Assembly: GCA_947647735.1 (NCBI GenBank) | Contig: CANSLJ010000017.1 | Location: forward strand, 1 to 64,000 | Source of the DNA: an uncultured bacterium | GTDB lineage: Bacteria > Bacillota > Clostridia > Lachnospirales > Lachnospiraceae | Reading direction: 5' to 3' | DNA length: 64,000 nucleotides | Part shown: one piece after another, positions 1-64,000 of the stretch | Numbering within the stretch: position 1 is the stretch's first letter | Layout: each line of letters begins with the position of its first letter | Notes under the pieces: model-generated | Seen by the model: only the letters and a program-made list of their open reading frames with translations | The model's database searches: none | What the model was told of the DNA's origin: nothing | Made by a program: the position numbers and the translations under genes

Positions 1-8
1 CTACTCAT
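1..8 (-). CDS. 5' end of an unidentified minus-strand gene (cut by window edge)
   Basis: Reading the minus strand, GGAGGA followed seven bases later by ATG (complement of 6-8) looks like a translation start whose coding region runs off the window. An in-frame ATG two codons earlier (12-14) is too close to the GGAGG to be preferred. Nothing can be said about the product. It would be the next gene downstream of lysS, beyond the terminator at 53-94. Confidence 0.35.
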
Positions 9-52
9 GTTCATTTCCTCCATTTCTTATTTTGCTTTGCTGACCATAACAA

Positions 53-94
53 AAAGGACACTTCCCTAAAATTTTCTTTTAGAAAAATGTCCTT
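53..94 (-). terminator. Intrinsic terminator of the greA-lysS operon
   Basis: On the minus strand AAGGACA pairs with TGTCCTT around a second TTTTCTAAAA/TTTTAGGGAA stem closed by a short loop, and TTTTTGTT follows. It lies about 130 bases past the lysS stop. The 95-224 stretch between holds only AT-rich sequence and a short tandem repeat of TTGTAAATTTG (about 164-190). Confidence 0.7.
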
Positions 95-224
95 ATCGTA
101 CAAAATATTGAATTGGATTTATGAGTACAACTATTCATTAACGCTCATTATTCTTCGTTATGCGTTGTAAATTTGTTGTAAATTTGTTGTAGTTCACAAC
201 TTCAAGTACCGCAAACCCTTGATT

Positions 225-1733
225 TTACTGGTTTTCTTTACCGAGTGACTTCATCGTCGGGAACAACAAAACATCCCTGATCGCCGGCTGATTCGTAAGC
301 AGCATCACCAGCCTGTCAATCCCATATCCGATCCCCCCCGTAGGCGGCATCCCGATCTCCAGCGCATTCAAAAAGTCCTCATCCGTCGTATTCGCTTCCT
401 CATCTCCCGCAGCAAGCGCAGCCTCCTGTGCCTTAAATCTCTCTCTCTGATCGATCGGATCGTTCAGCTCGGAATAAGCGTTACACATCTCCCTTGCCGT
501 AATAAAGAGCTCAAACCGCTCCACATAATCCGGCTTGTCCGGTTTCCTCTTGGTCAGCGGTGAAACCTCCACCGGGTGATCCATCACAAAAGTGGGCTGG
601 ATCAGATGTTCTTCCACAAACTCCTCGAAGAACAGGTTCAGGATATCACCCTTTGTATGGCGCGCCTCATAATGCACTTCCCTCTCATCCGCCAGCTTCT
701 TCGCCGCCTCGGTATCAGCCACTTCATCAAAATCGATACCTGTATATTTCTTCACGGCTTCCACCATGGTGATCCGCTCAAACGGTTTGCCCAGATCGAT
801 CATTTCCTCGCCGTAAGGAACTGTCGTTGTACCGCAGACTTCCTGCGCCACATGGCGGAACATGTCCTCCGTCAGATCCATCATGCCGTTATAATCCGTA
901 TAAGCCTGATAGAGCTCCATCAGCGTAAACTCAGGATTATGCCTTGTGTCCAGTCCTTCGTTACGGAACACACGCCCGATCTCGTAGACACGCTCCATAC
1001 CGCCCACGATCAGTCTCTTTAAGTACAATTCCAGAGAAATACGCAGTTTTACATCCTCGTTCAACGCATTGTAATGTGTCTCAAAAGGCCTTGCCGCGGC
1101 GCCGCCGGCATTGCCCACCAGCATCGGTGTCTCCACCTCCAGAAATCCCTTCTCATCCAGATAGCGGCGGATAGAGCTGATGATCTTAGAGCGTGCCACA
1201 AAGGTCTTCCGCACATCCTCGTTCATGATCAGGTCCGTATATCTCTGACGGTATCTGATATCCGTATTGGTCAGTCCATGCCACTTCTCCGGCAGGATCT
1301 GCAAAGATTTTGACAGGAGTGTCATTTTCTCCGCATGGACGGAAGTCTCGCCGGTCATTGTCTTGAAGACAAAGCCTTCTATTCCCACCAGATCGCCGAT
1401 ATCATACTTCTTGAAATCCGCATAGGATTCCTCCCCTATGCTGTCCCGCGCCACATAGCACTGTATCGTGCCCTCCAGATCCTGCACATGACAGAAGGAG
1501 GCTTTTCCCATAACACGCTTGCTCATCAGGCGCCCCGCAATGGACACCGCCTTGTTTTCCAGCGCCTCAAACTGTGCCTTGATCTCCCCGCTGTGATGGG
1601 TCACATCATATTTTGTGATCTGAAAAGGATCTTTCCCTGCTTCCTGCAGGGCGGATAATTTTTCTCTTCTTACTTTCAGCAGCTGACCTAAATCCTGCTG
1701 TTTCTCTTTATTCTGATTCTGTGTCTCTGCCAC
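225..1733 (-). CDS. lysS: Lysyl-tRNA synthetase, class II
   Basis: This enzyme charges tRNA-Lys with lysine in the cytoplasm. The 502-residue length is normal for bacterial LysRS. An N-terminal OB-fold anticodon-binding region (about residues 60-160, with VAGRLMSKR-like strands) precedes the class II catalytic core: motif 2 region FRNEGLDTRHNPEFTLMELY near residue 260 and motif 3 GIGYGIDRLVML near residue 475. The start is GTG, two bases after the greA stop, with AAGGGA six bases upstream inside the end of greA, so the two genes are co-transcribed and probably translationally coupled. A terminator at 53-94 ends the unit. No T-box leader is visible upstream. Confidence 0.97.
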   Translation of the reverse strand: MAETQNQNKEKQQDLGQLLKVRREKLSALQEAGKDPFQITKYDVTHHSGEIKAQFEALENKAVSIAGRLMSKRVMGKASFCHVQDLEGTIQCYVARDSIGEESYADFKKYDIGDLVGIEGFVFKTMTGETSVHAEKMTLLSKSLQILPEKWHGLTNTDIRYRQRYTDLIMNEDVRKTFVARSKIISSIRRYLDEKGFLEVETPMLVGNAGGAAARPFETHYNALNEDVKLRISLELYLKRLIVGGMERVYEIGRVFRNEGLDTRHNPEFTLMELYQAYTDYNGMMDLTEDMFRHVAQEVCGTTTVPYGEEMIDLGKPFERITMVEAVKKYTGIDFDEVADTEAAKKLADEREVHYEARHTKGDILNLFFEEFVEEHLIQPTFVMDHPVEVSPLTKRKPDKPDYVERFELFITAREMCNAYSELNDPIDQRERFKAQEAALAAGDEEANTTDEDFLNALEIGMPPTGGIGYGIDRLVMLLTNQPAIRDVLLFPTMKSLGKENQ

Positions 1734-1735
1734 TT

Positions 1736-2221
1736 TTATTCCCTTCCCTTTTTCCCAATCTCTAAAACCTGATAACGGATCTCACCCACAGGAGCCTGCA
1801 CGCTGACAGTCTCTCCCTCGGATGCGCCGATCAGTGCCGTCCCCAGCGGGGACTCGTTGGAGATCATATTTTCATCAGTATTCGCCTCGCTTGAGCCGAC
1901 GATCTGGTATTCCATCTCCTCGTCAAACTCCAGATCCTTAATGCGGACCGTGCTGCCGATGCGGACAACGGAACTGTCTTCGCTCTCATCCACGACTTCC
2001 ACATTGCTCAGCATATTTTCCAGTTCTTCGATACGGGCGTCCGCCTGCCTCTGGGCTTCTTTCGCAGCCTGATACTCGGCGTTCTCCGACAAGTCACCCT
2101 GTGCCCGGGCTTCCTTGATCGCCTGCGTGATCTCTTTATATCTCTCATTCTTTAAATAGTACAGTTCGTCCTCGTATCTTTTTAAACCTTCCGCGGTTAG
2201 AATATGTTTCTTTTCTTCCAT
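1736..2221 (-). CDS. greA: Transcription elongation factor GreA
   Basis: GreA binds the RNA polymerase secondary channel and stimulates cleavage of backtracked RNA. The 161-residue length matches the family. The N-terminal coiled coil carries the acidic tip region (QGDLSENAEYQAAKEAQ, about residues 40-57), and the C-terminal FKBP-like domain ends with SPLGTALIGASEGETVSV. The gene lies directly before lysS, an arrangement common in Clostridia. Its 5' leader begins only 38 bases from the structured repeat at 2260-2384, so any transcript entering from upstream carries that element in the greA leader. Confidence 0.97.
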   Translation of the reverse strand: MEEKKHILTAEGLKRYEDELYYLKNERYKEITQAIKEARAQGDLSENAEYQAAKEAQRQADARIEELENMLSNVEVVDESEDSSVVRIGSTVRIKDLEFDEEMEYQIVGSSEANTDENMISNESPLGTALIGASEGETVSVQAPVGEIRYQVLEIGKKGRE

Positions 2222-2259
2222 TGTCCTGCATTTTCCTTTCTTGTTCTTATATATGCTTT

Positions 2260-2384
2260 GCAGTGCACATTCGGAAAAGCTGCGCTTTTCCTCATCGCGG
2301 GCTTCGCCCTATCAAAAAAATTAAATAAGAAGCTGTTTATGTGCAAGCACAACACATCTTCTTATTTACTTTTTTTGGCACTGC
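2260..2384. repeat. Structured intergenic element, copy A (multi-hairpin, closed by GCAGTGC/GCACTGC)
   Basis: The 125-bp element is bounded by complementary GCAGTGC (2260-2266) and GCACTGC (2378-2384). Inside, on the plus strand, are a hairpin GGAAAAGC-TGC-GCTTTTCC, a small hairpin GGGC-TTC-GCCC, the box TATCAAA, and a long AT-rich hairpin (AAATAAGAAG with CTTCTTATTT) whose apex is GTGCAAGCAC. Copy B at 13506-13631 keeps the closing stem, the GGGC/GCCC hairpin, TATCAAA and the TGCAAGCA apex, while the other stems have different but still complementary sequences. It overlaps the last codons of the upstream minus-strand gene (stop at 2366). Function is unknown. Confidence 0.8.
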
Positions 2385-3232
2385 TCATTGCCTTCGCGCA
2401 CATTATAACCATTTTCCCTCGGTGTGTCAAGATTTTGCACCAGATACAGATACTCCGACATATACTTTATATCCACCCTGCCCTCGGCTATCTGTGTTCT
2501 TCGTCCCAGATCAGACCAGAGATCCAGATAAACGCTTCCCCTCGGCAGCGCTCCCCGATCCGCCCCGCCCTCCTGCCTGTCATCCAGAACAAGCAGGCGG
2601 CTGATCCGGCAGGTGGCAAGCTCCCCTGCGCTTTTCACCGGCATCAGCGGCATCCCGTACTCATTCCAGAGATTTTCCTCCAGAATGTGATACTGTTCTC
2701 CCTTCTCGCCCAGATAAAAAAAGTAATGAAGCTTTCTGAGCAGCTTATCCTGCAAGGGCAGTTCGCCCTGCCTCTCCCGGGACTCCTCCGCCAGATACAA
2801 AATACCATCGATTCCACGAAACTGCCCTGTCAGCCTGTAGATCAGCTCCGGGCACATCCGCTGTCTGCCCGGCGTAAAACCGAATTCCAGCGCCTCCAGC
2901 TCCCGCTCAAACCCTTCCTCCAGATAATAGGCGTCCGCCGAGACATACTCACAGCAGTTCTGCATCAGCCGAAGGAGCTGTCCCGGATTCCAGGGGATCG
3001 GAAAGTTCCCCTTCCATCTCCCCAGCCCCGCCGCCCTCGCATAATACTCCGGCAGCCCGCAGAAAAACACCCTGACCGGAAAGTCCCCATCCTGTTCTCC
3101 CAAAGGCCCTTTCTCCTCGAAGGAAACATTGCCCGCCTGACGGTTTTTCCTGCCTCCTCCCATCCTTCCTGTATTTCTCTCCCTGTAAAAAGTATTCTCC
3201 CTCTTGTAAAAATAAAGTATCCGGTATCCCAC
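2366..3232 (-). CDS. Conserved-type hypothetical protein, function not recognised
   Basis: This 288-residue soluble protein has no signal peptide or membrane segment and no family that I recognise. It is rich in aromatic and charged residues and looks like a real cytoplasmic protein, with long uninterrupted coding between dus and greA. The probable start is GTG at 3232 with GGAG eight bases upstream. The first 45 residues are basic and low in complexity, so a later start is possible. The last codons (encoding EQCQKK) lie inside the structured repeat at 2260-2384, so its C-terminus appears to have been rewritten by that element. Confidence 0.6.
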   Translation of the reverse strand: MGYRILYFYKRENTFYRERNTGRMGGGRKNRQAGNVSFEEKGPLGEQDGDFPVRVFFCGLPEYYARAAGLGRWKGNFPIPWNPGQLLRLMQNCCEYVSADAYYLEEGFERELEALEFGFTPGRQRMCPELIYRLTGQFRGIDGILYLAEESRERQGELPLQDKLLRKLHYFFYLGEKGEQYHILEENLWNEYGMPLMPVKSAGELATCRISRLLVLDDRQEGGADRGALPRGSVYLDLWSDLGRRTQIAEGRVDIKYMSEYLYLVQNLDTPRENGYNVREGNEQCQKK

Positions 3233-3291
3233 AGACTCCGCTCCGGTCTATCAGCTTGTCAACATAATATATGCCGGATGCCGGAAAAGTT

Positions 3292-4257
3292 TTACTGAAA
3301 TATTTCCCGGACGCACCGCTCCAGCTCCTCCATGCTCTCCACCATGTTGATCTTTCCTCTCAGCTTTGCCGAATGAGGGAAACCCGCTGTGTACCATGAC
3401 ACATGTTTGCGCATCTCCCGGACTGCCGTATACTCTCCTTTTACTTTCAGCATCAGCGCCGCATGTTCCAGAATACACGCGCATTTTTCTTCCGCATCGG
3501 GCTTTTCAGGAATCTCCCCTGTCTCCAGATAGGAAGCGATCTCCCGGAAGATCCACGGATTTCCCCGCGCAGCCCTGCCTGCCATCACGCCATCGCACCC
3601 GGTTGCCTTCAGCATCCGCTCCGCGCTTTCCGGGCCGTCCACATCCCCGTTTCCGATCACAGGTATCTCCACCGCATCCTTCACCTTCGCAATGATATCC
3701 CAGTCCGCTCTCCCTGCATAAAACTGCTCTCTTGTCCTTCCGTGGACAACCACTGCCGACGCGCCTGCCTCCTGCGCCCGCAGCGCCAGCTCCACCGCAT
3801 TCACATGGGCTTCATCAAAGCCCTTCCGTATCTTGACCGTCACAGGCTTTCCCGACGCCCGGACAACACTGCGGATGATCTCCTCCGCCAGTTTCGGATC
3901 TTTCATCAGGGCGGAGCCTTCCCCGTTATTTACAATCTTAGGCACAGGACAGCCCATATTGATGTCCAGCACATCAAAGGGACGCTCCTGTATCTGTCCG
4001 GCTATCTCCCCCATGATCTTCGGGTCGGAACCAAACAGCTGCAGGCTGACCGGTCTCTCCTGTGGCAGGATCTGCAGCAGTTCCTCCGTATTTCTGTTTT
4101 TATACAGGATCGCCTTGGCGCTCACCATCTCCATACAGACCATTCCCGCCCCCTGCTTTTTACACAGCAAACGAAATGGCAGGTCTGTCACACCTGCCAT
4201 GGGCGCCAGAATGATGTTATTTTCCAGTGTCACATTTCCTATTCTCAGTATGCTCAT
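3292..4257 (-). CDS. dus: tRNA-dihydrouridine synthase (DusB-like)
   Basis: This FMN- and NADPH-dependent enzyme reduces specific uridines in the tRNA D-loop. At 321 residues it has the family length. An N-terminal TIM barrel carries the FMN-site motif LAPMAGVTDLPFR (about residues 17-29), the catalytic-cysteine motif MGCPVPKIVNNGEGSALMK (cysteine near residue 101) and the VVHGRTREQFYAG segment; a helical C-terminal domain follows. It lies 22 bases after the coaX stop. Its SD (AAAGGG, about 15 bases upstream) is weak and far, which suggests low or coupled translation. Confidence 0.93.
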   Translation of the reverse strand: MSILRIGNVTLENNIILAPMAGVTDLPFRLLCKKQGAGMVCMEMVSAKAILYKNRNTEELLQILPQERPVSLQLFGSDPKIMGEIAGQIQERPFDVLDINMGCPVPKIVNNGEGSALMKDPKLAEEIIRSVVRASGKPVTVKIRKGFDEAHVNAVELALRAQEAGASAVVVHGRTREQFYAGRADWDIIAKVKDAVEIPVIGNGDVDGPESAERMLKATGCDGVMAGRAARGNPWIFREIASYLETGEIPEKPDAEEKCACILEHAALMLKVKGEYTAVREMRKHVSWYTAGFPHSAKLRGKINMVESMEELERCVREIFQ

Positions 4258-4279
4258 ATCACAGCTTTACAAACCCTTT

Positions 4280-5050
4280 TCACTTCCTGTTCTTATGATA
4301 GATGATCCGCAGCCCGTCCAGTGTCAGCGTACTGTCATAAATATCGATCACATCCGTCTCCTCCGATATGATCCTTCCCAACCCGCCGGTTGCAACCACC
4401 TTCAGATCCGCCAGCCCGGTCTCCTTCCTCACCTGTCTGACGATATACTCCGTCTGCCCGATCTGTCCGTATACGATTCCCGCCTGCATGCTGCTGATGG
4501 TCTCCTGCGCCAGAATGGACTTCGGTTTTATGATCTCGATCTCCGGCAGCTTTGCCGCATCCTGCCAGAGAGCCCTTGCGGATGTCCGGATACCGGGCGC
4601 TGTGATCCCCGCCGCAAAGCAGCCGTCCGCCGTCACATAATCATAGGTCGTTGCCGTGCCGAAATCCAGCACCAGCACCGGGCCGCCGTACTTTTCATAG
4701 GCTCCCACCGCATCAACGATCCGATCGCTCCCGACCTCGTAGGGATTTGCCGTGATAACCCTGATGCCGGTTTTTACGCCGGGCCCCACGATCAGCGGCG
4801 TCAGCTTCACATACTTTGTCACCGCTCCCACCAGCGCATGCATCACATTCGGCACCACGCTGGCGATGATCGCCCCCTCAAGCTGATCCCGTCCTATCTC
4901 GTTCCGCTCCAGCATATCCACGATCTGCACGCCGTACTCATCCGAAGTATGAGGCGTCTTCGACATCATGCGAAATGTCGCACAGAGCTCCTCCCCTTTG
5001 TAAACTCCAAACGTTATATTTGTATTTCCCACGTCAATAACAAGAATCAT
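4280..5050 (-). CDS. coaX: Type III pantothenate kinase
   Basis: This enzyme phosphorylates pantothenate in the first step of coenzyme A synthesis. The 256 residues show the ASKHA-fold phosphate motifs: [12 protein letters not shown] at residues 5-16, a central GPGVKTGI and the second phosphate motif [17 protein letters not shown] near residue 125. The ATG has GGAGG eight bases upstream, and its first bases overlap the stop codon of the small gene before it (ATGA), so the two are translationally coupled. In the Bacillus/Clostridium group coaX commonly lies next to dus and birA, as here. Confidence 0.95.
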
Positions 5051-5409
5051 AGCTCGTCCTCCGTCAAGATCGCCGATATATCCTCATGCTTCACAAACAC
5101 TCTGTAATACAGATCCAGCGACTCTAAAAGCTCCTGCCTCGTATTGCGGATCTTGCTCACTAAAAGTCCGCTGGAGACCTCGTCATACAAAAAGTCGTCC
5201 TCCGCCGCTTCCGTCTCAATGGAAAGACTTCCGTCGGACTCAAACACAAAAGTGATCACACCGCCCGCTTCCTCCGTGAACAGCACGCACATGATGTGCA
5301 GCTCATCCTGAATGGACTTCGGGATCTTCTCAAACATTTTATTAAAATAATACTTCTGTTCGTAACTGCTTGCACCGCAGAGCACGATCCGCTCATTCTG
5401 CATATCCAT
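5047..5409 (-). CDS. Small conserved protein between birA and coaX (DUF6145-like)
   Basis: This roughly 120-residue soluble acidic protein has no catalytic motif that I recognise. Its middle reads as a mixed alpha/beta domain ([15 protein letters not shown]) followed by a helix. The preferred start is the ATG at 5409, with GGGGG four bases upstream; the ATG at 5403 is also possible. The start overlaps the end of birA by 17 bases and the stop overlaps the coaX start, so the three genes form a tight translational unit. It resembles a family seen in the same position in other Lachnospiraceae; that link is from memory and its role is unknown. Confidence 0.7.
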
Positions 5410-6391
5410 ACAACCCCCGCACCGAAACTTCCCCGGCATACACTTTTTTTACCGTTCCATCCTCTGTTTCCACCAGAAGATCGCCGTCCTTATCAATTCC
5501 TTTTGCCACGCCCGCATACTCGCCCTTCGGATCCAGCACTTTCACCGCCGCATCCCGATTCACAAGATGCCCGTTATATGCCTCCTGCAGCCCGGAGAGG
5601 TCCAGCGTCTGCAAAAACCTCTCATAGTTTTCTTCAAACGCCTCCATCACATACTGTACCAGCACTGCCCGGAGAATTTTTTTCTCTTTCTCCTCCGCCT
5701 CCAGATACAGACTGGTGGCAATGCCTTCCAGCTCCTCCGGAAACGCCTCATTACTGACATTGATGCCCACACCGATCACCAGATACTGTATCTCTTTGGT
5801 TTCCAGCCCCATCTCCATCTCCGTCAGTATACCACAGATCTTCTTCCCGTTCACTACCACATCGTTGGGCCATTTGATCTTTGCGGGAAGTCCTGTATAC
5901 CTGCTCACCGCCTGCGCCACGGAAAGCCCCATCACAAGCGTCAGCATCGGCGCCTTCTCCGGCGCAAAATCCGGCCTGCACAACAGAGACATATAGATGG
6001 AAATGCCCGCCGGAGACTGCCAGCTTCTGCCCCGCCTGCCTCTGCCGCTCACCTGCGCCTCCGCCACCGCCAGCGCCCCGTGAGGAGCCCCCTGCTGGGC
6101 AAGCAGCTTACAGTCTATATTGGTGGAGCCGGTTTCCTTTTTATAGGAAACTTCTCTCCCCGCCCACTTTGTGCGGATACGGCTCTGAAGCTCGTATGCC
6201 TCCATGCTGTCCGGGCTTTCCACGAGACGATAGCCCTTATTCTGCTTCGCCTCGATCACATACCCCTCATCCTTCAACTGGTTGATCATCTTCCAGATCG
6301 CAGTGCGGGAAACCTCAAAGCGATCGCATAGCTCCTGCCCCGATATATATTCTTTACTTTCCCGTAAAAGCCTTATCATCTCCGCCTTCAA
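5393..6391 (-). CDS. birA: Bifunctional biotin-protein ligase / biotin operon repressor
   Basis: BirA makes biotinyl-AMP, biotinylates carboxylase subunits and can repress biotin genes. The 332-residue long form has an N-terminal winged helix (GQELCDRFEVSRTAIWKMIN, residues 18-37), the ligase core with the adenylate loop motif GRGRRGRSWQSP (about residues 114-125), KWPNDVVVNGKKICGIL (about 170-186), and a C-terminal SH3-like domain. The start appears to be TTG at 6391 with GGAGAGG nine bases upstream; the ATG four codons later has its SD directly adjacent, which is too close. The gene follows argF by six bases and reads into the small gene before coaX. Confidence 0.95.
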   Translation of the reverse strand: MKAEMIRLLRESKEYISGQELCDRFEVSRTAIWKMINQLKDEGYVIEAKQNKGYRLVESPDSMEAYELQSRIRTKWAGREVSYKKETGSTNIDCKLLAQQGAPHGALAVAEAQVSGRGRRGRSWQSPAGISIYMSLLCRPDFAPEKAPMLTLVMGLSVAQAVSRYTGLPAKIKWPNDVVVNGKKICGILTEMEMGLETKEIQYLVIGVGINVSNEAFPEELEGIATSLYLEAEEKEKKILRAVLVQYVMEAFEENYERFLQTLDLSGLQEAYNGHLVNRDAAVKVLDPKGEYAGVAKGIDKDGDLLVETEDGTVKKVYAGEVSVRGLYGYAE

Positions 6392-6397
6392 TTGAGT

Positions 6398-7393
6398 TTA
6401 CCTCTCCATCCCAAGCGTTGCCGCCATGACCGCCTTGATCGTATGCATCCTGTTCTCCGCCTCGTCGAACACAATGGATGCCGGCGACTCAAATACCTCG
6501 TCCGTCACTTCCAGCTCCGTGAAACCGAACTTCTCTCCCTGCTGCTTTCCGACCTTTGTGTTCAGATCATGGAAGGCCGGCAGACAATGCATAAACACCG
6601 CCTTCTCCCCCGCATTTTCCATGATCTTCCGGTTCACCTGATAGGGGGACAGCTCCTTTATCCGGGATTCCCACGCCTCATCCGGCTCTCCCATGGAAAC
6701 CCACACATCCGTGTAGACCACATCCGCGCCCTCAGTGCCCTTCATCGCATCCTCCTCCAGTGTGACGCTTCCGCCTGTCTCCGCCGCGATCTTCCTGCAT
6801 TCCTCCACCAGTTCATCGGCCGGGAAAAACGCCTTTGTGGTACACGCCGTAAAGTGCATGCCCATCTTCGCACAGGCAACCATCAGGGAATTTCCCATAT
6901 TATAGCGGGCATCTCCCATATATGTCAATCTAATCCCTTTCAGATACCCGAAGTGCTCCCGGATCGTCAAAAGATCAGCCAGCATCTGCGTCGGATGAAA
7001 CTCATTGGTCAGACCGTTCCAAACCGGCACGCCGGCATGCTCCGCCAGTTCCTCCACGATATCCTGCCCGAAGCCCCGGTATTCAATACCTTCATACATC
7101 CGCCCCAGCACCCGCGCAGTATCCGCAATGCTCTCCTTCTTTCCGATCTGGGAACCTGACGGATCAAGATAGGTTGTCCCCATCCCCAGATCATGGGCTG
7201 CCACCTCAAAGGAACATCTCGTCCTTGTAGAAGTCTTTTCAAAGATCAGCGCCACATTTTTCCCCCGGAAATATTCCGTCAGTTCGCCCTTTTTCTTTTT
7301 CTCCTTAAACTCCGCCGCCAGATCCAGCAGATATGTAATCTCCTCCGGCGTATAGTCCAGTAACTTTAAAAAATGCCTTCCTTTCAGATCCAC
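6398..7393 (-). CDS. argF: Ornithine carbamoyltransferase
   Basis: The enzyme joins carbamoyl phosphate and ornithine to make citrulline. The roughly 331-residue protein shows the carbamoyl-phosphate motif STRTRCSFE (about residues 53-61), the [13 protein letters not shown] segment (about 130-142), [16 protein letters not shown], and the ornithine-binding motif HCLPAFHD near residue 268. The open frame extends 12 codons further, but the best start is GTG at 7393, with AGGAG nine bases upstream; the protein then begins [12 protein letters not shown], matching the family N-terminus. No other arginine genes are near, so an anabolic or catabolic role cannot be fixed from context. Confidence 0.95.
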
Positions 7394-7500
7394 TTCTTCC
7401 CTCTCCTTCCATCCGCAATCTTTCCACAAACGATCGACCTATGCCATGCAAAACCGCTTCCATATCTTCCTGCCGCAGGATCATATCCCTCATGAAAATT

Positions 7501-7533
7501 CCCCCGCAGGATGATCACTTTATCCTGCGGGGG
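7501..7533 (-). terminator. Strong hairpin downstream of the stomatin/NfeD pair
   Basis: CCCCGCAGGAT pairs perfectly with ATCCTGCGGGG across a nine-base loop. On the minus strand it is followed by GGAATTTTC, a short T-run. Its place about 20 bases after the stop of the stomatin-like gene fits an intrinsic terminator of that operon before argF. Confidence 0.65.
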
Positions 7534-7552
7534 GCAACATACTTTACATTTT

Positions 7553-8479
7553 TTATTTTGCCATGATCTCTTTCACGGAACTTGCCAGTCCCGCGATCCC
7601 CTGAATTTCAGACGGAATAATGATCTTTGTCGCATGTCCGTCAGCAGCTTTCGCAAATGCCTCCAGACTCTTCAACTTCAGCACCGCCTCGTCCGCGCCT
7701 GCTTCTCTGAGCATCCGGATACCGTCCGCCGTAGCCTGCTGCACTTTCATGATCGCTTCCGCCTGACCTTCCGCCTCGCGGATCATCTTCTCTTTCTGAG
7801 CTTCCGCGCGCAGGATCGCAGACTGCTTCTCAGCCTCCGCCTCCAGGATCGCCGCAGCCTTCTTACCTTCTGCCACGGTCACGCTTGCCTTCTTTTCACC
7901 TTCCGCCCTTGTCACAGCTTCACGGCGCTCACGCTCCGCCTTCATCTGACGTTCCATGGAGTTCTGGATCTCAGCGGGAGGTATGATGTTCTTTAATTCC
8001 ACACGGTTCACCTTGATACCCCAGGGATCTGTCGCTTCATCCAGGGAGGCACGCATCTTTGTGTTGATCGTCTCTCTGGAAGTAAGGGTCTGGTCAAGCT
8101 CCAGCTCACCGATGATATTACGCAGCGTAGTCGCTGTCAGGTTCTCGATCGCCATGATGGGATTTTCCACACCGTAGGTGAACAGCTTCGGATCTGTGAT
8201 CTGGAAGAACACTACCGTATCGATCCGCATCGTTACGTTATCCTTTGTGATAACAGGCTGAGGCGCAAAGTCCACCACCTGTTCCTTTAAGATCACGCGT
8301 CTTGCCACTCTGTCAAAGATAGGCATCTTGAAATGAATGCCTACGGACCATGTGCCCTGATAAGCACCCAGCCGCTCCACCACATAGGCATGCGCCTGAG
8401 GCACGATCTTGATACAGGATGCCAGCAAAACAACCACCAGGATCAAAAGAATTAAAAATACCACTGCAAATCCAATCAT
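7553..8479 (-). CDS. SPFH/Band 7 membrane protein (stomatin-like, QmcA type)
   Basis: SPFH proteins form large membrane-bound oligomers that organise membrane microdomains or modulate membrane proteases. The 308-residue protein starts with one transmembrane helix (residues 3-22), then an SPFH domain with the characteristic PQAHAYVVERLGAYQGTW and DPWGIKVNRVELKNI segments. A long Ala/Glu-rich coiled coil follows (about residues 185-270, AEGEKKASVTVAEGKKAAAI). It follows an NfeD-like gene by about 60 bases; this STOPP/NfeD pairing is widespread and implies a joint function. The RBS AAAGGAG is five to six bases before the ATG. Confidence 0.93.
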   Translation of the reverse strand: MIGFAVVFLILLILVVVLLASCIKIVPQAHAYVVERLGAYQGTWSVGIHFKMPIFDRVARRVILKEQVVDFAPQPVITKDNVTMRIDTVVFFQITDPKLFTYGVENPIMAIENLTATTLRNIIGELELDQTLTSRETINTKMRASLDEATDPWGIKVNRVELKNIIPPAEIQNSMERQMKAERERREAVTRAEGEKKASVTVAEGKKAAAILEAEAEKQSAILRAEAQKEKMIREAEGQAEAIMKVQQATADGIRMLREAGADEAVLKLKSLEAFAKAADGHATKIIIPSEIQGIAGLASSVKEIMAK

Positions 8480-8540
8480 TTTTCTTCTCCTTTTTCTTTA
8501 TATTATTTACGAAGAGCATCTGTTTTACGCTCTCTGGTTT

Positions 8541-8993
8541 CTAAAGTTTCTCCTCACGCTCCACCAGCAGTTTTACACCGTTGATCCCTCTGATGATCAC
8601 CACTTCCCCGGGCTCTATCGTCTGTCCGTCCATGATCGTCCTTGCGGTCCACTCCATACCGTTTACCGTCACCTGCCCGATCCCCTGCAGGTTGTTGATC
8701 TCACTGAGCACGATCGCCTGCCTGCCGACAAGGCTTTCCGCGTTGGTCCTCTCCCTGTCCCGGTTAAAATATTTCACCGCCACAGGCCTTGTAAAGAACA
8801 GCAGGACCGCCGAGACAATGATCATAACCAGAACCTGCAGCCAGACCGGACCGCCCAGCGCTGCCACAACGATCGCCACCAGCGCGCCGCCTGCAAACCA
8901 GATCGTTGTCAGTCCCAGCGTGAAGATTTCGATCACGATCAGCGCGACCAGGATCACAAGCCATATAACAACAGGATTTGTCATCCAATCCAT
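8541..8993 (-). CDS. NfeD-like membrane protein (short form)
   Basis: Short NfeD proteins pair with SPFH proteins in membrane domains. The 150-residue protein has hydrophobic segments at about residues 6-25, 28-50 and 52-72 and then a C-terminal OB-fold (LVGRQAIVLSEINNLQGIGQV...VIRGINGVKLLVE). The start is the ATG at 8993 with AAAGGAG eight bases upstream; the frame is open 20 codons further without an SD. It is the first gene of the NfeD-stomatin operon. The NfeD serine-protease domain of the long form is absent. Confidence 0.9.
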   Translation of the reverse strand: MDWMTNPVVIWLVILVALIVIEIFTLGLTTIWFAGGALVAIVVAALGGPVWLQVLVMIIVSAVLLFFTRPVAVKYFNRDRERTNAESLVGRQAIVLSEINNLQGIGQVTVNGMEWTARTIMDGQTIEPGEVVIIRGINGVKLLVEREEKL

Positions 8994-9110
8994 TTCATTT
9001 TCTCCTTTCCATCGAAGCATTCTCAGGAACGATATCCTCCGATATCCATACAACTGTTATTTTACACCTTTTCCGCAAAATATACAAGGGACAGATAAAA
9101 AGCCGCCATA

Positions 9111-9139
9111 AAAAAACCGCCCCGCATTATGCGGAGCGA
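9111..9139 (-). terminator. Intrinsic terminator of the SleB-like hydrolase gene
   Basis: On the minus strand CGCTCCGCA and TGCGGGGCG form a nine-pair stem with one T-G pair and a TAA loop, followed by seven T residues. It lies 25 bases after the stop codon of the hydrolase gene. Confidence 0.85.
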
Positions 9140-9162
9140 TCTCTGTCTCTCATTATTCAGTT

Positions 9163-9831
9163 TTAATAAAATACATGGCTTCCGATCACAAGGCCTTCCT
9201 TGCTGCCTGCTCTTCTGAAATGCAGTGCGCCGCCTACGTTATCGACTCCCGAGAAAGCCTGTTTTGCGGCTTCCCTGCAGGTATCCTTGATGGTATCATT
9301 CGCCAGCAGGCTTGCAAACAACTGGCTGTCCGCAGGTCCGAACTGATTCGGCTGGTAGATCACCTCTGCGATCGTATTCGGATAATTCGGAGCTTTCACC
9401 CGATTCATGATAACCGCCCCTACCGCAACCTGTCCTTCAAACTCCTGATTTCCGGCCTCGCACTGAATCATCGCCGCCATCATCCGGACTTCCTCACTCC
9501 TTGCCAGAAGCTCTGCCTTGTACGCCTCGATAAGCGCTGCATCATAACCGATAAATTCCTGATACAGGTACCCTTCCGCGCCGTTGCAGCTCACCTTTGT
9601 ATATATTTCTTCATTTTCCACCACTACTGCTATACTGTTTTTTGTGATCGGAGCAACCACTCCTTCGTTACAGTCAGGCAGTACAAAGAGCTTCGTATCT
9701 TCTGTGCAAACAATGTAACTTCCGATCTCATAACTCTGTCCGGCTTTTACATCCTGCTTGTTAACGACCATCAGCGTCAGGCACATTGCCGCGCCCAGAA
9801 CAGCCGTCAGCCATTTCTTACCGTTACACAT
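9163..9831 (-). CDS. Secreted cell-wall hydrolase, SleB/Hydrolase_2 domain
   Basis: This is likely a peptidoglycan-cleaving enzyme related to the spore-cortex lytic protein SleB. The 222-residue protein has an N-terminal signal peptide (hydrophobic about residues 8-22, then NKQDVKAG). A middle SH3-like beta region follows (about 35-95), then a C-terminal Hydrolase_2 domain with MMAAMIQCEAGNQEFEGQVA and VGAVIMNRV; the glutamate in CEAGNQ is the likely catalytic residue. The RBS AAGGAAGG precedes the ATG. Upstream is a WalR-type box (9874-9890), suggesting control by the WalKR wall-stress system rather than by sporulation sigma factors. It is monocistronic, with its own terminator at 9111-9139. 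Confidence 0.88.
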   Translation of the reverse strand: MCNGKKWLTAVLGAAMCLTLMVVNKQDVKAGQSYEIGSYIVCTEDTKLFVLPDCNEGVVAPITKNSIAVVVENEEIYTKVSCNGAEGYLYQEFIGYDAALIEAYKAELLARSEEVRMMAAMIQCEAGNQEFEGQVAVGAVIMNRVKAPNYPNTIAEVIYQPNQFGPADSQLFASLLANDTIKDTCREAAKQAFSGVDNVGGALHFRRAGSKEGLVIGSHVFY

Positions 9832-9873
9832 CTCGATATCCTTCCTTTAGATTTTAATCTTTTTTTATTAACT

Positions 9874-9899
9874 TGTTACAAATATGTTACATTTGTTAC
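9874..9899 (-). promoter_or_regulatory. WalR-type box upstream of the SleB-like hydrolase
   Basis: On the plus strand TGTTAC (9874-9879), five bases, then TGTTAC (9885-9890), with a third TGTTAC at 9894-9899. The complement reads TGTAAC-N5-TGTAAC, which matches the WalR consensus TGTWAH-N5-TGTWAH known from Bacillus and Staphylococcus. It lies 43 to 68 bases upstream of the start codon. The site is read directly; the regulator is inferred. Confidence 0.6.
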
Positions 9900-9965
9900 A
9901 ACCTTATATTAACAAATTATAAACAGATTGTCAAACTTTTAAACGATTTTTTTAAGATATCATTA

Positions 9966-10013
9966 AGAAAAAACCGGAAAAGCGCTTATTTTTGCCTTTC
10001 CGGTTCCTTTTTT
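9966..10013 (-). terminator. Intrinsic terminator of proC
   Basis: AACCGGAAAAGC pairs with GCCTTTCCGGTT, flanked by A-run and T-run on either side, so it could act on both strands. It follows the proC stop by about 25 bases and insulates the hydrolase promoter. Confidence 0.8.
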
Positions 10014-10038
10014 CTCCATCCATCCTGTCGGATTTCCG

Positions 10039-10848
10039 TCACAGTCCTCTCGATCTCTCCGCACAGGCGATCACCGCATCCATCACCGCACCGCGCATGC
10101 CGCCCTTTTCCAGTGTCCTCACACCCTGTATCGTCGTTCCCCCCGGAGAACATACCATATCCTTCAGCTCCTCCGGATGCATGCCGCTCTCCAGCACCAG
10201 TTTCGCACTGCCAAGCACCGCCTGCGCCGCAAACTCCACCGCCTGCTTTCTCGGCATCCCCTCCGCCACCGCGCCGTCCGCCAGCGCTTCGATAAACATA
10301 AACACGAAAGCTGGGGAGGAACCGCTGACACTGCCCACCGTATCCATCAGCCGCTCCGGCACCTCTATCGCTTTCCCGAAACTCGAAAACAGCTTATGGG
10401 CAAACTCTTTTTCCCCCTCACTCACCCTTTCATTCACACAGTATCCTGTACATCCCGCCAGCACCAGCGCTGGCGTATTCGGCATACACCGCACCAGCTT
10501 TATGGTTCTTTTGCCCTCAGAAGCGCCGAACTGCTCCTCTATATATTTTATGGTCTTTCCCGCCGCCACACTGATCACCAGTGTCTCTTCCTTTACCAAA
10601 TCCCTGATCTCCGCGATCACCTCCGGGAAAAACTGGGGCTTTACCGCCAGCACCAGCACATCAGCCTGCTCCGTCACTCTTCTGTTATCCGTACACGCCT
10701 CTATTCCGAATTCCGCCGCTTTTTCTTTCGCCGTTTTTTCCGTCTTTGCGGAACCTATGATATCCTGCTGCGACGCGATCCCCTCCTTTAAGATGCCGCC
10801 GATCACAGCGGATGCCATATTGCCAAGTCCGATAAATCCGAGTTTCAT
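10039..10848 (-). CDS. proC: Pyrroline-5-carboxylate reductase
   Basis: This NAD(P)H-dependent enzyme makes proline from pyrroline-5-carboxylate. The 269-residue protein starts MKLGFIGLGNMASAVIGG, a Rossmann dinucleotide motif, and has the conserved VRCMPNTPALVLAGCTGY segment near residue 120. The C-terminal dimerisation domain has SGSSPAFVFMFIEALADGAV and SPGGTTIQGVRTLE. The start at ATG 10848 has GGGAG seven bases upstream; the frame extends six codons further without support. It is a single-gene unit, divergent from the ECF sigma gene. Confidence 0.95.
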   Translation of the reverse strand: MKLGFIGLGNMASAVIGGILKEGIASQQDIIGSAKTEKTAKEKAAEFGIEACTDNRRVTEQADVLVLAVKPQFFPEVIAEIRDLVKEETLVISVAAGKTIKYIEEQFGASEGKRTIKLVRCMPNTPALVLAGCTGYCVNERVSEGEKEFAHKLFSSFGKAIEVPERLMDTVGSVSGSSPAFVFMFIEALADGAVAEGMPRKQAVEFAAQAVLGSAKLVLESGMHPEELKDMVCSPGGTTIQGVRTLEKGGMRGAVMDAVIACAERSRGL

Positions 10849-10983
10849 GTCTCTCTCCCTTCTCATTTTTCTTTCCGCACTGTCATAAAAAATATATCTT
10901 TCTTATCTTATACCTTTTTTATCCGGAATTCCATCTTTCTTTCCAAAAAACACCCGGTCTACTATAATAAAACAAAAACGATC

Positions 10984-11011
10984 TGTTACATCCCCTGAAA
11001 ACTTCCATATA
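10984..11011 (+). promoter_or_regulatory. Putative ECF-type promoter of the sigma factor gene
   Basis: TGTTACATCC (10984-10993), an 11-base spacer and CCATATA (11005-11011) recur exactly upstream of the next gene at 11570-11597. The two spacers are unrelated in sequence, so the shared boxes are likely -35 and -10 elements read by this ECF sigma factor. The start codon is 20 bases further on. Confidence 0.65.
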
Positions 11012-11030
11012 CAAAGTGGAGGGATTTACT

Positions 11031-11552
11031 ATGCAATTTGAAGAACTATGCAGAGAAAACTATGCCAGGATCTACAACTACATATTAGCCAAAACCGGAA
11101 AACGGGAGGCCGCCGAAGACATCACACAGGATGTCTTCCTGATCGCTTTCCAGAAGGGGGATGCCTTCCTCCTGCACGAAAAGCCCGTCGCCTTTTTATA
11201 TACGACCGCCAGAAATCTGGTGCTGGAATATTACAAACAGGATAAATACACCCTTGTACAGGAAACGGAACCGGAAAGATCAGATATCATTGCCTTTGAG
11301 AGGGAGCCCTACGAGGAACTCTGCCGGCAGAGATCGAACAGCATAAATGAAGAAGCCTGCCGGAAACAGGTTCTCCGGAAACTGAAACCAAAAGAGCGGG
11401 ATCTGTACCGGAAATATTACATAGACAAAAAACCAATGAAAACGATCGCCACAGAATTTCATATGAGCGAGGCGGCAGTCCGCATGAAATACGTGCGCAT
11501 CCGCAGGAAAGTACAGAAGATCGTTGCCGGCATGAATCTGGATGACTTTTAA
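11031..11552 (+). CDS. RNA polymerase sigma factor, ECF subfamily
   Basis: This alternative sigma factor has 173 residues from the ATG at 11031. Region 2 spans about residues 6-75 (FEELCRENYARIYNYILAKTG, then AAEDITQDVFLIAFQ, the DxxQ-type core-binding helix). Region 4 is in the last 60 residues (LKPKERDLYRKYYIDKKPMKTIATEFHMSEAAVRMKYVRIRRKVQ), a helix-turn-helix for -35 recognition. The start is fixed by GTGGAGGG seven bases upstream; a GTG at 11016 is part of the SD. The next gene encodes a one-pass membrane protein likely to be its cognate regulator. Identical promoter boxes before both genes suggest autoregulation. The signal is unknown. Confidence 0.92.
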   Translation: MQFEELCRENYARIYNYILAKTGKREAAEDITQDVFLIAFQKGDAFLLHEKPVAFLYTTARNLVLEYYKQDKYTLVQETEPERSDIIAFEREPYEELCRQRSNSINEEACRKQVLRKLKPKERDLYRKYYIDKKPMKTIATEFHMSEAAVRMKYVRIRRKVQKIVAGMNLDDF

Positions 11553-11569
11553 TCCCTGAAAATTTATCC

Positions 11570-11597
11570 TGTTACATCCGGCTAAAAAAGCCATATA
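11570..11597 (+). promoter_or_regulatory. Putative ECF-type promoter of the membrane partner gene
   Basis: TGTTACATCC (11570-11579), an 11-base spacer and CCATATA (11591-11597), identical in boxes and spacing to the site at 10984-11011. It lies in the 87-base gap after the sigma gene, so the partner can be induced separately from the sigma transcript. Confidence 0.65.
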
Positions 11598-11639
11598 AGG
11601 ATATAAGGTGAGCGCACACCCCCATGAAAGGAGGCACTT

Positions 11640-12647
11640 ATGAACAGTAACAATGCATTGATTACAGAACTGCATCAAAAAATAGATCACTATTTAGAAA
11701 AGGAACAATATGACAAAGCGGAGGAAGCCTGCAAAGACCTCTGCCGCATGCAGGGACTGAAACCGGCGGATCACATGCCGAAGGATTTCCTTTACCGTTT
11801 GAAGCGAAAGGAGCATGAAACCATGAATATAAAGAAACATTCCAGACGGATCTCAGGTATCGCTGCCGCAGCAGCAGTTTCCGTTTTACTGATCGGCGGA
11901 ACCGTCAGTGCCGCCGTACTCTACAACAGAGACGTCCACTTTTCCACAAAGGGACTGGTCACGGCGGAGGACATTCAGGTATCCTACACCGACGAGGAAG
12001 GAAAAACCGCCGATATCGATCTTCCCGAAATGTCCGAGGAGGACGTTACCACCCCGATCTCGGAGGAAAAAGGAACCGCCTCCACTCCCTGGCTCAGCAA
12101 AAAAGTCTGGGATGAAACCTATGCCGTATGGGATTCCGATGACGCCGTAAACTGGACTAAAGGCTATCAGACAACACGTGTTACAGAATATAAGTACGAA
12201 GACTATTTTACTGCGGCGGAAGATGCCGGATTCGATAAGATATTTGACACAAACTACACCGGAGATGTGGGCTATTACAGCAATGAATATCTGCCGGATG
12301 AATCTGATCAGGCGGCCGGCATCGGCTCCACGACAGATCACAACATCACAGGCGAGTTTTCCTGCGGGAGCGGACATTTTTCCATCGACCAGTCGAAACG
12401 CCATATAGATGAAGCCGGAGAAGTATCCGCATCTGCCACGATGGTCATTACCACGACCGGTGAAACACAGAATAAAAGAGAGTATCTGAATGCGGCGGGA
12501 ATTTCCTTTAAACTCAGCGACGATACCGAATCCGGAACTGTCAGGACAACCACGATGTTTACCGGAAACCAGTATGAAACGATCTTACAGTTTACCGGGA
12601 TGAGTGAGGAGGAGATTCATCGGGTGCTGGATGGAATACGAGGTTAG
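11640..12647 (+). CDS. Single-pass membrane protein, probable partner (anti-sigma-like) of the ECF sigma factor
   Basis: The 335-residue protein has a cytoplasmic N-terminal region (about 1-66, helical, highly charged), one transmembrane helix (about 68-92, IAAAAAVSVLLIGGTVSAAVL) and an exported C-terminal domain of about 240 residues rich in Asp, Glu, Thr and Tyr. No zinc-binding HxxxCxxC anti-sigma motif is present, so it is not a classical ZAS protein. Position, topology and shared promoter suggest that it holds or tunes the sigma factor, or is its main output. AGGAGG lies five bases before the ATG. I do not recognise the exported domain. Confidence 0.7.
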   Translation: MNSNNALITELHQKIDHYLEKEQYDKAEEACKDLCRMQGLKPADHMPKDFLYRLKRKEHETMNIKKHSRRISGIAAAAAVSVLLIGGTVSAAVLYNRDVHFSTKGLVTAEDIQVSYTDEEGKTADIDLPEMSEEDVTTPISEEKGTASTPWLSKKVWDETYAVWDSDDAVNWTKGYQTTRVTEYKYEDYFTAAEDAGFDKIFDTNYTGDVGYYSNEYLPDESDQAAGIGSTTDHNITGEFSCGSGHFSIDQSKRHIDEAGEVSASATMVITTTGETQNKREYLNAAGISFKLSDDTESGTVRTTTMFTGNQYETILQFTGMSEEEIHRVLDGIRG

Positions 12648-12651
12648 GCTT

Positions 12652-12682
12652 AAAAACGAGGGCGTGACTGCCCTCGTTTTTT
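12652..12682. terminator. Bidirectional intrinsic terminator between convergent genes
   Basis: AAAAACGAGGGC, a six-base loop and GCCCTCGTTTTTT. The A-run and T-run on opposite sides allow it to end both the ECF unit (plus) and the RNA methyltransferase gene (minus), which ends 13 bases away. Confidence 0.9.
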
Positions 12683-12694
12683 ACTCTTGCTCCT

Positions 12695-13486
12695 TCATTC
12701 TAAGTGAAAATCTCTCCTCTGCCTCGCCGCTTCATAGACAAGCAGTGCTGCGGATACAGCAGCATTCAGGCTTTCCAGTTCCCCCGCCATCGGGATGCGG
12801 ATCCTGACATCAGCCGCCGTCGCAGTTTCTCTGGTTAAACCGTTTCCTTCGTTTCCTATCAGGAAAGCACTGGGATTCCGGTAATTTTCGCTATCGTAAC
12901 ATTCGGAACCCTCCAGATAAGCCGCATATACTTTTATATTTCTGCCCTGCAGGAACCTGATCTCTTTCTGCAGATCATCGGTCCGGTAAAAAGGGACACG
13001 GAACAGGCTTCCCATGGTGGAACGTACCACTTTCGGCTGATAGATGTCCGCACAATCAGGGCTCAGGATCACACCCGTGACGCCCGCTCCCTCCGCAGTC
13101 CGCATGATCGTCCCGAGGTTGCCGGGATCCTGAATATTTTCCAGAAGCAGCAGTAACGGGGATGTCCCAAGCAAATCCTCCCTTTCATATTTCTGCTGTG
13201 TGAGGACCGCCAGAATTCCCTGCGGAGCTTTCGTATCTGACATCTTTCCGAAAACCTGCTCCGAGACCGTTTCATAACCTGTCCGGACAAGTTTTTCTTT
13301 CATCTCTCTGTCGGCATTTTCCAGAAAACGCTCCGTGGCATAGACTTCCCTCACCATAGAATCCGGCGTCTCCCAAAAGAGCCTGCCGCCTTCTATGACG
13401 AACAGACTCTCCTCCCTGCGCAGCCTTGCTTTCTGCTGCAGGGCTGCCACATGTTTGATTTTATCGTTTGCTGCGCTTGTGATCAT
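12695..13486 (-). CDS. SpoU/TrmH-family RNA 2'-O-methyltransferase
   Basis: A SAM-dependent SPOUT enzyme that methylates ribose in rRNA or tRNA. The 263-residue protein has an N-terminal L30e-like substrate-binding domain (about 1-95, starting MITSAANDKIKHVAALQ) and the C-terminal knotted domain. The latter shows motif 1 (LLLENIQDPGNLGTIMRTAEG), motif 2 (FLIGNEGNGL) and motif 3 (RIPMAGELESLNAAVSAALL). The start at ATG 13486 has GGAGAG five bases upstream. The exact target (such as 23S rRNA) cannot be told from sequence. The structured repeat 13506-13631 lies just upstream, between it and pfkA. Confidence 0.92.
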   Translation of the reverse strand: MITSAANDKIKHVAALQQKARLRREESLFVIEGGRLFWETPDSMVREVYATERFLENADREMKEKLVRTGYETVSEQVFGKMSDTKAPQGILAVLTQQKYEREDLLGTSPLLLLLENIQDPGNLGTIMRTAEGAGVTGVILSPDCADIYQPKVVRSTMGSLFRVPFYRTDDLQKEIRFLQGRNIKVYAAYLEGSECYDSENYRNPSAFLIGNEGNGLTRETATAADVRIRIPMAGELESLNAAVSAALLVYEAARQRRDFHLE

Positions 13487-13505
13487 ACACTCTCTCCATA
13501 TATTT

Positions 13506-13631
13506 GCAGTGCTCATCCGAAGAACCTGCGGTCCTTCGGATGTACGGGCTGCGCCCTATCAAAGATATCAAAAGCAGATTTTCTTACATGCAAGCATGAC
13601 GAAAATCTGCTTTCGATATCTTTGGCACTGC
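13506..13631. repeat. Structured intergenic element, copy B (multi-hairpin, closed by GCAGTGC/GCACTGC)
   Basis: The 126-bp element has the same plan as 2260-2384. It has GCAGTGC (13506-13512) with GCACTGC (13625-13631), hairpin CATCCGAAGAACC-TGC-GGTCCTTCGGATG (one mismatch), hairpin GGGC-TGC-GCCC, box TATCAAA, then a long stem AAAGATATC with GATATCTTT and AAAGCAGATTTTC with GAAAATCTGCTTT, capped by CATGCAAGCATG. It begins directly after the pfkA stop codon and ends 20 bases before the methyltransferase start. Flanking bases (ATAT..TTTGCAGTGC) also agree with copy A. Confidence 0.8.
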
Positions 13632-14600
13632 TTAAAGCCTACCGCTCACGTCATAAATATACTGAGGAATCTCCTTCTGCATCTGCAGCGCTTCTTCGAT
13701 ATCGTAATCCTTAAACTCTCCTCTCTGATAAGCCACTACCCTGTTGGACTTTCCTTCACAGAGAATATCCGCCGCATAGGCACCCATAACAGATGCGTAT
13801 ACTCTGTCCTTACAGGTGGGGGAACCGCCCCTCTGCATGTAGCCCAGGATCGTTGCCCTTGTCTCAATGCCGGTAGCCGCCTCGATCCTTCTCGCCATGG
13901 AGGTTGAGTGCCCGATTCCTTCCGCATTGATGATAATATGATGTGTCTTGCCGTGCTTTCTGTTATTGATGATATTATTGATGATGCGCTGTTCATTGTA
14001 ATCATATTTTTCCGGGATCAGAATATCTTCCGCACCGTTGGCGATACCACACCAGAGCGCGATATAACCGGCATTCCTGCCCATAACCTCAATGATACTG
14101 CAGCGCTCATGGGAAGAGGAGGTATCTCTCACCTTATCGATCGCCTGCATCGCCGTATTGATCGCCGTGTCAAAGCCGATCGTGTAATCCGTACAGGCAA
14201 TATCCAGATCGATGGTTCCCGGTATGCCCACCGTATTGATCCCATGACGTGCAAGCGCCTGTGCTCCCCGGTAGGAACCGTCCCCGCCGATCACCACCAG
14301 ACCGTCGATCCCGTGTTTTTCACAGATCTCCGCGCCTTTTGCCTGCCCTTCCTCATATTTAAAATCAGTACAACGGGCTGTCCCCAGGATCGTACCGCCG
14401 CGCTGGATCGTATCAGATACACTGGACCTTTCCAGATCTATGATCTCCTCATTCAAAAGCCCCTGATACCCTTTTTTAATACCCTTAACTTTCACACCAT
14501 TACTAATTGCTTTCCTCACCACCGCGCGAATCGCGGCATTCATCCCCGGCGCATCCCCGCCGCTGGTCAACACCCCTATCGTCTTAATCTCCTTCGACAT
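13632..14600 (-). CDS. pfkA: ATP-dependent 6-phosphofructokinase
   Basis: This is the committed step of glycolysis, fructose 6-phosphate to fructose 1,6-bisphosphate. The 322-residue protein starts MSKEIKTIGVLTSGGDAPGM and has the ATP-site GGDGSYRGA (near residue 100), the catalytic TIDLDIACTDYTIGFDTA segment (near 125-142) with the key Asp, and the fructose 6-phosphate segments ERCSIIEVMGR and GYMQRGGSPT. The Gly in GGDGS is the type associated with ATP, not pyrophosphate, use. The start at ATG 14600 has GGGAGG nine bases upstream; the frame is open 37 codons further but without an SD. It lies downstream of dnaE, separated by a large palindrome. Confidence 0.96.
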   Translation of the reverse strand: MSKEIKTIGVLTSGGDAPGMNAAIRAVVRKAISNGVKVKGIKKGYQGLLNEEIIDLERSSVSDTIQRGGTILGTARCTDFKYEEGQAKGAEICEKHGIDGLVVIGGDGSYRGAQALARHGINTVGIPGTIDLDIACTDYTIGFDTAINTAMQAIDKVRDTSSSHERCSIIEVMGRNAGYIALWCGIANGAEDILIPEKYDYNEQRIINNIINNRKHGKTHHIIINAEGIGHSTSMARRIEAATGIETRATILGYMQRGGSPTCKDRVYASVMGAYAADILCEGKSNRVVAYQRGEFKDYDIEEALQMQKEIPQYIYDVSGRL

Positions 14601-14820
14601 ACGAGCAATCCTCCCGTCCCTGACCGCATTCTTAACAGTCAGCTTTTTATCTGATGCTTTTTTATCATAATCTATTTCTTCCACATTTTCAAGTATTCTT
14701 GTCTTAGTCATTGTAACTATTCAACCTTCGGATTCCTTTAAACCAAAACACTTTCTTACAGACCTTGCTGCAAGCATAAAGTCCTGAACTGAACTGTTAC
14801 CAGTCGTTGCCACAACCTGA

Positions 14821-14956
14821 GGCATGGGGACATATATATCCTGATCAGACTGTAGAAAAACGTCGGCACTTAGCGAGGTCCCTCACGAGCTTAGTGTCCG
14901 CTACGTTTTTCTCCAAGCGAGAGCGCGTCTGAACAGGATATATATGCCCCCATGCC
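14821..14956. repeat. 136-bp nested palindrome between dnaE and pfkA
   Basis: The outer arms are 30 bases each (14821-14850 and 14927-14956) and pair at 28 of 30 positions, starting GGCATGGGG and ending CCCCATGCC. Inside are a second pair, AGAAAAACGT (14854-14863) with ACGTTTTTCT (14903-14912), and a third imperfect stem CGG-CACT-AGC-GAGG with CCTC-GCT-AGTG-CCG. A small AGCGAGAGCGC hairpin sits off-centre. It has no ORF or T-run, so it is not a plain terminator. The rest of the 14601-14981 gap (14601-14820, 14957-14981) shows no further feature that I can support. Confidence 0.8.
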
Positions 14957-14981
14957 GCCGCCCGCCAACACCTCAACACCT

Positions 14982-17900
14982 TTACCTAACCTTCACATTC
15001 TCCTTCTCCAACACCTCTTCCAACGCCCCAAGCAGCCTCTGATCCGCCCGCACATTCTTATTCGCCGGCAGCTTTCTCATCTGCTTCGTCGCTTCTATAT
15101 AATAGATCACCTGATCCGGCCCCTCGGACGCATCCAGAAGCTCCTCCACCTGACGCTGTTTTTCCTGATACGCATCCATATCCGTAAACTTCAGCCACAG
15201 CTTCTTCGGTATCTCATCAAACCCCTCGATCTTCTCACAGATCAGCTTCGCATCCTTATCCTCCTCCGCTGAAACCCTGCCGTAGATAAAGATCTTCTCA
15301 TCCTCCTTCAGCCTGTCCGAATACTTCTCATAACTCTTCGGAAATACGATAACCTCCACGGAACCCACAAGATCCTCCAGCTTGATGAACGCCATCACCT
15401 TTTTATCTTTTGTATACTTGATGGTCTTATCCGCGATCATACCGCCCACCATCACCTTACTGCCGTCCTGCACACTGACTTCGCCGCTCTCCTCCTCCAG
15501 ATAGAACTCTGCGGTCTTCGCCGTGATATGCTTCTCCCAGATATCCTGATATTCCTCCAGCGGATGCCCGCTGACATAGATCCCCAGCACCTCTTTCTCA
15601 AAGGACAGCATCAGCTCCTTCGGATACTCACCCACATCCGGCAGCTTTACATCGAATTCTTCCTTCTGCTCTTCCCCTACCAGATCAAAGAGCGACATCT
15701 GTCCTGCCATATTGTTCTTCTTATCATGCTGAATGCCCTCCATGATCTGCACATAGACACACATAAACTGCTTTCTTGTGCCGCCCAGAGAGTCAAAAGC
15801 CCCCGCTTTGATAAAGTTCTCCATCGCCTTCTTATTGACTTCTCCGGTCATTCTCGTGATGAAGTCCTTGATATTGGTGTACGGACCTCTTTCCTTCCTC
15901 TCCTTCACAAGGGCGTCGATCACAGGCCTTCCCACAGACCGTATCGCCGTGAGGGCGTAACGTATACAGCCGTTCGATACGGAAAACCCGGCTTCTCCCT
16001 CGTTGATATCCGGCGACAGGATCTGAATGCCCATATTCCGGCAGACCAGAATATACTCCGCCACCTTCCCCGCATTATCGATCACAGAGGTAAGAAGCGC
16101 CGCCATAAATTCCACCGGATAGTAATATTTCAGCCACGCCGTCTGATAGGCAACCACAGCATAGCATGCCGCATGGGACTTGTTGAAAGCATATTTGGCG
16201 AAATCCGTCATATCCTCATAGATCTGCTTTGCCACCTGCTCCGAAATCCCTCTCGCCACACAGCCCGGCACCTGCTCCTCCTCATTGCCGTAAATAAAGT
16301 TTTTCCGCTCCTGTTCCATCACATACTGTTTCTTCTTACTCATGGCACGGCGCACAAGGTCGCTCCGCCCCAGCGTATAGCCGCCCAGATCCCGCACGAT
16401 CTGCATCACCTGCTCCTGATATACGATACAGCCGTAAGTCGGCGCAAGGATCGGCTTTAATTCCGGACAGGAATAGGTCACTTCCTCCCCGCTGTTCTTC
16501 CCCTTGATATACTTCGGGATAAAATCCATCGGCCCCGGACGAAACAGGGAGATCCCGGCTATAATATCCTCAAAATTCTGGGGTTTTAACTCTTTCATAA
16601 AGTTCCGCATGCCGCCGCTCTCCAACTGGAACACGCCCTCCGTTTTCCCCGTTCCGATGGCCGCGTATACTTTCTCATCATCAAAACCCAGATGGTCCAT
16701 ATCCGGCTCGCTTCCGGTCTCCTTACCGATCATCCGGCAGGCATTCTGGATCACGCCCAGGTTTCGCAAGCCCAGAAAGTCCATCTTCAGAAGCCCCAGT
16801 TCCTCTATCGTCGTCATCGTAAACTGCGTCACGATGGAACCGTCCTGCGCCCTCGCAAGGGGCACAAAATCCTCCGCCGGCTCCTTACAGATCACCACGC
16901 CGGCGGCATGCATGGACATGTTTCTCGGCAGTCCCTCCAGCCTCCGGCACATATCGATCAGCCGCTTTACCTGCTCGTCGCTCTCATAGAGCTGCTTGAA
17001 TTCACTGTTGATGGAGAGCGCCCTGTCGATCGTGATGTTCAGTTCCCGGGGTATCATCTTGGCAATGGAATCCACATAGGCATAAGGCAGTTCCATCACC
17101 CTGCCCACATCGCGGATCACCGCCTTCGCCGCCATGGTTCCGAAGGTCACGATCTGCACCACCCTGTCGTCCCCGTATTTGTCCCGCACATAATCGATCA
17201 CATCCTGCCTTCCCTCATCCCCGAAATCCACATCTATATCCGGCATGGACACCCGCTCCGGATTCAGGAAACGCTCAAACAAAAGGCCGTATCTGATCGG
17301 ATCGATATCCGTGATCCTCAGACAATAGGAGACAATACTGCCCGCTGCCGAGCCACGCCCCGGGCCTACCGGAATATCATGTTCTCTGGCATAATTGATG
17401 TAATCCCAGACGATCAGGAAATAATCCACATAACCCATCTCCCGGATCACGCCCAGCTCATAGGAAAGCCGCTCATCAAGCCCTTCCCCGCCCTCGGGAT
17501 AGCGCTCTTTCATGCCCTTCTCACAGAGATATTTCAGGTAAGTCCAGGAATCAAATCCTTCCGGCACTTCGTATTTCGGCAGTTTCGTCACGCCGAACTC
17601 AATCTCCACATGGCACCTGTCCGCGATCCGCTGGGTATTTTCCACCGCCTCCCAGGCGTAGGGAAAAAGCCCCTTCATCTCCTCCTCGCTCTTCACATAA
17701 TACTGTCCACCCTCATAGCGCATCCTGTTTTCATCGGAAAGCTTTTTCCCGGTCTGGATGCAGAGCAGGATATCGTGGGGCTCCACATCCTCCGCATAGG
17801 TATAGTGTACGTCGTTGGTGCACACCAGCGGGATATCCAGTTTCCGGGACATCCCGATCAGCGCCGTATTCACCGTGGACTGCGCCGGAATGCCGTGATC

Positions 17901-18428
17901 CTGCAGTTCCAGAAAATAGTTTCCCTTGCCGAAACACTCTTCATACTTCAGCGCCGCCTTCTCCGCCTCCTCTATCAACCCCTTCTCAATATAGCGGGGC
18001 ACTTCCCCCGCCAGACAGGCGGAGAGCGCAATGATCCCCTCATGGAACTCGCGCAGCACCTCCATATCCACTCTGGGCTTGTAATAGTACCCTTCCGTGT
18101 AGCCCCGGCTCACGATCTTCATCAGATTTTCGTAACCCTTATTATTTTCCGCCAGCAGTACCAGATGATAATACCGGTCATCCCCGCCGGTCACCTCCCG
18201 GTCAAATCTGGAGTTCGGCGCCACATACACTTCACAGCCCAGCACCGGATTGATCCCCTCCTCCTTGCAGGCGCGGTAAAAATCAATGACACCGTACATG
18301 GCGCCATGATCCGTGATCGCCGCGGAATCCATGCCCAGCTCTTTCACACGCTTCACATATTCTTTTATCTTATTGGAGCCGTCCAGCAGGCTGTACTCCG
18401 TATGGACATGCAGATGGGTAAATGCCAT
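14982..18428 (-). CDS. dnaE: DNA polymerase III subunit alpha (DnaE type)
   Basis: This is a C-family replicative polymerase. The 1148-residue protein begins MAFTHLHVHTEYSLLDGSNK, the PHP domain with intact metal-ligand motifs. The polymerase core has the catalytic PDIDVDFGDEGRQDVIDYV motif (about residues 390-408) and GPGRGSAAGSIVSYCL; a helix-hairpin-helix region and an OB-fold (VMVGGMIADKTIKYTKDKKVMAF, about 975-1000) follow. The start at ATG 18428 has GAGG eight bases upstream. DnaE without a 3'-5' exonuclease domain is expected in a Firmicute that would also carry PolC. metK is just upstream on the same strand (stop at 18493). Confidence 0.96.
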   Translation of the reverse strand: MAFTHLHVHTEYSLLDGSNKIKEYVKRVKELGMDSAAITDHGAMYGVIDFYRACKEEGINPVLGCEVYVAPNSRFDREVTGGDDRYYHLVLLAENNKGYENLMKIVSRGYTEGYYYKPRVDMEVLREFHEGIIALSACLAGEVPRYIEKGLIEEAEKAALKYEECFGKGNYFLELQDHGIPAQSTVNTALIGMSRKLDIPLVCTNDVHYTYAEDVEPHDILLCIQTGKKLSDENRMRYEGGQYYVKSEEEMKGLFPYAWEAVENTQRIADRCHVEIEFGVTKLPKYEVPEGFDSWTYLKYLCEKGMKERYPEGGEGLDERLSYELGVIREMGYVDYFLIVWDYINYAREHDIPVGPGRGSAAGSIVSYCLRITDIDPIRYGLLFERFLNPERVSMPDIDVDFGDEGRQDVIDYVRDKYGDDRVVQIVTFGTMAAKAVIRDVGRVMELPYAYVDSIAKMIPRELNITIDRALSINSEFKQLYESDEQVKRLIDMCRRLEGLPRNMSMHAAGVVICKEPAEDFVPLARAQDGSIVTQFTMTTIEELGLLKMDFLGLRNLGVIQNACRMIGKETGSEPDMDHLGFDDEKVYAAIGTGKTEGVFQLESGGMRNFMKELKPQNFEDIIAGISLFRPGPMDFIPKYIKGKNSGEEVTYSCPELKPILAPTYGCIVYQEQVMQIVRDLGGYTLGRSDLVRRAMSKKKQYVMEQERKNFIYGNEEEQVPGCVARGISEQVAKQIYEDMTDFAKYAFNKSHAACYAVVAYQTAWLKYYYPVEFMAALLTSVIDNAGKVAEYILVCRNMGIQILSPDINEGEAGFSVSNGCIRYALTAIRSVGRPVIDALVKERKERGPYTNIKDFITRMTGEVNKKAMENFIKAGAFDSLGGTRKQFMCVYVQIMEGIQHDKKNNMAGQMSLFDLVGEEQKEEFDVKLPDVGEYPKELMLSFEKEVLGIYVSGHPLEEYQDIWEKHITAKTAEFYLEEESGEVSVQDGSKVMVGGMIADKTIKYTKDKKVMAFIKLEDLVGSVEVIVFPKSYEKYSDRLKEDEKIFIYGRVSAEEDKDAKLICEKIEGFDEIPKKLWLKFTDMDAYQEKQRQVEELLDASEGPDQVIYYIEATKQMRKLPANKNVRADQRLLGALEEVLEKENVKVR

Positions 18429-18492
18429 GAGTTTTTCCTCTATCTTTCGCATAAAATCAGGGGAGCGGACCGAAGTCTGCTCCCCTACTATT

Positions 18493-19692
18493 CTACAGGT
18501 ATTTTTTCAGATTTTCAACCTTATCTAACTTCTCCCACGGAAGATCCAGATCATTTCTTCCAAAATGTCCGTAAGCCGCCGTCTGCTTGTAGATCGGACG
18601 TCTCAGATTCAGCATCTGAATGATTCCCGCAGGCCTCAGATCAAAGTTTTCACGGATGATCTCCACCAGCTTTTCATCGGAAACCTTTCCTGTTCCGTCT
18701 GTATCCACCATGACAGATGTGGGCTGTGCCACACCGATAGCATAGGAAAGCTGGATCTCGCATCTGTCTGCAAGGCCCGCCGCCACGATGTTCTTCGCCA
18801 CATATCTCGCCGCGTAAGCCGCGGAACGGTCAACCTTCGTGCAGTCCTTGCCGGAGAAGGCGCCGCCGCCGTGCCGCGCATATCCGCCGTAGGTATCCAC
18901 GATGATCTTACGCCCTGTCAGGCCTGCGTCCCCGTGAGGGCCGCCGATCACGAAACGTCCTGTGGGATTGATGAAGAACTTTGTATTCTCATCGATCATC
19001 TCTGCCGGAAGCACCGGATCAAATACGTACTTTTTGATATCCTCATGGATCTGCTCCTGCGTCACATCCGCATCATGCTGGGTGGAAAGCACGACCGCTT
19101 CCAGTCTTACCGGTTTTCCTGCCTCGTCATATTCCACGGAAACCTGGCTCTTGCCGTCCGGCCTTAAGTATTTCAGTGTACCGTCCTTACGCACCTTGGT
19201 AAGCTGTTTTACCAGTTTATGCGCAAGATCGATAGGATAGGGCATGAAATCATCTGTCTCGTTGGTTGCATAACCGAACATCATGCCCTGATCGCCTGCG
19301 CCGATCGCCTCCAGCTCCTCATCGCTCATCTTCTTTTCCGCTTCCGCCTTCTTTGCCTCCAGCGCCTTATCCACGCCCATGGCAATATCGGAAGACTGCT
19401 CGTCAATAGCCACAAGCACAGCACAGGTATTGGCGTCAAAGCCGTAATCGGACTTGTCATAGCCGATCTCCCTCACCGTCTCACGGACTACCTTCTGCAT
19501 ATCCACATATGCCTTCGTGGTGATCTCACCTGTCACCAGTACAAATCCTGTACATGCCGCCGTCTCACATGCCACACGGCTCATCGGATCCTGCTCCATG
19601 CAGGCATCCAGGATCGCGTCGGAGATCGCGTCACAGACTTTGTCGGGATGTCCCTCTGTCACGGATTCCGATGTAAACAATCTTTTTTCCAT
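18493..19692 (-). CDS. metK: S-adenosylmethionine synthetase
   Basis: The enzyme makes SAM from methionine and ATP. The 399-residue length fits. Motifs are [19 protein letters not shown] (ATP site, residues 14-32), [15 protein letters not shown] (near 118) and the signature [19 protein letters not shown] (near 270). The start at ATG 19692 has AGGAGG eight bases upstream; the 29-codon open extension lacks an SD and overlaps the leader. Expression is under a SAM-I riboswitch (19805-19950), so the gene is shut off when SAM is abundant. Between the riboswitch terminator and the RBS lies an extra strong hairpin (19750-19804). Confidence 0.97.
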
Positions 19693-19749
19693 CTTTCTTT
19701 CCTCCTCTGCATTATTAGAATAATTCAAATTTTCATACAATCTCTGCTC

Positions 19750-19804
19750 ATGCGCGCCCATGCGTCGCCTTGGCGACATATTTCCACTACATGGAGCTGC
19801 GCAT
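19750..19804 (-). repeat. Nested palindrome in the metK leader, between riboswitch and RBS
   Basis: Reading outside in: ATGCGC (19750-19755) with GCGCAT (19799-19804), CCATG with CATGG, and GTCGCC-TT-GGCGAC (19764-19777). It starts directly after the riboswitch terminator T-run and ends 57 bases before the metK start codon. It has no T-run of its own. It may be an insulating or stabilising hairpin, or a small repetitive element inserted in the leader. Confidence 0.65.
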
Positions 19805-19950
19805 AAAAAAACCGCTTCGACAATGAAGCGGACCTAAGTATTCACTCAAATCCTCTTATTGTTCGATGATTCGCTCAGGTTGGCACCTTCCGTCTCCGGG
19901 GTTGCCGTGGCTTCACAGGTCCTATGTACCTCCACCACTCTGAATAAGAG
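19805..19950 (-). promoter_or_regulatory. SAM-I (S-box) riboswitch with terminator, controlling metK
   Basis: On the minus strand P1 is formed by CTCTTATT (from 19950) and AATAAGAG (about 19853-19860). The core has the hallmark GAAGCCACGGCAACC and AAGGTGCCAACCTGAGCGA blocks of S-box RNAs. It is followed by an intrinsic terminator CCGCTTC-ATTGTC-GAAGCGG plus seven T residues (19805-19831). SAM binding stabilises the aptamer and lets the terminator form, lowering metK expression. Confidence 0.93.
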
Positions 19951-20149
19951 AGATTCTGTATGAAATTTCTATAAAGCTAAGATACCACTAACAACAGGTG
20001 TTGTCAATGGGAAAAAATCAATCCTCTCCATATTCCTCTCTCTGTTCCTTAAAAGAAACAATCCCCTCCATTTCCGCCTCTTTTCTCCCTCAAAATTTTA
20101 TGCTATACTTAACACAAGTTTACTTTATATCGAGAAAGGGGGACGTTCC

Positions 20150-21541
20150 ATGAAAAAGCTTAAAGTCGAAGAGCTGATTCCCGGAATGATCACAGCCGAA
20201 GATATCTACAATTATAATGACCAGCTCATTCTCCCAAAAGGACTTGTTCTGAACGAAAAAGCGATCTCCAAGCTGCAGTTTTATGCGATTTATCAGGTTC
20301 GCATAGAAGATGAAATAGCAAATACGGATAAACCGGAGGAAATTCCCTCCGAGAGCATTGCGGAACTTGAGGAAGTACCGGTGGAAATTCCGGCGGAAAG
20401 CATTCTGGTTCCGGAAGCGCTGCCCGTAAATATTCCTGTGGAAAGCATAGCCGTACCGGAACCGGAACCGGTGGAGATTCCGGTGGAAAGTATTACCGGC
20501 ATGGAATCAGCACCGGTGGATATCCCTGCTGAGATTCCTTCCGGCGAGGCGGCGGAACCGGAAAAACCCAAAGTAAAACCTGCTCCTAGATTTGAGCCGA
20601 TCAAGGTTGCTCCCGCATCTGCCATGCCCGAAAGAAAGGGCGGTTTTTCCCTTCCTACGGTTTCCTATCAGGATAAGATGAAATCCAGTCAGGATTTTCA
20701 GGAGTTTAAACAGGCCTTTGACGGAGAAGTTGAAGATTTTAAAGTAAAGATCAATGAAGTGGTTCTGAAAAATGCGCCTCTGGATGTAAACATCCTCTTA
20801 GATGACGCCTTGAACCTCGTTTCCCAGGGAAAGCAGAGTTCTTTCAGTATTTTTGATATGCTCCACTCCATACGTGAGAGCGATGACGCCACTTACACGC
20901 ACTGCATTAATGTAGGATTGTTCTGCAATGTTTTTGCCGGCTGGCTGAAACTCTCTGAGGAGGATATAAAGCTTGCCACGCTCTGCGGGCTTCTGCATGA
21001 TGTGGGAAAGCTGAAGGTACCGGAAGGGTTACTGAAAAAAAACGGCCACTATACAGAGGATGAGAAGGCCGCCATCAAAGCTCATACCCGGGAGGGTTAC
21101 CTTCTTGTAAAAAATCTGGATATTGACAGCCATATCAAAAATGCGATCCTTACCCACCATGAGCGCTGCGACGGAAGCGGCTATCCCTTCGGGCTTTCCG
21201 GTTTCCGGATCGACCCTTTTGCCAAGATGGTTGCCATTGCCGATGTATATGATGCCATGACCTCCAAACGCACTTATCGTAACGCCATGTCACCGATCCA
21301 GGCTATCGAGGTGATGCAGCAGGAAGGGCTTCAGAAATACGACGTCCGCTTTATCATGATCTTTCTGGAAAACGTTATGAATACCTTTATCGGCAACCGG
21401 GTGCTGTTAAGCACCGGCGAGAAGGGCGATATCATCTTTATAAACAAGGACAATATCACCCGCCCCACGATCAAATGTCAGGGACATTTCATAGATTTGG
21501 ATAAGGAGAAGGACATACAGATCGTTTCCATGTTATCATAA
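20150..21541 (+). CDS. HD-GYP domain protein with N-terminal DUF3391-like domain and 15-residue repeats
   Basis: Likely a cyclic-di-nucleotide phosphodiesterase. The 463-residue protein has an N-terminal DUF3391-like domain (1-60, MKKLKVEELIPGMITAEDIY), then five tandem 15-residue units of the form VEIPVESI-N6-P (residues 63-137), and a Pro/Lys linker. The HD-GYP domain (about 225-420) has an intact HD pair (LLHDVGKLKVP, H283-D284) and HHERCDGSGYP (336-346). It has no membrane segment or receiver domain, so the input may be the N-terminal domain. The RBS GGGGG lies before the ATG, and a TATACT at about 20114 is a likely -10. It is monocistronic. Confidence 0.9.
   Translation: MKKLKVEELIPGMITAEDIYNYNDQLILPKGLVLNEKAISKLQFYAIYQVRIEDEIANTDKPEEIPSESIAELEEVPVEIPAESILVPEALPVNIPVESIAVPEPEPVEIPVESITGMESAPVDIPAEIPSGEAAEPEKPKVKPAPRFEPIKVAPASAMPERKGGFSLPTVSYQDKMKSSQDFQEFKQAFDGEVEDFKVKINEVVLKNAPLDVNILLDDALNLVSQGKQSSFSIFDMLHSIRESDDATYTHCINVGLFCNVFAGWLKLSEEDIKLATLCGLLHDVGKLKVPEGLLKKNGHYTEDEKAAIKAHTREGYLLVKNLDIDSHIKNAILTHHERCDGSGYPFGLSGFRIDPFAKMVAIADVYDAMTSKRTYRNAMSPIQAIEVMQQEGLQKYDVRFIMIFLENVMNTFIGNRVLLSTGEKGDIIFINKDNITRPTIKCQGHFIDLDKEKDIQIVSMLS
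20336..20560 (+). repeat. Five in-frame 45-bp repeats inside the HD-GYP gene
   Basis: Residues 63-77, 78-92, 93-107, 108-122 and 123-137 each follow the pattern [VE]-x-I-P-x-E-S-I-x-x-x-x-x-x-P, with no length variation except for the decayed last unit. The acidic, proline-rich units probably form an extended linker between the input domain and the HD-GYP domain. Such coding repeats can change copy number between strains. Confidence 0.8.
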
Positions 21542-21545
21542 AATA

Positions 21546-21587
21546 GCGAGCTCCGCTCGCATTGCGAGATTTGCTTCGCAAACTCGT
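21546..21587. repeat. Pair of short hairpins after the HD-GYP gene
   Basis: GCGAGC-TCC-GCTCGC (21546-21560) is followed by CGAG-A-TTTGC-TTC-GCAAA-CTCG (about 21566-21585). No T-run follows; the true terminator is further on at 21616-21650. It resembles a short palindromic intergenic repeat, but no second copy was seen here. Confidence 0.5.
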
Positions 21588-21615
21588 AAATTCCAGAACT
21601 CTTTCCTATAGAATA

Positions 21616-21650
21616 AAAGAGCCGCAGGCACTGCCTGCGGCTTTCTTCTT
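21616..21650. terminator. Bidirectional terminator between HD-GYP gene and murA
   Basis: GCCGCAGGCA-C-TGCCTGCGGC, preceded by AAAAGA and followed by TTTCTTCTTT. It serves the plus-strand HD-GYP gene and the minus-strand murA, which end on either side. Confidence 0.85.
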
Positions 21651-21658
21651 TATCCAAT

Positions 21659-22951
21659 TTATCCGATCTTCAATTTAAACTTCTGCAGTTCCCTCTCGGA
21701 ATCCACCCGCTCTATCACTGCTCCCAGGCTCTGCAGTTTTATATGAAAGTCCTCATAACCTCTCTCGATATATTTTATATCATCCACGGTAGTAATGCCT
21801 TCCGCCGAGAGTCCCGCGATCACAAGCGCCGCTCCGGCGCGCAGGTCGGGTGCCGTAATGCTGGCTCCGGTATATTTCTCCACACCGTTGATAAAGGCGG
21901 TATTGCCCTCCACTTTGATATCGCCGCCCATACGGGTCATTTCATCCACATATTTAAAACGGTTCTCAAAGATGCTCTCCGTCACGATACTGGCGCCTCT
22001 TGCCAGTGCCAGTGTCACCACCATCTGGGGCTGCATATCCGTAGGAAAACCAGGGTAGGGAAGCGTCTTCACCTGCGTGTGCGTCAGGGGCTTGCTCGCC
22101 ACCACCCGCACCGCATCATCGGATTCCTCGATCTCGCAGCCGATCTCCGCCAGCTTCGCACTGATGGATTCCAGATGCTTCGGGATCACGTTTTTCACCG
22201 TGATATCGCCCTTGGTGATCGCAGCCGCAAACATAAAGGTTCCCGCCTCGATCTGATCCGGAATGATCGTATATTCCGTACCGTGAAGCCTTCCTGTGCC
22301 CTTGATACGGATCACATCCGTGCCGGCACCCTTGATATTGGCACCCATGCTGTTTAGGAAGTTCGCCACATCCACGACGTGGGGTTCCTTCGCGGCATTC
22401 TCGATGATCGTCTGCCCTTCCGCCATCACCGCCGACATCATCACATTGATGGTAGCCCCCACGGAAACCACATCCATATAAATATGGCTTCCCGAAAGCT
22501 TTTCCGCCTCGGTGATGATCAGTCCGTGTTCAATTTTCACATCAGCGCCCAGCGCTTTCCAGCCCTTGATATGCTGATCGATCGGCCTGCTGCCGATATT
22601 ACAGCCGCCCGGCAGAGCCACTCTGGCGCTCTTATATTTTCCAAGCAGCGCTCCTATCAGATAATAGGACGCCCTGATCTTCTTTACATAGTCATCCGCG
22701 ATCACAAGATTGCTGATCCTGGAACCGTTTATCTTTACGGTATGTCTGTCAACTCTTTCTACAATAGCTCCGATGCTTTCTATCGCCTGCAGCAGAATAT
22801 TCGTATCCCGCACATCAGGCATATTCTCTATCAAAACGGTCTCATCCGCCATGGTCGCCGCAGCAAGGATCGCAAGCGCGGCATTCTTTGCGCCGCCGAT
22901 CTCCACCTCGCCTACCAGGGGATTTCCACCTTTAATCACATATTGTTCCAT
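21659..22951 (-). CDS. murA: UDP-N-acetylglucosamine 1-carboxyvinyltransferase
   Basis: The first committed step of peptidoglycan synthesis: transfer of enolpyruvate from PEP to UDP-GlcNAc. The 430-residue protein shows GGAKNAALAILAA (residues 19-31), with the substrate-binding Lys-Asn pair, and the active-site loop LPGGCNIGSRPIDQHIK with the cysteine attacked by fosfomycin (near residue 118). Firmicutes often carry two paralogues (MurA and MurZ); which one this is cannot be decided here. The RBS AGAGG precedes the ATG. It is followed (upstream on the chromosome) by another wall gene, the M23 peptidase. Confidence 0.96.
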   Translation of the reverse strand: MEQYVIKGGNPLVGEVEIGGAKNAALAILAAATMADETVLIENMPDVRDTNILLQAIESIGAIVERVDRHTVKINGSRISNLVIADDYVKKIRASYYLIGALLGKYKSARVALPGGCNIGSRPIDQHIKGWKALGADVKIEHGLIITEAEKLSGSHIYMDVVSVGATINVMMSAVMAEGQTIIENAAKEPHVVDVANFLNSMGANIKGAGTDVIRIKGTGRLHGTEYTIIPDQIEAGTFMFAAAITKGDITVKNVIPKHLESISAKLAEIGCEIEESDDAVRVVASKPLTHTQVKTLPYPGFPTDMQPQMVVTLALARGASIVTESIFENRFKYVDEMTRMGGDIKVEGNTAFINGVEKYTGASITAPDLRAGAALVIAGLSAEGITTVDDIKYIERGYEDFHIKLQSLGAVIERVDSERELQKFKLKIG

Positions 22952-23070
22952 AAACTGACCTCTGATCTATTTTCACATCTTTGACTAGTTTACCACTTTT
23001 ATCCCGATTTGTAAACTTTTACGCGAAATTTACTTTTCCACCGGAATCTCATCATTTTTGTGCACTTTTT

Positions 23071-24666
23071 TTAATTCAGGTAATTCAGCGGATTCACAGC
23101 GCTTCCGTTGATACGGATCTCAAAATGCACATGAGGTCCTGTACTGTTGCCGGTATTCCCCGAAAGAGCGATCTTCTGCCCCTGAGAAACACTCTGTCCT
23201 GCGGATACCAGCACCTTGCTTAAATGTCCGTACCTCGTTTCTCTTCCGTCCGGATGCTGGATATAAACGACATAGCCGTAACCGCTGCCCCAGCCCGCTT
23301 TCGTCACGACACCGCCGCAGGAAGCCATAACAGCCGTACCTGTGGGCGTTGCCCAGTCTATCCCCTTATGGTTCGTGCTGGCGCCTCTCTTCGGTGCTTT
23401 ACGTCCGCCGAATCCGGAAGACAGACGTCCGCCTGAGATCGGCTTGATATAGGTGGGCGGGATCTTTGTGCCTCTTTCTACAACTTTCGCCACCGCCTCC
23501 ATATCCACTTCTTCTTTGATGATCTCCGTATCTGTCACGCTGTCATTCCGGTAAGAGACAAGGGCCACAACCCTTCTGTGCCCCGCGGAAGGCTGCTGCC
23601 TTGTCACCTGCTCTGTCGTATACCAGTCATCGTTATCCACATAAATGACATCTGCGTCATAATCTTCCTCATAGTACAACTCTTCCTGACGTACCACGGA
23701 AAGCTCCGGCTCCGGTACGGAGATGATCAGCTCATCCCCCGCCCTGATCACGGAATTTTCGTTCTCCAGCGTCCCGTTCATCGCCACCACGTCCTCAATG
23801 GACATGTTATGCTCTTCTGCGATCTCTCCCAGCGTATCACCGGGTACCACTTCATATATTTTATTCGTCTCCTGATCTTTTGTTACCTCTTCAATGGCAG
23901 TTTCCAGGCTGGAAAGATGGCTCTTTGGCATATACGACTCCACTATCTCCACTGTGTCCCCGAAGTTCATATGGATCAGCCCGCGGTTATACTCGGACAG
24001 ATCTTTCTCCTCCTCGATCTCCACCGCTTCCGCCGCCTCCTGAAAGACAGCAAAGATCCCGGAGCTCAAAAGGCTGGACGCATCCGCCCTGGCCCTTTCC
24101 TCCTGATTTTCTTCTTCCTTCGCCTCTATCTCGCTGTAGACCCTCGTGGTCAGCACGTTCAGTTCCCGGTCCGCATCCTGTACCATCTCCACGCCGTAGC
24201 TGTCCGTAGAGTCATATTTATTCACAGCCGCCTGCAAAACCTGCTGCACCTCATCCATGCTGGCAAGATTTACCGTAAAATTATTGATCTTCACAGTATA
24301 AGCCTGCTGCATCGTCTCTTCCCGGCTGTTTTTCATAACGCCTTTCATCTGCTCTACGATATCTTCTTCCTTACTGATCTCCCCGAACAGGACTTCCCTT
24401 CCCTCCAGGGAAAGTTCCGTCTTCATAAACACAAGCTCGTCGCTCTCTTCCGACACCACATACCTTGCCTTTGTCATGCAGCTTTCCGCCGCACCGATAT
24501 CCGCCACCTGTCCCACCAGCGCGCCGTTTAAATACACATCGAACATATTGTCCCCGGTATGCTCAAAGAACCGGATGCTCGGGAGCGCAAGAGCTCCGAA
24601 AAAAAGCATCAGGGCCGATGTCTTAAAATAAGTATATTTTGCTTTTCTGATCACATTAATTTTCAT
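23071..24666 (-). CDS. Membrane-anchored M23 metallopeptidase with LysM and G5-like regions
   Basis: A probable peptidoglycan endopeptidase. From the ATG at 24666 the 531-residue protein has one N-terminal transmembrane or signal helix (about 15-32, SALMLFFGALALPSIRFF) and a long acidic region. A LysM domain (YEVVPGDTLGEIAEEHNMS, about 275-320), a G5-like stretch ending GTKIPPTYIKPISGG (about 400-430) and a C-terminal M23 domain follow. The zinc ligands are intact: NHKGIDW and HVHFEIR. A start 15 codons further up (24711) would put the WalR-type box 24687-24703 inside the gene and has no SD, so 24666 is preferred, though its own SD is weak. It probably belongs to the wall-stress regulon. Confidence 0.9.
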   Translation of the reverse strand: MKINVIRKAKYTYFKTSALMLFFGALALPSIRFFEHTGDNMFDVYLNGALVGQVADIGAAESCMTKARYVVSEESDELVFMKTELSLEGREVLFGEISKEEDIVEQMKGVMKNSREETMQQAYTVKINNFTVNLASMDEVQQVLQAAVNKYDSTDSYGVEMVQDADRELNVLTTRVYSEIEAKEEENQEERARADASSLLSSGIFAVFQEAAEAVEIEEEKDLSEYNRGLIHMNFGDTVEIVESYMPKSHLSSLETAIEEVTKDQETNKIYEVVPGDTLGEIAEEHNMSIEDVVAMNGTLENENSVIRAGDELIISVPEPELSVVRQEELYYEEDYDADVIYVDNDDWYTTEQVTRQQPSAGHRRVVALVSYRNDSVTDTEIIKEEVDMEAVAKVVERGTKIPPTYIKPISGGRLSSGFGGRKAPKRGASTNHKGIDWATPTGTAVMASCGGVVTKAGWGSGYGYVVYIQHPDGRETRYGHLSKVLVSAGQSVSQGQKIALSGNTGNSTGPHVHFEIRINGSAVNPLNYLN

Positions 24667-24686
24667 ATTTTCACTCTGTCTCATTC

Positions 24687-24703
24687 GTAACAATTTTGTA
24701 ACA
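24687..24703 (-). promoter_or_regulatory. WalR-type box upstream of the M23 peptidase
   Basis: On the minus strand TGTTAC-AAAAT-TGTTAC, an exact fit to TGTWAH-N5-TGTWAH, 20 to 37 bases upstream of the preferred start codon. This is the second such site in the window, and both precede wall hydrolases. Its closeness to the start suggests an overlap with the core promoter. Confidence 0.6.
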
Positions 24704-24766
24704 AATTTCATTTTAACAGCATTTATTTCAATTGTAAAGCCGATACTATATTTTTCCCGAAAACTG

Positions 24767-24775
24767 TGCTAGACT
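24767..24775 (+). promoter_or_regulatory. Extended -10 promoter of the Y-family polymerase gene
   Basis: TGC-TAGACT (TG one base before the hexamer at 24770-24775), with no clear -35 box 17 bases upstream. Only six bases separate the hexamer from the ATG at 24782, so the expected transcription start coincides with the start codon. Confidence 0.5.
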
Positions 24776-24781
24776 ATTCCC

Positions 24782-25978
24782 ATGGAACAGACAATTTTTC
24801 ATATTGACGTAAACTCCGCGTTCTTAAGCTGGAGCGCGCTTGAAAAACTAAAGCAGGGGGAGGAAACGGACCTTCGCGCCATCCCCTCGATCATCGGCGG
24901 CGATACCGCGACACGCCACGGCGTCGTGCTCGCAAAATCCATTCCCGCAAAGGCTTTCGGCATCCATACCGGAGAGCCTGTCAGCGATGCCCTGAAAAAG
25001 TGTCCCTTTCTCGTATCCTGTCCTCCTGACCATAGATTGTATTCAGAAAAGAGCCGGCTTCTGATGGCACACCTCTCCGACATCTGTCCCGACATCGAGC
25101 AGGTCAGCGTGGATGAGTGCTATATGGATTTCACATCTGTTTCTTCTCATTATGCAGACCCTGTTTCCGCCGCCCGCCAGATCAAGGACGGCATCCGTGA
25201 AACCTTTGGGTTCACCGTCAACGTCGGCATCTCGGATAAAAAAGTGCTGGCAAAGATGGCATCCGATTTCAGGAAACCTGATCTGGTGCATACGCTGTAC
25301 CGGTCTGAGATCCAAAAGAAGCTGTGGCCGCTCCCGCTCTCCTCTCTCTTTATGTGCGGAAGGTCAAGCGTGGAAACCCTGCATAACTTAGGCCTTATCA
25401 CCATCGGGGATCTGGCACAGGCTGATCCGCAGATCATTACCTCCCATTTGAAAAGCCACGGCAAAACACTCTGGGAATTCGCCAACGGTATCGATGATTC
25501 CCGGGTTATCCCTGTTCCCCCGGAGGCCAAAGGTATCGGTAATTCCACCACCCTTTCTCAGGATGCCCTGACTATGGTGGATATTAGAAAATGTCTGCTC
25601 GGTTTATCCGAATCCGTGGCTACCAGACTACGAAAAGCCCATATGCAGGCATCTATGGTCAGCGTAGAGATCAAATATAATTCTTTTCAGATATCCTCTC
25701 ACCAGGCCACATTACAAACCCCCACCAATGACAGCGGCAATATCTATCAAACCGCCTGTCAGCTTGCCGATGAACTCTGGAATGGGAATCCTGTACGTCT
25801 CCTTGGCATCCGCACTTCCAAGCTCGAAGACGAAAATGCCCCGATGCAACTATCTCTGTTTGACATGACGCAGGAAAAATCTCTTTCCGAAAAACAAAAG
25901 AGCCTCAATGAGGCCCTCGATAAAATTCGTTCTAAATATGGAAAAGACTCTATCGTGCGCGGAACACTGCTTAAATAA
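24782..25978 (+). CDS. Y-family DNA polymerase (DinB/UmuC-type, Pol IV-like)
   Basis: A translesion polymerase. The 398-residue protein opens with IFHIDVNSAFLSWSALE (catalytic Asp in the first strand) and has the palm motif SVDECYMDFTSV (about residues 101-112, catalytic DE). The little-finger region lies in the C-terminal third (LRKAHMQASMVSVEIKY). The first residues match the family N-terminus, so the ATG at 24782 is firm, yet there is no SD before it. With the extended -10 only six bases away the mRNA may be leaderless. No LexA box is visible. It ends four bases from the convergent flavin reductase gene. A C-terminal beta-clamp motif (QLSLFDM) is present near residue 360. Confidence 0.93.
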   Translation: MEQTIFHIDVNSAFLSWSALEKLKQGEETDLRAIPSIIGGDTATRHGVVLAKSIPAKAFGIHTGEPVSDALKKCPFLVSCPPDHRLYSEKSRLLMAHLSDICPDIEQVSVDECYMDFTSVSSHYADPVSAARQIKDGIRETFGFTVNVGISDKKVLAKMASDFRKPDLVHTLYRSEIQKKLWPLPLSSLFMCGRSSVETLHNLGLITIGDLAQADPQIITSHLKSHGKTLWEFANGIDDSRVIPVPPEAKGIGNSTTLSQDALTMVDIRKCLLGLSESVATRLRKAHMQASMVSVEIKYNSFQISSHQATLQTPTNDSGNIYQTACQLADELWNGNPVRLLGIRTSKLEDENAPMQLSLFDMTQEKSLSEKQKSLNEALDKIRSKYGKDSIVRGTLLK

Positions 25979-25982
25979 GCCA

Positions 25983-26549
25983 TCACCGTTTTTTCTTTAC
26001 GCTATAACCAAACGTCCCGAGTTCTTCTCCCAGCGAAAAATAAGTTCCATGGGAATATACAATAGGCTCTGCTTCCTCCAGATGGAACTTTTGATTCTCA
26101 TCCATATAAACATCATCCACGTGCACAGACACCACCTCCGCCTGGTATATTACATGAGAGCCCAGATTCTTTTTTTCCACCACTCTGCACTCAATATTAA
26201 CAGGGCTCTCCTTTATCATTGGTACTTTTACACTATCCGCCGCTTCCCTTGTCAGATGCATCTCTTTCCACTTATCAGTATCTCTTCCGCTTCTTACACC
26301 ACAGAAATCCGTGGCATGAGCAAGCGCCCTTGTTGTTAAGTTCACCACAAATTCCCCTGTTTCTTCTATCATATGGTAAGAGTATCTCTCCGGTCTGACA
26401 GAAATAGAAAGCATCGGCGGATTAGAACAAGTCGTTCCTGTCCAGGCAATCGTCAAAATATTATCGTTTCCGTTTAAGTCCGCACAACTCACCATCACCA
26501 CCGGCAATGGATAGAGCATATTACCTGGTTTCCATGTCACTTTTGCCAT
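25983..26549 (-). CDS. Flavin reductase-like FMN-binding protein (flavoredoxin type)
   Basis: The 188-residue protein is of the flavin-reductase/flavoredoxin split-barrel family, which binds FMN and moves electrons between NAD(P)H or ferredoxin and acceptors. Typical segments are PLPVVMVSCAD (15-25), ILTIAWTGTTCSNPPMLSISVRPERYSY (31-58), and GEFVVNLTT (65-73). The exact donor or acceptor cannot be told. It lies downstream of the coiled-coil gene (16-base gap), so the two are probably one transcript although no functional link is evident. The SD is AAAGGG. Confidence 0.9.
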   Translation of the reverse strand: MAKVTWKPGNMLYPLPVVMVSCADLNGNDNILTIAWTGTTCSNPPMLSISVRPERYSYHMIEETGEFVVNLTTRALAHATDFCGVRSGRDTDKWKEMHLTREAADSVKVPMIKESPVNIECRVVEKKNLGSHVIYQAEVVSVHVDDVYMDENQKFHLEEAEPIVYSHGTYFSLGEELGTFGYSVKKKR

Positions 26550-26564
26550 ACGAATTTCCCTTTC

Positions 26565-27269
26565 TTACACATATCCCAATAATTTCAACACCTCAATTGA
26601 CACATTAGCAAGCGCCGCAATCAGAGTCACTGCCCACACAATCTTAAGCCCAATGGAAATGCCCTTTCCCTCCATCGTATTTTTCATTGCTTCAGTAATC
26701 TCCTCTGTCTGCTTTGGCAATGCGCCCTCAATAACCGCCTGCACATTCCGGTATACCTTTACCGCTTCCTTATGATTGAAATCCTCCGTAGCATGGATCA
26801 TCTCCTCCATTGCTTTTTTTTGCGTCTCCATCATTTCCTGTATCTGTGCATTCTGTCTCTCGATCAACTCACTCTGTTTATTTAAAAACTCTGTCACCTG
26901 ATTTTTCTGTTCTTCCAAAAGCCTGACCGTCTTGTCGCTTTGTTCTTCCTGAAGTTTGGCCATTCGACCTTTTAAATCCTCTGAAAAATCCTTTATCTCT
27001 TCCATCAGTTTCTCTGACTTCAGGTCTATACCCACATCCTTTTTCTGTACTTCTTCTATTTTATTCAGACTTACTGTAAGCAGCTCTTTCACTTTTTCTG
27101 CATTTTCCATTGTTTGCAGATTACAGCGCCTCATCTCTTGCATTGCCAATTCATACTCCGAAAGACGCGATGCCATTCTTTCTTTTTCTTCCGCTTCCGC
27201 CGCAATATTTGCCCTTATCATTTCCTGTGCATTCTTCCGCTGTGCAAATTTATCGATAAAGCCGTCCAT
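26565..27269 (-). CDS. Coiled-coil protein with C-terminal membrane anchor, function unknown
   Basis: The 234-residue protein is almost entirely helical. Residues about 10-180 are Glu/Lys/Gln-rich with heptad character (LNKQSELIERQNAQIQEMME). A short region (ALPKQTEEITEAMKNTM) and one transmembrane helix at the extreme C-terminus (about 207-231, IGLKIVWAVTLIAALANVSI) follow. There is no signal peptide, so it is likely tail-anchored with the rod in the cytoplasm. The start at ATG 27269 has GGAGGG six bases upstream. I do not recognise the family. Upstream is a 288-base AT-rich gap to the small ORF at 27558. Confidence 0.65.
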   Translation of the reverse strand: MDGFIDKFAQRKNAQEMIRANIAAEAEEKERMASRLSEYELAMQEMRRCNLQTMENAEKVKELLTVSLNKIEEVQKKDVGIDLKSEKLMEEIKDFSEDLKGRMAKLQEEQSDKTVRLLEEQKNQVTEFLNKQSELIERQNAQIQEMMETQKKAMEEMIHATEDFNHKEAVKVYRNVQAVIEGALPKQTEEITEAMKNTMEGKGISIGLKIVWAVTLIAALANVSIEVLKLLGYV

Positions 27270-27557
27270 GTATTTCCCTCCAAAAGTTTTCCGTGTTGAA
27301 TGTATGAATTTAGGAACAGTATAGCATTCTTTTACTTTTTTGACAATCGTGTCTTAAATCAAAACCCTCAAAAATGCAATTGTCAAATATAACGGAATAC
27401 AAAAATCCTTGCATATTTATACATTGTGCATTTTGTATATTTCTTTTTTCCAACAGTCTGTTTTATTAGAAATATTTACCCATTATTTACACATTGTTCA
27501 TTATTTGTTCATATTTTAGTTGTATACTAAGAATAGTCAGAGAAGGGTGAATATGTA
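27270..27557. other. AT-rich intergenic region, divergent promoters likely
   Basis: No gene is seen. The stretch is AT-rich, with repeated TTGTTCAT (27495-27513) and a TATACT near 27524 that could be a -10 for the plus-strand small ORF. The minus-strand coiled-coil gene must also start here, but no convincing hexamer pair was found. Confidence 0.4.
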
Positions 27558-27653
27558 ATGAGTTTCATTACACACATAGATAAATTTTTTCATAATAGCC
27601 CGGGTGCCGAAAGGTATCCGGGCACTCCTCATGTTTTACGAGAAATAAGGTAG
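27558..27653 (+). CDS. Putative 31-residue small protein overlapping a strong RNA hairpin
   Basis: An ATG 11 bases after GAAGG opens a frame of 31 codons ending in TAG, encoding MSFITHIDKFFHNSP then GAERYPGTPHVLREIR. The middle of the frame (27598-27623) forms a hairpin, CCCGGGTGCC with GGTATCCGGG (two G-U pairs), closed by a GAAA tetraloop. There is no T-run after it. It may be a real micro-protein, a structured RNA, or both. I do not recognise it. Confidence 0.4.
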   Translation: MSFITHIDKFFHNSPGAERYPGTPHVLREIR

Positions 27654-27693
27654 TCTGGAATATCCAGCTGCCAGAAAGTGACTTTTATGCTGT

Positions 27694-27724
27694 AAAAAAA
27701 TCCTGTGCCAGGCACAGGATTTTC
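27694..27724. terminator. Bidirectional intrinsic terminator
   Basis: ATCCTGTGCC-A-GGCACAGGAT between an A-run of seven and TTTTC. It ends the minus-strand alarmone synthetase gene (its stop codon overlaps the hairpin edge) and could end a plus-strand transcript through the small ORF at 27558. Confidence 0.85.
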
Positions 27725-28359
27725 TATCGTTCGTTATACTTCTGCATTTCTTCATTCAGCATCATCATTCGAGTATCCAGCATAGAAACAATCTTTGAAC
27801 ACTCTACCAGATCATTTTTTAGATGTTCTGGTGCATTTCCCTCGAACTTATAATTCATCTTATGTTCTAGGCTTGCCCAAAAATCCATCGCGACCGTCCG
27901 TATTTGAATTTCCACTTTGGTATCCAAAATTCGATCAGACAGATATACTGGCACCGTCACAATCATATGATAGCTTTTATAACCGCTCTTCTTAGGTTTT
28001 GTTATGTAATCCTTTATCGAGATGATCCTAATATCCTGTTGGCCGCGGATAATATCCGCCAACCGATAGATATCTGAAGTAAAGGAACATATGATCCTGA
28101 TACCCGCAATATCATTGACATACTTCACCATATTGTCCAGTGTTGATTCGTATCCGTGCTTCTTTAATTTTTTAACAATGCTCTCCGATGTTTTTAACCG
28201 GGATTTTATATGCTCTATCGGGTTATAGCAATGTACATGCTGAAATTCTTCATTTAATATTTCCAGTTTTGTTTCTATCTGTTTTAATGCCGATGTATAG
28301 ATCAACATTAACTCTGTCCAGTTATCCACGTCATCTGGTCTGTCAAGTTCTATATCCAT
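27724..28359 (-). CDS. Small alarmone synthetase, (p)ppGpp synthetase (RelQ/YjbM type)
   Basis: It transfers pyrophosphate from ATP to GDP or GTP to make (p)ppGpp. The 211-residue protein holds only the synthetase domain, with no hydrolase, TGS or ACT domains. Motifs are HIKSRLKTSESIVKKLKKHG, DIAGIRIICSF, DYITKPKKSGYKSYHM (substrate loop) and VEIQIRTVAMDFWASLEHKM, ending in a helical tail typical of tetrameric RelQ. An extended -10 (TGG-TATAAT, minus strand, 28401-28406) lies about 42 bases upstream. It is monocistronic. Confidence 0.94.
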   Translation of the reverse strand: MDIELDRPDDVDNWTELMLIYTSALKQIETKLEILNEEFQHVHCYNPIEHIKSRLKTSESIVKKLKKHGYESTLDNMVKYVNDIAGIRIICSFTSDIYRLADIIRGQQDIRIISIKDYITKPKKSGYKSYHMIVTVPVYLSDRILDTKVEIQIRTVAMDFWASLEHKMNYKFEGNAPEHLKNDLVECSKIVSMLDTRMMMLNEEMQKYNER

Positions 28360-28696
28360 AGTGCTACCTGCCTTGCCGCTTTAGATAAAATCTCAAATCT
28401 ATTATACCACACTTTTTATGCCGTGTGCATATTTTATAAAAATTTTCGATTATTTTAATATTTTTCGTCGTTTTCTACAACGCACTTTTCTCAGCACACG
28501 CACCATATAATATATGCACTTTTTTCCTTTTTAGAACGTTTTTCATTCAAAAAATTCGGCCATCAAAACTTGCACCCTTCAGCACAAATAGAAAAACCGG
28601 TGAGCCTTGTGACAGACCCTGCCGGTTTTTCCATTCAAGAACCAGACAAATATGTTAAAACATCTCCTGACTCGTAAAACCTCTTTCTAAACTCTC
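28360..28696. other. Intergenic region between alarmone synthetase and binding-protein genes
   Basis: It contains the extended -10 promoter of the alarmone synthetase gene near 28401-28409 and the terminator at 28592-28630. The AT-rich remainder (28410-28590) shows no gene or structure that I can support. Confidence 0.5.
28592..28630 (-). terminator. Terminator of the GH43 / ABC transporter operon
   Basis: AAAAACCGG pairs with CCGGTTTTT around a loop of about 21 bases that can itself fold. On the minus strand a T-run follows. It is 67 bases after the stop of the binding-protein gene. Confidence 0.7.
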
Positions 28697-30076
28697 TCAC
28701 TGCGCATCTTGTACATCCTGCACTGTCTGCAGTTCTGCCACCGGATCTGCTCCTGCCGCAACATTCTGCATTGCGATCTGGATCGCTGTCTCCACTTCAC
28801 TGTTGCTCAGCTTACGGTTTCCAACCGCGTTGCTCACATAGCTGTTTACTTCATCGATGGACTGCTGCTGCAGTTCGCCATCTACCGTACCTGTGTAGGA
28901 GATTTCCTTGGAAACCGGAGCACCCTGAAGCTTGTTCACCCAATACTGCTGGCCGTCACCATTTGCCATATATTCCACAAACTTCATTGCCGCCTCTTTT
29001 TCCTTACAGTCCTTATTGACAGCCATCATTACATCCACGCCTGCGGTACCGCAGATCTTTCCACTTTCCACAACAGACGGGAATACGCACATACCAATCA
29101 CATCATTATTGTTCGCAATTTCTGTTCCCTCGATCTCACTGTTGGTCGGAGATGTGGGGCCAAGGTGCCAGGAACCCGTCAGGAAAAATACAGACTTCCT
29201 TGCGAAGAAATACTGGTCACGAGCATCTGGATATGTAGCAACGCCCAGAGCGCCTTCTTCAAAAATACCATCGTTAAACATCTGCTGCCATGCAGTCATG
29301 GTGTCCACAAAGCACTGATCCGTCCAGGAGCGTTCTCCTCTGTCCGCCGCATAGACAGCACCCTCCTCAAACTCGTTGGAAAGCTGTACAAAAATATCGC
29401 TGTTTACCCAGTCGTCAGCCGCGCCTACCGCTACGCAGACATAACCTTTTTCTTTTGCCTTTGCAGCCGCATCTTTCAGTTCTTCATAAGTAGTCGGTAC
29501 ACTTTCAATACCACACTCATCCATCAGTGTTTTGTTATACAACAGGTCTGTCATACCGGCTACCAGAAGAGGCATGCCTACTACGCTGCCGTCTTCAGCC
29601 GTACACTGTTCCACAGCATTTTCGCTGATAATATCTGACCATCCACTCCAATTGGCATCTGCCAGAGCCCTCATCTCCTCCGCAAAGGGAGCATACTGAT
29701 CTTTCATCGGTCCTGTGGTCAGGCCGAACAGGTCAGGGCCTGTACCGGATGCCATGGCAACCTGCAGTTTCTCAAAATAATCATCCTGCTCTGTTCTGGT
29801 ATAATCGATCTTGATACCCGGATTCGCTTCCTCGAAAGCCGCGATCATCTCCTCAGACTGATCTGTTGTCGGAAGCCATGACCAGAATGTCAGAGTCACC
29901 TCATCTCCACTTGCTTCTGATGTTTCCTGGTCCGCTGCTTCTGCTGCGTCTCCTGTTTCTGCCGCCTGAGGTTCGGATACCGCGTCAGAACTTGTGTCAG
30001 AACCGCAGCCTGCAAGACATCCTGCCATCATCATCGCCGCTGTCATAACAGCAACAATCTTTTTAAAGTTTTTCAT
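28697..30076 (-). CDS. Carbohydrate ABC transporter substrate-binding lipoprotein (family 1)
   Basis: The extracellular receptor of the sugar importer whose permeases lie upstream. The 459-residue precursor has a lipoprotein signal peptide with lipobox LAGC (Cys near residue 24) and then an acidic Asp/Glu/Ala-rich tether. The fold has LTFWSWLPTTDQSEEMIAAFEEANPGI and TLMDECGIESVPTTYEELKD, typical of cluster B/family 1 solute-binding proteins. It is the last gene of the locus and has its own candidate YesN-controlled promoter (direct repeats 30141-30170, -10 TATGAT at 30109-30114), which fits the need for more receptor than permease. No ATPase gene is present, so a shared MsmK-type ATPase encoded elsewhere is likely. 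Confidence 0.93.
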   Translation of the reverse strand: MKNFKKIVAVMTAAMMMAGCLAGCGSDTSSDAVSEPQAAETGDAAEAADQETSEASGDEVTLTFWSWLPTTDQSEEMIAAFEEANPGIKIDYTRTEQDDYFEKLQVAMASGTGPDLFGLTTGPMKDQYAPFAEEMRALADANWSGWSDIISENAVEQCTAEDGSVVGMPLLVAGMTDLLYNKTLMDECGIESVPTTYEELKDAAAKAKEKGYVCVAVGAADDWVNSDIFVQLSNEFEEGAVYAADRGERSWTDQCFVDTMTAWQQMFNDGIFEEGALGVATYPDARDQYFFARKSVFFLTGSWHLGPTSPTNSEIEGTEIANNNDVIGMCVFPSVVESGKICGTAGVDVMMAVNKDCKEKEAAMKFVEYMANGDGQQYWVNKLQGAPVSKEISYTGTVDGELQQQSIDEVNSYVSNAVGNRKLSNSEVETAIQIAMQNVAAGADPVAELQTVQDVQDAQ

Positions 30077-30140
30077 GATAAATTCCTCCTATATTTTTTG
30101 TATCTTTATCATAAAATATTTCAGATTACCCTTTCACTCC

Positions 30141-30170
30141 AACTTTTTGCGCATTATTGAAACTTTTTGC
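30141..30170 (-). promoter_or_regulatory. Putative YesN operator: perfect direct repeat upstream of the binding-protein gene
   Basis: GCAAAAAGTT occurs twice on the minus strand (complement of 30161-30170 and 30141-30150), exactly 20 bp apart. A -10-like TATGAT (30114-30109) begins 36 bp after the start of the proximal copy; no good -35 is present. The same layout precedes the permease gene and the sensor kinase gene. Confidence 0.65.
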
Positions 30171-30183
30171 CTACTTATCCATT

Positions 30184-32019
30184 TCACATGATCCGGATAT
30201 ATTCCTCCAGTGCCAATCCTCTTGCCTCCAATTGAAAAGGCCCTTCTTTTTGATCTCTGGATAATAACATTCCTATTCCCGACACTTCCGTCAGTTCCAT
30301 CTCCCCTTTGTCCAGAATACGTCCGTCTGTCAAAAGACAGGCTTTATCACTTCCTCTATAATAATAGAAAGTAACCATATCCTTTATCCCTGCCACCGAG
30401 CAAAGCCGCTCCTCTTCGCAGTACAAATCTACCTGATGATCCTCTCTTTGCACTTTCCACCTAAAGCTCTCCGCCACAGTACTTTCACCGTTTCTTTCCG
30501 TAAGAAGCAGCATATCCTCCGAGCTCTTCAGCATATTGTTTTCAAGTTCTGCTCCAGAGCAATCATAAAACTCCGACAGGAAAAACAGTTCTTTCTCCCG
30601 CAGTTCTGCGCCCTCAGCAACTATTATGCTATGTATTATAACAGGCGTAAAACATCCTTTCGCCCCAATCTTACCCCTATGCAGATCTGTTCCCGCCATA
30701 AATTCCATACACTTATCATCATCCAACGTCACTTTAAAGCAATTTTTCTTTCTCTCCACGCCAATCAGATGAGGTACGCCAAAATCATATCCTTTAGACA
30801 GATCCATTCCGGCAATTTCCGTTACGATTCCCTTACAGCAACAGACCGCAATCGCCTTCTTTAATCCGCTATGCATCTTCACCCCGATAAAATCCCTTTC
30901 ATCCTCATAAGCCAGATAAATCATATACTTTGCACCGGCGTGAGACATTTCGGCGCTGCACCAGATCTCCATTCTATAAAAGTCCCTCGCCTCTGCCAAA
31001 AGTACATCCTCACAGGTCTGTATTTCCCGACCGCTGTAAAAACCTTTTCCCGGCGCGGGTCTTTCCCGATAGGAAGGACCTGGACAGAACATTCTATCCC
31101 CGAAATAAACCAGCGGATCAATCCTCATATTCCGCTGCTCCGTGCCCTGATACAAGCCTTCTTCGATATCTCTGCCATGATAGACGATCCAGTCCTCAAA
31201 AAGATTAGGTGCTTTCGCCACCGTATTATGACCTGTCCCCTCCACTACCTGGTTCTTTTTAAGAAGCGGCATCCATGTATATTCATTCGGATACTTTTTC
31301 CATACCATATCCCGCAAATCTTCTTTGCTCTTCGCAACAGCAGTTCCCACAAAATAATATATATTTTCAAACGCATTCGCCGAATATAGCATCCAACATT
31401 TATCCCCGTGAAAAACCGGACTCGCTCCCTCTATCGTATACCAGTCTCTTCCGTCCTCAAAACGATTTTCAGCATAAATTTCCTGCGGAAGAGAAGGCAG
31501 TACCACCGCCTTGGGCTCCCCCACAAACTCCTCAGGCGTAATCATCTTATCCAGCAAAATGCAAGTCCCTGCCATTTTCGGCTCCAGACCAATCCAGTCA
31601 TTTACCGAATAAAACATATACAACTCCCCGTTCCGCATGACCGGATGGGAATCAATGCTGAACTTCTCAAAAAAAGTCTTCCGATAAACAAACGGCCCCA
31701 GCGGATCCTCCGAGACCGCCAGCTTCAGATGCTCCTCATGGCAGTCCTCCTCCTCGATCGGTATATTCGAATAATACATATAAAACATACCATTCAGATA
31801 GATCACTGAAGGCGCCCAGAAATGATGATACTTCTCATCCCTGATCGCGAACCCTCTATATTCCCAGTGCACCATATCCTCCGACACACTGACCTTCACC
31901 CCGTTCTCATCTGTAGCATAACAATAATACCTCCCGCACCACCTCAAAATATAGGGATCCGGATTCGTATGCCTCCTTCCATCCGAAAACGGCACCGGAT
32001 TACAATATACATTCTTCAT
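30184..32019 (-). CDS. Glycoside hydrolase family 43 enzyme with C-terminal beta-sandwich
   Basis: Probable arabinofuranosidase or xylosidase acting on side chains of plant polysaccharides. The 611-residue protein has no signal peptide, so it acts in the cytoplasm on imported oligosaccharides. The N-terminal five-bladed propeller (about 1-320) has the base Asp in TNPDPYILRWCGRYYCYAT (near residue 21), a pKa-modulating Asp in FSIDSHPVM, and the acid Glu in IEGASPVFHGDKCWMLYSA. The last 290 residues look like beta-sandwich modules. It lies between the permeases and the binding-protein gene. The exact substrate cannot be told. Confidence 0.88.
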   Translation of the reverse strand: MKNVYCNPVPFSDGRRHTNPDPYILRWCGRYYCYATDENGVKVSVSEDMVHWEYRGFAIRDEKYHHFWAPSVIYLNGMFYMYYSNIPIEEEDCHEEHLKLAVSEDPLGPFVYRKTFFEKFSIDSHPVMRNGELYMFYSVNDWIGLEPKMAGTCILLDKMITPEEFVGEPKAVVLPSLPQEIYAENRFEDGRDWYTIEGASPVFHGDKCWMLYSANAFENIYYFVGTAVAKSKEDLRDMVWKKYPNEYTWMPLLKKNQVVEGTGHNTVAKAPNLFEDWIVYHGRDIEEGLYQGTEQRNMRIDPLVYFGDRMFCPGPSYRERPAPGKGFYSGREIQTCEDVLLAEARDFYRMEIWCSAEMSHAGAKYMIYLAYEDERDFIGVKMHSGLKKAIAVCCCKGIVTEIAGMDLSKGYDFGVPHLIGVERKKNCFKVTLDDDKCMEFMAGTDLHRGKIGAKGCFTPVIIHSIIVAEGAELREKELFFLSEFYDCSGAELENNMLKSSEDMLLLTERNGESTVAESFRWKVQREDHQVDLYCEEERLCSVAGIKDMVTFYYYRGSDKACLLTDGRILDKGEMELTEVSGIGMLLSRDQKEGPFQLEARGLALEEYIRIM

Positions 32020-32076
32020 ATGATTTTTCCTTTTCTATGTATTTTGACACCTGTTTCAGCCACAGCCTGCTCTGAC

Positions 32077-32877
32077 TCATCCCTTCACAGACCCTGACGT
32101 AATCCCGCTCACCAAAAACTTCTGGCTCACCAGATACACAATGATAGACGGTAGTGTCAGAAGCATCATGACCGCATAGATTCTCGCTACATCCGTAGGG
32201 CTCTGATATGTACTGGACATAAAATACTGCGCTGCCAGTGTCACCGTATAATTCTCCTGACTTCTCATCACAAGCAGCGGCACCAGATAATCATTCCAGG
32301 AATAGATAAAAGTAAGTACCAGCACATTAGCGATGATCGGCACACAGAGCGGAATCATAAATTCATACCAGAGCCGCAGTGTGGATGCTCCATCCATCCG
32401 GGCGCTCTCCAACAATTCATCCGGGATCGTATCAAAATAGTTTTTCACCATAAGAAGCATCATTGGCGCATTAAAAGCAATCAGTGACATGATAACACCA
32501 ATATGCTTATCCAGAAATCCGAGATTCTTGATTGCCGCAAACAGCGGACTTGTCACCGCCGCCACCGGCACTGCAAGACAGGCAAGGATCAATCCATATA
32601 TCACCTTTTTCCCGTAAAAATTCATCTTTGAAAAAGCAAATGCCGCCAACGTCGTAATGAGTGTTACCACCAGAGCCGTTGTAATCGCTATGAACATACT
32701 ATTCCCTACTACGCGGAAATAACTGATCTTCTCATAAGTCAGTACATATTTATAGTTATCCAGCCCATTTAAATGAAAGGACTTAACCAACGCAACCCCG
32801 ATGGGATACAGCCATATCACACCACATAAGATCAAAACAAAATAACTCGCTGTTGTCCCTTTCCAATTCCTCTTCAT
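32077..32877 (-). CDS. Sugar ABC transporter permease (MalG type)
   Basis: The inner-membrane subunit of the importer. The 266-residue protein has six predicted transmembrane helices and the EAA loop ELLESARMDGASTLRLWYEFMIPLCVPI (about residues 170-197), which contacts the ATPase. It starts four bases after the stop of the partner permease gene, with GGAGG nine bases upstream, so the two are translated together. The family matches MsmG/AraQ-like permeases for oligosaccharides. Confidence 0.94.
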   Translation of the reverse strand: MKRNWKGTTASYFVLILCGVIWLYPIGVALVKSFHLNGLDNYKYVLTYEKISYFRVVGNSMFIAITTALVVTLITTLAAFAFSKMNFYGKKVIYGLILACLAVPVAAVTSPLFAAIKNLGFLDKHIGVIMSLIAFNAPMMLLMVKNYFDTIPDELLESARMDGASTLRLWYEFMIPLCVPIIANVLVLTFIYSWNDYLVPLLVMRSQENYTVTLAAQYFMSSTYQSPTDVARIYAVMMLLTLPSIIVYLVSQKFLVSGITSGSVKG

Positions 32878-32881
32878 CTGC

Positions 32882-33757
32882 CTAGTCCTCCTTTCCCAGT
32901 TTTACCTGCAAAAATGACATGATCATCGCAATGATCAGAATAGAGACCCCTATCGCTGCTGCTTCCCCGGCCTTAAAATCTTTAAACGCCTTTTCATACA
33001 GATAGACATTCATCACCGTAGAAGACCTTCCCGGTCCACCATTCGTCAGCAGTTTTACAATATCAAAAGTTTTCAAAGAACCCACAATCCCAAGAATGAT
33101 CAGGACATTGGTGGTTCCTTTTACCATGGGAAACGTTACTGAAGTCAGAGTTTTCCAGAATCCAGCCCCATCAATCTTTGCCGCCTCATATACATCATCC
33201 GGCAGGCTCATCAGACTTGCGTAATAGGTGATCATGGAAAATCCCATCCACTGGAATATATTTACAATAATAACCGACAGCAGCGCATATCTTTTATCTC
33301 CCAGCCAGCTCACCGCAAACATATCCAGATGCACTGCATGTAAAAACTGATTCAGTGCGCCGTTTGTTGGGTCCATGATAATACGGAAGATTGCTGTTAT
33401 AATAGAAGTCGCCATTGCGATCGGCATAAAATAAACCGCCTTAAAGAAATTTGTTCCCGGCAGTTTTCTTTTTAAGAGAACAGCCAGGAAAAAGCCCACC
33501 GCCGCCTGCACAAAGACCGTGCCAAAGAAAAAGATCACATTGTTTACAACCGCCTGCCAGAACGTTGCATCCTTGAATAATTTAATATAATTTTTTAACC
33601 CCACAAAATTCATGGTGTCAGACATGCCGTTCCAGTCAGTAAAACTGGTCGTGATCGTACGGATAATACAGTAATACACCACTGCAAACGACAAGAGCAT
33701 CAGCGGCAGAATATACAGATATGCTGCCCAGTTGTTTTTCTTTCCCAATTTATTCAT
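32882..33757 (-). CDS. Sugar ABC transporter permease (MalF/UgpA type)
   Basis: The partner permease. The 291-residue protein has six transmembrane helices and the EAA loop DVYEAAKIDGAGFWKTLTSVTFPMV (about 193-217), followed by the typical FDIVKLLTNGGPG segment. AGGAGGG precedes the ATG. Just upstream, overlapping the end of the regulator gene, is the predicted YesN direct-repeat site (33814-33843) with a -10 candidate TATCAT, so this is probably the start of the regulated structural operon permease-permease-GH43. Confidence 0.94.
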   Translation of the reverse strand: MNKLGKKNNWAAYLYILPLMLLSFAVVYYCIIRTITTSFTDWNGMSDTMNFVGLKNYIKLFKDATFWQAVVNNVIFFFGTVFVQAAVGFFLAVLLKRKLPGTNFFKAVYFMPIAMATSIITAIFRIIMDPTNGALNQFLHAVHLDMFAVSWLGDKRYALLSVIIVNIFQWMGFSMITYYASLMSLPDDVYEAAKIDGAGFWKTLTSVTFPMVKGTTNVLIILGIVGSLKTFDIVKLLTNGGPGRSSTVMNVYLYEKAFKDFKAGEAAAIGVSILIIAMIMSFLQVKLGKED

Positions 33758-33813
33758 TTTACTTCCCTCCTATAAGAATAATGATAAGTCATTCCTACAT
33801 GAAGAAAGATAAT

Positions 33814-33843
33814 AAAAATTTGAGAAATACTCTAAATTTTTGC
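33814..33843 (-). promoter_or_regulatory. Putative YesN operator upstream of the permease genes
   Basis: On the minus strand GCAAAAATTT, ten bases AGAGTATTTC, then TCAAATTTTT, with the halves starting 20 bp apart. TATCAT (33786-33781) begins 37 bp after the proximal half. The whole 30 bp closely matches the site before the sensor kinase gene (37241-37270), differing mainly where AA is swapped for TT. Confidence 0.6.
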
Positions 33844-35370
33844 CACAAACTCACCGGGCTTCATTCCTGTCATTTCCTTAAATACCTTGAAAAAATAATT
33901 ATAATTACGAAAGCCCGCCTGTTCCACAATTTCCTTCATCGGCAGCTCTCCCCGGATCAACAGGCTTTTCGCTCGCCTCACACGCTGTTCATTCAGATAC
34001 TCCACGAACCGCATACCAGTTTCCTGCTTAAACGCCCGGCTTAAATGAGTATAACTGCTCTCCAGTTGTGCCGCACAGATTTCCAGCGAAATATCCTCCC
34101 GGTAATTTTTTCCGACAAACTCTATCACCTGATTTACCAACGGAGAATACCGGTACCGTTCCTTTTCTGCCGCTATTCTCTCTCGATTCATAAAGTCCAT
34201 AATATCCTCACGAAGCATCTCAAAAATTTCATACCCCTTGATACGATCCAGAAGTTTTTCACACTCCGATTCCTTCTCAGGATGCAGAAGCCTCATCATC
34301 TCCAGACAGTTATCCATCACCTTTTTCTGAGGCATCCGCTCCTGTTCCATAAAATCAAAAAACTCATTCAGCGTAGACAACTCTACCACACCTTGATTTT
34401 TCTGTTCAAACTCCATCTGTTTCCAGAGGCTTGCCGGGATTTCCCCGGTTCCATAATGCATTTTCTTCATGATCGGCGAGGAAAGCAGCCTGTTTCCTCC
34501 CAGATACAACTTATCCTCCAGAATATCATCCATCTCATCTGCTTCCATCAGTGCCTTTTCCAGCCCTGTATGTACAATGCCCATACCAATCGTACAGGTC
34601 AAATCCAGAATCCGTATGATCTGTTTCTGCAGCCTTGTCACAAGCTTTTTCATAATATTCATCATATATAAAGTGCTTTTGACTTCCTGAAAGCACAACA
34701 GCACAAGTAAATGAAACTTTTTTGTCTGACAGATGATAAATGGATATTCCGTTCCGAGAATCTGTGACAGGATATCTATGATCGTACTGCATACATCTTT
34801 TCGAAATTCCTCCGGATTCATCCGTTCTGAAAACCGATAGTCTGGCGAGATTACCAAAGATGCATAATTTCCACCGCCGAATTGTATCTTCTGATCCTGA
34901 ATCAGCTTTTCTATTCCCTCTTTTGTAAACTCTCCCTTATCATAAATGCAGTATCCAGTCCTGCGACAGACGGCCCGCTCCTGAGGCTCAATATGATATT
35001 TCTCCCGAACCTGTTCCAGCACCTGCAAGAGACTTTCCTTTGTCAGTTCATGCTTCAACAAATAGTTTGCCGCACCGTTCACAAGACTCCCCCTGACATA
35101 ATCAAAGTTATCAAAACCGCTTATCACAATGACAGGAAGATACTCATGTATGACATGAATGATCCGCAGAAGATCCACCCCATTCATCTCAGGCATCTGC
35201 ATATCGCAGAGCAGAATGTCAATCTCATTATAACGGAGCCAGTTCACCGCTGATTTTCCATCCGCAAAATCAGCCGCCACCTCATACTGCTCATTATCCT
35301 GTATCAGCTTTTTGATCATATTCCTGCTCAGCAGCTCATCATCGATAATCGCCAGTTTGATCTTTTCCAT
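33832..35370 (-). CDS. Response regulator with AraC-type DNA-binding domain (YesN family)
   Basis: The transcriptional output of the two-component system. The 512-residue protein has an N-terminal receiver domain (about 1-120) with IIDDELLSRN, the phospho-acceptor Asp in DILLCDMQMPEMNG (about residue 56) and IVISGFDNFDYV. A 270-residue middle region and a C-terminal double helix-turn-helix follow (about 410-512, ISLEICAAQLESSYTHLSRAFKQE and AGFRNYNYFFKVFKEMTG). It follows the kinase gene by 60 bases. Its likely DNA targets are the three direct-repeat sites at 30141, 33814 and 37241; the first lies before the binding-protein gene, the others before the permeases and the kinase itself. Confidence 0.95.
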   Translation of the reverse strand: MEKIKLAIIDDELLSRNMIKKLIQDNEQYEVAADFADGKSAVNWLRYNEIDILLCDMQMPEMNGVDLLRIIHVIHEYLPVIVISGFDNFDYVRGSLVNGAANYLLKHELTKESLLQVLEQVREKYHIEPQERAVCRRTGYCIYDKGEFTKEGIEKLIQDQKIQFGGGNYASLVISPDYRFSERMNPEEFRKDVCSTIIDILSQILGTEYPFIICQTKKFHLLVLLCFQEVKSTLYMMNIMKKLVTRLQKQIIRILDLTCTIGMGIVHTGLEKALMEADEMDDILEDKLYLGGNRLLSSPIMKKMHYGTGEIPASLWKQMEFEQKNQGVVELSTLNEFFDFMEQERMPQKKVMDNCLEMMRLLHPEKESECEKLLDRIKGYEIFEMLREDIMDFMNRERIAAEKERYRYSPLVNQVIEFVGKNYREDISLEICAAQLESSYTHLSRAFKQETGMRFVEYLNEQRVRRAKSLLIRGELPMKEIVEQAGFRNYNYFFKVFKEMTGMKPGEFVAKI

Positions 35371-35429
35371 TTCATACCACCTTACTTCTTTTTATCATCA
35401 TCCAGTTTACACCGTACGGATATCACGCT

Positions 35430-37157
35430 TTACAACCGAGTATCCTCTTCCTTTATCACTGGCAGAGCAAAAATCGCCCTTGTAAATTCTCCCACCTTAC
35501 TCTCATAACGCAATCCATACTCTTCCCCGAAAAACAGACGTATTCTCTCCATGACATTGGGTATGCCAATACCGTTAAAGTGTTTCTGTCTCTCCGTTTT
35601 TTCCCGTGAAAGCCGCCTGATCTGTTCCTCTGTCATCCCATTTCCGTTATCCTCAATCGTCAGAATCAGCTTTCCGCCTTCCAGATAAGAGCGAATCATG
35701 ATTTTTTCCTGTTTGGAAAGACTTCCCGCCAGCCCGTGATTAATAGCATTCTCCAAAATCGGCTGCAGAATAAATCGAAGTACCAGAAGGTTCTCGGTCT
35801 CCGGGGCTATCTCCTTTTCCACCTCGCAGTCATAACTGCCACTGTATTCCACAATCTTCAGATAATTCTCCACATAGATAAGCTCATTTTTCAGAAGGAT
35901 CATATCCTCCTCCTGATGCATCACATTCTGGAGCATAGAATTTAAAGACTGTACCAGCGGCACAATATTATCCGCATGCTGCATTTTTGCCATCCATGTC
36001 ACATTGTTTAAAATATTAGAAACAAAATGCGGATTGATCTGCGCCTCTAAAAAGGATATCTCCACAAGCCTCTTTTCTTTTTCTTCCTCAGCAACCTTTT
36101 TCATCAACATATCGATGCGGGATACCATGTGATTAAACGTCTCCCCCATCTGCGCAACCTCATCTTTTCCCTGCACCTCATACACCACATCCAGATTTCC
36201 CGCAGATACCTGATACATACTGTCCCTCAGGTTTGTGATCTCTGAAGTGATCTTTGAAATCAGAAAAGCAGTCACAAGCACTGCCGCCACAAAAATAACA
36301 ACCATCAAAATGCCCGTTGCAAAAGTTGTATGCTGCAGGCTCTCCAGATAAAAATCCGCTGGAAGCGCCATCGTAAAGGTCCAGCCGATATCAGATGCCT
36401 CAAACTTATTATACACAAACCCCTTTTCAGTCCTCCCCATATCGATCAGTTCTTCCCCACAATTGGAAAAAATAATTGACTGATTCCGATTTACCACCTG
36501 AAAGTAACTCCCCTCCGGAAGATTCGCCGCAAAGATCTGTTCTATCACACCATAATCAAAATACAGTACTGCGTACCCGATCACATTTCTTTTCCGGTCC
36601 AGAATCCCCCTGACCGCCGGCACTACATAATCACTGGAAATCGTGGATTTACTTGCCTCCGCGTGGATTGGGTCCATCATAACCATCTTTGTCTTCAGTT
36701 CTTCCTGGTCCAGCTTACATATCTGATCATAAAGCTCATGCTGGTTCTGTGCCAAATGAAAAGTGTCAAAAATGCAGTCCTCATCCACCACGATCGTGAT
36801 ACCTACGATATAATACTTGTGCCCGTTCATGCTGGCAATATATTCGTCGATAACCCTCTTGTTTTCCAAGTACTCTAAATTCCACTGCCCATCAGGCCGC
36901 CTCTCTAACCCGTTCAGTTTTTTTACCGGATTAATAATATTCTTCTCATTTAATGACAGCATTGTCAGCATATAAGCCGTATCCGTCAGCATATAATCAA
37001 AAGCATGGTACGCGTCCCGCATCGTGCTTTCTGAAATATCCGTCAGATACCTATCCGTCATCTGACTGCTCGTATGATACCAGACCCCCGTAGTCAAAAT
37101 CCCGACAGCCGCCACGACCGCCAACACCACCAGAATCATCCGGTCCCTTATCTTCAT
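35430..37157 (-). CDS. Sensor histidine kinase (YesM family) with extracellular Cache-like domain
   Basis: It senses an extracellular cue, probably the sugar or its binding protein, and phosphorylates the adjacent YesN regulator. The 575-residue protein has transmembrane helix 1 (about 8-28), an extracellular region (about 30-275), transmembrane helix 2 (about 278-300) and a HAMP domain. The HisKA_7TM/His_kinase block has the phospho-acceptor in EAQINPHFVSNILNNVTWM, and the ATPase domain has QPILENAINHGL and EDNGNGM. The start at ATG 37157 has GGGGG six bases upstream; the open frame extends 24 codons without an SD. The promoter region holds the third direct-repeat site, so the system is likely self-activating. 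Confidence 0.95.
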   Translation of the reverse strand: MKIRDRMILVVLAVVAAVGILTTGVWYHTSSQMTDRYLTDISESTMRDAYHAFDYMLTDTAYMLTMLSLNEKNIINPVKKLNGLERRPDGQWNLEYLENKRVIDEYIASMNGHKYYIVGITIVVDEDCIFDTFHLAQNQHELYDQICKLDQEELKTKMVMMDPIHAEASKSTISSDYVVPAVRGILDRKRNVIGYAVLYFDYGVIEQIFAANLPEGSYFQVVNRNQSIIFSNCGEELIDMGRTEKGFVYNKFEASDIGWTFTMALPADFYLESLQHTTFATGILMVVIFVAAVLVTAFLISKITSEITNLRDSMYQVSAGNLDVVYEVQGKDEVAQMGETFNHMVSRIDMLMKKVAEEEKEKRLVEISFLEAQINPHFVSNILNNVTWMAKMQHADNIVPLVQSLNSMLQNVMHQEEDMILLKNELIYVENYLKIVEYSGSYDCEVEKEIAPETENLLVLRFILQPILENAINHGLAGSLSKQEKIMIRSYLEGGKLILTIEDNGNGMTEEQIRRLSREKTERQKHFNGIGIPNVMERIRLFFGEEYGLRYESKVGEFTRAIFALPVIKEEDTRL

Positions 37158-37240
37158 CTCAATCCCCCTATTATGTAAAATATATACTTTTCCACCATCA
37201 TACTTTAAAGTATAACATCCCAAAAGCAATTATTTTATAT

Positions 37241-37270
37241 ATATTTTTGAGTTATACTCCATTTTTTTGC
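37241..37270 (-). promoter_or_regulatory. Putative YesN operator upstream of the sensor kinase gene
   Basis: On the minus strand GCAAAAAAAT, ten bases GGAGTATAAC, then TCAAAAATAT, with halves exactly 20 bp apart. TATACT (37214-37209) begins 36 bp after the proximal half. A palindrome ATACTTTAAAGTAT (37200-37213) overlaps that hexamer. It indicates autoregulation of the two-component system. Confidence 0.62.
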
Positions 37271-37272
37271 GC

Positions 37273-37301
37273 TTGCACCTTTTCTCCATTTCCTGTATAT
37301 T
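37273..37301 (+). promoter_or_regulatory. Sigma-A type promoter of the 88-residue ORF
   Basis: TTGCAC (37273-37278), a 17-base spacer and TATATT (37296-37301), 39 bases before the ATG at 37340. It is divergent from, and abuts, the YesN-type site of the kinase gene, so YesN binding could affect it. Confidence 0.6.
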
Positions 37302-37339
37302 AATCTATAAACTCAAACGAAAGAAAGGATACCGCCGTC

Positions 37340-37606
37340 ATGTTCAGACTATGGGGAAAAATTTTTCAGGATAATCACATGCTCAGGGACACCGTTATTG
37401 AAAACGATATCTCAGATACCAGAACGCATAAAATATTTTCTGCGCTAGAAGAAATCTGCTACAGATTTGATCTCGGAAAACCCATCTGGCTTGATACCAA
37501 TATAACTGAATTGAGACGTCATAAAAAGACACGGTTTTCCCAGGATAATTTTGTAGAATCCATTGATTTTGACTATTTGGAAATCCATATTATTGAAGAA
37601 GATTAA
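37340..37606 (+). CDS. Small hypothetical protein (88 residues)
   Basis: A soluble acidic protein with no signal peptide or metal motif, beginning MFRLWGKIFQDNHMLRDTVI. It reads as alpha/beta with a basic patch (ELRRHKKTRFSQ) and an acidic end. AAAGGA lies about 11 bases before the ATG, a sigma-A-like promoter precedes it and a terminator follows (37647-37680), so it is a complete single-gene unit. I do not recognise the family. It is flanked by sugar-metabolism genes on the other strand. Confidence 0.7.
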   Translation: MFRLWGKIFQDNHMLRDTVIENDISDTRTHKIFSALEEICYRFDLGKPIWLDTNITELRRHKKTRFSQDNFVESIDFDYLEIHIIEED

Positions 37607-37646
37607 ACCGAAATCTTCCTCCTCAAACTGTCAAATACACAGACGT

Positions 37647-37680
37647 AAAAAGTGCCCACCTCACGATGGACACTTTCTTT
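37647..37680. terminator. Bidirectional terminator between the small ORF and galE
   Basis: AAAGTG-C-CCA and TGG-A-CACTTT stems around a short loop, with A-run before and TTTCTTTATT after. It serves the plus-strand 88-residue ORF and the minus-strand galE operon. Confidence 0.75.
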
Positions 37681-37693
37681 ATTATATGTTACA

Positions 37694-38710
37694 TTAATCT
37701 TCATATCCGTTCGGATTATTGCTCTGCCATCTCCAGGAATCCTCGCACATCTCCCTGATTCCTCTCTCGGCAACCCAGCCCAGCTCCTTCTCTGCCTTCG
37801 CCGCATCTGAATAGCAGGTCGCGATATCACCGGCACGCCGGGGCTTGATCTGGTAAGGGATCTTTACGCCGTTTGCCTCCTCAAAGTTTTTCACGATATC
37901 CAGCACGGAATAACCCTGCCCTGTTCCAAGATTGTAAATGCAGAGGCCTGCCTTCTCCTCAATCTTTTTCAGCGCTTTCACATGACCGATCGCCAGGTCC
38001 ACCACATGGATATAATCCCTTACGCCCGTACCGTCCGGCGTATCATAGTCATTTCCGAAAACACCCAGCTCTTTTAACTTACCGACCGCCACCTGTGTCA
38101 CATAGGGCATCAGATTATTCGGAATGCCGTTCGGATTCTCGCCGATCGTTCCGCTCTTATGGGCGCCGATCGGATTAAAGTAACGGAGCAAGATCACATT
38201 CCACTCCGGATCCGCCTTCTGCATATCTGTCAAGATCTGTTCCAGCATGGACTTTGTCCAGCCGTATGGATTCGTGCACTGTCCCTTCGGGCACTCCTCT
38301 GTGATCGGTACAAAAGCGGGATCACCATAAACCGTTGCGGAGGAAGAAAAGATGATATTCTTGCAGTTATGCTTTCTCATCACATCCACCAGCGTCAATG
38401 TCCCCGCTATATTATTCTGGTAGTATTCCCAGGGCTTCTGCACGGACTCGCCTACCGCCTTTAACCCTGCAAAATGAATGCAGGAATCCAGCTCCTCCTT
38501 CTCAAAGATCTCTTCCAGCGCCGCCCTGTCCTGAATATCCGCCTTATAAAACGTCACCGGTTTTCCGGTAATAGCTTCCACCCTCTTCAAAGACTTCTCA
38601 CTGGAATTTGCCAGATTATCCACTACCACCACGTCATAACCCGCATTCTGTAATTCCACCACTGTATGGCTGCCGATATAGCCGGCACCGCCTGTCACTA
38701 AAATAGCCAT
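37694..38710 (-). CDS. galE: UDP-glucose 4-epimerase
   Basis: It interconverts UDP-glucose and UDP-galactose in the Leloir pathway. The 338-residue SDR protein begins [20 protein letters not shown] (NAD motif) and has the catalytic Ser/Tyr/Lys region [12 protein letters not shown] and [12 protein letters not shown]. The start at ATG 38710 has AGGAGG eight bases upstream. It is the last gene of an operon with a UTP-sugar-phosphate uridylyltransferase and an Hpt protein; the two enzymes supply UDP-hexoses for glycan synthesis or galactose use. Confidence 0.96.
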
Positions 38711-38739
38711 CCTTTCGTCCTCCTGACTCATCATTTATT

Positions 38740-39966
38740 TTACAGCTCTATCCCGTTCTCCCGGCAGAGTTCCCTCGCCGTCTCCACAGAATCTATTCCG
38801 GTCATATTTTTGATCGGCGCAAATTCATAGTGCCGGTCCACCTCGTAAGGCAGACAGCTGTCCATCATATGAACCATATCCAGCACCAGTGTTTCATATT
38901 TATATCCATTCGGTTTCTCCGGTTTTATAAAATTACCATCATCATCCATGTAGGGAATCTTCTTTTCCACGATATGAAGCGGCAGTTTTTTAGAAACGGT
39001 ATCCTCCAGCACCTTTACCTGAAACAGATAATTCAGGATCGCGCCGAAATAATAAGCCGGATCACCCTTTTCATCTTTCGCATTCATCAACTCATCTGTC
39101 AGATCATAGTATTCCACAATGGAAGGCCTTCCGTCTTCCAGACAGATCACGCCGACCTTCTCATCCGGCGCGTTTTTCTTTACTACCTTAGCCCCGGAAG
39201 AACAGCCCCTCGCTATCGTAGCACCGATAAAGCAAGGATCAGCCATTCTCTGCAACACATTATCCACCGCAAATACATTCAGCCATTCGATGCCATTGTT
39301 CTTGACGATCTCCATGATCCCGCCGTTCGCCATCGAGGAAAACCAGCCGCCGTTTCCATTGGGTGAATTGGCGATCTTGTCCTTCCCCTCCATATACACC
39401 TTGCCGGTATAATCTGAAGCAGGCGCCATCTCCTGCCGGAAAAAATGAATATAGCCGGGATTGTATCCGAAATAATCATGTTCCGCCAGAAACGATACTG
39501 TTCTCTCATGGTTCTTATCGCTGGTCATAATAAATAAATGCACCCACGCGCAGGCTTTCTCCACCACTTCACGCAGGTTGGAGATGATACGCTCAAAAAT
39601 ATAGACCGGCTTTGTCAGCCCGATATCATACATGCCCTTCGGCTCATCCGAACCAAGCCTCGTTCCCATGCCGCCGGCAAGCAGGACTGCTCCTACCTGT
39701 CCCTGCCTGATCGCACGGCAGCCCAGTTCCTCATACCACGCCCTCCCCCGCTCTATCTCGGAGATCTCCATTGCTTTAAGGGGAGTGATCTCCCCCTTTT
39801 TCATCAACTCTTCCCGCTTCTCCAGATAAGAAAGCACCGAAAAATCCGTCAGTTCAATATCCTTCAGCAGATTCTTCTGTTGTATTTCCGTCAGGGAATC
39901 GAAGTGCGCCAGTACATGGAGCTGTCCTGCCGCCTCCAGTTTTTTATATGCATCCTGATAAATCAT
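38740..39966 (-). CDS. UTP--sugar-1-phosphate uridylyltransferase (UDPGP family)
   Basis: It makes a UDP-sugar from UTP and a hexose or HexNAc 1-phosphate. The 408-residue protein is of the eukaryote-like UDPGP/UAP1 family, not GalU. The nucleotide motif GAVLLAGGMGTRLGSDEPKG (near residue 92) and PNGNGGWFSSM (near 198) are clear. Whether glucose-1-P, galactose-1-P or GlcNAc-1-P is used cannot be told, although the neighbouring galE points to glucose or galactose. The start codon overlaps the stop of the Hpt gene (ATGA), so translation is coupled. Confidence 0.88.
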   Translation of the reverse strand: MIYQDAYKKLEAAGQLHVLAHFDSLTEIQQKNLLKDIELTDFSVLSYLEKREELMKKGEITPLKAMEISEIERGRAWYEELGCRAIRQGQVGAVLLAGGMGTRLGSDEPKGMYDIGLTKPVYIFERIISNLREVVEKACAWVHLFIMTSDKNHERTVSFLAEHDYFGYNPGYIHFFRQEMAPASDYTGKVYMEGKDKIANSPNGNGGWFSSMANGGIMEIVKNNGIEWLNVFAVDNVLQRMADPCFIGATIARGCSSGAKVVKKNAPDEKVGVICLEDGRPSIVEYYDLTDELMNAKDEKGDPAYYFGAILNYLFQVKVLEDTVSKKLPLHIVEKKIPYMDDDGNFIKPEKPNGYKYETLVLDMVHMMDSCLPYEVDRHYEFAPIKNMTGIDSVETARELCRENGIEL

Positions 39967-40325
39967 GTCCCGTATACCCCTTTGATCGCTCCAAGCGCAT
40001 TCTCATAAGCCTGTGTTACTTGAGGCATCATTGCTGCTCCCGCCTCAAAGTCTTTTCCGCGAAAATGATCCGTCTGTTCACTGACCAGCTTCTGGAGCAC
40101 CCCGAGCGCAAGGTTTCCGCTGATTCCCTTTAAGGTGTGAGATTCTGCAAAAGCCTTGTCGCAGTCTTTTTCCTCTATCGCTTTTACCAGATTCGCATAA
40201 CTTGGATCCGTCTCAAATTTTTTCAAAAAACGTTCCATCAGCTTTTCATTGTTCATAAATCGCTGCATCGCTTCATTCACATTAACGCCGCCGTCTTCTA
40301 AGACCTGTTTCTCCTCTGCCGTCAT
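39963..40325 (-). CDS. Histidine phosphotransfer (Hpt) domain protein
   Basis: A 120-residue all-helical protein with the Hpt active-site motif FAESHTLKGISGNLALGVLQ (phospho-acceptor His near residue 79). Such proteins relay phosphate between hybrid kinases and regulators. There is no kinase or receiver gene nearby. It is instead the first gene of the nucleotide-sugar operon, with a four-base overlap to the uridylyltransferase. AGGAGG precedes the ATG. The partner is unknown. Confidence 0.88.
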   Translation of the reverse strand: MTAEEKQVLEDGGVNVNEAMQRFMNNEKLMERFLKKFETDPSYANLVKAIEEKDCDKAFAESHTLKGISGNLALGVLQKLVSEQTDHFRGKDFEAGAAMMPQVTQAYENALGAIKGVYGT

Positions 40326-40429
40326 AACTGCCTCCTGTTTTTCTTTTTCTATACTTTATTATCATCATTTTCTGCTTTTTTTCATCATAACATAATTTTC
40401 CATCTATGAAAATAACATTTTTTCTCAGA

Positions 40430-40457
40430 CATATTTTCCCGCCTGAAAACACATACT
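40430..40457 (+). promoter_or_regulatory. Possible sporulation (sigma-E/K-like) promoter of the CotF-like pair
   Basis: CATATT (40430-40435), a 16-base spacer and CATACT (40452-40457) resemble sigma-E (TCATATT / CATACA) or sigma-K boxes, although the spacer is one or two bases long. It lies 57 bases upstream of the first CotF-like gene and fits its expected mother-cell expression. A palindrome GATATCCGGATATC (40468-40481) follows. Confidence 0.35.
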
Positions 40458-40513
40458 GAAAACAGCAGATATCCGGATATCCGCCATAAAGAAGTACAAC
40501 AGGAGGTGTGAAA

Positions 40514-40699
40514 ATGGCAAATTTATCAGAATTGGAACTTCAGAATCTGAGACACCTGATCGGTGGCTATGATACAACACAGTGTAAGATGCAGGACTAT
40601 GCTTCCAATACACAGGATCCACAGCTTCGGCAGTTCTTTGAACAGGGCGCAAAAGGTGCACAGCAGAACAAAGAACAGCTCATGCAGTTTTTAAGTTAG
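40514..40699 (+). CDS. CotF-like spore coat protein (61 residues)
   Basis: A small helical protein beginning MANLSELELQNLRHLIGGYD, with Gln/Asn-rich helices (DPQLRQFFEQGAKGAQQNKE) as in half of the CotF fold. The start at ATG 40514 has AGGAGG seven bases upstream; the GTG at 40508 is inside the SD region. It forms a pair with the next gene, 23 bases on. CotF-family proteins are deposited on the spore surface in Bacilli and Clostridia, so the host probably sporulates. Confidence 0.75.
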   Translation: MANLSELELQNLRHLIGGYDTTQCKMQDYASNTQDPQLRQFFEQGAKGAQQNKEQLMQFLS

Positions 40700-40722
40700 C
40701 ATATTTATAAAGGAGGTGCCCT

Positions 40723-40980
40723 ATGCAGGACAAGACAATGGTAAACGATACCCTTGCAGGTATCAATGGCGAACTTGTACGTTTCGGAGAAATGATTCCC
40801 CAGACAGAAAACAAAGAACTGAAACAGACGCTGAAACAGTTCAGAAACGCCTGTGAACAGTCACAGGAAGAGCTGTATCAGTTAGCCCGCGAACGTTCTT
40901 ACTACGTACCCGCTGCAAAAGCAGACGCAGAAGAGGTAAAACATGTACGCAGTCTCTTCTGTGGCTGTGGCATGAAATAA
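40723..40980 (+). CDS. CotF-like spore coat protein (85 residues)
   Basis: A second short helical protein, MQDKTMVNDTLAGINGELVR, with a typical helix pair (ELKQTLKQFRNACEQSQEEL) and the C-terminal YYVPAAKAD segment common in CotF-like proteins. It ends with a Cys-rich tail, FCGCGMK, that could allow disulfide crosslinking in the coat. AGGAGG lies seven bases upstream. It is co-transcribed with the 61-residue paralogue. Confidence 0.8.
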   Translation: MQDKTMVNDTLAGINGELVRFGEMIPQTENKELKQTLKQFRNACEQSQEELYQLARERSYYVPAAKADAEEVKHVRSLFCGCGMK

Positions 40981-41025
40981 ACTTTTCAAGTTTATACTCA
41001 ATTAATAATCATCACGAATATTTCG

Positions 41026-41062
41026 AGAGGCACACGCTCCAGAACATAACGTGTGCCTCTTT
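41026..41062. terminator. Hairpin between CotF-like genes and the alcohol dehydrogenase gene
   Basis: AGAGGCACACG pairs perfectly with CGTGTGCCTCT across a 13-base loop. Only TTT follows on the plus strand and there is no T-run on the minus strand, so termination may be inefficient; the placement between convergent genes still fits. Confidence 0.6.
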
Positions 41063-41083
41063 GAAATGAGCTTATACCCTCTT

Positions 41084-42259
41084 TTAGATCATCAAACGAT
41101 AAATTGCTTTTACATCTTCCTCCCCAAGTGATACAAAACCACCGATGGAACCATTTCTGCCATTTCCGTAGCAGGCAGTATGTGCCATTTTCTCAATATC
41201 TTCTTCCCTTGCGCCAAGTTCTGCAAAATTTCCCGGCATACCTATCGATTTCAAGAACCGCCTCAGCGCCTCTATACCGGCTTTTGCCGTTCTTTCAGGA
41301 TCTGCAAAATCCATCGGACAGCCCCATACACGGGATGCAAGCTGTGCAAATCGCATCACATCATGATGCAGATTATAAGTCATCCAGGCCGGGAACACTA
41401 CCGCCAGCCCCGCTCCATGAGCACAGTCATATACTGCGGAAAGTTCATGCTCCATATCGTGGCTCGCCCAATCCTGCACACGCCCTACACCACAGCAGTC
41501 ATTGTGCGCCATCATACCTGCCCACATGATATTCGCCCTCGCCTGATAATCATCCGGATCTGCTATCACTTTCGGCGCTTCATGAATCATCGTAGACAGC
41601 AATCCCTCAATCACCCTGTCCGTCACCTCTACATCCTTTGTATTAGTGAAATACCGCTCGAATAAATGTGCCATGATATCCGTCACACCGCATGCCGTCT
41701 GGTAAGCGGGCAGCGTCTGTGTCAACGCCGGATTTAAAATGGAGAAAGAAGGACGTAATGCCTCACCATGACCCCCCCGTTTCAGCATTCCATCTTCCTT
41801 CGTAATCACAGAATCCGGGCTTCCCTCACTGCCTGCCGCCGCAATCGTCAATACTGTACCAATGGGAAGTGCTCTTTCCACTGCCTTTCCCTGATAAAAA
41901 TCCCAAAAATCTCCATCATATACGCTTCCCGCCGCAATCGCCTTGGAGGAATCAATGGTACTCCCTCCTCCTACTGCCAGCACAAAATCCACTTTTTCCT
42001 TTCGGCAGAGCTCTATTCCCTCATATACAAGACCGCTTCTCGGATTGGGTTTTACACCGCCAAGCTCCACATAGGAAATGCCTTCTGCTTCCAGCGATGC
42101 CTTCACGCGCCCAAGAAGACCTGAACGCACTACACTGCCGCCGCCATAATGAATCAGCACCCTGCTGCCACCAAAGCGTTTTACATATTTTCCTGTGTTG
42201 TTTTCTTCCTCCTTTCCGAATACAAAATAAGTCGGACTGTAAAAGGTAAAGTTTTCCAT
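41084..42259 (-). CDS. Iron-containing alcohol dehydrogenase (butanol-dehydrogenase-like)
   Basis: The 391-residue protein belongs to the group III metal-dependent alcohol dehydrogenases. The NAD(P) motif VLAVGGGSTIDSSKAIAAG is near residue 95. Metal ligands are seen in GVTDIMAHLFERYF (Asp and His) and in HDMEHELSAVYDCAHGAGLAVVFP (two His). BdhA/YqhD-like enzymes reduce aldehydes, often with NADPH. It is the last gene of the kinase-oxidoreductase-dehydrogenase cluster (78-base gap after the Gfo/Idh gene) and may reduce an aldehyde or ketose made by that pathway, or act in fermentation. Confidence 0.92.
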   Translation of the reverse strand: MENFTFYSPTYFVFGKEEENNTGKYVKRFGGSRVLIHYGGGSVVRSGLLGRVKASLEAEGISYVELGGVKPNPRSGLVYEGIELCRKEKVDFVLAVGGGSTIDSSKAIAAGSVYDGDFWDFYQGKAVERALPIGTVLTIAAAGSEGSPDSVITKEDGMLKRGGHGEALRPSFSILNPALTQTLPAYQTACGVTDIMAHLFERYFTNTKDVEVTDRVIEGLLSTMIHEAPKVIADPDDYQARANIMWAGMMAHNDCCGVGRVQDWASHDMEHELSAVYDCAHGAGLAVVFPAWMTYNLHHDVMRFAQLASRVWGCPMDFADPERTAKAGIEALRRFLKSIGMPGNFAELGAREEDIEKMAHTACYGNGRNGSIGGFVSLGEEDVKAIYRLMI

Positions 42260-42336
42260 GTTATATCCTCTCTTTCAATTTTTTTGACTTTGTTTCTACT
42301 CTTTTCCTCTATCTCAATTTTTATCATGAATCTTTT

Positions 42337-43323
42337 CTATTCTCCTGGAAAAAGAATCCCTGCCTCTCGCCGCATTGTTTCTATAATATCGATCACATCC
42401 ATTGTGACCTCGAGCCTTTTTTGTATTGTTTCATAATCCTCTTCCAGCAACATCTTTGTCATATTCTTTACTTCATAAAACCATCTGTCCGGATTTTCCT
42501 GCAGACTACAGGTACTTTCTCTATCCTTAGTGACAAGCCGCACACTATCTAATCCGTTCGGACCCCCTTCTATATAAAGGTATCCCTTTTCCCCCTGTAT
42601 CTGAACCGCATTTTCTCCCCAAGTGTCTTTCGCTCCCACACACTCACTGACAAAATCAGCATACTGCAAAATCGCGATACCCGAAGTATCCACACCTGTA
42701 TGACAGAGATTCGGATAATAGACCGCCTTATCCGGCTTCCCGAACAGCGCCACATTTAAATACAGATTATAATAATTGATATCCTGCAGGCAGCCGCCAG
42801 CGAAGTCCAGACTGAAAACATTTGTAACTTTCCCTGCTAAAAGCTGATCATACCTGCTAGAATACTGACTGTAGGAAGACATAACAAGCCGTATTCTCCC
42901 GATCTCGGAAATCTTTTCCTTTATTATATCCAGATTCGGTAAAAAAGCCGTTGGCGTAGCATCCACTAAAATAAGATGTTTTTCCTTCGCCAGTGCTGCC
43001 AATTCCTCCACCTGTTTCCTTTGCGGACACATGGGTTTTTCGCAGATCACATTTTTTCCATGCAGTAATGCTGCCTTCACCTGTTCATAATGCAAATTAT
43101 TTGGAGACGCCACATAAATAAAGTTTACTTCTTCATCAGAAAATAACGCTTCTAAATCAGTGTACACTTTTTCTACTCCATACTCCCCCGCGAGTTCTCT
43201 TCCTTTTTCTTCTGTTCTAGAATATACCGCCTCAAGGCTGATACCATCGGTAACCTTAACCCCATTCAATATGTTATGCACGATAAAGCCAGAACCGATT
43301 GTACCAAGTTTGATCTGTTTCAT
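42337..43323 (-). CDS. Gfo/Idh/MocA-family oxidoreductase
   Basis: An NAD(P)-dependent sugar or polyol dehydrogenase. The 328-residue protein begins MKQIKLGTIGSGFIVHNILN (Rossmann), has the family signature NVICEKPMCPQRKQ (EKP, near residue 95) and a C-terminal alpha/beta substrate domain. The start at ATG 43323 has AAGGAGGG five bases upstream; the open frame extends further into the kinase gene. It lies directly downstream of an FGGY kinase. The substrate is not evident. Confidence 0.92.
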   Translation of the reverse strand: MKQIKLGTIGSGFIVHNILNGVKVTDGISLEAVYSRTEEKGRELAGEYGVEKVYTDLEALFSDEEVNFIYVASPNNLHYEQVKAALLHGKNVICEKPMCPQRKQVEELAALAKEKHLILVDATPTAFLPNLDIIKEKISEIGRIRLVMSSYSQYSSRYDQLLAGKVTNVFSLDFAGGCLQDINYYNLYLNVALFGKPDKAVYYPNLCHTGVDTSGIAILQYADFVSECVGAKDTWGENAVQIQGEKGYLYIEGGPNGLDSVRLVTKDRESTCSLQENPDRWFYEVKNMTKMLLEEDYETIQKRLEVTMDVIDIIETMRREAGILFPGE

Positions 43324-43390
43324 GGACACCCTCCTTATTCGTTTTTCACATGCCGGTAAATTGTTTCTCACTATATAATATCTTTTCGAT

Positions 43391-44743
43391 CTACACTCCA
43401 ACCGCTTCCTTCAACGTCACCATCTCTGCCGCAATCATTCCGGAAACTGCAGCACCATAAGCTGCCTCCTCTTCTCTCTGTGCAAGCTCCAGACTCATGC
43501 CAAACTTCTCACCCATGATCTTCTGCAGATGTCGATTTTTCCGGATACCGTTCCCAGAAGCGATCATTCGACTCCGGGAACCTGAGGTTCCTTTTTCTAT
43601 TCTGGTGTACATTTTATATAATTCCTCAGCCATTCCATCCAACACACCATAAATCAACGCTTCCGGTGTAAAATTCTCTGTTCCTATATTTTTAATATAT
43701 CCTCGCTTCTCCGGTTTTTCTCTTGTACCGGAAAAAGCGGTATTTACTTTTAACCTCTCGCCCCCTGTCTTTTCATCAACCATTCTTCCCATCACTTCAT
43801 AATGGTCGACACCACTCACGCCTGCCGCCTCCACATAGCTTCTGAAAAAATGCTCCAACAGCGCATAAGCTCTGCCACCACAAAGAGAGGAACCTGCAAG
43901 AAGATAGTGCCCTCTCACAAAAGGTCTCGCCTCAATCCCTTTTGCCGTAAAATAACCATCAGATAATACGGATATCTGTCCGCCTGTTCCTATATTCACC
44001 AGAATAGAATCCGCGGCATTTTCTACAGAACCAAGAAAACTCGCCTGATTATCTCCAATCGCCGTACTTACAGGAATTCCCTTATAAGTGCCAATGGAAA
44101 CAAAATCATCTGTCACCTCCGGCAGTATCCTCACATCCACGCCCATCTCCTGCAATACCCCTGTCATAAAACATCCTTTTTCCGCATCATACAGCCCCAG
44201 ACTCGACGCATTACTGCTGTGCATCAGAGGGGTTTTTCTATCTGTCAGCCTCATTCCCAGATAATCCATAATCGTGCAAACTTTAACCGTCCCCCGGGGA
44301 ACAATGTCCATTCTGTTGTTATAAAGATGCGTTACAAGCCCATATCCGGCATGAGCTTTTACCGAAAATTTCCTTTCGAGAACCTCACAAACACTCTTTA
44401 CATCATCGCCAGAAGAAGATTCCAGAGTAAGGTTTCCTCTGCCGTCCTGCCAGGTATACAACGGACTGATATGTTTTCCGCTTCCATCCAGATACACGAT
44501 GCCATGCATCTGCCCCGTCAGGCCAATCACGCAGATATCCTGATACATCTCCAAAATTTCATCCAAAAGCTGAAACACTTTCTCCAGGATCTTGCCAGGA
44601 TCTTGTATTTTCTCCCACGGAAACTCCGTATGTATAAAACTGTCATTTGCAATGGTATAGGCCTTTATGATATTCCTTTCTCCAGTCTCCACAATCACTG
44701 CGCTGATCGTTGTCGTTCCAATGTCAAGTCCCAATGCCTTCAT
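43391..44743 (-). CDS. FGGY-family carbohydrate kinase (sedoheptulokinase-like)
   Basis: It phosphorylates a sugar or sugar alcohol with ATP. The 450-residue protein begins MKALGLDIGTTTISAVIVET (phosphate-1 motif) and has GLTGQMHGIVYLDG (substrate loop, near 77), the catalytic Asp in AIGDNQASFLGSVENAA (near 240) and a C-terminal adenosine motif IASGNGIRKN. The GQMHG loop is typical of sedoheptulose and xylulose kinases; the overall pattern recalls sedoheptulokinase more than XylB, but substrate is uncertain. It is the first gene of a three-gene unit with an oxidoreductase and an alcohol dehydrogenase. The SD is AAAGGGG. Confidence 0.88.
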   Translation of the reverse strand: MKALGLDIGTTTISAVIVETGERNIIKAYTIANDSFIHTEFPWEKIQDPGKILEKVFQLLDEILEMYQDICVIGLTGQMHGIVYLDGSGKHISPLYTWQDGRGNLTLESSSGDDVKSVCEVLERKFSVKAHAGYGLVTHLYNNRMDIVPRGTVKVCTIMDYLGMRLTDRKTPLMHSSNASSLGLYDAEKGCFMTGVLQEMGVDVRILPEVTDDFVSIGTYKGIPVSTAIGDNQASFLGSVENAADSILVNIGTGGQISVLSDGYFTAKGIEARPFVRGHYLLAGSSLCGGRAYALLEHFFRSYVEAAGVSGVDHYEVMGRMVDEKTGGERLKVNTAFSGTREKPEKRGYIKNIGTENFTPEALIYGVLDGMAEELYKMYTRIEKGTSGSRSRMIASGNGIRKNRHLQKIMGEKFGMSLELAQREEEAAYGAAVSGMIAAEMVTLKEAVGV

Positions 44744-44832
44744 AATTTCTATGCCCCTTTCTCTATCCCCAAATACTTTTGTATTATCTCGCTATTTCCC
44801 ATCATAGCACGCCTTTGCCTCTTATGACAACC

Positions 44833-44860
44833 AAAAAAGCGCCGGATGTTACTCCAGCGC
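44833..44860 (-). terminator. Terminator overlapping the GH32 stop codon
   Basis: On the minus strand GCGCTGG and CCGGCGC (one T-G pair) enclose the TAA stop of the GH32 gene, and TTTTTTGG follows. It ends the sucrose/fructan operon. Confidence 0.75.
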
Positions 44861-46333
44861 ATATTTCACAATATCCATTTTTACTTCACCGTCCGCAAAG
44901 AACGATATCCCGTCCGCTTCCTGCACCGTCTGGATCACGGCGCTCATCACCTGCTCCCCGTCATTGACAAAAATCTCCACGCTGAACCGGTCCAGTATCA
45001 TCCGCAGCTTCAGATTTCCGTTTTCACTGTTCACCCTGCTTCTTCTCTGATGGATTACCGCTCTTCTGGACCCCGAGAACTTCCGGTCTATCTTCAGGAT
45101 GCTCTCCTTCGGCCGGAAGCTGACAGATGTCTGATACTGGGCGTTCTGGGCAAACCGGACCGCAAATTTGTGATAGGACTTTTTCTCATCCGCAGGGCGT
45201 ATCGTAAGCTCCATATCAACCTTCCGCCCTTTGATGCCCTCCAGATTGATCGTATCCGCCACAAAGACATCCCTGTATTCCACCCTGTCAGTCCTGCGCT
45301 CTTCCAGCTCTCTGATGGGCATCTGGTACAACCGCCCGTTCTTTATCGTCAGCTCTCTGGGCAGGCTCATCTGTCCGAACCATAACTCTTCCGGCGTCCG
45401 GATCGCACAGGTATCCCAGTTCTGCATCCAGCCGATCATCACCCGGCGCCCATCCGGCGTCAGGATCGTCTGTGGCGCGTAAAAATCAATGCCGTAGTCT
45501 ATGGACTGATTATGCTCCTCCGTGAAAGTATCCGTCTCCCTGTCATACGCCCCGATCAGGCACAGTGTTCCGTTTCCGTTATGATATTCAAATCCCTGGG
45601 GCAGCATATCCTGCGGACTGGTGATCAGAACACCCTTTCCATCCAGCTCAAAGAAATCCGGGCATTCCCACATCTTTCCGAAGCGGTTATTGTTTGCCGC
45701 AAATACTTTTTTATACTGCCAATGAAAACCGTCCCCGCTGGTATAGAGAAGAACCTGGCCGCTGCCGTCCGCCGGACGGTTTCCGATCAGACAGCAGTAG
45801 GTTCCGTCCTCTTTTCTCCACATCTTTGGATCTCTGAAATCAAACCTGCTGCCGCCCTCCGGCAGATCTTTTTCATCCAGCACAGGATTATGCTCATACT
45901 TTTCGTAATCCACGCCGTCTCCCACCGCGAGGCACTGCGTCTGCACTTCACAGGTTCCGCCGTTTCTCTGTCTCTCCCTGACCACACCGGTATACATCAG
46001 AAGATGCCTTCCATCGGGCAGTTCTATCGCGCTGCCGGAAAAACATCCGTCCATATCATAAAACTCATCCGGCGCCATCGCTGCCGGCAGATACTCCCAG
46101 TTCAGCAGATCTCTGCTCACCGCATGCCCCCAGTGCATGGGGCCCCAGTGCGCGTCGTAAGGATAATACTGATAGAACATATGGTACTGTCCCTTGTAAT
46201 AAGAAAATCCGTTGGGATCGTTCATCCAGCCAGTGCGCGCCGCCAGATGAAATGACGGCCGCTCCTTCTCCTGTATCAGTTTTTCGGAAGCCTCCTCATA
46301 CTTTCGCGCTTCCCGCAGTGTTTGACTTGTCAT
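44849..46333 (-). CDS. Glycoside hydrolase family 32 (sucrose-6-phosphate hydrolase / beta-fructosidase)
   Basis: It splits beta-fructosides such as sucrose or fructo-oligosaccharides. The 494-residue protein has no signal peptide and so acts in the cytoplasm. All three catalytic residues are visible: the nucleophile Asp in GWMNDPNGFSYYKGQYHMFYQ (near residue 38), the Asp of FRDPKMW, and the acid/base Glu in WECPDFFELDG. A beta-sandwich C-terminal domain follows. It is the last gene of the permease-permease-binding-protein operon. Because import is by ABC transporter, the substrate is probably unphosphorylated sucrose or inulin oligomers rather than sucrose 6-phosphate. Confidence 0.94.
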   Translation of the reverse strand: MTSQTLREARKYEEASEKLIQEKERPSFHLAARTGWMNDPNGFSYYKGQYHMFYQYYPYDAHWGPMHWGHAVSRDLLNWEYLPAAMAPDEFYDMDGCFSGSAIELPDGRHLLMYTGVVRERQRNGGTCEVQTQCLAVGDGVDYEKYEHNPVLDEKDLPEGGSRFDFRDPKMWRKEDGTYCCLIGNRPADGSGQVLLYTSGDGFHWQYKKVFAANNNRFGKMWECPDFFELDGKGVLITSPQDMLPQGFEYHNGNGTLCLIGAYDRETDTFTEEHNQSIDYGIDFYAPQTILTPDGRRVMIGWMQNWDTCAIRTPEELWFGQMSLPRELTIKNGRLYQMPIRELEERRTDRVEYRDVFVADTINLEGIKGRKVDMELTIRPADEKKSYHKFAVRFAQNAQYQTSVSFRPKESILKIDRKFSGSRRAVIHQRRSRVNSENGNLKLRMILDRFSVEIFVNDGEQVMSAVIQTVQEADGISFFADGEVKMDIVKYALE

Positions 46334-46365
46334 GGTAATTTCCTCTTATTCAAATCTGACTTTCT

Positions 46366-48039
46366 TCACTTTGCGTACCTGTCATACGCTGCCTGGTATG
46401 TACTCAACAGTTTATCCATACCACATTTTTCACTCAAATGTTTTTTATAGCTTTCCCACTCTTCATCCGTGGGCCCGCCGTTTTTGATCCACAGTCCCTC
46501 CTGCTCGGACACTGCGCTCTCAAAGCTGCTCTTATACCAGTCAATGTCATCCAGCTCCCTGCCGGTATATACGCAGTCCACAGGGTAAACAGCCGTGCTG
46601 TCCACATAGGGCATCCAGAAGTCGTACAGGTCTGTCAATCTCTCGATGGCACGATCCTCCATCTTGAAGGTGGTCCTGTAATAATCGCTGAGGATCAGCT
46701 TCGGCCCTGCCACTTCCTGCTCGCCCTTTAACTCGCCGGCGCCTTTTCCGTATTTCTCCATGCTCTCCTCATTGGAGATGCTCTGCCATACGCCTTCCTC
46801 ATCCTGCTCTGTAAAGTATACGCCGATGGGACCGTACTGAAGCTGCATCACGATCTCCGGATCATACCACATATCAAAGAATTTCAGCAGGTTTGCCGGG
46901 CTCTTACATGCCTTTGTGATCACCAGGTTTCCGCTGCTGGTACCGCCGCCGGTTCTGATCGTCACGTTATGTGTTCCGTCTGGTCCGTCCAGCACAGGCA
47001 AAAACACATAATCCTCCGCGTAATCGCCCATCAGCTCCTCGATATACCACCAGGTGGAGACGCCCACATAACCCTGAGAGCATTTGGAGATCAACTGGGT
47101 ATCCGACTGACTGAACATCTCCACATCCATCAGCCCTTCCGCATACCAGTCATGGAAGTAGGTCACCGCATCCCGGTACTCATCCGTCACGCAAACAAAC
47201 TCCACCGTTCCGTCATCCCGAAGGACAAGGTCGTTACAGACATCATTGGGCCAGTTGGTAAAACCGAAGCCCGCATAAAAGATGTTCTGTCCCCAGCACC
47301 ACTGGTCGAAACCGGTACTCATCGGGATCGTGCTGCCCGGAGCGTTTCCGTAATAGGTCGCGCTCATATCGTTATCTTTAAACGCTTTCAAAGCGGTATG
47401 CAGCTCATCCAGCGTGGTGGGCACCGGCAGTCCCAGCTCATCCAGCCATGCCTTGTTGATCATGGAAAACTGCGGCACAGAATAAATGCTGTAGTCCTCC
47501 GGCATACCGATACCGGCGGTACCCATACGCTCACCGGAGGGCAGCCCGTAAATATAACCGTCATCCATGGTGATCGCGCTTTTGATATCCGGGTTCTCTT
47601 CCAGTATCTTTGCCAGATTCGGCATATACTCCTCGGTCAGATAGGGCGTCAGATCGATAAACGTCCCGTCGTCACCGTATCTGGACATATCATAATTGTT
47701 AAAGCCCACGCCCATAAAGGCATCCGGCAGTTCCTCCCCGGCAATACGGATATTCACCTGCTCCGCCAACGATTCACTCATGGTAGTCCAGTCGATATGG
47801 ATCCCCGCATCTTCCTGAAGCTGGTTCGTCACGATATTATTATCATAGCCGGGGCTCAGTGCGCTCTGCGCTCCCATGATGGAAAACTCGGTCTGGCTCG
47901 TATCTGGATTCGCCACGCCCTTTTCATGATTCCCGAATTCTTTCTGTCCGCAGGCCGCAAGCGATATCGCAAGGCCTGTCACAAGAATACAGGATATTGC
48001 CTTTTTATGCAAGGCATAAAATCTTGTTTTATTTTTCAT
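46366..48039 (-). CDS. Extracellular sugar-binding lipoprotein (LplA-type)
   Basis: The receptor of the fructan/sucrose importer. From ATG 48039 (AGGAGG six bases upstream) the 557-residue precursor has a signal peptide with lipobox LAAC (Cys near residue 30). The fold has SPGYDNNIVTNQLQEDAGIHIDW and WLDELGLPVPTTLDELHTALKAF, typical of the long LplA/YtcQ-like family that pairs with LplB/YtcP permeases. It lies between the permease genes and the GH32 gene, so co-regulation with them by the LacI protein is likely. Confidence 0.93.
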   Translation of the reverse strand: MKNKTRFYALHKKAISCILVTGLAISLAACGQKEFGNHEKGVANPDTSQTEFSIMGAQSALSPGYDNNIVTNQLQEDAGIHIDWTTMSESLAEQVNIRIAGEELPDAFMGVGFNNYDMSRYGDDGTFIDLTPYLTEEYMPNLAKILEENPDIKSAITMDDGYIYGLPSGERMGTAGIGMPEDYSIYSVPQFSMINKAWLDELGLPVPTTLDELHTALKAFKDNDMSATYYGNAPGSTIPMSTGFDQWCWGQNIFYAGFGFTNWPNDVCNDLVLRDDGTVEFVCVTDEYRDAVTYFHDWYAEGLMDVEMFSQSDTQLISKCSQGYVGVSTWWYIEELMGDYAEDYVFLPVLDGPDGTHNVTIRTGGGTSSGNLVITKACKSPANLLKFFDMWYDPEIVMQLQYGPIGVYFTEQDEEGVWQSISNEESMEKYGKGAGELKGEQEVAGPKLILSDYYRTTFKMEDRAIERLTDLYDFWMPYVDSTAVYPVDCVYTGRELDDIDWYKSSFESAVSEQEGLWIKNGGPTDEEWESYKKHLSEKCGMDKLLSTYQAAYDRYAK

Positions 48040-48068
48040 TTTGATCCTCCTGTCTTTCTGCCGCACAG

Positions 48069-48977
48069 TCATCCTTTCACCGCGCCCGCCATAAATCCCT
48101 TCTCAAAGTATTTCTGTACAAACGGATAGATCACCAGCATCGGCAGTGCCGCCACGATAATAGAAGAAAATTTGATCATTTCCGTCATCTTGTTCAGTTC
48201 CGCGAAGCCGCCGGATATGGTGCTCGCCTGAGAAGCGCTGGCGGAGCTCTTGATCAGGATATTTCTGAGCACCAGCGGCAGAGGAGCCTTGGCCGGTGAA
48301 GGCAGATAGATCATCGCCGTAAACCAGTCGTTCCAGTAAGCCACCATGCTGAATACCACCATAACCGCCATGATGGAACGGGAGAGCGGTACCACGATGC
48401 GGATGAACGTGGTCCATTTGGACGCGCCGTCTATCTCCGCCGCCTCGATCATCTCCTTCGGAATACTGTTCTCAAAGAAGTTCCTGACGATGATCATATT
48501 GCCCACCGCAACACCGCCGGGCAAAAAGAGCGCCCACATATTGTTGATCAGGCCGGTCTGTTTTACGATCAAATAGGTCGGTACCATACCGCCGCCGAAA
48601 TACATTGTAATAATGAAGAAAATGCTGAAAAACTTTCTGCCCGGCAGGTCTTTTACGCTCAGCGGATAGGCCGCCAGATAAAGCACCACAACCGAGAACA
48701 CCGTACCGATGATCGTATACTTAAAACTGTTCAGAAGGCCTGTGAAAATACTGTCATCTGCAAATACCGATTTATAACCGTCCAGCGTAAACTGACTGGG
48801 TAAAAGAAATGTCTTGCCCGCATACACATCATATGGATCAGATACGGATGCGATCAGCACATAATATAAAGGATAAGCCACGATAAACAGGATGATGGCG
48901 CAGATGACTACCAGAATGATATCACTGCTCTTTTCGGAAAGTCCTGTCAGCTTTCCTTCCTTTGTATTTGTTTTCAT
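48069..48977 (-). CDS. Sugar ABC transporter permease (YtcP/LplC type)
   Basis: The 302-residue protein has six transmembrane helices, the EAA loop MIEAAEIDGASKWTTFIRIVVPLSRSI (near residues 185-211), and the C-terminal KYFEKGFMAGAVKG typical of the LplC/YtcP family. AAAGGAC precedes the ATG, 18 bases after the stop of the LplB-type gene. It works with the neighbouring permease and binding protein. No cognate ATPase gene is present. Confidence 0.94.
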   Translation of the reverse strand: MKTNTKEGKLTGLSEKSSDIILVVICAIILFIVAYPLYYVLIASVSDPYDVYAGKTFLLPSQFTLDGYKSVFADDSIFTGLLNSFKYTIIGTVFSVVVLYLAAYPLSVKDLPGRKFFSIFFIITMYFGGGMVPTYLIVKQTGLINNMWALFLPGGVAVGNMIIVRNFFENSIPKEMIEAAEIDGASKWTTFIRIVVPLSRSIMAVMVVFSMVAYWNDWFTAMIYLPSPAKAPLPLVLRNILIKSSASASQASTISGGFAELNKMTEMIKFSSIIVAALPMLVIYPFVQKYFEKGFMAGAVKG

Positions 48978-48995
48978 CTCAATAACCTGTCCTTT

Positions 48996-49937
48996 CTATA
49001 TAAAGCTCGTCTCATCAGATATCTTGCCCGCTATCTTATTCACGATAATGAGCAGGATGATATTGATCGCCGTGTTAAACAATCCAACCGCCGTGGAATA
49101 ACTGTACTTGGCGTTTTCAATACCCATCTGGTACACATAAACCGCAATAACGTCGCTGACCGACTTGTTCAGGTCTGTCTGCAGAAGCCAGACTTTCTCA
49201 AATCCCACGTTCATCAGCCCGCCGGCGCTCATGATCAGGTTCAGCACCATGATGGAGCGCAGCCCCGGTATATCAATATGAAGGATCCTCTGGAACAGGG
49301 AAGCGCCGTCCACCTTTGCCGCCTCGTAGAGGGATGTGTCAATGTTGGACAAAGTCGCCATATAGACGATGATGCCCCAGCCTGCATCCTGCCAGATGCC
49401 CGACGCGATATAGATGGTACGGAACGCCGCCGATTCTGTCAGAAAGTCAACGGAAGTTCCCGCGATCAGGTTGATCAACCCCCCCGATGGGCTTAAAAAG
49501 ATACGGATCATACCGCAGATGACCATGGTGGAGATAAAGTGCGGCGCATACAGTACCGTCTGGGTAGCTCTCTTAAATTTCTGAAACCTCATCTGGTTCA
49601 GCATCAATGCCAGAATGATGGGAATCGGAAAACTCCACAACAGACTGAATAAGCTGAGCAGGATCGTATTCTTCATCATCCGCCCGAAGGTCGGCGCCGT
49701 GAAGAAACGTGAAAACCACTCCAGTCCTACCCATTCGCTCCCCATGAACCCCCTGCTCGCCTTGTAATCACGGAACGCGATCTGGATGCCGTACATGGGT
49801 ATGTACTTGTAGATGATCGTCAGCACAACCGGGATCACAAGCATCGCGTAAAGCTGCCAGTTATCCAGTATGCGCTTTTTCAGTGTCTGGCCGCCGACTC
49901 CTGAGGAATCTTTGGCGCTTAAGTTGTTTCCTTTCAT
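48996..49937 (-). CDS. Sugar ABC transporter permease (LplB/YteP type)
   Basis: The first gene of the fructan/sucrose operon. The 313-residue protein has six transmembrane helices, the N-terminal LYAMLVIPVVLTIIYKYIPMYG and IAFRDYKASRGFMGSEWVG segments typical of LplB, and the EAA loop SLYEAAKVDGASLFQRILHIDIPG. The start at ATG 49937 has AAAGGAG five bases upstream; the further open frame upstream lacks an SD. A promoter TTGACT-17-TATTGT (50049-50077) and a LacI operator copy (about 50017-50037) lie upstream. Confidence 0.94.
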   Translation of the reverse strand: MKGNNLSAKDSSGVGGQTLKKRILDNWQLYAMLVIPVVLTIIYKYIPMYGIQIAFRDYKASRGFMGSEWVGLEWFSRFFTAPTFGRMMKNTILLSLFSLLWSFPIPIILALMLNQMRFQKFKRATQTVLYAPHFISTMVICGMIRIFLSPSGGLINLIAGTSVDFLTESAAFRTIYIASGIWQDAGWGIIVYMATLSNIDTSLYEAAKVDGASLFQRILHIDIPGLRSIMVLNLIMSAGGLMNVGFEKVWLLQTDLNKSVSDVIAVYVYQMGIENAKYSYSTAVGLFNTAINIILLIIVNKIAGKISDETSFI

Positions 49938-50016
49938 AACTACTCCTTTCCTTATTTGGGTTCCGCAGCACCGTTTCCTCTGTAATGCTACTATGGAACC
50001 TTTATTCATTTCACCA

Positions 50017-50037
50017 TTTCGTGAAACGTTATTTTAT
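50017..50037 (-). promoter_or_regulatory. LacI-family operator copy 1 (permease side)
   Basis: Plus strand TTTC-GT-GAAACGTTATTTT. The complement of copy 2 reads TTTC-AC-GAAACGTTATTTT, so 19 of 21 bases agree. The central AACGTT is the usual core of LacI-type operators. It lies about 12 bases past the -10 of the permease promoter, where bound repressor would block elongation or initiation. Confidence 0.6.
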
Positions 50038-50048
50038 TTATTGATTCG

Positions 50049-50077
50049 ACAATAACATCAATCATTATTTTAGTCAA
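50049..50077 (-). promoter_or_regulatory. Sigma-A promoter of the permease-GH32 operon
   Basis: On the minus strand TTGACT (50077-50072), a 17-base spacer and TATTGT (50054-50049), about 110 bases upstream of the first permease start codon. Confidence 0.65.
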
Positions 50078-50169
50078 TGTTTTTTCTTCTTTTATCGTCT
50101 TTTTATATCAATTTCAGCTATTTTACACAAATTTTATACTTTATTTTTGTTACTTTTTACTTCTCTTAT

Positions 50170-50190
50170 CAAAAATAACGTTTCGTGAAA
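50170..50190 (+). promoter_or_regulatory. LacI-family operator copy 2 (lacI side)
   Basis: AAAATAACGTTTC-GT-GAAA on the plus strand, the inverted equivalent of copy 1, about 152 bp away centre to centre (CG at 50179-50180 and 50027-50028). It lies about 45 bases upstream of the lacI -10. Two TTCATGAA palindromes follow at 50192 and 50214, the second overlapping the expected -35 region. Confidence 0.55.
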
Positions 50191-50269
50191 ATTCATGAAA
50201 TTTTACTTTACATTTCATGAATTATGAGGTAAACTATACTCACAAGGTAAAGAACAGAAAGGACACCCT

Positions 50270-51286
50270 ATGAAAAAAGAAAATCCAACCCCCACCATGA
50301 AAGATGTCGCCCGTGAAGCAGGCGTCGCCCTGGGCACTGTCTCCAAGGTTGTCAACGGCCTGCCGGTGGGCGATTCCTATAAAGTACGTGTGGAGGAGGC
50401 TATCCGGAAACTGAATTATCAGGTCAACACCTACGCCCAGGGCATGAAGGCCGGCAGAACTTACACTGTCGCCCTTTTGATCCCCAATACGCAGGACCCC
50501 TTTTTCGCTTCCCTCGCACACCATATCAACATAGCGCTCTCAAGGCAGAAATACCGGATGCTGCTCTGCTCCACCGATTTTGATTCCGAACTGGAACAGG
50601 AATATGTGAATATGGCGCAGCTTAATAAAGTGGACGGTATCATCGGGCTGACCTATAATCCGCATCTCATCGTGGAGGAGGGAACTCCCTTTGTGGCGAT
50701 CGACCGTCCCATCGGGCCCCGTTTTCCCTGTGTGGCAAGTGATAACTTCGCCGGCGGGCAGCTCGCCGCTGAAAAACTTGCCGATCTGGGCTGCAAAAAT
50801 GTCGCCTTTTTGCGAACCGGCTCCTCCTTAAACAGCGAGACCAACAAACGGCGTTCCGGTTTTGAGAACGGCTGTCTTTTCCGGGGACTTTCCTGTGAAA
50901 TGAAGATCTTAAATGACGGAGATCCCTATGAACTGTTTGAAGAATTTCTGACTGATCATATACAAAACGGAAAGCTTTCGTTTGACGGCATCTTCTGCGT
51001 GACTGACAGGCTGGCTTACCTGATCATAAAATCACTGAAAAAACTGGGATTGAAAGTTCCGAGAGATGTACAGGTCATAGGGTTCGACGGTATCCGCTAT
51101 TTCGGCAATGAGGACTATATCTGCTCCACTATCGTTCAACCGGTACCGGAGATCGCGGAGATGTGCGTAGATCTCCTGATCCGGGAAAACGCTCCGTCAA
51201 AACCGCCTCTGGTCTGCCTGCCGGTCAGCTACGCCCCTGGCGGGACCACCCTGGATCCCGCACAACATCCGCATCAGGAGGACTGA
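50270..51286 (+). CDS. LacI-family transcriptional regulator
   Basis: Probable repressor of the divergent sucrose/fructan operon and of itself. The 338-residue protein has an N-terminal helix-turn-helix (TMKDVAREAGVALGTVSKVVNG, residues 8-29), a hinge helix (YQVNTYAQGMKAGRTYTVALLIPN) and a periplasmic-binding-protein-like effector domain (VDGIIGLTYNP, GCKNVAFLRTGSS, VQVIGFDGIRYF). AAAGGA precedes the ATG. It is followed, with a two-base gap, by two genes for membrane proteins. Confidence 0.94.
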   Translation: MKKENPTPTMKDVAREAGVALGTVSKVVNGLPVGDSYKVRVEEAIRKLNYQVNTYAQGMKAGRTYTVALLIPNTQDPFFASLAHHINIALSRQKYRMLLCSTDFDSELEQEYVNMAQLNKVDGIIGLTYNPHLIVEEGTPFVAIDRPIGPRFPCVASDNFAGGQLAAEKLADLGCKNVAFLRTGSSLNSETNKRRSGFENGCLFRGLSCEMKILNDGDPYELFEEFLTDHIQNGKLSFDGIFCVTDRLAYLIIKSLKKLGLKVPRDVQVIGFDGIRYFGNEDYICSTIVQPVPEIAEMCVDLLIRENAPSKPPLVCLPVSYAPGGTTLDPAQHPHQED

Positions 51287-51288
51287 TC

Positions 51289-51963
51289 ATGAAAAAGAAA
51301 TTCGCAAACTGGTGGTATTATCATAAATGGTACGTCGTCTGCGGCGGCATCCTCCTCTGGATCCTGATCGATGTTGTCGGCAGCGCACTCGGGCTCTGGG
51401 AGAAAAAACCGGATTTTGAGATCGCCTACGTGGGAAGCACTGCCCTCCCCGACGACACTGTTGCCGCTCTGGAACAGGGTTTTGCGCAGCTCGGAGGCGA
51501 TTTCAACGGGGACGGAGAAGCTATCGTACAGATAAATCAGTATGTAAACGACTCTCAGGCCGCCGTCCCGGAACTCTCCGCTTACGCCTATACTTCGGAG
51601 GTTGTTCTGATGGGTGACATCTCCTCCTGTGAAAGTTACTTTTTTCTGACCGACGACCCGGAATCTTTACAGAAGAGTTCCCAGATCCTTGCGGCTTCTG
51701 ACGGAAGCTGCCCCGGGGAATCGGATCTCTCAGTGGAAGACAAGGTGGTTCTCTGGAGCGAAACACCTGCTCTTTATGAAATGGAACTGGGTTCCTATTC
51801 TTTCTCCACCGCCGGGACCACAATCTCCGGCAACAGCCAGGAACTGCTCTCCGGACTTTATCTGGGCAGGAGATGTTTTTATACTGACAAAACAGTTGAC
51901 TCTCTTAGTCAGTGCAATGACCTGTGGTATAAGATCACCGGCACCAAAGATGTGCAGAAATGA
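51289..51963 (+). CDS. Single-pass membrane protein with extracytoplasmic domain, unknown function
   Basis: The 224-residue protein has a basic aromatic N-terminus (MKKKFANWWYYHKWYVV), one transmembrane helix (about 15-35) and an exported alpha/beta domain of about 185 residues. The start at ATG 51289 has AGGAGG eight bases upstream and lies two bases after the lacI stop. Its stop overlaps or abuts the next gene. Such a protein next to a DUF624/YesL-like membrane protein in sugar loci suggests a role in transport or assembly, but the function is unknown. Confidence 0.7.
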   Translation: MKKKFANWWYYHKWYVVCGGILLWILIDVVGSALGLWEKKPDFEIAYVGSTALPDDTVAALEQGFAQLGGDFNGDGEAIVQINQYVNDSQAAVPELSAYAYTSEVVLMGDISSCESYFFLTDDPESLQKSSQILAASDGSCPGESDLSVEDKVVLWSETPALYEMELGSYSFSTAGTTISGNSQELLSGLYLGRRCFYTDKTVDSLSQCNDLWYKITGTKDVQK

Positions 51964-51971
51964 GGTTTACT

Positions 51972-52814
51972 ATGAATTTATTCCGTATTGATACCAGACC
52001 GGGAACCGGGAAGCGGCTTACCGGCCATGAACGCTACCGCGAATTGCTGGGGCGGGATCTTTTCCGTTTCCTTGTGACAAACCTGCTGACGCTTCTGGGC
52101 TTTCTCCCGCTGATCGCAGGTGTCGCCTTCGCTATCCTTTCCTCCAGTATTTTGGTTCTGATTCCCGCCTGCATCATCGGCGGCATGTTTGCAGGTCCTG
52201 CGATCGCCTGTATGCATGATACGATACTGAGGAGCCTGAGGGATGCGCCCGGCAGCCTCAGCCAGAATTACAGGCGCGCCCTGAAACAGAACTGGCGTCA
52301 GGCGCTTGTTCCCGGCATTGTCTTTTCTCTGATGCTCGGACTTTACGCTTTTATGATCATGCTGATCTGGTGGGCAGACACCCCGCCGGGCTGGGGCACA
52401 GTTGCCCTCTTAGCTTTCGGCATGCTGCTCTTTTTCATGTTTTTTACCATATACTGGCAGCTTCTCGTACTTTTTGACCAGCCCCAGAAGCAGCGTATCA
52501 TGAACTGCCTGCTGTTTATCATCCGGTCCTTCTGGAAAGTATTCCGTGTTTCCATTCTCCAGATCCTGTACTGGGCTGTGCTGATCCTTTTCATGCCGCT
52601 GTCCCTTATCCTGCTTCCCTTTACCGGCATCTGGTTTATTCTGTTTTCGATGGATTTCAAACTGTACGACACGATGAATGAGGTGTTTAAGATCGAGAGG
52701 CAGATCGCGGAAGCTTTTCCGGAGCAGGAAGTTATCTATGAAGATGACGAAGCGTGGCTTAGAAGGAAGCAGGAGGAGATGAGAAACCCGCAGAAAAAAG
52801 AGAGTTCTTTTTGA
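51972..52814 (+). CDS. YesL/DUF624-like multi-pass membrane protein
   Basis: The 280-residue protein has about six hydrophobic helices, with RLTGHERYRELLGRDLFRFLVTNLLTLLGFLPLI at the start and SQNYRRALKQNWRQALVPGIVFSLMLGL in the middle. The latter matches the pattern of the YesL (DUF624) family often found with YesMN and sugar ABC systems. The start at ATG 51972 has GAGG seven bases upstream; an ATG at 51960 overlaps the previous stop but is less well placed. It is followed without a gap by the remnant at 52783-53415. Its role in sugar uptake is inferred only from recurrent context. Confidence 0.78.
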   Translation: MNLFRIDTRPGTGKRLTGHERYRELLGRDLFRFLVTNLLTLLGFLPLIAGVAFAILSSSILVLIPACIIGGMFAGPAIACMHDTILRSLRDAPGSLSQNYRRALKQNWRQALVPGIVFSLMLGLYAFMIMLIWWADTPPGWGTVALLAFGMLLFFMFFTIYWQLLVLFDQPQKQRIMNCLLFIIRSFWKVFRVSILQILYWAVLILFMPLSLILLPFTGIWFILFSMDFKLYDTMNEVFKIERQIAEAFPEQEVIYEDDEAWLRRKQEEMRNPQKKESSF

Positions 52815-53415
52815 TCCCCTGACTTATGCGGAGGCATACAGCGACATCAAGGCAGCATTCGGCTATGATATTCCTGCCATCATCAATCATTATGTAAACT
52901 GCGGCGTTACAGAAAACCGTACCATGGGAACTTCCCACGGCTATGCAGATATTGCAGCGGCGGAAAGCGCCGGCTTGCAACAGTATTACATTCCGAGGCA
53001 GGGTGATGCTGTTACAGCGATCAATATCGCGAGCGTTGGCTATACAAACGATAACGCAGGAAGCACTTATTCCGGCAGTAACAGCACAGACGCTGCCGGC
53101 AGCAACTATACCGCCGGTTCTTCAGCCGCCTACAACAATGCTGCTGCCGCAGCGATCGGCAGCGCGGCAGACCACTGGCAGTATCATCACACAACTTCCA
53201 TTTATCACAATGATGGTAAAACTTTATGGCGTGTGGAATATTATGATGAGAATAATAATCTGAAGGAATATTCTTCCGTGACCAATGTGGATCTCGAAAC
53301 AAACTCTTATACGGAAAATATATATTCCTATGATGAGGAGAATGGAAAAGAAGTTCTGGAACGTACAGATACTTATGTAAATGGGAAGTTGCAGTCTTCC
53401 ATTTCCGGAAGTTGA
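52783..53415 (+). pseudogene. 5'-truncated remnant of a secreted repeat-containing surface protein
   Basis: A frame with no start codon or SD is open from just after a TGA at 52780. From about 52807 it reads FDPLTYAEAYSDIKAAFGYD and INHYVNCGVTENR, the FDPxxYAxxYxDLxxAFGxD-HYxxxGxxEGR repeat found at the ends of many Lachnospiraceae exported proteins. A Ser/Thr/Ala/Asn-rich linker and a TEN-like beta region follow. The first internal ATG is at 52924. The coding similarity begins exactly where the YesL-like gene ends (TGA at 52812), which suggests a deletion that removed the 5' part of the surface protein gene. If translated from 52924, 163 residues would result without a signal peptide. Confidence 0.65.
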
Positions 53416-53424
53416 CATAACTTA

Positions 53425-53661
53425 TTATATCTTTAAAAATTGAATGATCTTATCATAATTTTCAGGTTTATGGGGAAAGGTACAGGCGCTGCAGTCTTTT
53501 ACCTTTCCCCCTTTCCTTTCTATATATCGAGGCTCTCCCGGACAGCTTTCCCTCAGATACAGCGGACAGTAACAAAATAAACAGTTAAAATCCCCCGACT
53601 CTCTGTGGCAGGGAAAATATTCACATGCTCTGTTTTCAAAAAAACGATAGGAATTTTCCAT
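53425..53661 (-). CDS. Small cysteine-rich metal-binding-type protein
   Basis: The 78-residue protein contains seven or more cysteines arranged as CEYFPCH, CLFCYCPLY, CPG and CSACTFPH, matching the Cys-rich small domain also found attached to the cobinamide amidohydrolase CbiZ. It probably binds zinc or an iron-sulfur cluster. The start at ATG 53661 has an AGGT six bases before it; an ATG at 53667 is too close. It follows ldh by 27 bases on the same strand and is likely co-transcribed. Function unknown. Confidence 0.8.
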   Translation of the reverse strand: MENSYRFFENRACEYFPCHRESGDFNCLFCYCPLYLRESCPGEPRYIERKGGKVKDCSACTFPHKPENYDKIIQFLKI

Positions 53662-53688
53662 GATCATACCTGCCGGTTTCGTTTCCGT

Positions 53689-54663
53689 TCAAAACCCTTC
53701 CTGCTTCTGAATCTCCTTCAATACTTGCGCGGAATTCCAGAGGCGTTTCTGCTCCTCATCGTCCAGCGAAACCGGAACCACATGCTCCACGCCGTTTTCG
53801 CCTACGATCGCGGGCATGCTCAGCACTACATCCGTCAGGCCATACTCTCCGTGCATCATGCTGGAGATCGGCAGTACCGATTTCTCATCCCGGATGATCG
53901 CCTCACAGATCCGCTTCACAGCCATCGCAATACCGTAATAGGTCGCCCGTTTCCGTTCAATGATCTCGTATGCGCTGTTTTTCACCCGCTCCGCAATCTC
54001 TTCTGTGGCTTCCTTCAGCTGTTTGCCGCTGTCGATATCGTTTCTGATCTTACAGAACTCTTTCAGGGGCACCCCCGAAACGTTGGCGCTGCTCCATGCC
54101 GCAATCTCGCTGTCACCGTGCTCTCCCACGATAAAAGCGTGAACACCCCTGCTGTCCACCTCCAGAAATTCACCCAGTTCGTATTTCAGCCTTGCGGTAT
54201 CCAGTACCGTTCCCGAACCGATCACCCTGTTTTCCGGCAGTCCGCTGATCTTCAGCGCCGCATAGGTTAAGATATCCACCGGATTGGATACGATCATGAT
54301 GATCCCTGTTTTGTTATATTTCGTAACCTCCGGCATGATACTCTTTAAAATGCCCACATTTTTATGCACCAGATCCAGCCTTGTCTCCCCCGGCTTCTGA
54401 TTTGCTCCCGCTGTGATGATAACGATCGCCGCATCCGCAATATCCTCATAAACGCCTGCCCATATTTTCATCGGGCGGGCAAAGGAAATGCCGTGGCCGA
54501 TATCCAGCGCTTCGCCCTCCGCTTTTTTCATATCCACATCGATCAGCACCATCTCGGAAAACAGCCCGCTCTGCATTAAAGCAAACGCTATCGAAGAGCC
54601 CACAAACCCGCAGCCTATGACCGCCACTTTCCTGCTGTCCACATAATGTACCTTACCGCTCAT
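53689..54663 (-). CDS. ldh: L-lactate dehydrogenase
   Basis: It reduces pyruvate to L-lactate with NADH, ending sugar fermentation. The 324-residue protein has the Rossmann motif KVAVIGCGFVGSSIAFALMQ, the NPVDILTYAALKISG segment, the substrate Arg in GTVLDTARLKYELGEFLEV and the catalytic His in IVGEHGDSEIAAWS. The Arg-Leu-Lys region and overall length favour Ldh over malate dehydrogenase. AAGGAAGG precedes the ATG. Allosteric activation by fructose 1,6-bisphosphate is usual in this group but not provable here. Confidence 0.95.
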   Translation of the reverse strand: MSGKVHYVDSRKVAVIGCGFVGSSIAFALMQSGLFSEMVLIDVDMKKAEGEALDIGHGISFARPMKIWAGVYEDIADAAIVIITAGANQKPGETRLDLVHKNVGILKSIMPEVTKYNKTGIIMIVSNPVDILTYAALKISGLPENRVIGSGTVLDTARLKYELGEFLEVDSRGVHAFIVGEHGDSEIAAWSSANVSGVPLKEFCKIRNDIDSGKQLKEATEEIAERVKNSAYEIIERKRATYYGIAMAVKRICEAIIRDEKSVLPISSMMHGEYGLTDVVLSMPAIVGENGVEHVVPVSLDDEEQKRLWNSAQVLKEIQKQEGF

Positions 54664-54747
54664 AAAAATTCCTTCCTTTCCTGCCGTACAGTCATCCGTC
54701 TTTTTTACTATAATATAGTATAACAGATCACGCTGAAAGAATACCTG

Positions 54748-55518
54748 TCACTGCAAATATTTTTGAATCAATAATTCATGGATCACGGGATTTCCGCACA
54801 CCACACTGCTCTTCATCGCATTGCCAAGCTCGTTTCCATCATAATCCGTAGCTCTGCCGCCTGCCTCCGCCACCAGAAGCCTTCCTGCCGCATAGTCCCA
54901 GATACTCAGTTTCCGCTCAAAAAATCCATCTATCCTCCCCGCCGCTGTCTCCGCCATGTCGATCGCCGCGGAACCGCTTCTCCGGATATCCTGAGAATCC
55001 ATGAAAACCCTGTAAATATTCCGGAAACTATCCTCCCCGTATTTTTCTTTCTCATAGGGAGACGTTCCAAACGCAAACATGCACTCATCCATGCTCTCAG
55101 CTCCGCTGACATGGATCTGCCGCCCGTTTAAATATGCCCCTTTTCCTTTTTCCGCATAGAACAACTCATCCGTGTAAGGTTGATAAACGATCCCCAGAAC
55201 TGTCTGCCCGTTTTCCATAAGTGCCAGCGAAATACTGCTCCTTTTGTAATCATGAATCAGATTGGTCGTCCCGTCCACCGGATCCAACACCCACACCAGA
55301 CCGGAAAGATCAATCTCGTCATTATTTTTTTCCTCTCCCAGAAACTGTATTTCCGGATACTTCTCCTGCAACGCCTTCTGAATAAAGTTTTGCACCGCTT
55401 TATCCACTTCTGTCACATAGTCCGATGCCCCCTTGACTGTGATATGCGTTGCTGCTTCCCGGTTTTTTAAAAACTGTCCTGCTTCCAGAATGATATTTTT
55501 GATCTCTGTTAATTCCAT
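54748..55518 (-). CDS. Inositol monophosphatase family protein
   Basis: A Mg-dependent sugar or inositol phosphatase. The 256-residue protein has the metal-site motifs EKYPEIQFLGEEKN (Glu-Glu), WVLDPVDGTTNLIHDYKRSS (DPxDGTxN, near residue 85) and IWDYAAGRLLVAEAGGRATD (WDxAAG). The substrate could be inositol 1-phosphate, 3'-phosphoadenosine 5'-phosphate or another sugar phosphate. GAGAGGAG precedes the ATG. It is upstream of ldh but separated by 84 bases. Confidence 0.92.
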   Translation of the reverse strand: MELTEIKNIILEAGQFLKNREAATHITVKGASDYVTEVDKAVQNFIQKALQEKYPEIQFLGEEKNNDEIDLSGLVWVLDPVDGTTNLIHDYKRSSISLALMENGQTVLGIVYQPYTDELFYAEKGKGAYLNGRQIHVSGAESMDECMFAFGTSPYEKEKYGEDSFRNIYRVFMDSQDIRRSGSAAIDMAETAAGRIDGFFERKLSIWDYAAGRLLVAEAGGRATDYDGNELGNAMKSSVVCGNPVIHELLIQKYLQ

Positions 55519-55589
55519 GCTGCCTCTCCTCTCAGATCTCGTTTTCCTCTCGTAATCTCTACTACGAAATCTTTTATCACATTATTTCC

Positions 55590-55633
55590 AAAAAACTCCC
55601 GGCATAGGATGGTCACATATCCTACGCCGAGAA
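55590..55633 (-). terminator. Terminator of the Rpn-type nuclease gene
   Basis: On the minus strand CGGCGTAGGAT, a short loop and ATCCTATGCCG with GGGAGTTTTTTGG after. It begins 17 bases past the stop codon. Confidence 0.85.
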
Positions 55634-55649
55634 TCTTCTTCTTTTTTAT

Positions 55650-56573
55650 CTATTCTTTACTGTTTATGGTTTCTTTCGCCCTGTCATATTCCTCTACTCT
55701 ACACCCCAATACCTCACAGGCTTCCGGCAGATCAATATGAAGCTTCCGCATAATTGACTCTACATGCTTTATCAGTATTTCAGCTTCTGCCCCCGCACGG
55801 CCTTCTGCACGTCCTTCCATACGACCTTCTTCACGACCTATTATACGCCCTTCTTCACGTCCTTCCTCCAGTCCGTCACGCCTTCCATCTTCCCGCGCCT
55901 CTGCATAAATCAATCGCTCCTTCATATACTCCAGCCTCCACTTTTCATTTTGCCTGGCTTTTTCCACAGCCTCATCCAATTCTTTTGTCAATCCACTGGT
56001 CACCGATCTGCTCTCCAGATAATCCAGCAGCATCTCCGTTTCCGGGCCCACATCTTTTTTGTCACCCTTCGTATTGAAAAATATTTTCGTCGCTCCGTCA
56101 TCCAGTTTCAATCCCGGCACCTCCCGACACACATTCTCAAATGTGTAACGGCTCCGATTCTGCCCGAACGGATCGAATGTACAGATAAAAATAACATAGC
56201 TGTCCGGCAGATCCTGATACGCTCCACCGCTCTCCAATATATCCAGATCTATCATTCCCAGATAATAGCGGCTTCTTCTCGGAAGATTTTCCTCATCCTC
56301 CTTTTTATGACGCTGCTGCATCTCCGCATCATACACCGTCCTATCCGCATCCTGCACATAGATATCCAGACGCACTTTCTTCCTGTCCCCGGACAGTTCA
56401 ATTTCCTTTTGCTTCTCCAGCCTTGTAATACCCTCTATCGGCATTTCCAGCAAAGCCTCCAGCGTCTTTTTGCATAACTCCCTGTTCTGCATAACCTTCC
56501 CGAACATAAAATCATCTTTCAGTTCGAGTTCCTCGTAGTTCTTTTTCCGATAATTCTTTAAATCGGTTCCCAT
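55650..56573 (-). CDS. Rpn/PD-(D/E)XK family nuclease (transposase-like)
   Basis: The 307-residue protein is of the Rpn or PDDEXK-2 family, recombination-promoting nucleases that often resemble orphan transposases. The N-terminus ELKDDFMFGKVMQNRELCKK is diagnostic, and the nuclease core shows GDRKKVRLDIYVQDADRTVYDAEMQQ (Asp and Glu-x-Gln). The C-terminal third is a degenerate Gly-Arg-Glu repeat (units such as GREEGRMEGR, about DNA 55785-55900) and a short helical tail. GAAAGGAG precedes the ATG. It is a single-gene unit with its own terminator. Confidence 0.9.
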   Translation of the reverse strand: MGTDLKNYRKKNYEELELKDDFMFGKVMQNRELCKKTLEALLEMPIEGITRLEKQKEIELSGDRKKVRLDIYVQDADRTVYDAEMQQRHKKEDEENLPRRSRYYLGMIDLDILESGGAYQDLPDSYVIFICTFDPFGQNRSRYTFENVCREVPGLKLDDGATKIFFNTKGDKKDVGPETEMLLDYLESRSVTSGLTKELDEAVEKARQNEKWRLEYMKERLIYAEAREDGRRDGLEEGREEGRIIGREEGRMEGRAEGRAGAEAEILIKHVESIMRKLHIDLPEACEVLGCRVEEYDRAKETINSKE

Positions 56574-56843
56574 ATTCAGTTCTCCTTTCGTTTTGCAGGA
56601 GTTCCCGAAATGGTAATATCTTCCTCAAAACCCCTGCTTTTTTAATTGATAAGCATGGATTTCCTAGAAATTTCAGATAGGATACAGATATGATTGAAAA
56701 CTCAGAAACATGCTTTCCATCACCATACCATTTTATATAGCGATTTGCAAGATATTCTACTTCATTTTTTCCCTTCTTTAAAACCCCTAAGCTGCCGTTC
56801 TCTCTGAGCCGGCTCTTTGGATCATGTGTAAACAGTAACATCC
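56574..56843. other. AT-rich gap between the Rpn-type gene and azlD
   Basis: The 270 bases are AT-richer than both neighbours. One minus-strand frame stays open but has no SD or plausible start of its own and is read out of frame from azlD. The sequence probably holds the promoter of the nuclease gene; no confident hexamers or terminator for azlCD were found. Confidence 0.35.
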
Positions 56844-57149
56844 CTAAAACAACAACTCCACTCCATACACCACAACACACGCCCCGATCGCCACCCGGAA
56901 CAGATTCCCGTCCACGTAAGCGATCACCAGCGCCGCCACAAATCCTGCCCACGCCGAGATCCGGCTCCCGGTGGCGCCAAGGATCGCCGGAAATGTCATC
57001 ACCGCCAGCGTCACGTAGGGCACATAATATAAGAAGGAACGGATAAAAGGACTTTTGATGTCCTTTCTTATCAGCGTCATAGGCAGTGCCCGGATCGCAT
57101 ACAGCGTAACTGCCGCCACAAGCAGATAAAGATATACATTCTGTGTCAT
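56844..57149 (-). CDS. AzlD-like branched-chain amino acid transport protein
   Basis: The 101-residue membrane protein with about four helices (YLYLLVAAVTLYAIRALPMTL, FIRSFLYYVPYVTLAVMTFP, ISAWAGFVAALVIAYV) forms the small subunit of the AzlCD exporter of branched-chain amino acids. The ATG at 57149 overlaps the azlC stop (ATGA), so the two are translationally coupled. The open frame extends further upstream but within azlC. Confidence 0.9.
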   Translation of the reverse strand: MTQNVYLYLLVAAVTLYAIRALPMTLIRKDIKSPFIRSFLYYVPYVTLAVMTFPAILGATGSRISAWAGFVAALVIAYVDGNLFRVAIGACVVVYGVELLF

Positions 57150-57889
57150 CTCCCCGTCTCTCCTTCCTGCATACTTTCCTCCTCCCGCACCGGAAATCTC
57201 CACGCCGCAAAACCCGCTATCACAACGGTCAATATAATGATCTTAAACCCTTCCGATATCTCCCGGATACCCGGCAGAATGGAAAACAGCCAGCTTGCCA
57301 GCATGGAGACAATAATGATCCCGCAGATGATCCTGCTCTTTTTTGCCGGCGGAATGATGATCGCGATAAACATACCGTAAAGCGCAACACCGAGCGCCCG
57401 CCCGAGCCGATCCGGCAGAGCCGCACCGAGCAGCGCGCCGAGAAATGTCCCTGCCGTCCAACCCGGTCCTGCCACAGCGGCAGCCCCATAGTTGTAAAAA
57501 GGATTCAGCTTCCCCTCCACCGCCGAAGCAATGCCGAATATCTCATCTGTGATATAATGGGAGACCGCCATCCGGTGCCCCATCTTCATCCCGCTTCCGG
57601 CTTTCTGAGACAGCGCGCAGGACATCAGCAGATACCGCAGATTTACGATCAGCGTCGTCATCACCATCTCCAGATAGCCTGTCCCCGATGCGATCACTGT
57701 CATCGCCGCATACTGCCCCGCCGAAGCGTGAAGCAGCATCGAGGAGACCGCCGCCTGAACCGGCGTCATTCCTATATTTTTCGCCGTGATGCCCAGCGTA
57801 AACGCCACCGCGAAATACCCCATCGCGATGGGCACGCCGTCACGGAGCCCCTTTTTAAACCAGAATCCGTCTCCCTTTTGTGTCTCCAT
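57146..57889 (-). CDS. AzlC-like branched-chain amino acid permease
   Basis: The large AzlCD subunit. The 247-residue membrane protein has KKGLRDGVPIAMGYFAVAFTLG and VQAAVSSMLLHASAGQYAAM near the N-terminus, HYITDEIFGIASAVEG, and about six helices. The start at ATG 57889 lies eight bases after the MATE gene stop. The SD is poor: GGAG is one base away and GAGAGG about 12. The frame extends 32 codons further without better support. It is likely co-transcribed with the MATE gene upstream. Confidence 0.9.
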   Translation of the reverse strand: METQKGDGFWFKKGLRDGVPIAMGYFAVAFTLGITAKNIGMTPVQAAVSSMLLHASAGQYAAMTVIASGTGYLEMVMTTLIVNLRYLLMSCALSQKAGSGMKMGHRMAVSHYITDEIFGIASAVEGKLNPFYNYGAAAVAGPGWTAGTFLGALLGAALPDRLGRALGVALYGMFIAIIIPPAKKSRIICGIIIVSMLASWLFSILPGIREISEGFKIIILTVVIAGFAAWRFPVREEESMQEGETGR

Positions 57890-57897
57890 ACTCCACT

Positions 57898-59253
57898 TTA
57901 TCCTCTCTCTTCCTTCCCCGTGGAAACCCTCATCCACTTCCCTGTCCGATATTCCGCAAAGGAGATCAGATAATTGGCGATCCATCCGATCGGCACCACG
58001 ATCCAGACCACCGCCACGCCGAACCTCGGCGCAAAGATCATCGACGCGAATACACGGATACCAAGATTAACCATATTTGCCACCGTGAACATCACCATAT
58101 CCCCGGCGCCGCGCAGAAGCCCGTCTGTGATCATCTTCATCCCGATAAATACAAAAAACCACCCGATAAACTGCAGGTAACCCGCCCCTGTCTGATAAGC
58201 CGCGGCAGAAGCATCCTCCCCCAAAAACATCAGTACAAGCGGCCTGTAAGTCAGTTCCACGATCAGGCACAGGATCACCGCAAACGCCGCCACAATGCCA
58301 TAGCCTGTGCGATATCCCTGTTTTACCCGGTCCAGCCTCCCCGCGCCGATATTCTGCGCCGTATAGGAACTCATCACATTCCCCATAGCCGACATGGGCA
58401 CGATACAGATACTCTCCACCCGCATCGTAGCCGAAAAGCCCGCCAGCACCTGTGCGCCGAAGCTGTTGACAACGGACTGCACCAGCATCATACCGATAGA
58501 GATCGTGGACTGCTGTAAAATGGACGGAAGCGCCACCCGCGCCATGCTGATAAACTCCTCCTTATCAAACAGCGCAAACTTTTCCTCAACCTTATAGCTC
58601 CTCAACTCCCTCAGCAATATCGCAAAAGAGAGCACCGCCGAGATCCCCTGTGCGATCAGCGTCGCCCATGCCACGCCTGATACGCCCATTGTCAGTTCCT
58701 TTACAAAGAAGACATCCAGCACAATATTGAACAGCGATGAAAAGATCAGCAGATAGAGCGGGATCTGGGAACGCCCCAGCGCATTGAACATCGCCGACAA
58801 AATATTATACATAAACAAAAAAGGCAGTCCCAGAAAATAGATGTTCAGATAAACCGTAGCATCCCCCAGCACATTGGCAGGCGTATTCAGCGCCACCATG
58901 ATCTGTTTCCCAAGTAAAAGCCCCACTCCGCCCAACACAAGGCTTGTCACCAGGAATACTGTCAGCGCCGTGCGGATCGACAACATCATCTTTCTATAGT
59001 CCCGGGCACCAAAATAACGGCTTGTGATAACGGAAGCACCCACGCCTCCGCCGATAGCGATCGAGATAAACACCGTAGTCAGCGCATAGGAAGCCCCCAC
59101 CGCCGCCAGTGCATTCTCCCCCACAAATCTGCCCACCACAACGGAATCCACCATCGTATAAAACTGCTGGAACAAATTGCCGATGATCATCGGCATCGCA
59201 AACAGAAGAAGCGCCTTCCAGGGCTTTTCTGTGATCAGATATTCTTTTTTCAT
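57898..59253 (-). CDS. MATE-family multidrug/sodium efflux transporter
   Basis: The 451-residue protein has twelve membrane helices in two related halves. The N-terminus KPWKALLLFAMPMIIGNLFQQFYTMVDSVVVGRFVGENALAAVGA is typical of the DinF/NorM-like clostridial branch. The start at ATG 59253 has AGGGG about 9 bases upstream. It is the first gene of a unit with azlCD, so export of drugs or metabolites and of amino acids may be co-regulated. A perfect palindrome at 59300-59318 is a candidate operator. Confidence 0.94.
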   Translation of the reverse strand: MKKEYLITEKPWKALLLFAMPMIIGNLFQQFYTMVDSVVVGRFVGENALAAVGASYALTTVFISIAIGGGVGASVITSRYFGARDYRKMMLSIRTALTVFLVTSLVLGGVGLLLGKQIMVALNTPANVLGDATVYLNIYFLGLPFLFMYNILSAMFNALGRSQIPLYLLIFSSLFNIVLDVFFVKELTMGVSGVAWATLIAQGISAVLSFAILLRELRSYKVEEKFALFDKEEFISMARVALPSILQQSTISIGMMLVQSVVNSFGAQVLAGFSATMRVESICIVPMSAMGNVMSSYTAQNIGAGRLDRVKQGYRTGYGIVAAFAVILCLIVELTYRPLVLMFLGEDASAAAYQTGAGYLQFIGWFFVFIGMKMITDGLLRGAGDMVMFTVANMVNLGIRVFASMIFAPRFGVAVVWIVVPIGWIANYLISFAEYRTGKWMRVSTGKEERG

Positions 59254-59299
59254 AACATGCCGCCCCTTTCCACCCACATCTCATACAATCTTATCTTCT

Positions 59300-59318
59300 C
59301 ATATACCGCCGGTATATG
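59300..59318 (-). promoter_or_regulatory. Perfect 19-bp palindrome upstream of the MATE gene
   Basis: CATATACCG-C-CGGTATATG, 47 to 65 bases upstream of the MATE start codon. Its size and symmetry suit an operator for a TetR- or MarR-type repressor; no such gene is in the window. Confidence 0.45.
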
Positions 59319-59355
59319 GATCTTCTCAAAATCGCATCCTCTCTATTGTATACGC

Positions 59356-59410
59356 ACCTGTTCAAAAAGGCAATGCTATTTTACCTGTTAAACTTCCATT
59401 CTTACCTCTT
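59356..59410 (+). promoter_or_regulatory. Direct repeats upstream of the LytTR gene promoter
   Basis: ACCTGTT at 59356-59362 and 59383-59389 and ACCTCTT at 59404-59410, the last two starting 21 bp apart. LytTR proteins typically bind two direct repeats 21 bp apart upstream of a promoter. It ends 12 bases before the -35 box. Confidence 0.4.
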
Positions 59411-59422
59411 GCGCAAAAACTG

Positions 59423-59450
59423 TTTACACTTTTCTTTTTTCCGCTATACT
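59423..59450 (+). promoter_or_regulatory. Sigma-A promoter of the LytTR / LiaF-like operon
   Basis: TTTACA (59423-59428), a 16-base spacer and TATACT (59445-59450), 21 bases before the ATG at 59472. Confidence 0.7.
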
Positions 59451-59471
59451 GAACATATACGGAGAAACATT

Positions 59472-59936
59472 ATGAAAATAAAAATAGAACTCGATGAAGG
59501 CATAACCGAAGAGGAGATCATCATCCGCTGCCATCATCTGAATGACGAGATCCTCAGCCTGCAAAACTACATAGCAAAGCAGAACAACGGAAGACAGTGC
59601 CTCTCGCTCAGTAGCGGCGAGACAGACTACTACATTCCCGTGCAGGATATCTACTTTTTTGAGACAGAGGGACGGGAGATACGTGCCCACACCACAGACA
59701 GGCTTTTCTTTTGTCCCTACAGGCTTTACGAACTGGAAGACCTGCTGCCGGGCAGCTTTATGAGGATCTCCAAATCCTCCATCGTGAATCTGGACCATAT
59801 CTACTCCATCACCAGGAACCTGACGGCCTCGAGCATTGTGGAATTTGCCGGCAGCAGCAAACGCGTACTGGTGAGCAGGGCATATTACAAGGCACTGGTG
59901 GAGAGGCTCCACGAAAGAAAGCTTGGCAGGATATAA
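59472..59936 (+). CDS. LytTR-family DNA-binding transcriptional regulator
   Basis: The 154-residue protein has a short N-terminal helical region (about 1-45) without a receiver domain and a C-terminal LytTR domain (about 48-150: YYIPVQDIYFFETEGREIRAH, RISKSSIVNLDHIYSI, VLVSRAYYKALVERL). The start at ATG 59472 has GGAG seven bases upstream; an open frame further up lacks an SD. It is the first gene of a two-gene operon with a LiaF-like membrane protein, a recurring pair in Firmicutes linked to cell-envelope stress. Candidate autoregulatory direct repeats lie upstream. Confidence 0.92.
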   Translation: MKIKIELDEGITEEEIIIRCHHLNDEILSLQNYIAKQNNGRQCLSLSSGETDYYIPVQDIYFFETEGREIRAHTTDRLFFCPYRLYELEDLLPGSFMRISKSSIVNLDHIYSITRNLTASSIVEFAGSSKRVLVSRAYYKALVERLHERKLGRI

Positions 59937-59990
59937 GCATAGACAAAAGGCTTTACAGATAACAATGATAATAAAAAAATGGAGGCAACT

Positions 59991-60731
59991 ATGAACACAG
60001 AAAAAAACACACGAAAAAAACAATTCAGAAAAATCTTCTGGGGGATCTTACTCCTGATCGGGGCGATCGCACTGCTGATAGACGGACTGGGATATCTGCA
60101 TATATTCAACTTCTGGTCTTTCTTTTTATCGGCCATCGCCATCGGATTTCTGGTGGACGGCATTCTGGACAGATCCTTTGGACAGATCCTGTTTTCACTG
60201 GCATTCCTGATCATCTTCAACAACAGACTGCTCCATCTGGAAGCGATCACACCCTGGGCCGTGCTCGGCGCCGCCCTGCTCGGCACCATCGGCCTGAACA
60301 CGATCTTTCCGAAACGCCCGAAAAACAATCACCCGCACGCTTTCCACCCCTCCGGCGGCCCTCTTCCGACACATGGAAGGGAGGAAGAGATCCTGAGCGG
60401 CGAGGAGATTCATTACGAGGTTTCCTTCGGATCCGCCGTAAAATATATTGTGGGCCGCGATATCAGCCGGGTCTTCCTGAAAAGCCACTTCGGCAATCTG
60501 GAAGTGTACTTCAATGACGCAACGCTCAAGAACAACAACGCAAACGTCTTTGTGGAATGCTCCTTCGGCAATATGGATCTCTATATCCCTGCCGGTTGGA
60601 GTGTCGTCAACAACACAAGGTATTCCTTCGGCAACGTGGAGGAATCCGGCTTCGGCAATCCGAACGGCGGGGCCGCTCTTGTGCTGGACGGAAACGTATC
60701 CTTCGGGCATGTGGAGATCCATCATATCTAA
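59991..60731 (+). CDS. LiaF-like membrane protein (cell-envelope response)
   Basis: The 246-residue protein has four hydrophobic helices in the first 100 residues (IFWGILLLIGAIALLIDGLGYL, FFLSAIAIGFLVDGIL, ILFSLAFLIIFNN, VLGAALLGTIGLNTIF). A cytoplasmic LiaF/DUF2154-like beta-helix domain with four FG-containing strands follows (SFGSAVKYIVG, HFGNLEVYFND, SFGNMDLYIPAGW, SFGHVEIHHI). LiaF-type proteins restrain envelope-stress signalling. The start at ATG 59991 has GGAGG five bases upstream; the in-frame ATG at 59979 overlaps the SD. It is co-transcribed with the LytTR gene. Confidence 0.88.
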   Translation: MNTEKNTRKKQFRKIFWGILLLIGAIALLIDGLGYLHIFNFWSFFLSAIAIGFLVDGILDRSFGQILFSLAFLIIFNNRLLHLEAITPWAVLGAALLGTIGLNTIFPKRPKNNHPHAFHPSGGPLPTHGREEEILSGEEIHYEVSFGSAVKYIVGRDISRVFLKSHFGNLEVYFNDATLKNNNANVFVECSFGNMDLYIPAGWSVVNNTRYSFGNVEESGFGNPNGGAALVLDGNVSFGHVEIHHI

Positions 60732-60737
60732 CATCCA

Positions 60738-60785
60738 AAAGCGTGTGAAACCTTTGATCAGCCTTCTGTTTCACACGCTTTTTGT
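60738..60785. terminator. Terminator of the LytTR/LiaF-like operon
   Basis: AAAAGCGTGTGAAAC pairs with GTTTCACACGCTTTT around a 16-base loop and is followed by T residues. The A-run on the other side allows it to serve the convergent GH3 gene, which ends about 100 bases further on. Confidence 0.88.
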
Positions 60786-60883
60786 ATCGTTACGCCACTA
60801 TTTATCCACTGCCGTTTTCTCTATCCGGGATACCTGCTCACACACTCCGCCTGCATCCACACCTCACGCTCCAAAGCACAGAC

Positions 60884-63403
60884 TTATGCCCTGTAGGGCG
60901 CAGCTCCCTCATACTGATTCGACCGCCAGATGATATCCACCAGACGACTGATACATGCCTTCAGATCCTCCGCCTTCAAAGTGCCTTCCGCCAGCTCCTT
61001 CTCCAGATTCTCTTTATCGCTGAACGCTCCCGGCATCACCAGATCGTTTCCTGCCCGCATACAGCCGGATGCGGTACAGTCGGGTCCCTTCTCCGTGGTT
61101 GTCCAGTCTGTCATGATCATTCCCGCAAATCCCCACTCCGAACGGACCACATCCGTACAGATATCATGATGGTTCGCCGCATGAACTCCATTGATCAGAT
61201 TATAACTTGTCATAATGGACATCGGCTGGGATTCCCTCACCGCGATCTCAAAGCCCTTCAGATAAATTTCCCGGAGCGCCCGCTCAGAAAGAATGCTGTC
61301 AGAGCCCATCCTGTTATCTTCCTGATTATTGCAGGCAAGATGCTTGATGGTAGTCCCGCATCCCGGCACGGACTGCACGCCGTCCGTCATCGCAGCCGCC
61401 ATTTTTCCGGCAAGCAGCGGATCTTCCGCGTAATATTCAAAGTTTCTGCCGCACAGAGGATTCCGGTGGATGTTCATGCCCGGCGCCAGCCACAGTGTCA
61501 CGCCGAACTCCTCCATCTCCCCTCCGACCATATGGCCCAGCTCTTTTACCAGGCCGCAATCCCAGGTCTGTGCCAGCAGCGTCCCCACGGGAATCGCCGT
61601 ACAATACTGATAATACCGCTCCCCCGGATCCTCCCCCATATCAGGGCAGAAAATACCGCCTTCCAGACTGAAGGAGAAGGGCTTGGGCACGATCCTTCCA
61701 TTGTCAACATTATAATGTTTCATCAGCCGGAGCCCCGCCGGTCCGTCCGCCAGAGCGATGGACGCCAGATTTTTATCCCGCGCGCAGCCGCTTGTCTCCC
61801 CCGCGGAACCGGGTACAGAAATACCCGCCGCGCCCAGATTTCCGCCCTGAGCCTTCCCCGGATCTCCACTGGCAAGAGCGATCAGCTCCTCCGTGGAAAG
61901 AGTGTCCACAAAGGCTGCCGCCTCCTCAGACACAAAATCCCTATTTTCCCGATATATGATCTCCCTCTGCAAAAGCGTATCAGTCAGTTTCGTCACTGGC
62001 AGATCACTCTCCGCCACAAGCTTTGCCAGTTCACTGTACTTTTCCCGCCTTTTTTCCCCGGACTGTTTTAGTTCCTTAAGCGTTTCCTGCAGCGGTGCGA
62101 TATTTTTAGTCTTTGTCAGCACAACATCCTTCTCCAGTTTGAGTACAGATACCGGAACACTGGAATCCAGTGAATTTCCAAGCCAGAACACATACTCTCC
62201 CTCCTCCAGCACCCATCCCGGTGTCTTTTCACAATAGGAGGAAAGCTCCTCGGGCCCCACCTCCACTGTAATCTCCTGACTTTCCCCGGGTGCGAGCAGC
62301 GATGTCTTTCCGAAACCGACAAGCCTTCTGTACTCCTTCTCCAACTTACCTGACGGTGCTGTCATATAACACTGCACCACTTCCTTACCGCTGTGGTCCA
62401 TCCCCTTATTGGTCACCTTTGCGGTGAGCACAAACTTCTTCTCCTCCTGCTTCCATTTTGCGGAAACAAACACCGTCTCAAAATCCGTATAGGAAAGCCC
62501 ATAACCAAAACCGTATCTCACCGGCACATCAAAGGTATCAAAATAGCGGTAGCCCACATAGATGCCTTCCGTATAAAACTCCTGCTCCACATTGCCGTTA
62601 TTTCCTGAAAATGTGGCGCTGTTCGGATAATCCTCATACCGGTACGCCCAACTGTCCGTCAGCTTTCCGGAGGGCGTCACCTCCCCGCTCACCACATCCG
62701 CAAAAGCGTTTCCCCCTTCCATACCGGGCTGCACGATATAGAGTAGCGCCTCAATATTGGAAAACTGTTCCATAAAAGACAGGTCAACAAACCCACCGGT
62801 ATTGACTGCTACAGCCACATGATCATAGGCTGCACAGACAGCGGAAAGCTGCTGGCTCTCCTCCTCCGTCAGTACATAATCCCCCGCACCGCTGCTCCTG
62901 TCCTTCCCCTCTCCTGCCACACGGCTCAAAATATAAAAGGCCACATCCGCATCCGACTTTTCTACAGGACCGCCCGTGGGCATCCTGAAAGGCGTCCGAC
63001 TGTAAATATCAAAAAATTCCGTAGAGTCTTCCTTTCCCGCAGACCTCTCCAGTATATCATCCCGCCATGCCTCTCTTGCCCTCGCATAACGCTCTTCAAA
63101 GTCCATGATCCAGCTCTCATTCGTGATCTGAAAACCGGCATTTTTCATGCCCTGATAAATGCTGACACTCTCCCGCTCATTCACATCGCCGGAGCCTGTG
63201 CCGCCCTTGACGGTTTTCGATGCCCCCACACCATAGAGAGCCACTTTCGTCCCCTTCTCCAGAGGCAGCAGATGATCCCTGTTTTCCAGCAGCACCATCC
63301 CCTCAGCCGCCGCTTTTCTTGCAAGTGCCCTGTTTCTTATCTCCCGCTCCGTAACCTCCGGAATCCTTGTCCCCGAATAATGTCTTTCCTTCATGATCCG
63401 CAT
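60884..63403 (-). CDS. Glycoside hydrolase family 3 enzyme with permuted (reversed) domain order
   Basis: Probable beta-glucosidase or related exo-enzyme, cytoplasmic (no signal peptide). In the 839-residue protein the alpha/beta sandwich domain comes first (MVLLENRDHLLPLEKGTKVALYG, about residues 36-58). An FnIII-like domain (VTNKGMDHSGKEVVQCYM, about 355-430) is followed by the catalytic TIM barrel at the C-terminus: LADGPAGLRLMK, APGMNIHRNPLCGRNFEYYAEDP, KHLACNNQEDNRMG, and the nucleophile Asp in GMIMTDWTT. Normal GH3 enzymes have the barrel first. The reversed order is known in some ruminal beta-glucosidases. The start at ATG 63403 has AAAGGAGG about nine bases upstream. Confidence 0.93.
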   Translation of the reverse strand: MRIMKERHYSGTRIPEVTEREIRNRALARKAAAEGMVLLENRDHLLPLEKGTKVALYGVGASKTVKGGTGSGDVNERESVSIYQGMKNAGFQITNESWIMDFEERYARAREAWRDDILERSAGKEDSTEFFDIYSRTPFRMPTGGPVEKSDADVAFYILSRVAGEGKDRSSGAGDYVLTEEESQQLSAVCAAYDHVAVAVNTGGFVDLSFMEQFSNIEALLYIVQPGMEGGNAFADVVSGEVTPSGKLTDSWAYRYEDYPNSATFSGNNGNVEQEFYTEGIYVGYRYFDTFDVPVRYGFGYGLSYTDFETVFVSAKWKQEEKKFVLTAKVTNKGMDHSGKEVVQCYMTAPSGKLEKEYRRLVGFGKTSLLAPGESQEITVEVGPEELSSYCEKTPGWVLEEGEYVFWLGNSLDSSVPVSVLKLEKDVVLTKTKNIAPLQETLKELKQSGEKRREKYSELAKLVAESDLPVTKLTDTLLQREIIYRENRDFVSEEAAAFVDTLSTEELIALASGDPGKAQGGNLGAAGISVPGSAGETSGCARDKNLASIALADGPAGLRLMKHYNVDNGRIVPKPFSFSLEGGIFCPDMGEDPGERYYQYCTAIPVGTLLAQTWDCGLVKELGHMVGGEMEEFGVTLWLAPGMNIHRNPLCGRNFEYYAEDPLLAGKMAAAMTDGVQSVPGCGTTIKHLACNNQEDNRMGSDSILSERALREIYLKGFEIAVRESQPMSIMTSYNLINGVHAANHHDICTDVVRSEWGFAGMIMTDWTTTEKGPDCTASGCMRAGNDLVMPGAFSDKENLEKELAEGTLKAEDLKACISRLVDIIWRSNQYEGAAPYRA

Positions 63404-63428
63404 TACGTTTACCCTCCTTTGCGCTATT

Positions 63429-64000
63429 TTACCCCAGCACTTCCTTCGCGATATCCACCGAAGCCTTCGCATCCTTCGCATAATAATCCGCACCGATCTC
63501 CATCGCATAACTCTCCGTCAGCACAGCCCCGCCCACAAAGATCCTGCAGGCATGTCCGCTCTCTCTGAGGGCGGCGATGGTCTTCTGCATGGAGGAAACC
63601 GTAGTCGTCATCAGCGCGGAAAGCCCCACCAGAGACACATCCTCCTTTATCACGGCATCCACCACCGCATCCACCGGCACATCTCTGCCCAGATCGATCA
63701 CCTGATATCCATAATTTTCCAGCACCACCCGGACAATATTTTTTCCGATATCATGAATATCGCCTTCCACCGTCGCCATCACGATCTTTCCTTTGGAAAG
63801 GCTCTCTCCTCCCCTGCCTGCTATCCTCGTTTTGATCAGGTCAAAACCGGCGCAGGCGGCATTTGCCGCATTGATCAGCTGCGGCAGGAAAATCTGCTGC
63901 TTCTCATATTTTTCCCCGACAATATCCAGCGCAGGGATCAGCTTTAAGTTGATCACATCCAGTTCCGACATGGTCTCCAGATGCTTCTCTGTCAGGTTTG
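63429..64000 (-). CDS. Corrinoid (B12)-binding protein, C-terminal part; start outside the window
   Basis: The visible 190 residues (frame open to position 64000) hold the helical cap domain of B12-binding modules (VINLKLIPALDIVGEKYEKQQIFLPQLINAANAA) and a Rossmann-like cobalamin domain. The latter has the cobalt-ligand motif EGDIHDIGKNIV (DxHxxG), the SxL segment GLSALMTTT, and the GG motif FVGGAVL. The pattern fits the C-terminus of a MetH-type cobalamin methionine synthase or of a methyltransferase corrinoid protein; the rest of the gene would decide. It precedes the GH3 gene by 25 bases, with no evident functional link. Confidence 0.9.
   Translation of the reverse strand, partial: NLTEKHLETMSELDVINLKLIPALDIVGEKYEKQQIFLPQLINAANAACAGFDLIKTRIAGRGGESLSKGKIVMATVEGDIHDIGKNIVRVVLENYGYQVIDLGRDVPVDAVVDAVIKEDVSLVGLSALMTTTVSSMQKTIAALRESGHACRIFVGGAVLTESYAMEIGADYYAKDAKASVDIAKEVLG

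Follow-up and report, generated by a model that had tools for sequence, protein, structure and literature searches.

Two intergenic elements in the window, a 64,000-nucleotide stretch of DNA from an uncultured member of the Lachnospiraceae that was analysed here as a whole, share a multi-hairpin plan, and the question that they raise is what such a structure is and what it does at the genes beside it. The initial annotation had regarded them as a new structured repeat family that could be a cis-acting RNA, a processing or 3'-end element, or a palindromic mobile element copied by a transposase in trans.

Two copies of one fold

The coordinates and lengths given for the two elements, their closing stems (GCAGTGC/GCACTGC), the GGGC/GCCC hairpin, the TATCAAA box and the TGCAAGCA apex were all found in the sequence (Table 1). 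On the minus strand both copies fold in the same order, namely closing stem, long hairpin with a UGCUUGCA apex, GGGC hairpin and third hairpin, and a search of the window for the pattern GGGCTNCGCCCTATCAAA with up to three mismatches returned two occurrences against 0.11 expected, a count reached in 1 of 100 shuffles. Folding of both copies, on either strand, is far beyond chance, with 0 of 200 shuffles equalling it in each case (copy 1, -52.0 kcal/mol and z -7.35 on the minus strand, -50.1 kcal/mol and z -8.45 on the plus strand; copy 2, -77.0 kcal/mol and z -12.64, and -67.0 kcal/mol and z -10.90, respectively). The lower energy is that of the minus strand, the strand of the flanking genes, in both copies; copy 1 shows only a narrow difference, with a better z-score on the plus strand. 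The flanks of the third hairpin of copy 1 may form tandem G-A pairs.

Table 1. Features at and around the two window copies
Feature	Position	Strand	Basis or remark
greA, downstream gene of copy 1	1736..2221	-	Pfam GreA_GreB
Copy 1, whole element (125 bp)	2260..2384	- (proposed RNA strand)	between promoter and greA
Copy 1 closing stem, 3' arm GCACTGC	2260..2266	-	fold
Copy 1 third hairpin, AUGAG/CGAAU flanks	2267..2298	-	sequence and fold
Copy 1 GGGC-GAA-GCCC hairpin	2299..2309	-	fold, pattern search
Copy 1 long hairpin, apex UGCUUGCA at 2342-2349	2313..2377	-	fold; helix covaries across relatives
Copy 1 closing stem, 5' arm GCAGTGC	2378..2384	-	fold
ORF, 288 aa, without Pfam match	2366..3232	-	last codons inside copy 1 and greA promoter
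Sigma-70-type promoter TTGACA-17-TATAAT, ahead of copy 1	2402..2430	-	12/12 matches
SpoU-type rRNA methylase, downstream gene of copy 2	12695..13489	-	Pfam SpoU_methylase
Copy 2, whole element (126 bp)	13506..13631	-	between pfkA and rRNA-methylase gene
Copy 2 closing stem, 3' arm	13506..13512	-	fold
Copy 2 third hairpin, 13 bp	13514..13542	-	fold
Copy 2 GGGC-GCA-GCCC hairpin	13546..13556	-	fold, pattern search
Copy 2 long hairpin	13560..13624	-	fold
Copy 2 closing stem, 5' arm	13625..13631	-	fold
pfkA, upstream gene of copy 2	13632..14711	-	Pfam PFK; stop codon abuts copy 2

Placement of each copy at the 3' end of a minus-strand gene was likewise borne out, by the ORF that ends within copy 1 and by the pfkA stop codon. 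Shuffles of the promoter region of copy 1 contain on average 0.7 promoter-like sites scoring at least 9/12, and the greA message is predicted to start about 10 nt ahead of the element; the methylase probably starts at 13489, judging from a Shine-Dalgarno-like GGAGAG. A comparison of the same sites in relatives found the element missing next to greA in five genomes (G001, G005, G008, G002 and G004) and next to pfkA in six, and it is thus dispensable there.

The two copies had also been read as evidence of compensatory change. Their stems are indeed paired in each copy, but since the copies are paralogues with unrelated stems, comparing them demonstrates only this pairing and not compensation, the case for which rests on orthologues and on a 34-sequence alignment.

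A family with covarying stems

A covariance model built from 34 relatives (R1) found six confident and two weak matches in the host genome, and matched 9 of the 9 genomes of the genus and 39 of 196 genomes of the order; the window copies, both training sequences of R1, were matched at 2255-2392 (126.8 bits) and 13501-13639 (116.6 bits), on the minus strand. Among 80 loci around the SPFH gene, two (L220 and L193) carry R1 copies at E below 1e-6. Across 34 sequences and 30 pairs, 90.4% of cells were paired and the covariation score was 0.537 (shuffles, 0.157; slid partners, at most 0.147), so that the proposal of a structured repeat family is supported both by further copies with pairing stems and by covariation above these controls. 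Some family copies are degraded.

Rows of this alignment (A2) were chosen by the box ATAGGGCGNAGCCC or a near variant, and helix 3 is therefore invariant by selection, as is to be borne in mind for the GGGC hairpin, which is identical in all 34 rows; helix 1 is partly circular because closing stems were located by complementarity, and helix 2 was anchored at the box and the closing stem. A2 comprises 34 of 49 box matches, the others being seven additional copies at loci already represented, L092, L009 and L032 (stem mis-assigned by the script, or no element), L039 (end mis-assigned), L010, L034 and L036 (poor ends) and L007 (not picked up by the script). At the six orthologous sites that we recognised (16 sequences, with structures predicted from these same sequences), 44 varying pairs were compensated on both sides, 12 were one-sided G-U changes and 17 were broken in at least one sequence. 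Apex sequences and the GGGC hairpin recur across the family, and purine-purine mismatches are frequent at particular alignment columns, where they are kept rather than corrected.

A sister of Clostridiales-1

The closest known family is RF01699, Clostridiales-1, of which the window type is a sister, as alignment to the Rfam model shows. A table row in Weinberg et al. (2010; PMC2864571) lists Clostridiales-1 as 'probably RNA, probably not cis-regulatory' with 'cis-reg: n', Rfam gives its type as Gene; sRNA, and the name also occurs in PMC3466250 and PMC7302867; our literature searches returned no later functional study of Clostridiales-1 and none of the window type. The window copies score 34.0 and 36.4 bits against RF01699, below the gathering cut-off of 48 bits, and a search of the whole window accordingly gave no match at that cut-off. 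Model positions 1-166 are aligned in both copies, with three hairpins inside the closing stem. The long middle hairpin of RF01699 (UGAG...GCGAAU), about 50 nt, is mostly deleted or skipped in these alignments, and in its place the window type has an 11-nt GGGC-GNA-GCCC hairpin; the UGAG/CGAA motif of copy 1 is located in hairpin 3.

The two types share a full-length same-strand alignment, the closing stem, the long hairpin with a UGCUUGCA apex and further hairpins, and both are mostly co-directional with the next gene and often lie at stop codons, whereas a -10 hexamer at a fixed place is found at many window-type copies in contrast to RF01699, and R1 scores RF01699-type loci only weakly. Nearly all scanned window-type loci fall below the Rfam cut-off; the exception is the orthologue of copy 2 in G007, with 50.8 bits. 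To call the family new is only partly right, given its alignment over the full RF01699 model and the orthologue that passes.

Direction bias and placement

Placement was followed in 71 copies, with approximate 3' ends for L002, L006, L034 and L036; these loci include orthologues and are not independent, and flanking-gene calls rest on open-frame length, flanks without a clear call being excluded. The called downstream gene was co-directional with the element in 48 of 54 cases and opposite in six, compared with 28 of 28 among 38 box-selected loci and 45 of 54 among the 78 RF01699-type loci retrieved from the RF01699 match list (E up to 0.1). Six of the 71 copies are antisense to every callable flanking gene and seven are without a call.

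A -10 hexamer precedes the closing stem by exactly 23 nt in 28 of 71 copies (five at the next-best offset), and 15 of these 28 have a -35 match of at least 4/6 at 16-18 nt, against 11% at control positions. Fifteen copies have their start between -12 and +25 nt relative to an upstream stop codon, with no overlap between the two groups (Fisher p 2e-4), and the remaining 28 show neither arrangement. Three copy groups, including two of three groEL copies, follow a gene whose next gene runs in the opposite direction, so that the term 5' leader does not fit all copies. For the RF01699 type, 38 upstream genes are co-directional, and in 30 of them the stop codon lies between -3 and +20 nt from the element.

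The gene-sense strand is lower in energy in 65 of 71 copies. Against dinucleotide shuffles its z-score is lower in 47 of 71 (p 0.0014), in 35 of 56 once listed orthologues are set aside, and in 39 of 69 for the RF01699 type (p 0.027); the strand preference is modest and becomes smaller when base composition is taken into account.

In 59 of 71 copies the element is followed, within about 350 nt (median 82 nt), by an ORF start that has a Shine-Dalgarno-like site. Nineteen of the 20 downstream proteins tested had a Pfam match at E up to 1e-10, and these were of 18 different kinds, among them GreA, SpoU, Sua5, AraC, LacI, RNase_PH (PNPase-like), SHMT, DHDPS and ETF; genes so mixed, without a common pathway, argue against a ligand-specific riboswitch. 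A leader peptide was rejected as well: in 51 of 71 copies an ATG precedes the closing stem by 4 nt, and 40 of the 51 frames end inside the element, with lengths of 4-414 codons and no conserved leader ORF in the 71 copies. An intrinsic terminator or attenuator was rejected in turn, as neither window copy has a G+C-rich hairpin followed by a T run and none of the 71 has at least six T in the 10 nt after the element; T runs of at least six do occur in 12 of 71 copies, but inside a paired arm.

Signs of mobility

Copies of RF01699 in relatives look mobile. RF01699-type copies have terminal inverted repeats and 5-bp target duplications, perfect in 13 of the 21 copies with a recognisable right end, against at most two in 2000 offset controls; the mean match is 4.38 of 5 positions, compared with 2.78 (maximum 3.57) for random pairings of ends. 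At their ends the window copies have only the 7-bp closing stem, and at least five of eight further bases are complementary in 8 of 71 copies. For the window type, neither an offset scan of 48 copies nor a comparison of own with other flanks in 28 promoter-type copies (a value reached in 231 of 5000 permutations) gave a clear duplication signal. L308 has one 14-nt direct repeat. Ends of RF01699 type were searched in eight genomes, and no transposase was recognised in the ORF listing of the 12 end-bearing loci. The suggestion of a mobile palindrome thus fits the RF01699-type relatives, but for the window type it finds no clear duplication signal.

Discussion

Among the options first raised, a cis-acting RNA is the best supported, the element being co-directional with the next gene and adjacent to a promoter or stop codon in 43 of 71 copies. 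Our leading interpretation, which we put forward tentatively, is that this dispersed element, with its three hairpins and covarying stems, serves in cis as a portable mRNA leader or junction structure that would shield the message from ribonucleases. The element would be transcribed as part of the mRNA, where its closed array of hairpins, close to the predicted 5' end or just behind a stop codon, could block the entry of exonucleases and thereby prolong the life of the attached cistron; the long hairpin may also be a target of RNase III. The copies seem to have been dispersed as non-autonomous elements with kinship to the Clostridiales-1 lineage, and to have been retained later at certain genes. 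Stabilising 5' leaders are known in Bacillus, as PMC3997798 sets out, and the window type may act as the ermC and aprE type leaders do, to which it is similar in having structure near a predicted 5' end. Those leaders are gene-specific, whereas the window-type family is dispersed with one shared fold, and its stabilising role is a prediction. That the GGGC hairpin recurs points to a specific partner, not a generic barrier, and counts against generic protection. REP and BIME elements are repeated extragenic hairpins, sometimes tandem; unlike these, the window-type element is much larger and has a three-hairpin fold, a closing stem and a direction bias.

It is unlikely, in our estimate, that the element is instead an RNase III processing site, at which cleavage of the long hairpin would separate cistrons and determine how stable they are. 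In the predicted folds many of the long hairpins span about two helical turns or are longer, and the 15 copies directly behind stop codons, like the many RF01699-type copies so placed, agree with such a site; yet it leaves the recurring GGGC hairpin and the closing stem unexplained, and copies directly behind a promoter separate no cistrons.

We regard as equally improbable a selfish, non-autonomous mobile element whose fold aids its own spread or makes insertions harmless, and whose direction bias reflects the purging of harmful insertions. The ends and duplications of the RF01699 type, its up to 46 matches per genome (E up to 0.1), the presence of tandem copies and two window-type copies in G007 that are 97% alike in unrelated flanks (L308 and L309) all speak for it. 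Orthologous copies, however, keep their pairing over species divergence, the spacing to the -10 hexamer is fixed, the window type gave no clear sign of target duplications, and no transposase was seen at the inspected RF01699-type ends. The family resembles bacterial MITEs in being dispersed and short, with palindromic ends and without coding capacity, and the RF01699-type relatives also share their terminal inverted repeats and 5-bp duplications; the window type differs from MITEs in its conserved internal fold, direction bias, promoter-spaced position and lack of a clear duplication signal.

The mRNA structure that we favour and a mobile origin may be joined in a broader, more speculative proposal: RF01699 and its sister family could together be a single order-wide lineage of mobile elements with an RNA core, which would disperse in the manner of miniature transposons, insert in the reading direction right behind promoters or stop codons and then be retained as a standard, interchangeable mRNA leader. 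If so, a single selfish RNA fold would have become part of the mRNAs of numerous housekeeping genes. That RF01699 copies have target duplications suggests that a family of structured RNAs can move about as a mobile element and persist in the untranslated regions of genes that are unrelated to one another, and the direction and placement of both families would make them a testable cis-acting mRNA element.

There is a slight chance that the copies are neutral palindromes in which pairing is maintained by template switching during replication and not by selection on RNA. According to PMC8794818, hairpins with compensatory changes can arise and persist through template switching, which the authors also hold to explain asymmetric base-pair frequencies in stems. 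In its favour, the closing stem at L365 is prolonged into the 3' end of a tRNA gene, forming a perfect inverted repeat of 23 bp, and because the energy gap between strands is partly base composition, we gave this explanation more weight and the mRNA structure less. Against it, promoter and stop-codon placement and the direction bias would be unexpected, purine-purine mismatches persist uncorrected at given columns, and the GGGC hairpin and apex sequences recur.

Least probable of all is a free-standing, trans-acting small RNA, in line with the Rfam typing of RF01699 and the table row of the 2010 paper (PMC2864571): the -10 hexamer at a fixed distance would suit it, but no terminator follows the element, a candidate start codon usually does, and 15 of the 71 copies begin near an upstream stop codon.

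Fold and covariation

Where the initial annotation had described two multi-hairpin stretches, the sequence agrees at both sites; the observation on the two copies is confirmed, and their interpretation as a new structured repeat family is partly supported. On the minus strand, fold prediction gives each copy a 7-bp closing stem around three hairpins, namely a long one that has UGCUUGCA at its apex, a short GGGC-GNA-GCCC one and a third. The energies are -52.0 (copy 1) and -77.0 kcal/mol (copy 2), where shuffles average -28.9 and -31.5; the plus strand is also stable (-50.1 and -67.0), and copy 1 has the better z-score there (-8.45 vs -7.35 on minus).

Features and their coordinates
Feature	Position	Strand	Setting or score
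Copy 1	window 2260-2384	minus	promoter TTGACA-17-TATAAT (12/12 matches) on one side, greA on the other
Copy 2	window 13506-13631	minus	begins right at the end of the pfkA stop codon; SpoU-type methylase gene next
SAM riboswitch (RF00162)	window 19853-19950	minus	73.2 bits, ordinary
L304	host C25:46795-46933		behind groEL stop codon
Weak host match	host C5:17467		within opposite-strand ORF
L024	host C22:47210		element without hairpins
L365 element	L365 1501-1640	minus	tRNA at 1641-1713

Covariation was scored in a MAFFT alignment of 34 sequences over three helices: closing stem, outer long hairpin and GGGC hairpin. The last is invariant by selection, since rows were picked by its sequence pattern (the box); closing stems were found, partly circularly, by complementarity, and the long hairpin was anchored on both. 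Two-sided changes occur in 25 of 30 pairs, and 90.4% of cells are paired. The covariation score of 0.537 was reached by none of 500 shuffles (mean 0.157), and shifting partners by 1 to 3 columns gave at most 0.147. Six orthologous sites in the genus, with 16 sequences, show 44 varying pairs with two-sided compensation, 12 with a change to or from G-U, and 17 that fail to pair in at least one sequence.

Energy is lower on the gene-sense strand in 65/71 copies of the window type (mean difference -7.7 kcal/mol; 135 G-U pairs vs 71) and in 64/69 copies of the type of RF01699, the Rfam family Clostridiales-1. Against 60 dinucleotide shuffles per strand this advantage shrinks strongly: the sense z-score is lower in 47/71 window-type copies (median -7.3 vs -6.3, p 0.0014), in 35/56 once listed orthologues are dropped, and in 39/69 RF01699-type copies (p 0.027). 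Base composition therefore accounts for part of the energy difference; as evidence for an RNA, the strand preference is modest.

Distribution, gain and loss

The host genome has four occurrences of the box by itself; with up to 2 mismatches, the box is found in 50 of 299 family genomes, where a reversed control pattern gave single matches in 9. A covariance model, R1, built on the 34 sequences (4 from the host), has eight host matches at E <=0.01: six at E <1e-8, four of these being training sequences, and two weak ones, one of them inside an ORF (table). R1 matches all nine genus genomes, with 22 in G007, and at E <=1e-4 with stricter filters it extends across the order to 39/196 genomes, 26/102 genera and seven families. 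When 20 of the 29 loci new from this search were run against Rfam, no element reached a gathering score.

Within the genus, the greA site is filled in G000, G003, G007 and, with extra sequence, G006, but empty or a remnant in G001, G005, G008, G002 and G004; the greA promoter is also found in G001, G005 and G008, where the element is absent. The pfkA site is filled in G000 and, in tandem, in G007; G006 has a remnant there, and the other six are empty. Two G007 copies (L308, L309) are 97% alike within unrelated flanks, which indicates that copies disperse.

Tandem or partial copies with a period of roughly 60-140 bp were seen at L020, L039, L047 and L352 (G487). L024 lacks the hairpins but has a promoter-like box and one half (the first) of the closing stem, perhaps after a deletion across a short TGC repeat, and precedes an ORF that by eye resembles a signal-peptide ORF.

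Placement and possible role

The downstream gene is co-directional in 28/28 called cases among 38 box-selected loci and in 48/54 among 71 loci including orthologues; in six of the 71 every called flanking gene lies on the opposite strand, and seven are without a call. In 28/71 copies a TATAAT-like hexamer (<=1 mismatch; 25 of 28 exact) is placed precisely 23 nt in front of the closing stem, the next-best offset accounting for 5, and a -35 match of at least 4/6 at the right spacing accompanies 15 of these 28, vs 11% at control positions. Another 15/71 start -12 to +25 nt from an upstream stop codon; the two classes share no copy (Fisher p 2e-4), and 28/71 belong to neither. L304 and L313 (G007) follow the groEL stop codon (Pfam Cpn60_TCP1), as does L319 (G001) if its upstream gene is taken as groEL from its similar end; the next gene runs in the opposite direction in 2/3. 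The downstream genes that were tested are of diverse kinds (GreA, SpoU, Sua5, AraC, LacI, PNPase-like RNase_PH, SHMT, DHDPS, ETF and others).

The data establish that the element folds, covaries and disperses, and that it has a direction bias and preferred places beside genes. We propose that it is transcribed, untranslated, as a leader or a junction piece, and that it would shield the attached message from ribonucleases, by analogy with the structured 5' leaders that protect messages in Bacillus (PMC3997798). A close rival is that the long hairpin is instead cut by RNase III. Possibly the element is purely selfish. Neutral palindromes maintained by template switching (PMC8794818) are also possible, though made less likely by the constant spacing and by the bias in gene direction.

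Extended inverted ends were seen directly behind a tRNA gene in L359, which folds, and behind a tRNA-like sequence (by eye) in L281. The closing stem of L365 is prolonged as a perfect 23-bp inverted repeat into the 3' end of the tRNA gene, its far arm appearing as if copied from the flank.

Relation to Clostridiales-1

RF01699 aligns full length to both window copies at 34.0 and 36.4 bits, below its cut-off of 48, and weakly matches several relatives (up to 45.8 bits); the G007 orthologue of copy 2, in contrast, exceeds the cut-off at 50.8 bits. Conversely, R1 only weakly matches the 55 RF01699-type loci searched, best at L137 (E 2.1e-5), itself below the RF01699 cut-off, and among loci above it at L099 (E 0.0017). 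Given weak matches both ways, we treat the window type as a sister family of RF01699 and no formal member. The window-type element is a new form of a kind of RNA already known but unexplained, Clostridiales-1 having been rated in 2010 'probably RNA' and 'probably not cis-regulatory' (PMC2864571), and the present findings make the function of such RNAs testable.

As in the window type, the downstream gene is mostly co-directional in RF01699-type loci (45/54 called, 78 loci), and a co-directional upstream gene stops -3 to +20 nt from the element in 30/38. RF01699 exceeds its cut-off in 11/31 genomes, vs one match, below cut-off, in 14 control genomes, and is highly repeated in relatives (46 matches in G011 and 33 in G010 at E <=0.1). 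Copies in G010, G011 and G016 (e.g. L079-L088, L109-L118, L131-L134) carry terminal inverted repeats of the TGATRCCAGGGTCAAAAG type, and several contigs there terminate in such copies. Perfect 5-bp target duplications flank 13 of 21 copies with recognisable ends, where none of 2000 offset controls gave more than 2, and the mean match is 4.38/5, vs 2.78 (maximum 3.57) for randomly paired ends; these copies look like miniature transposons.
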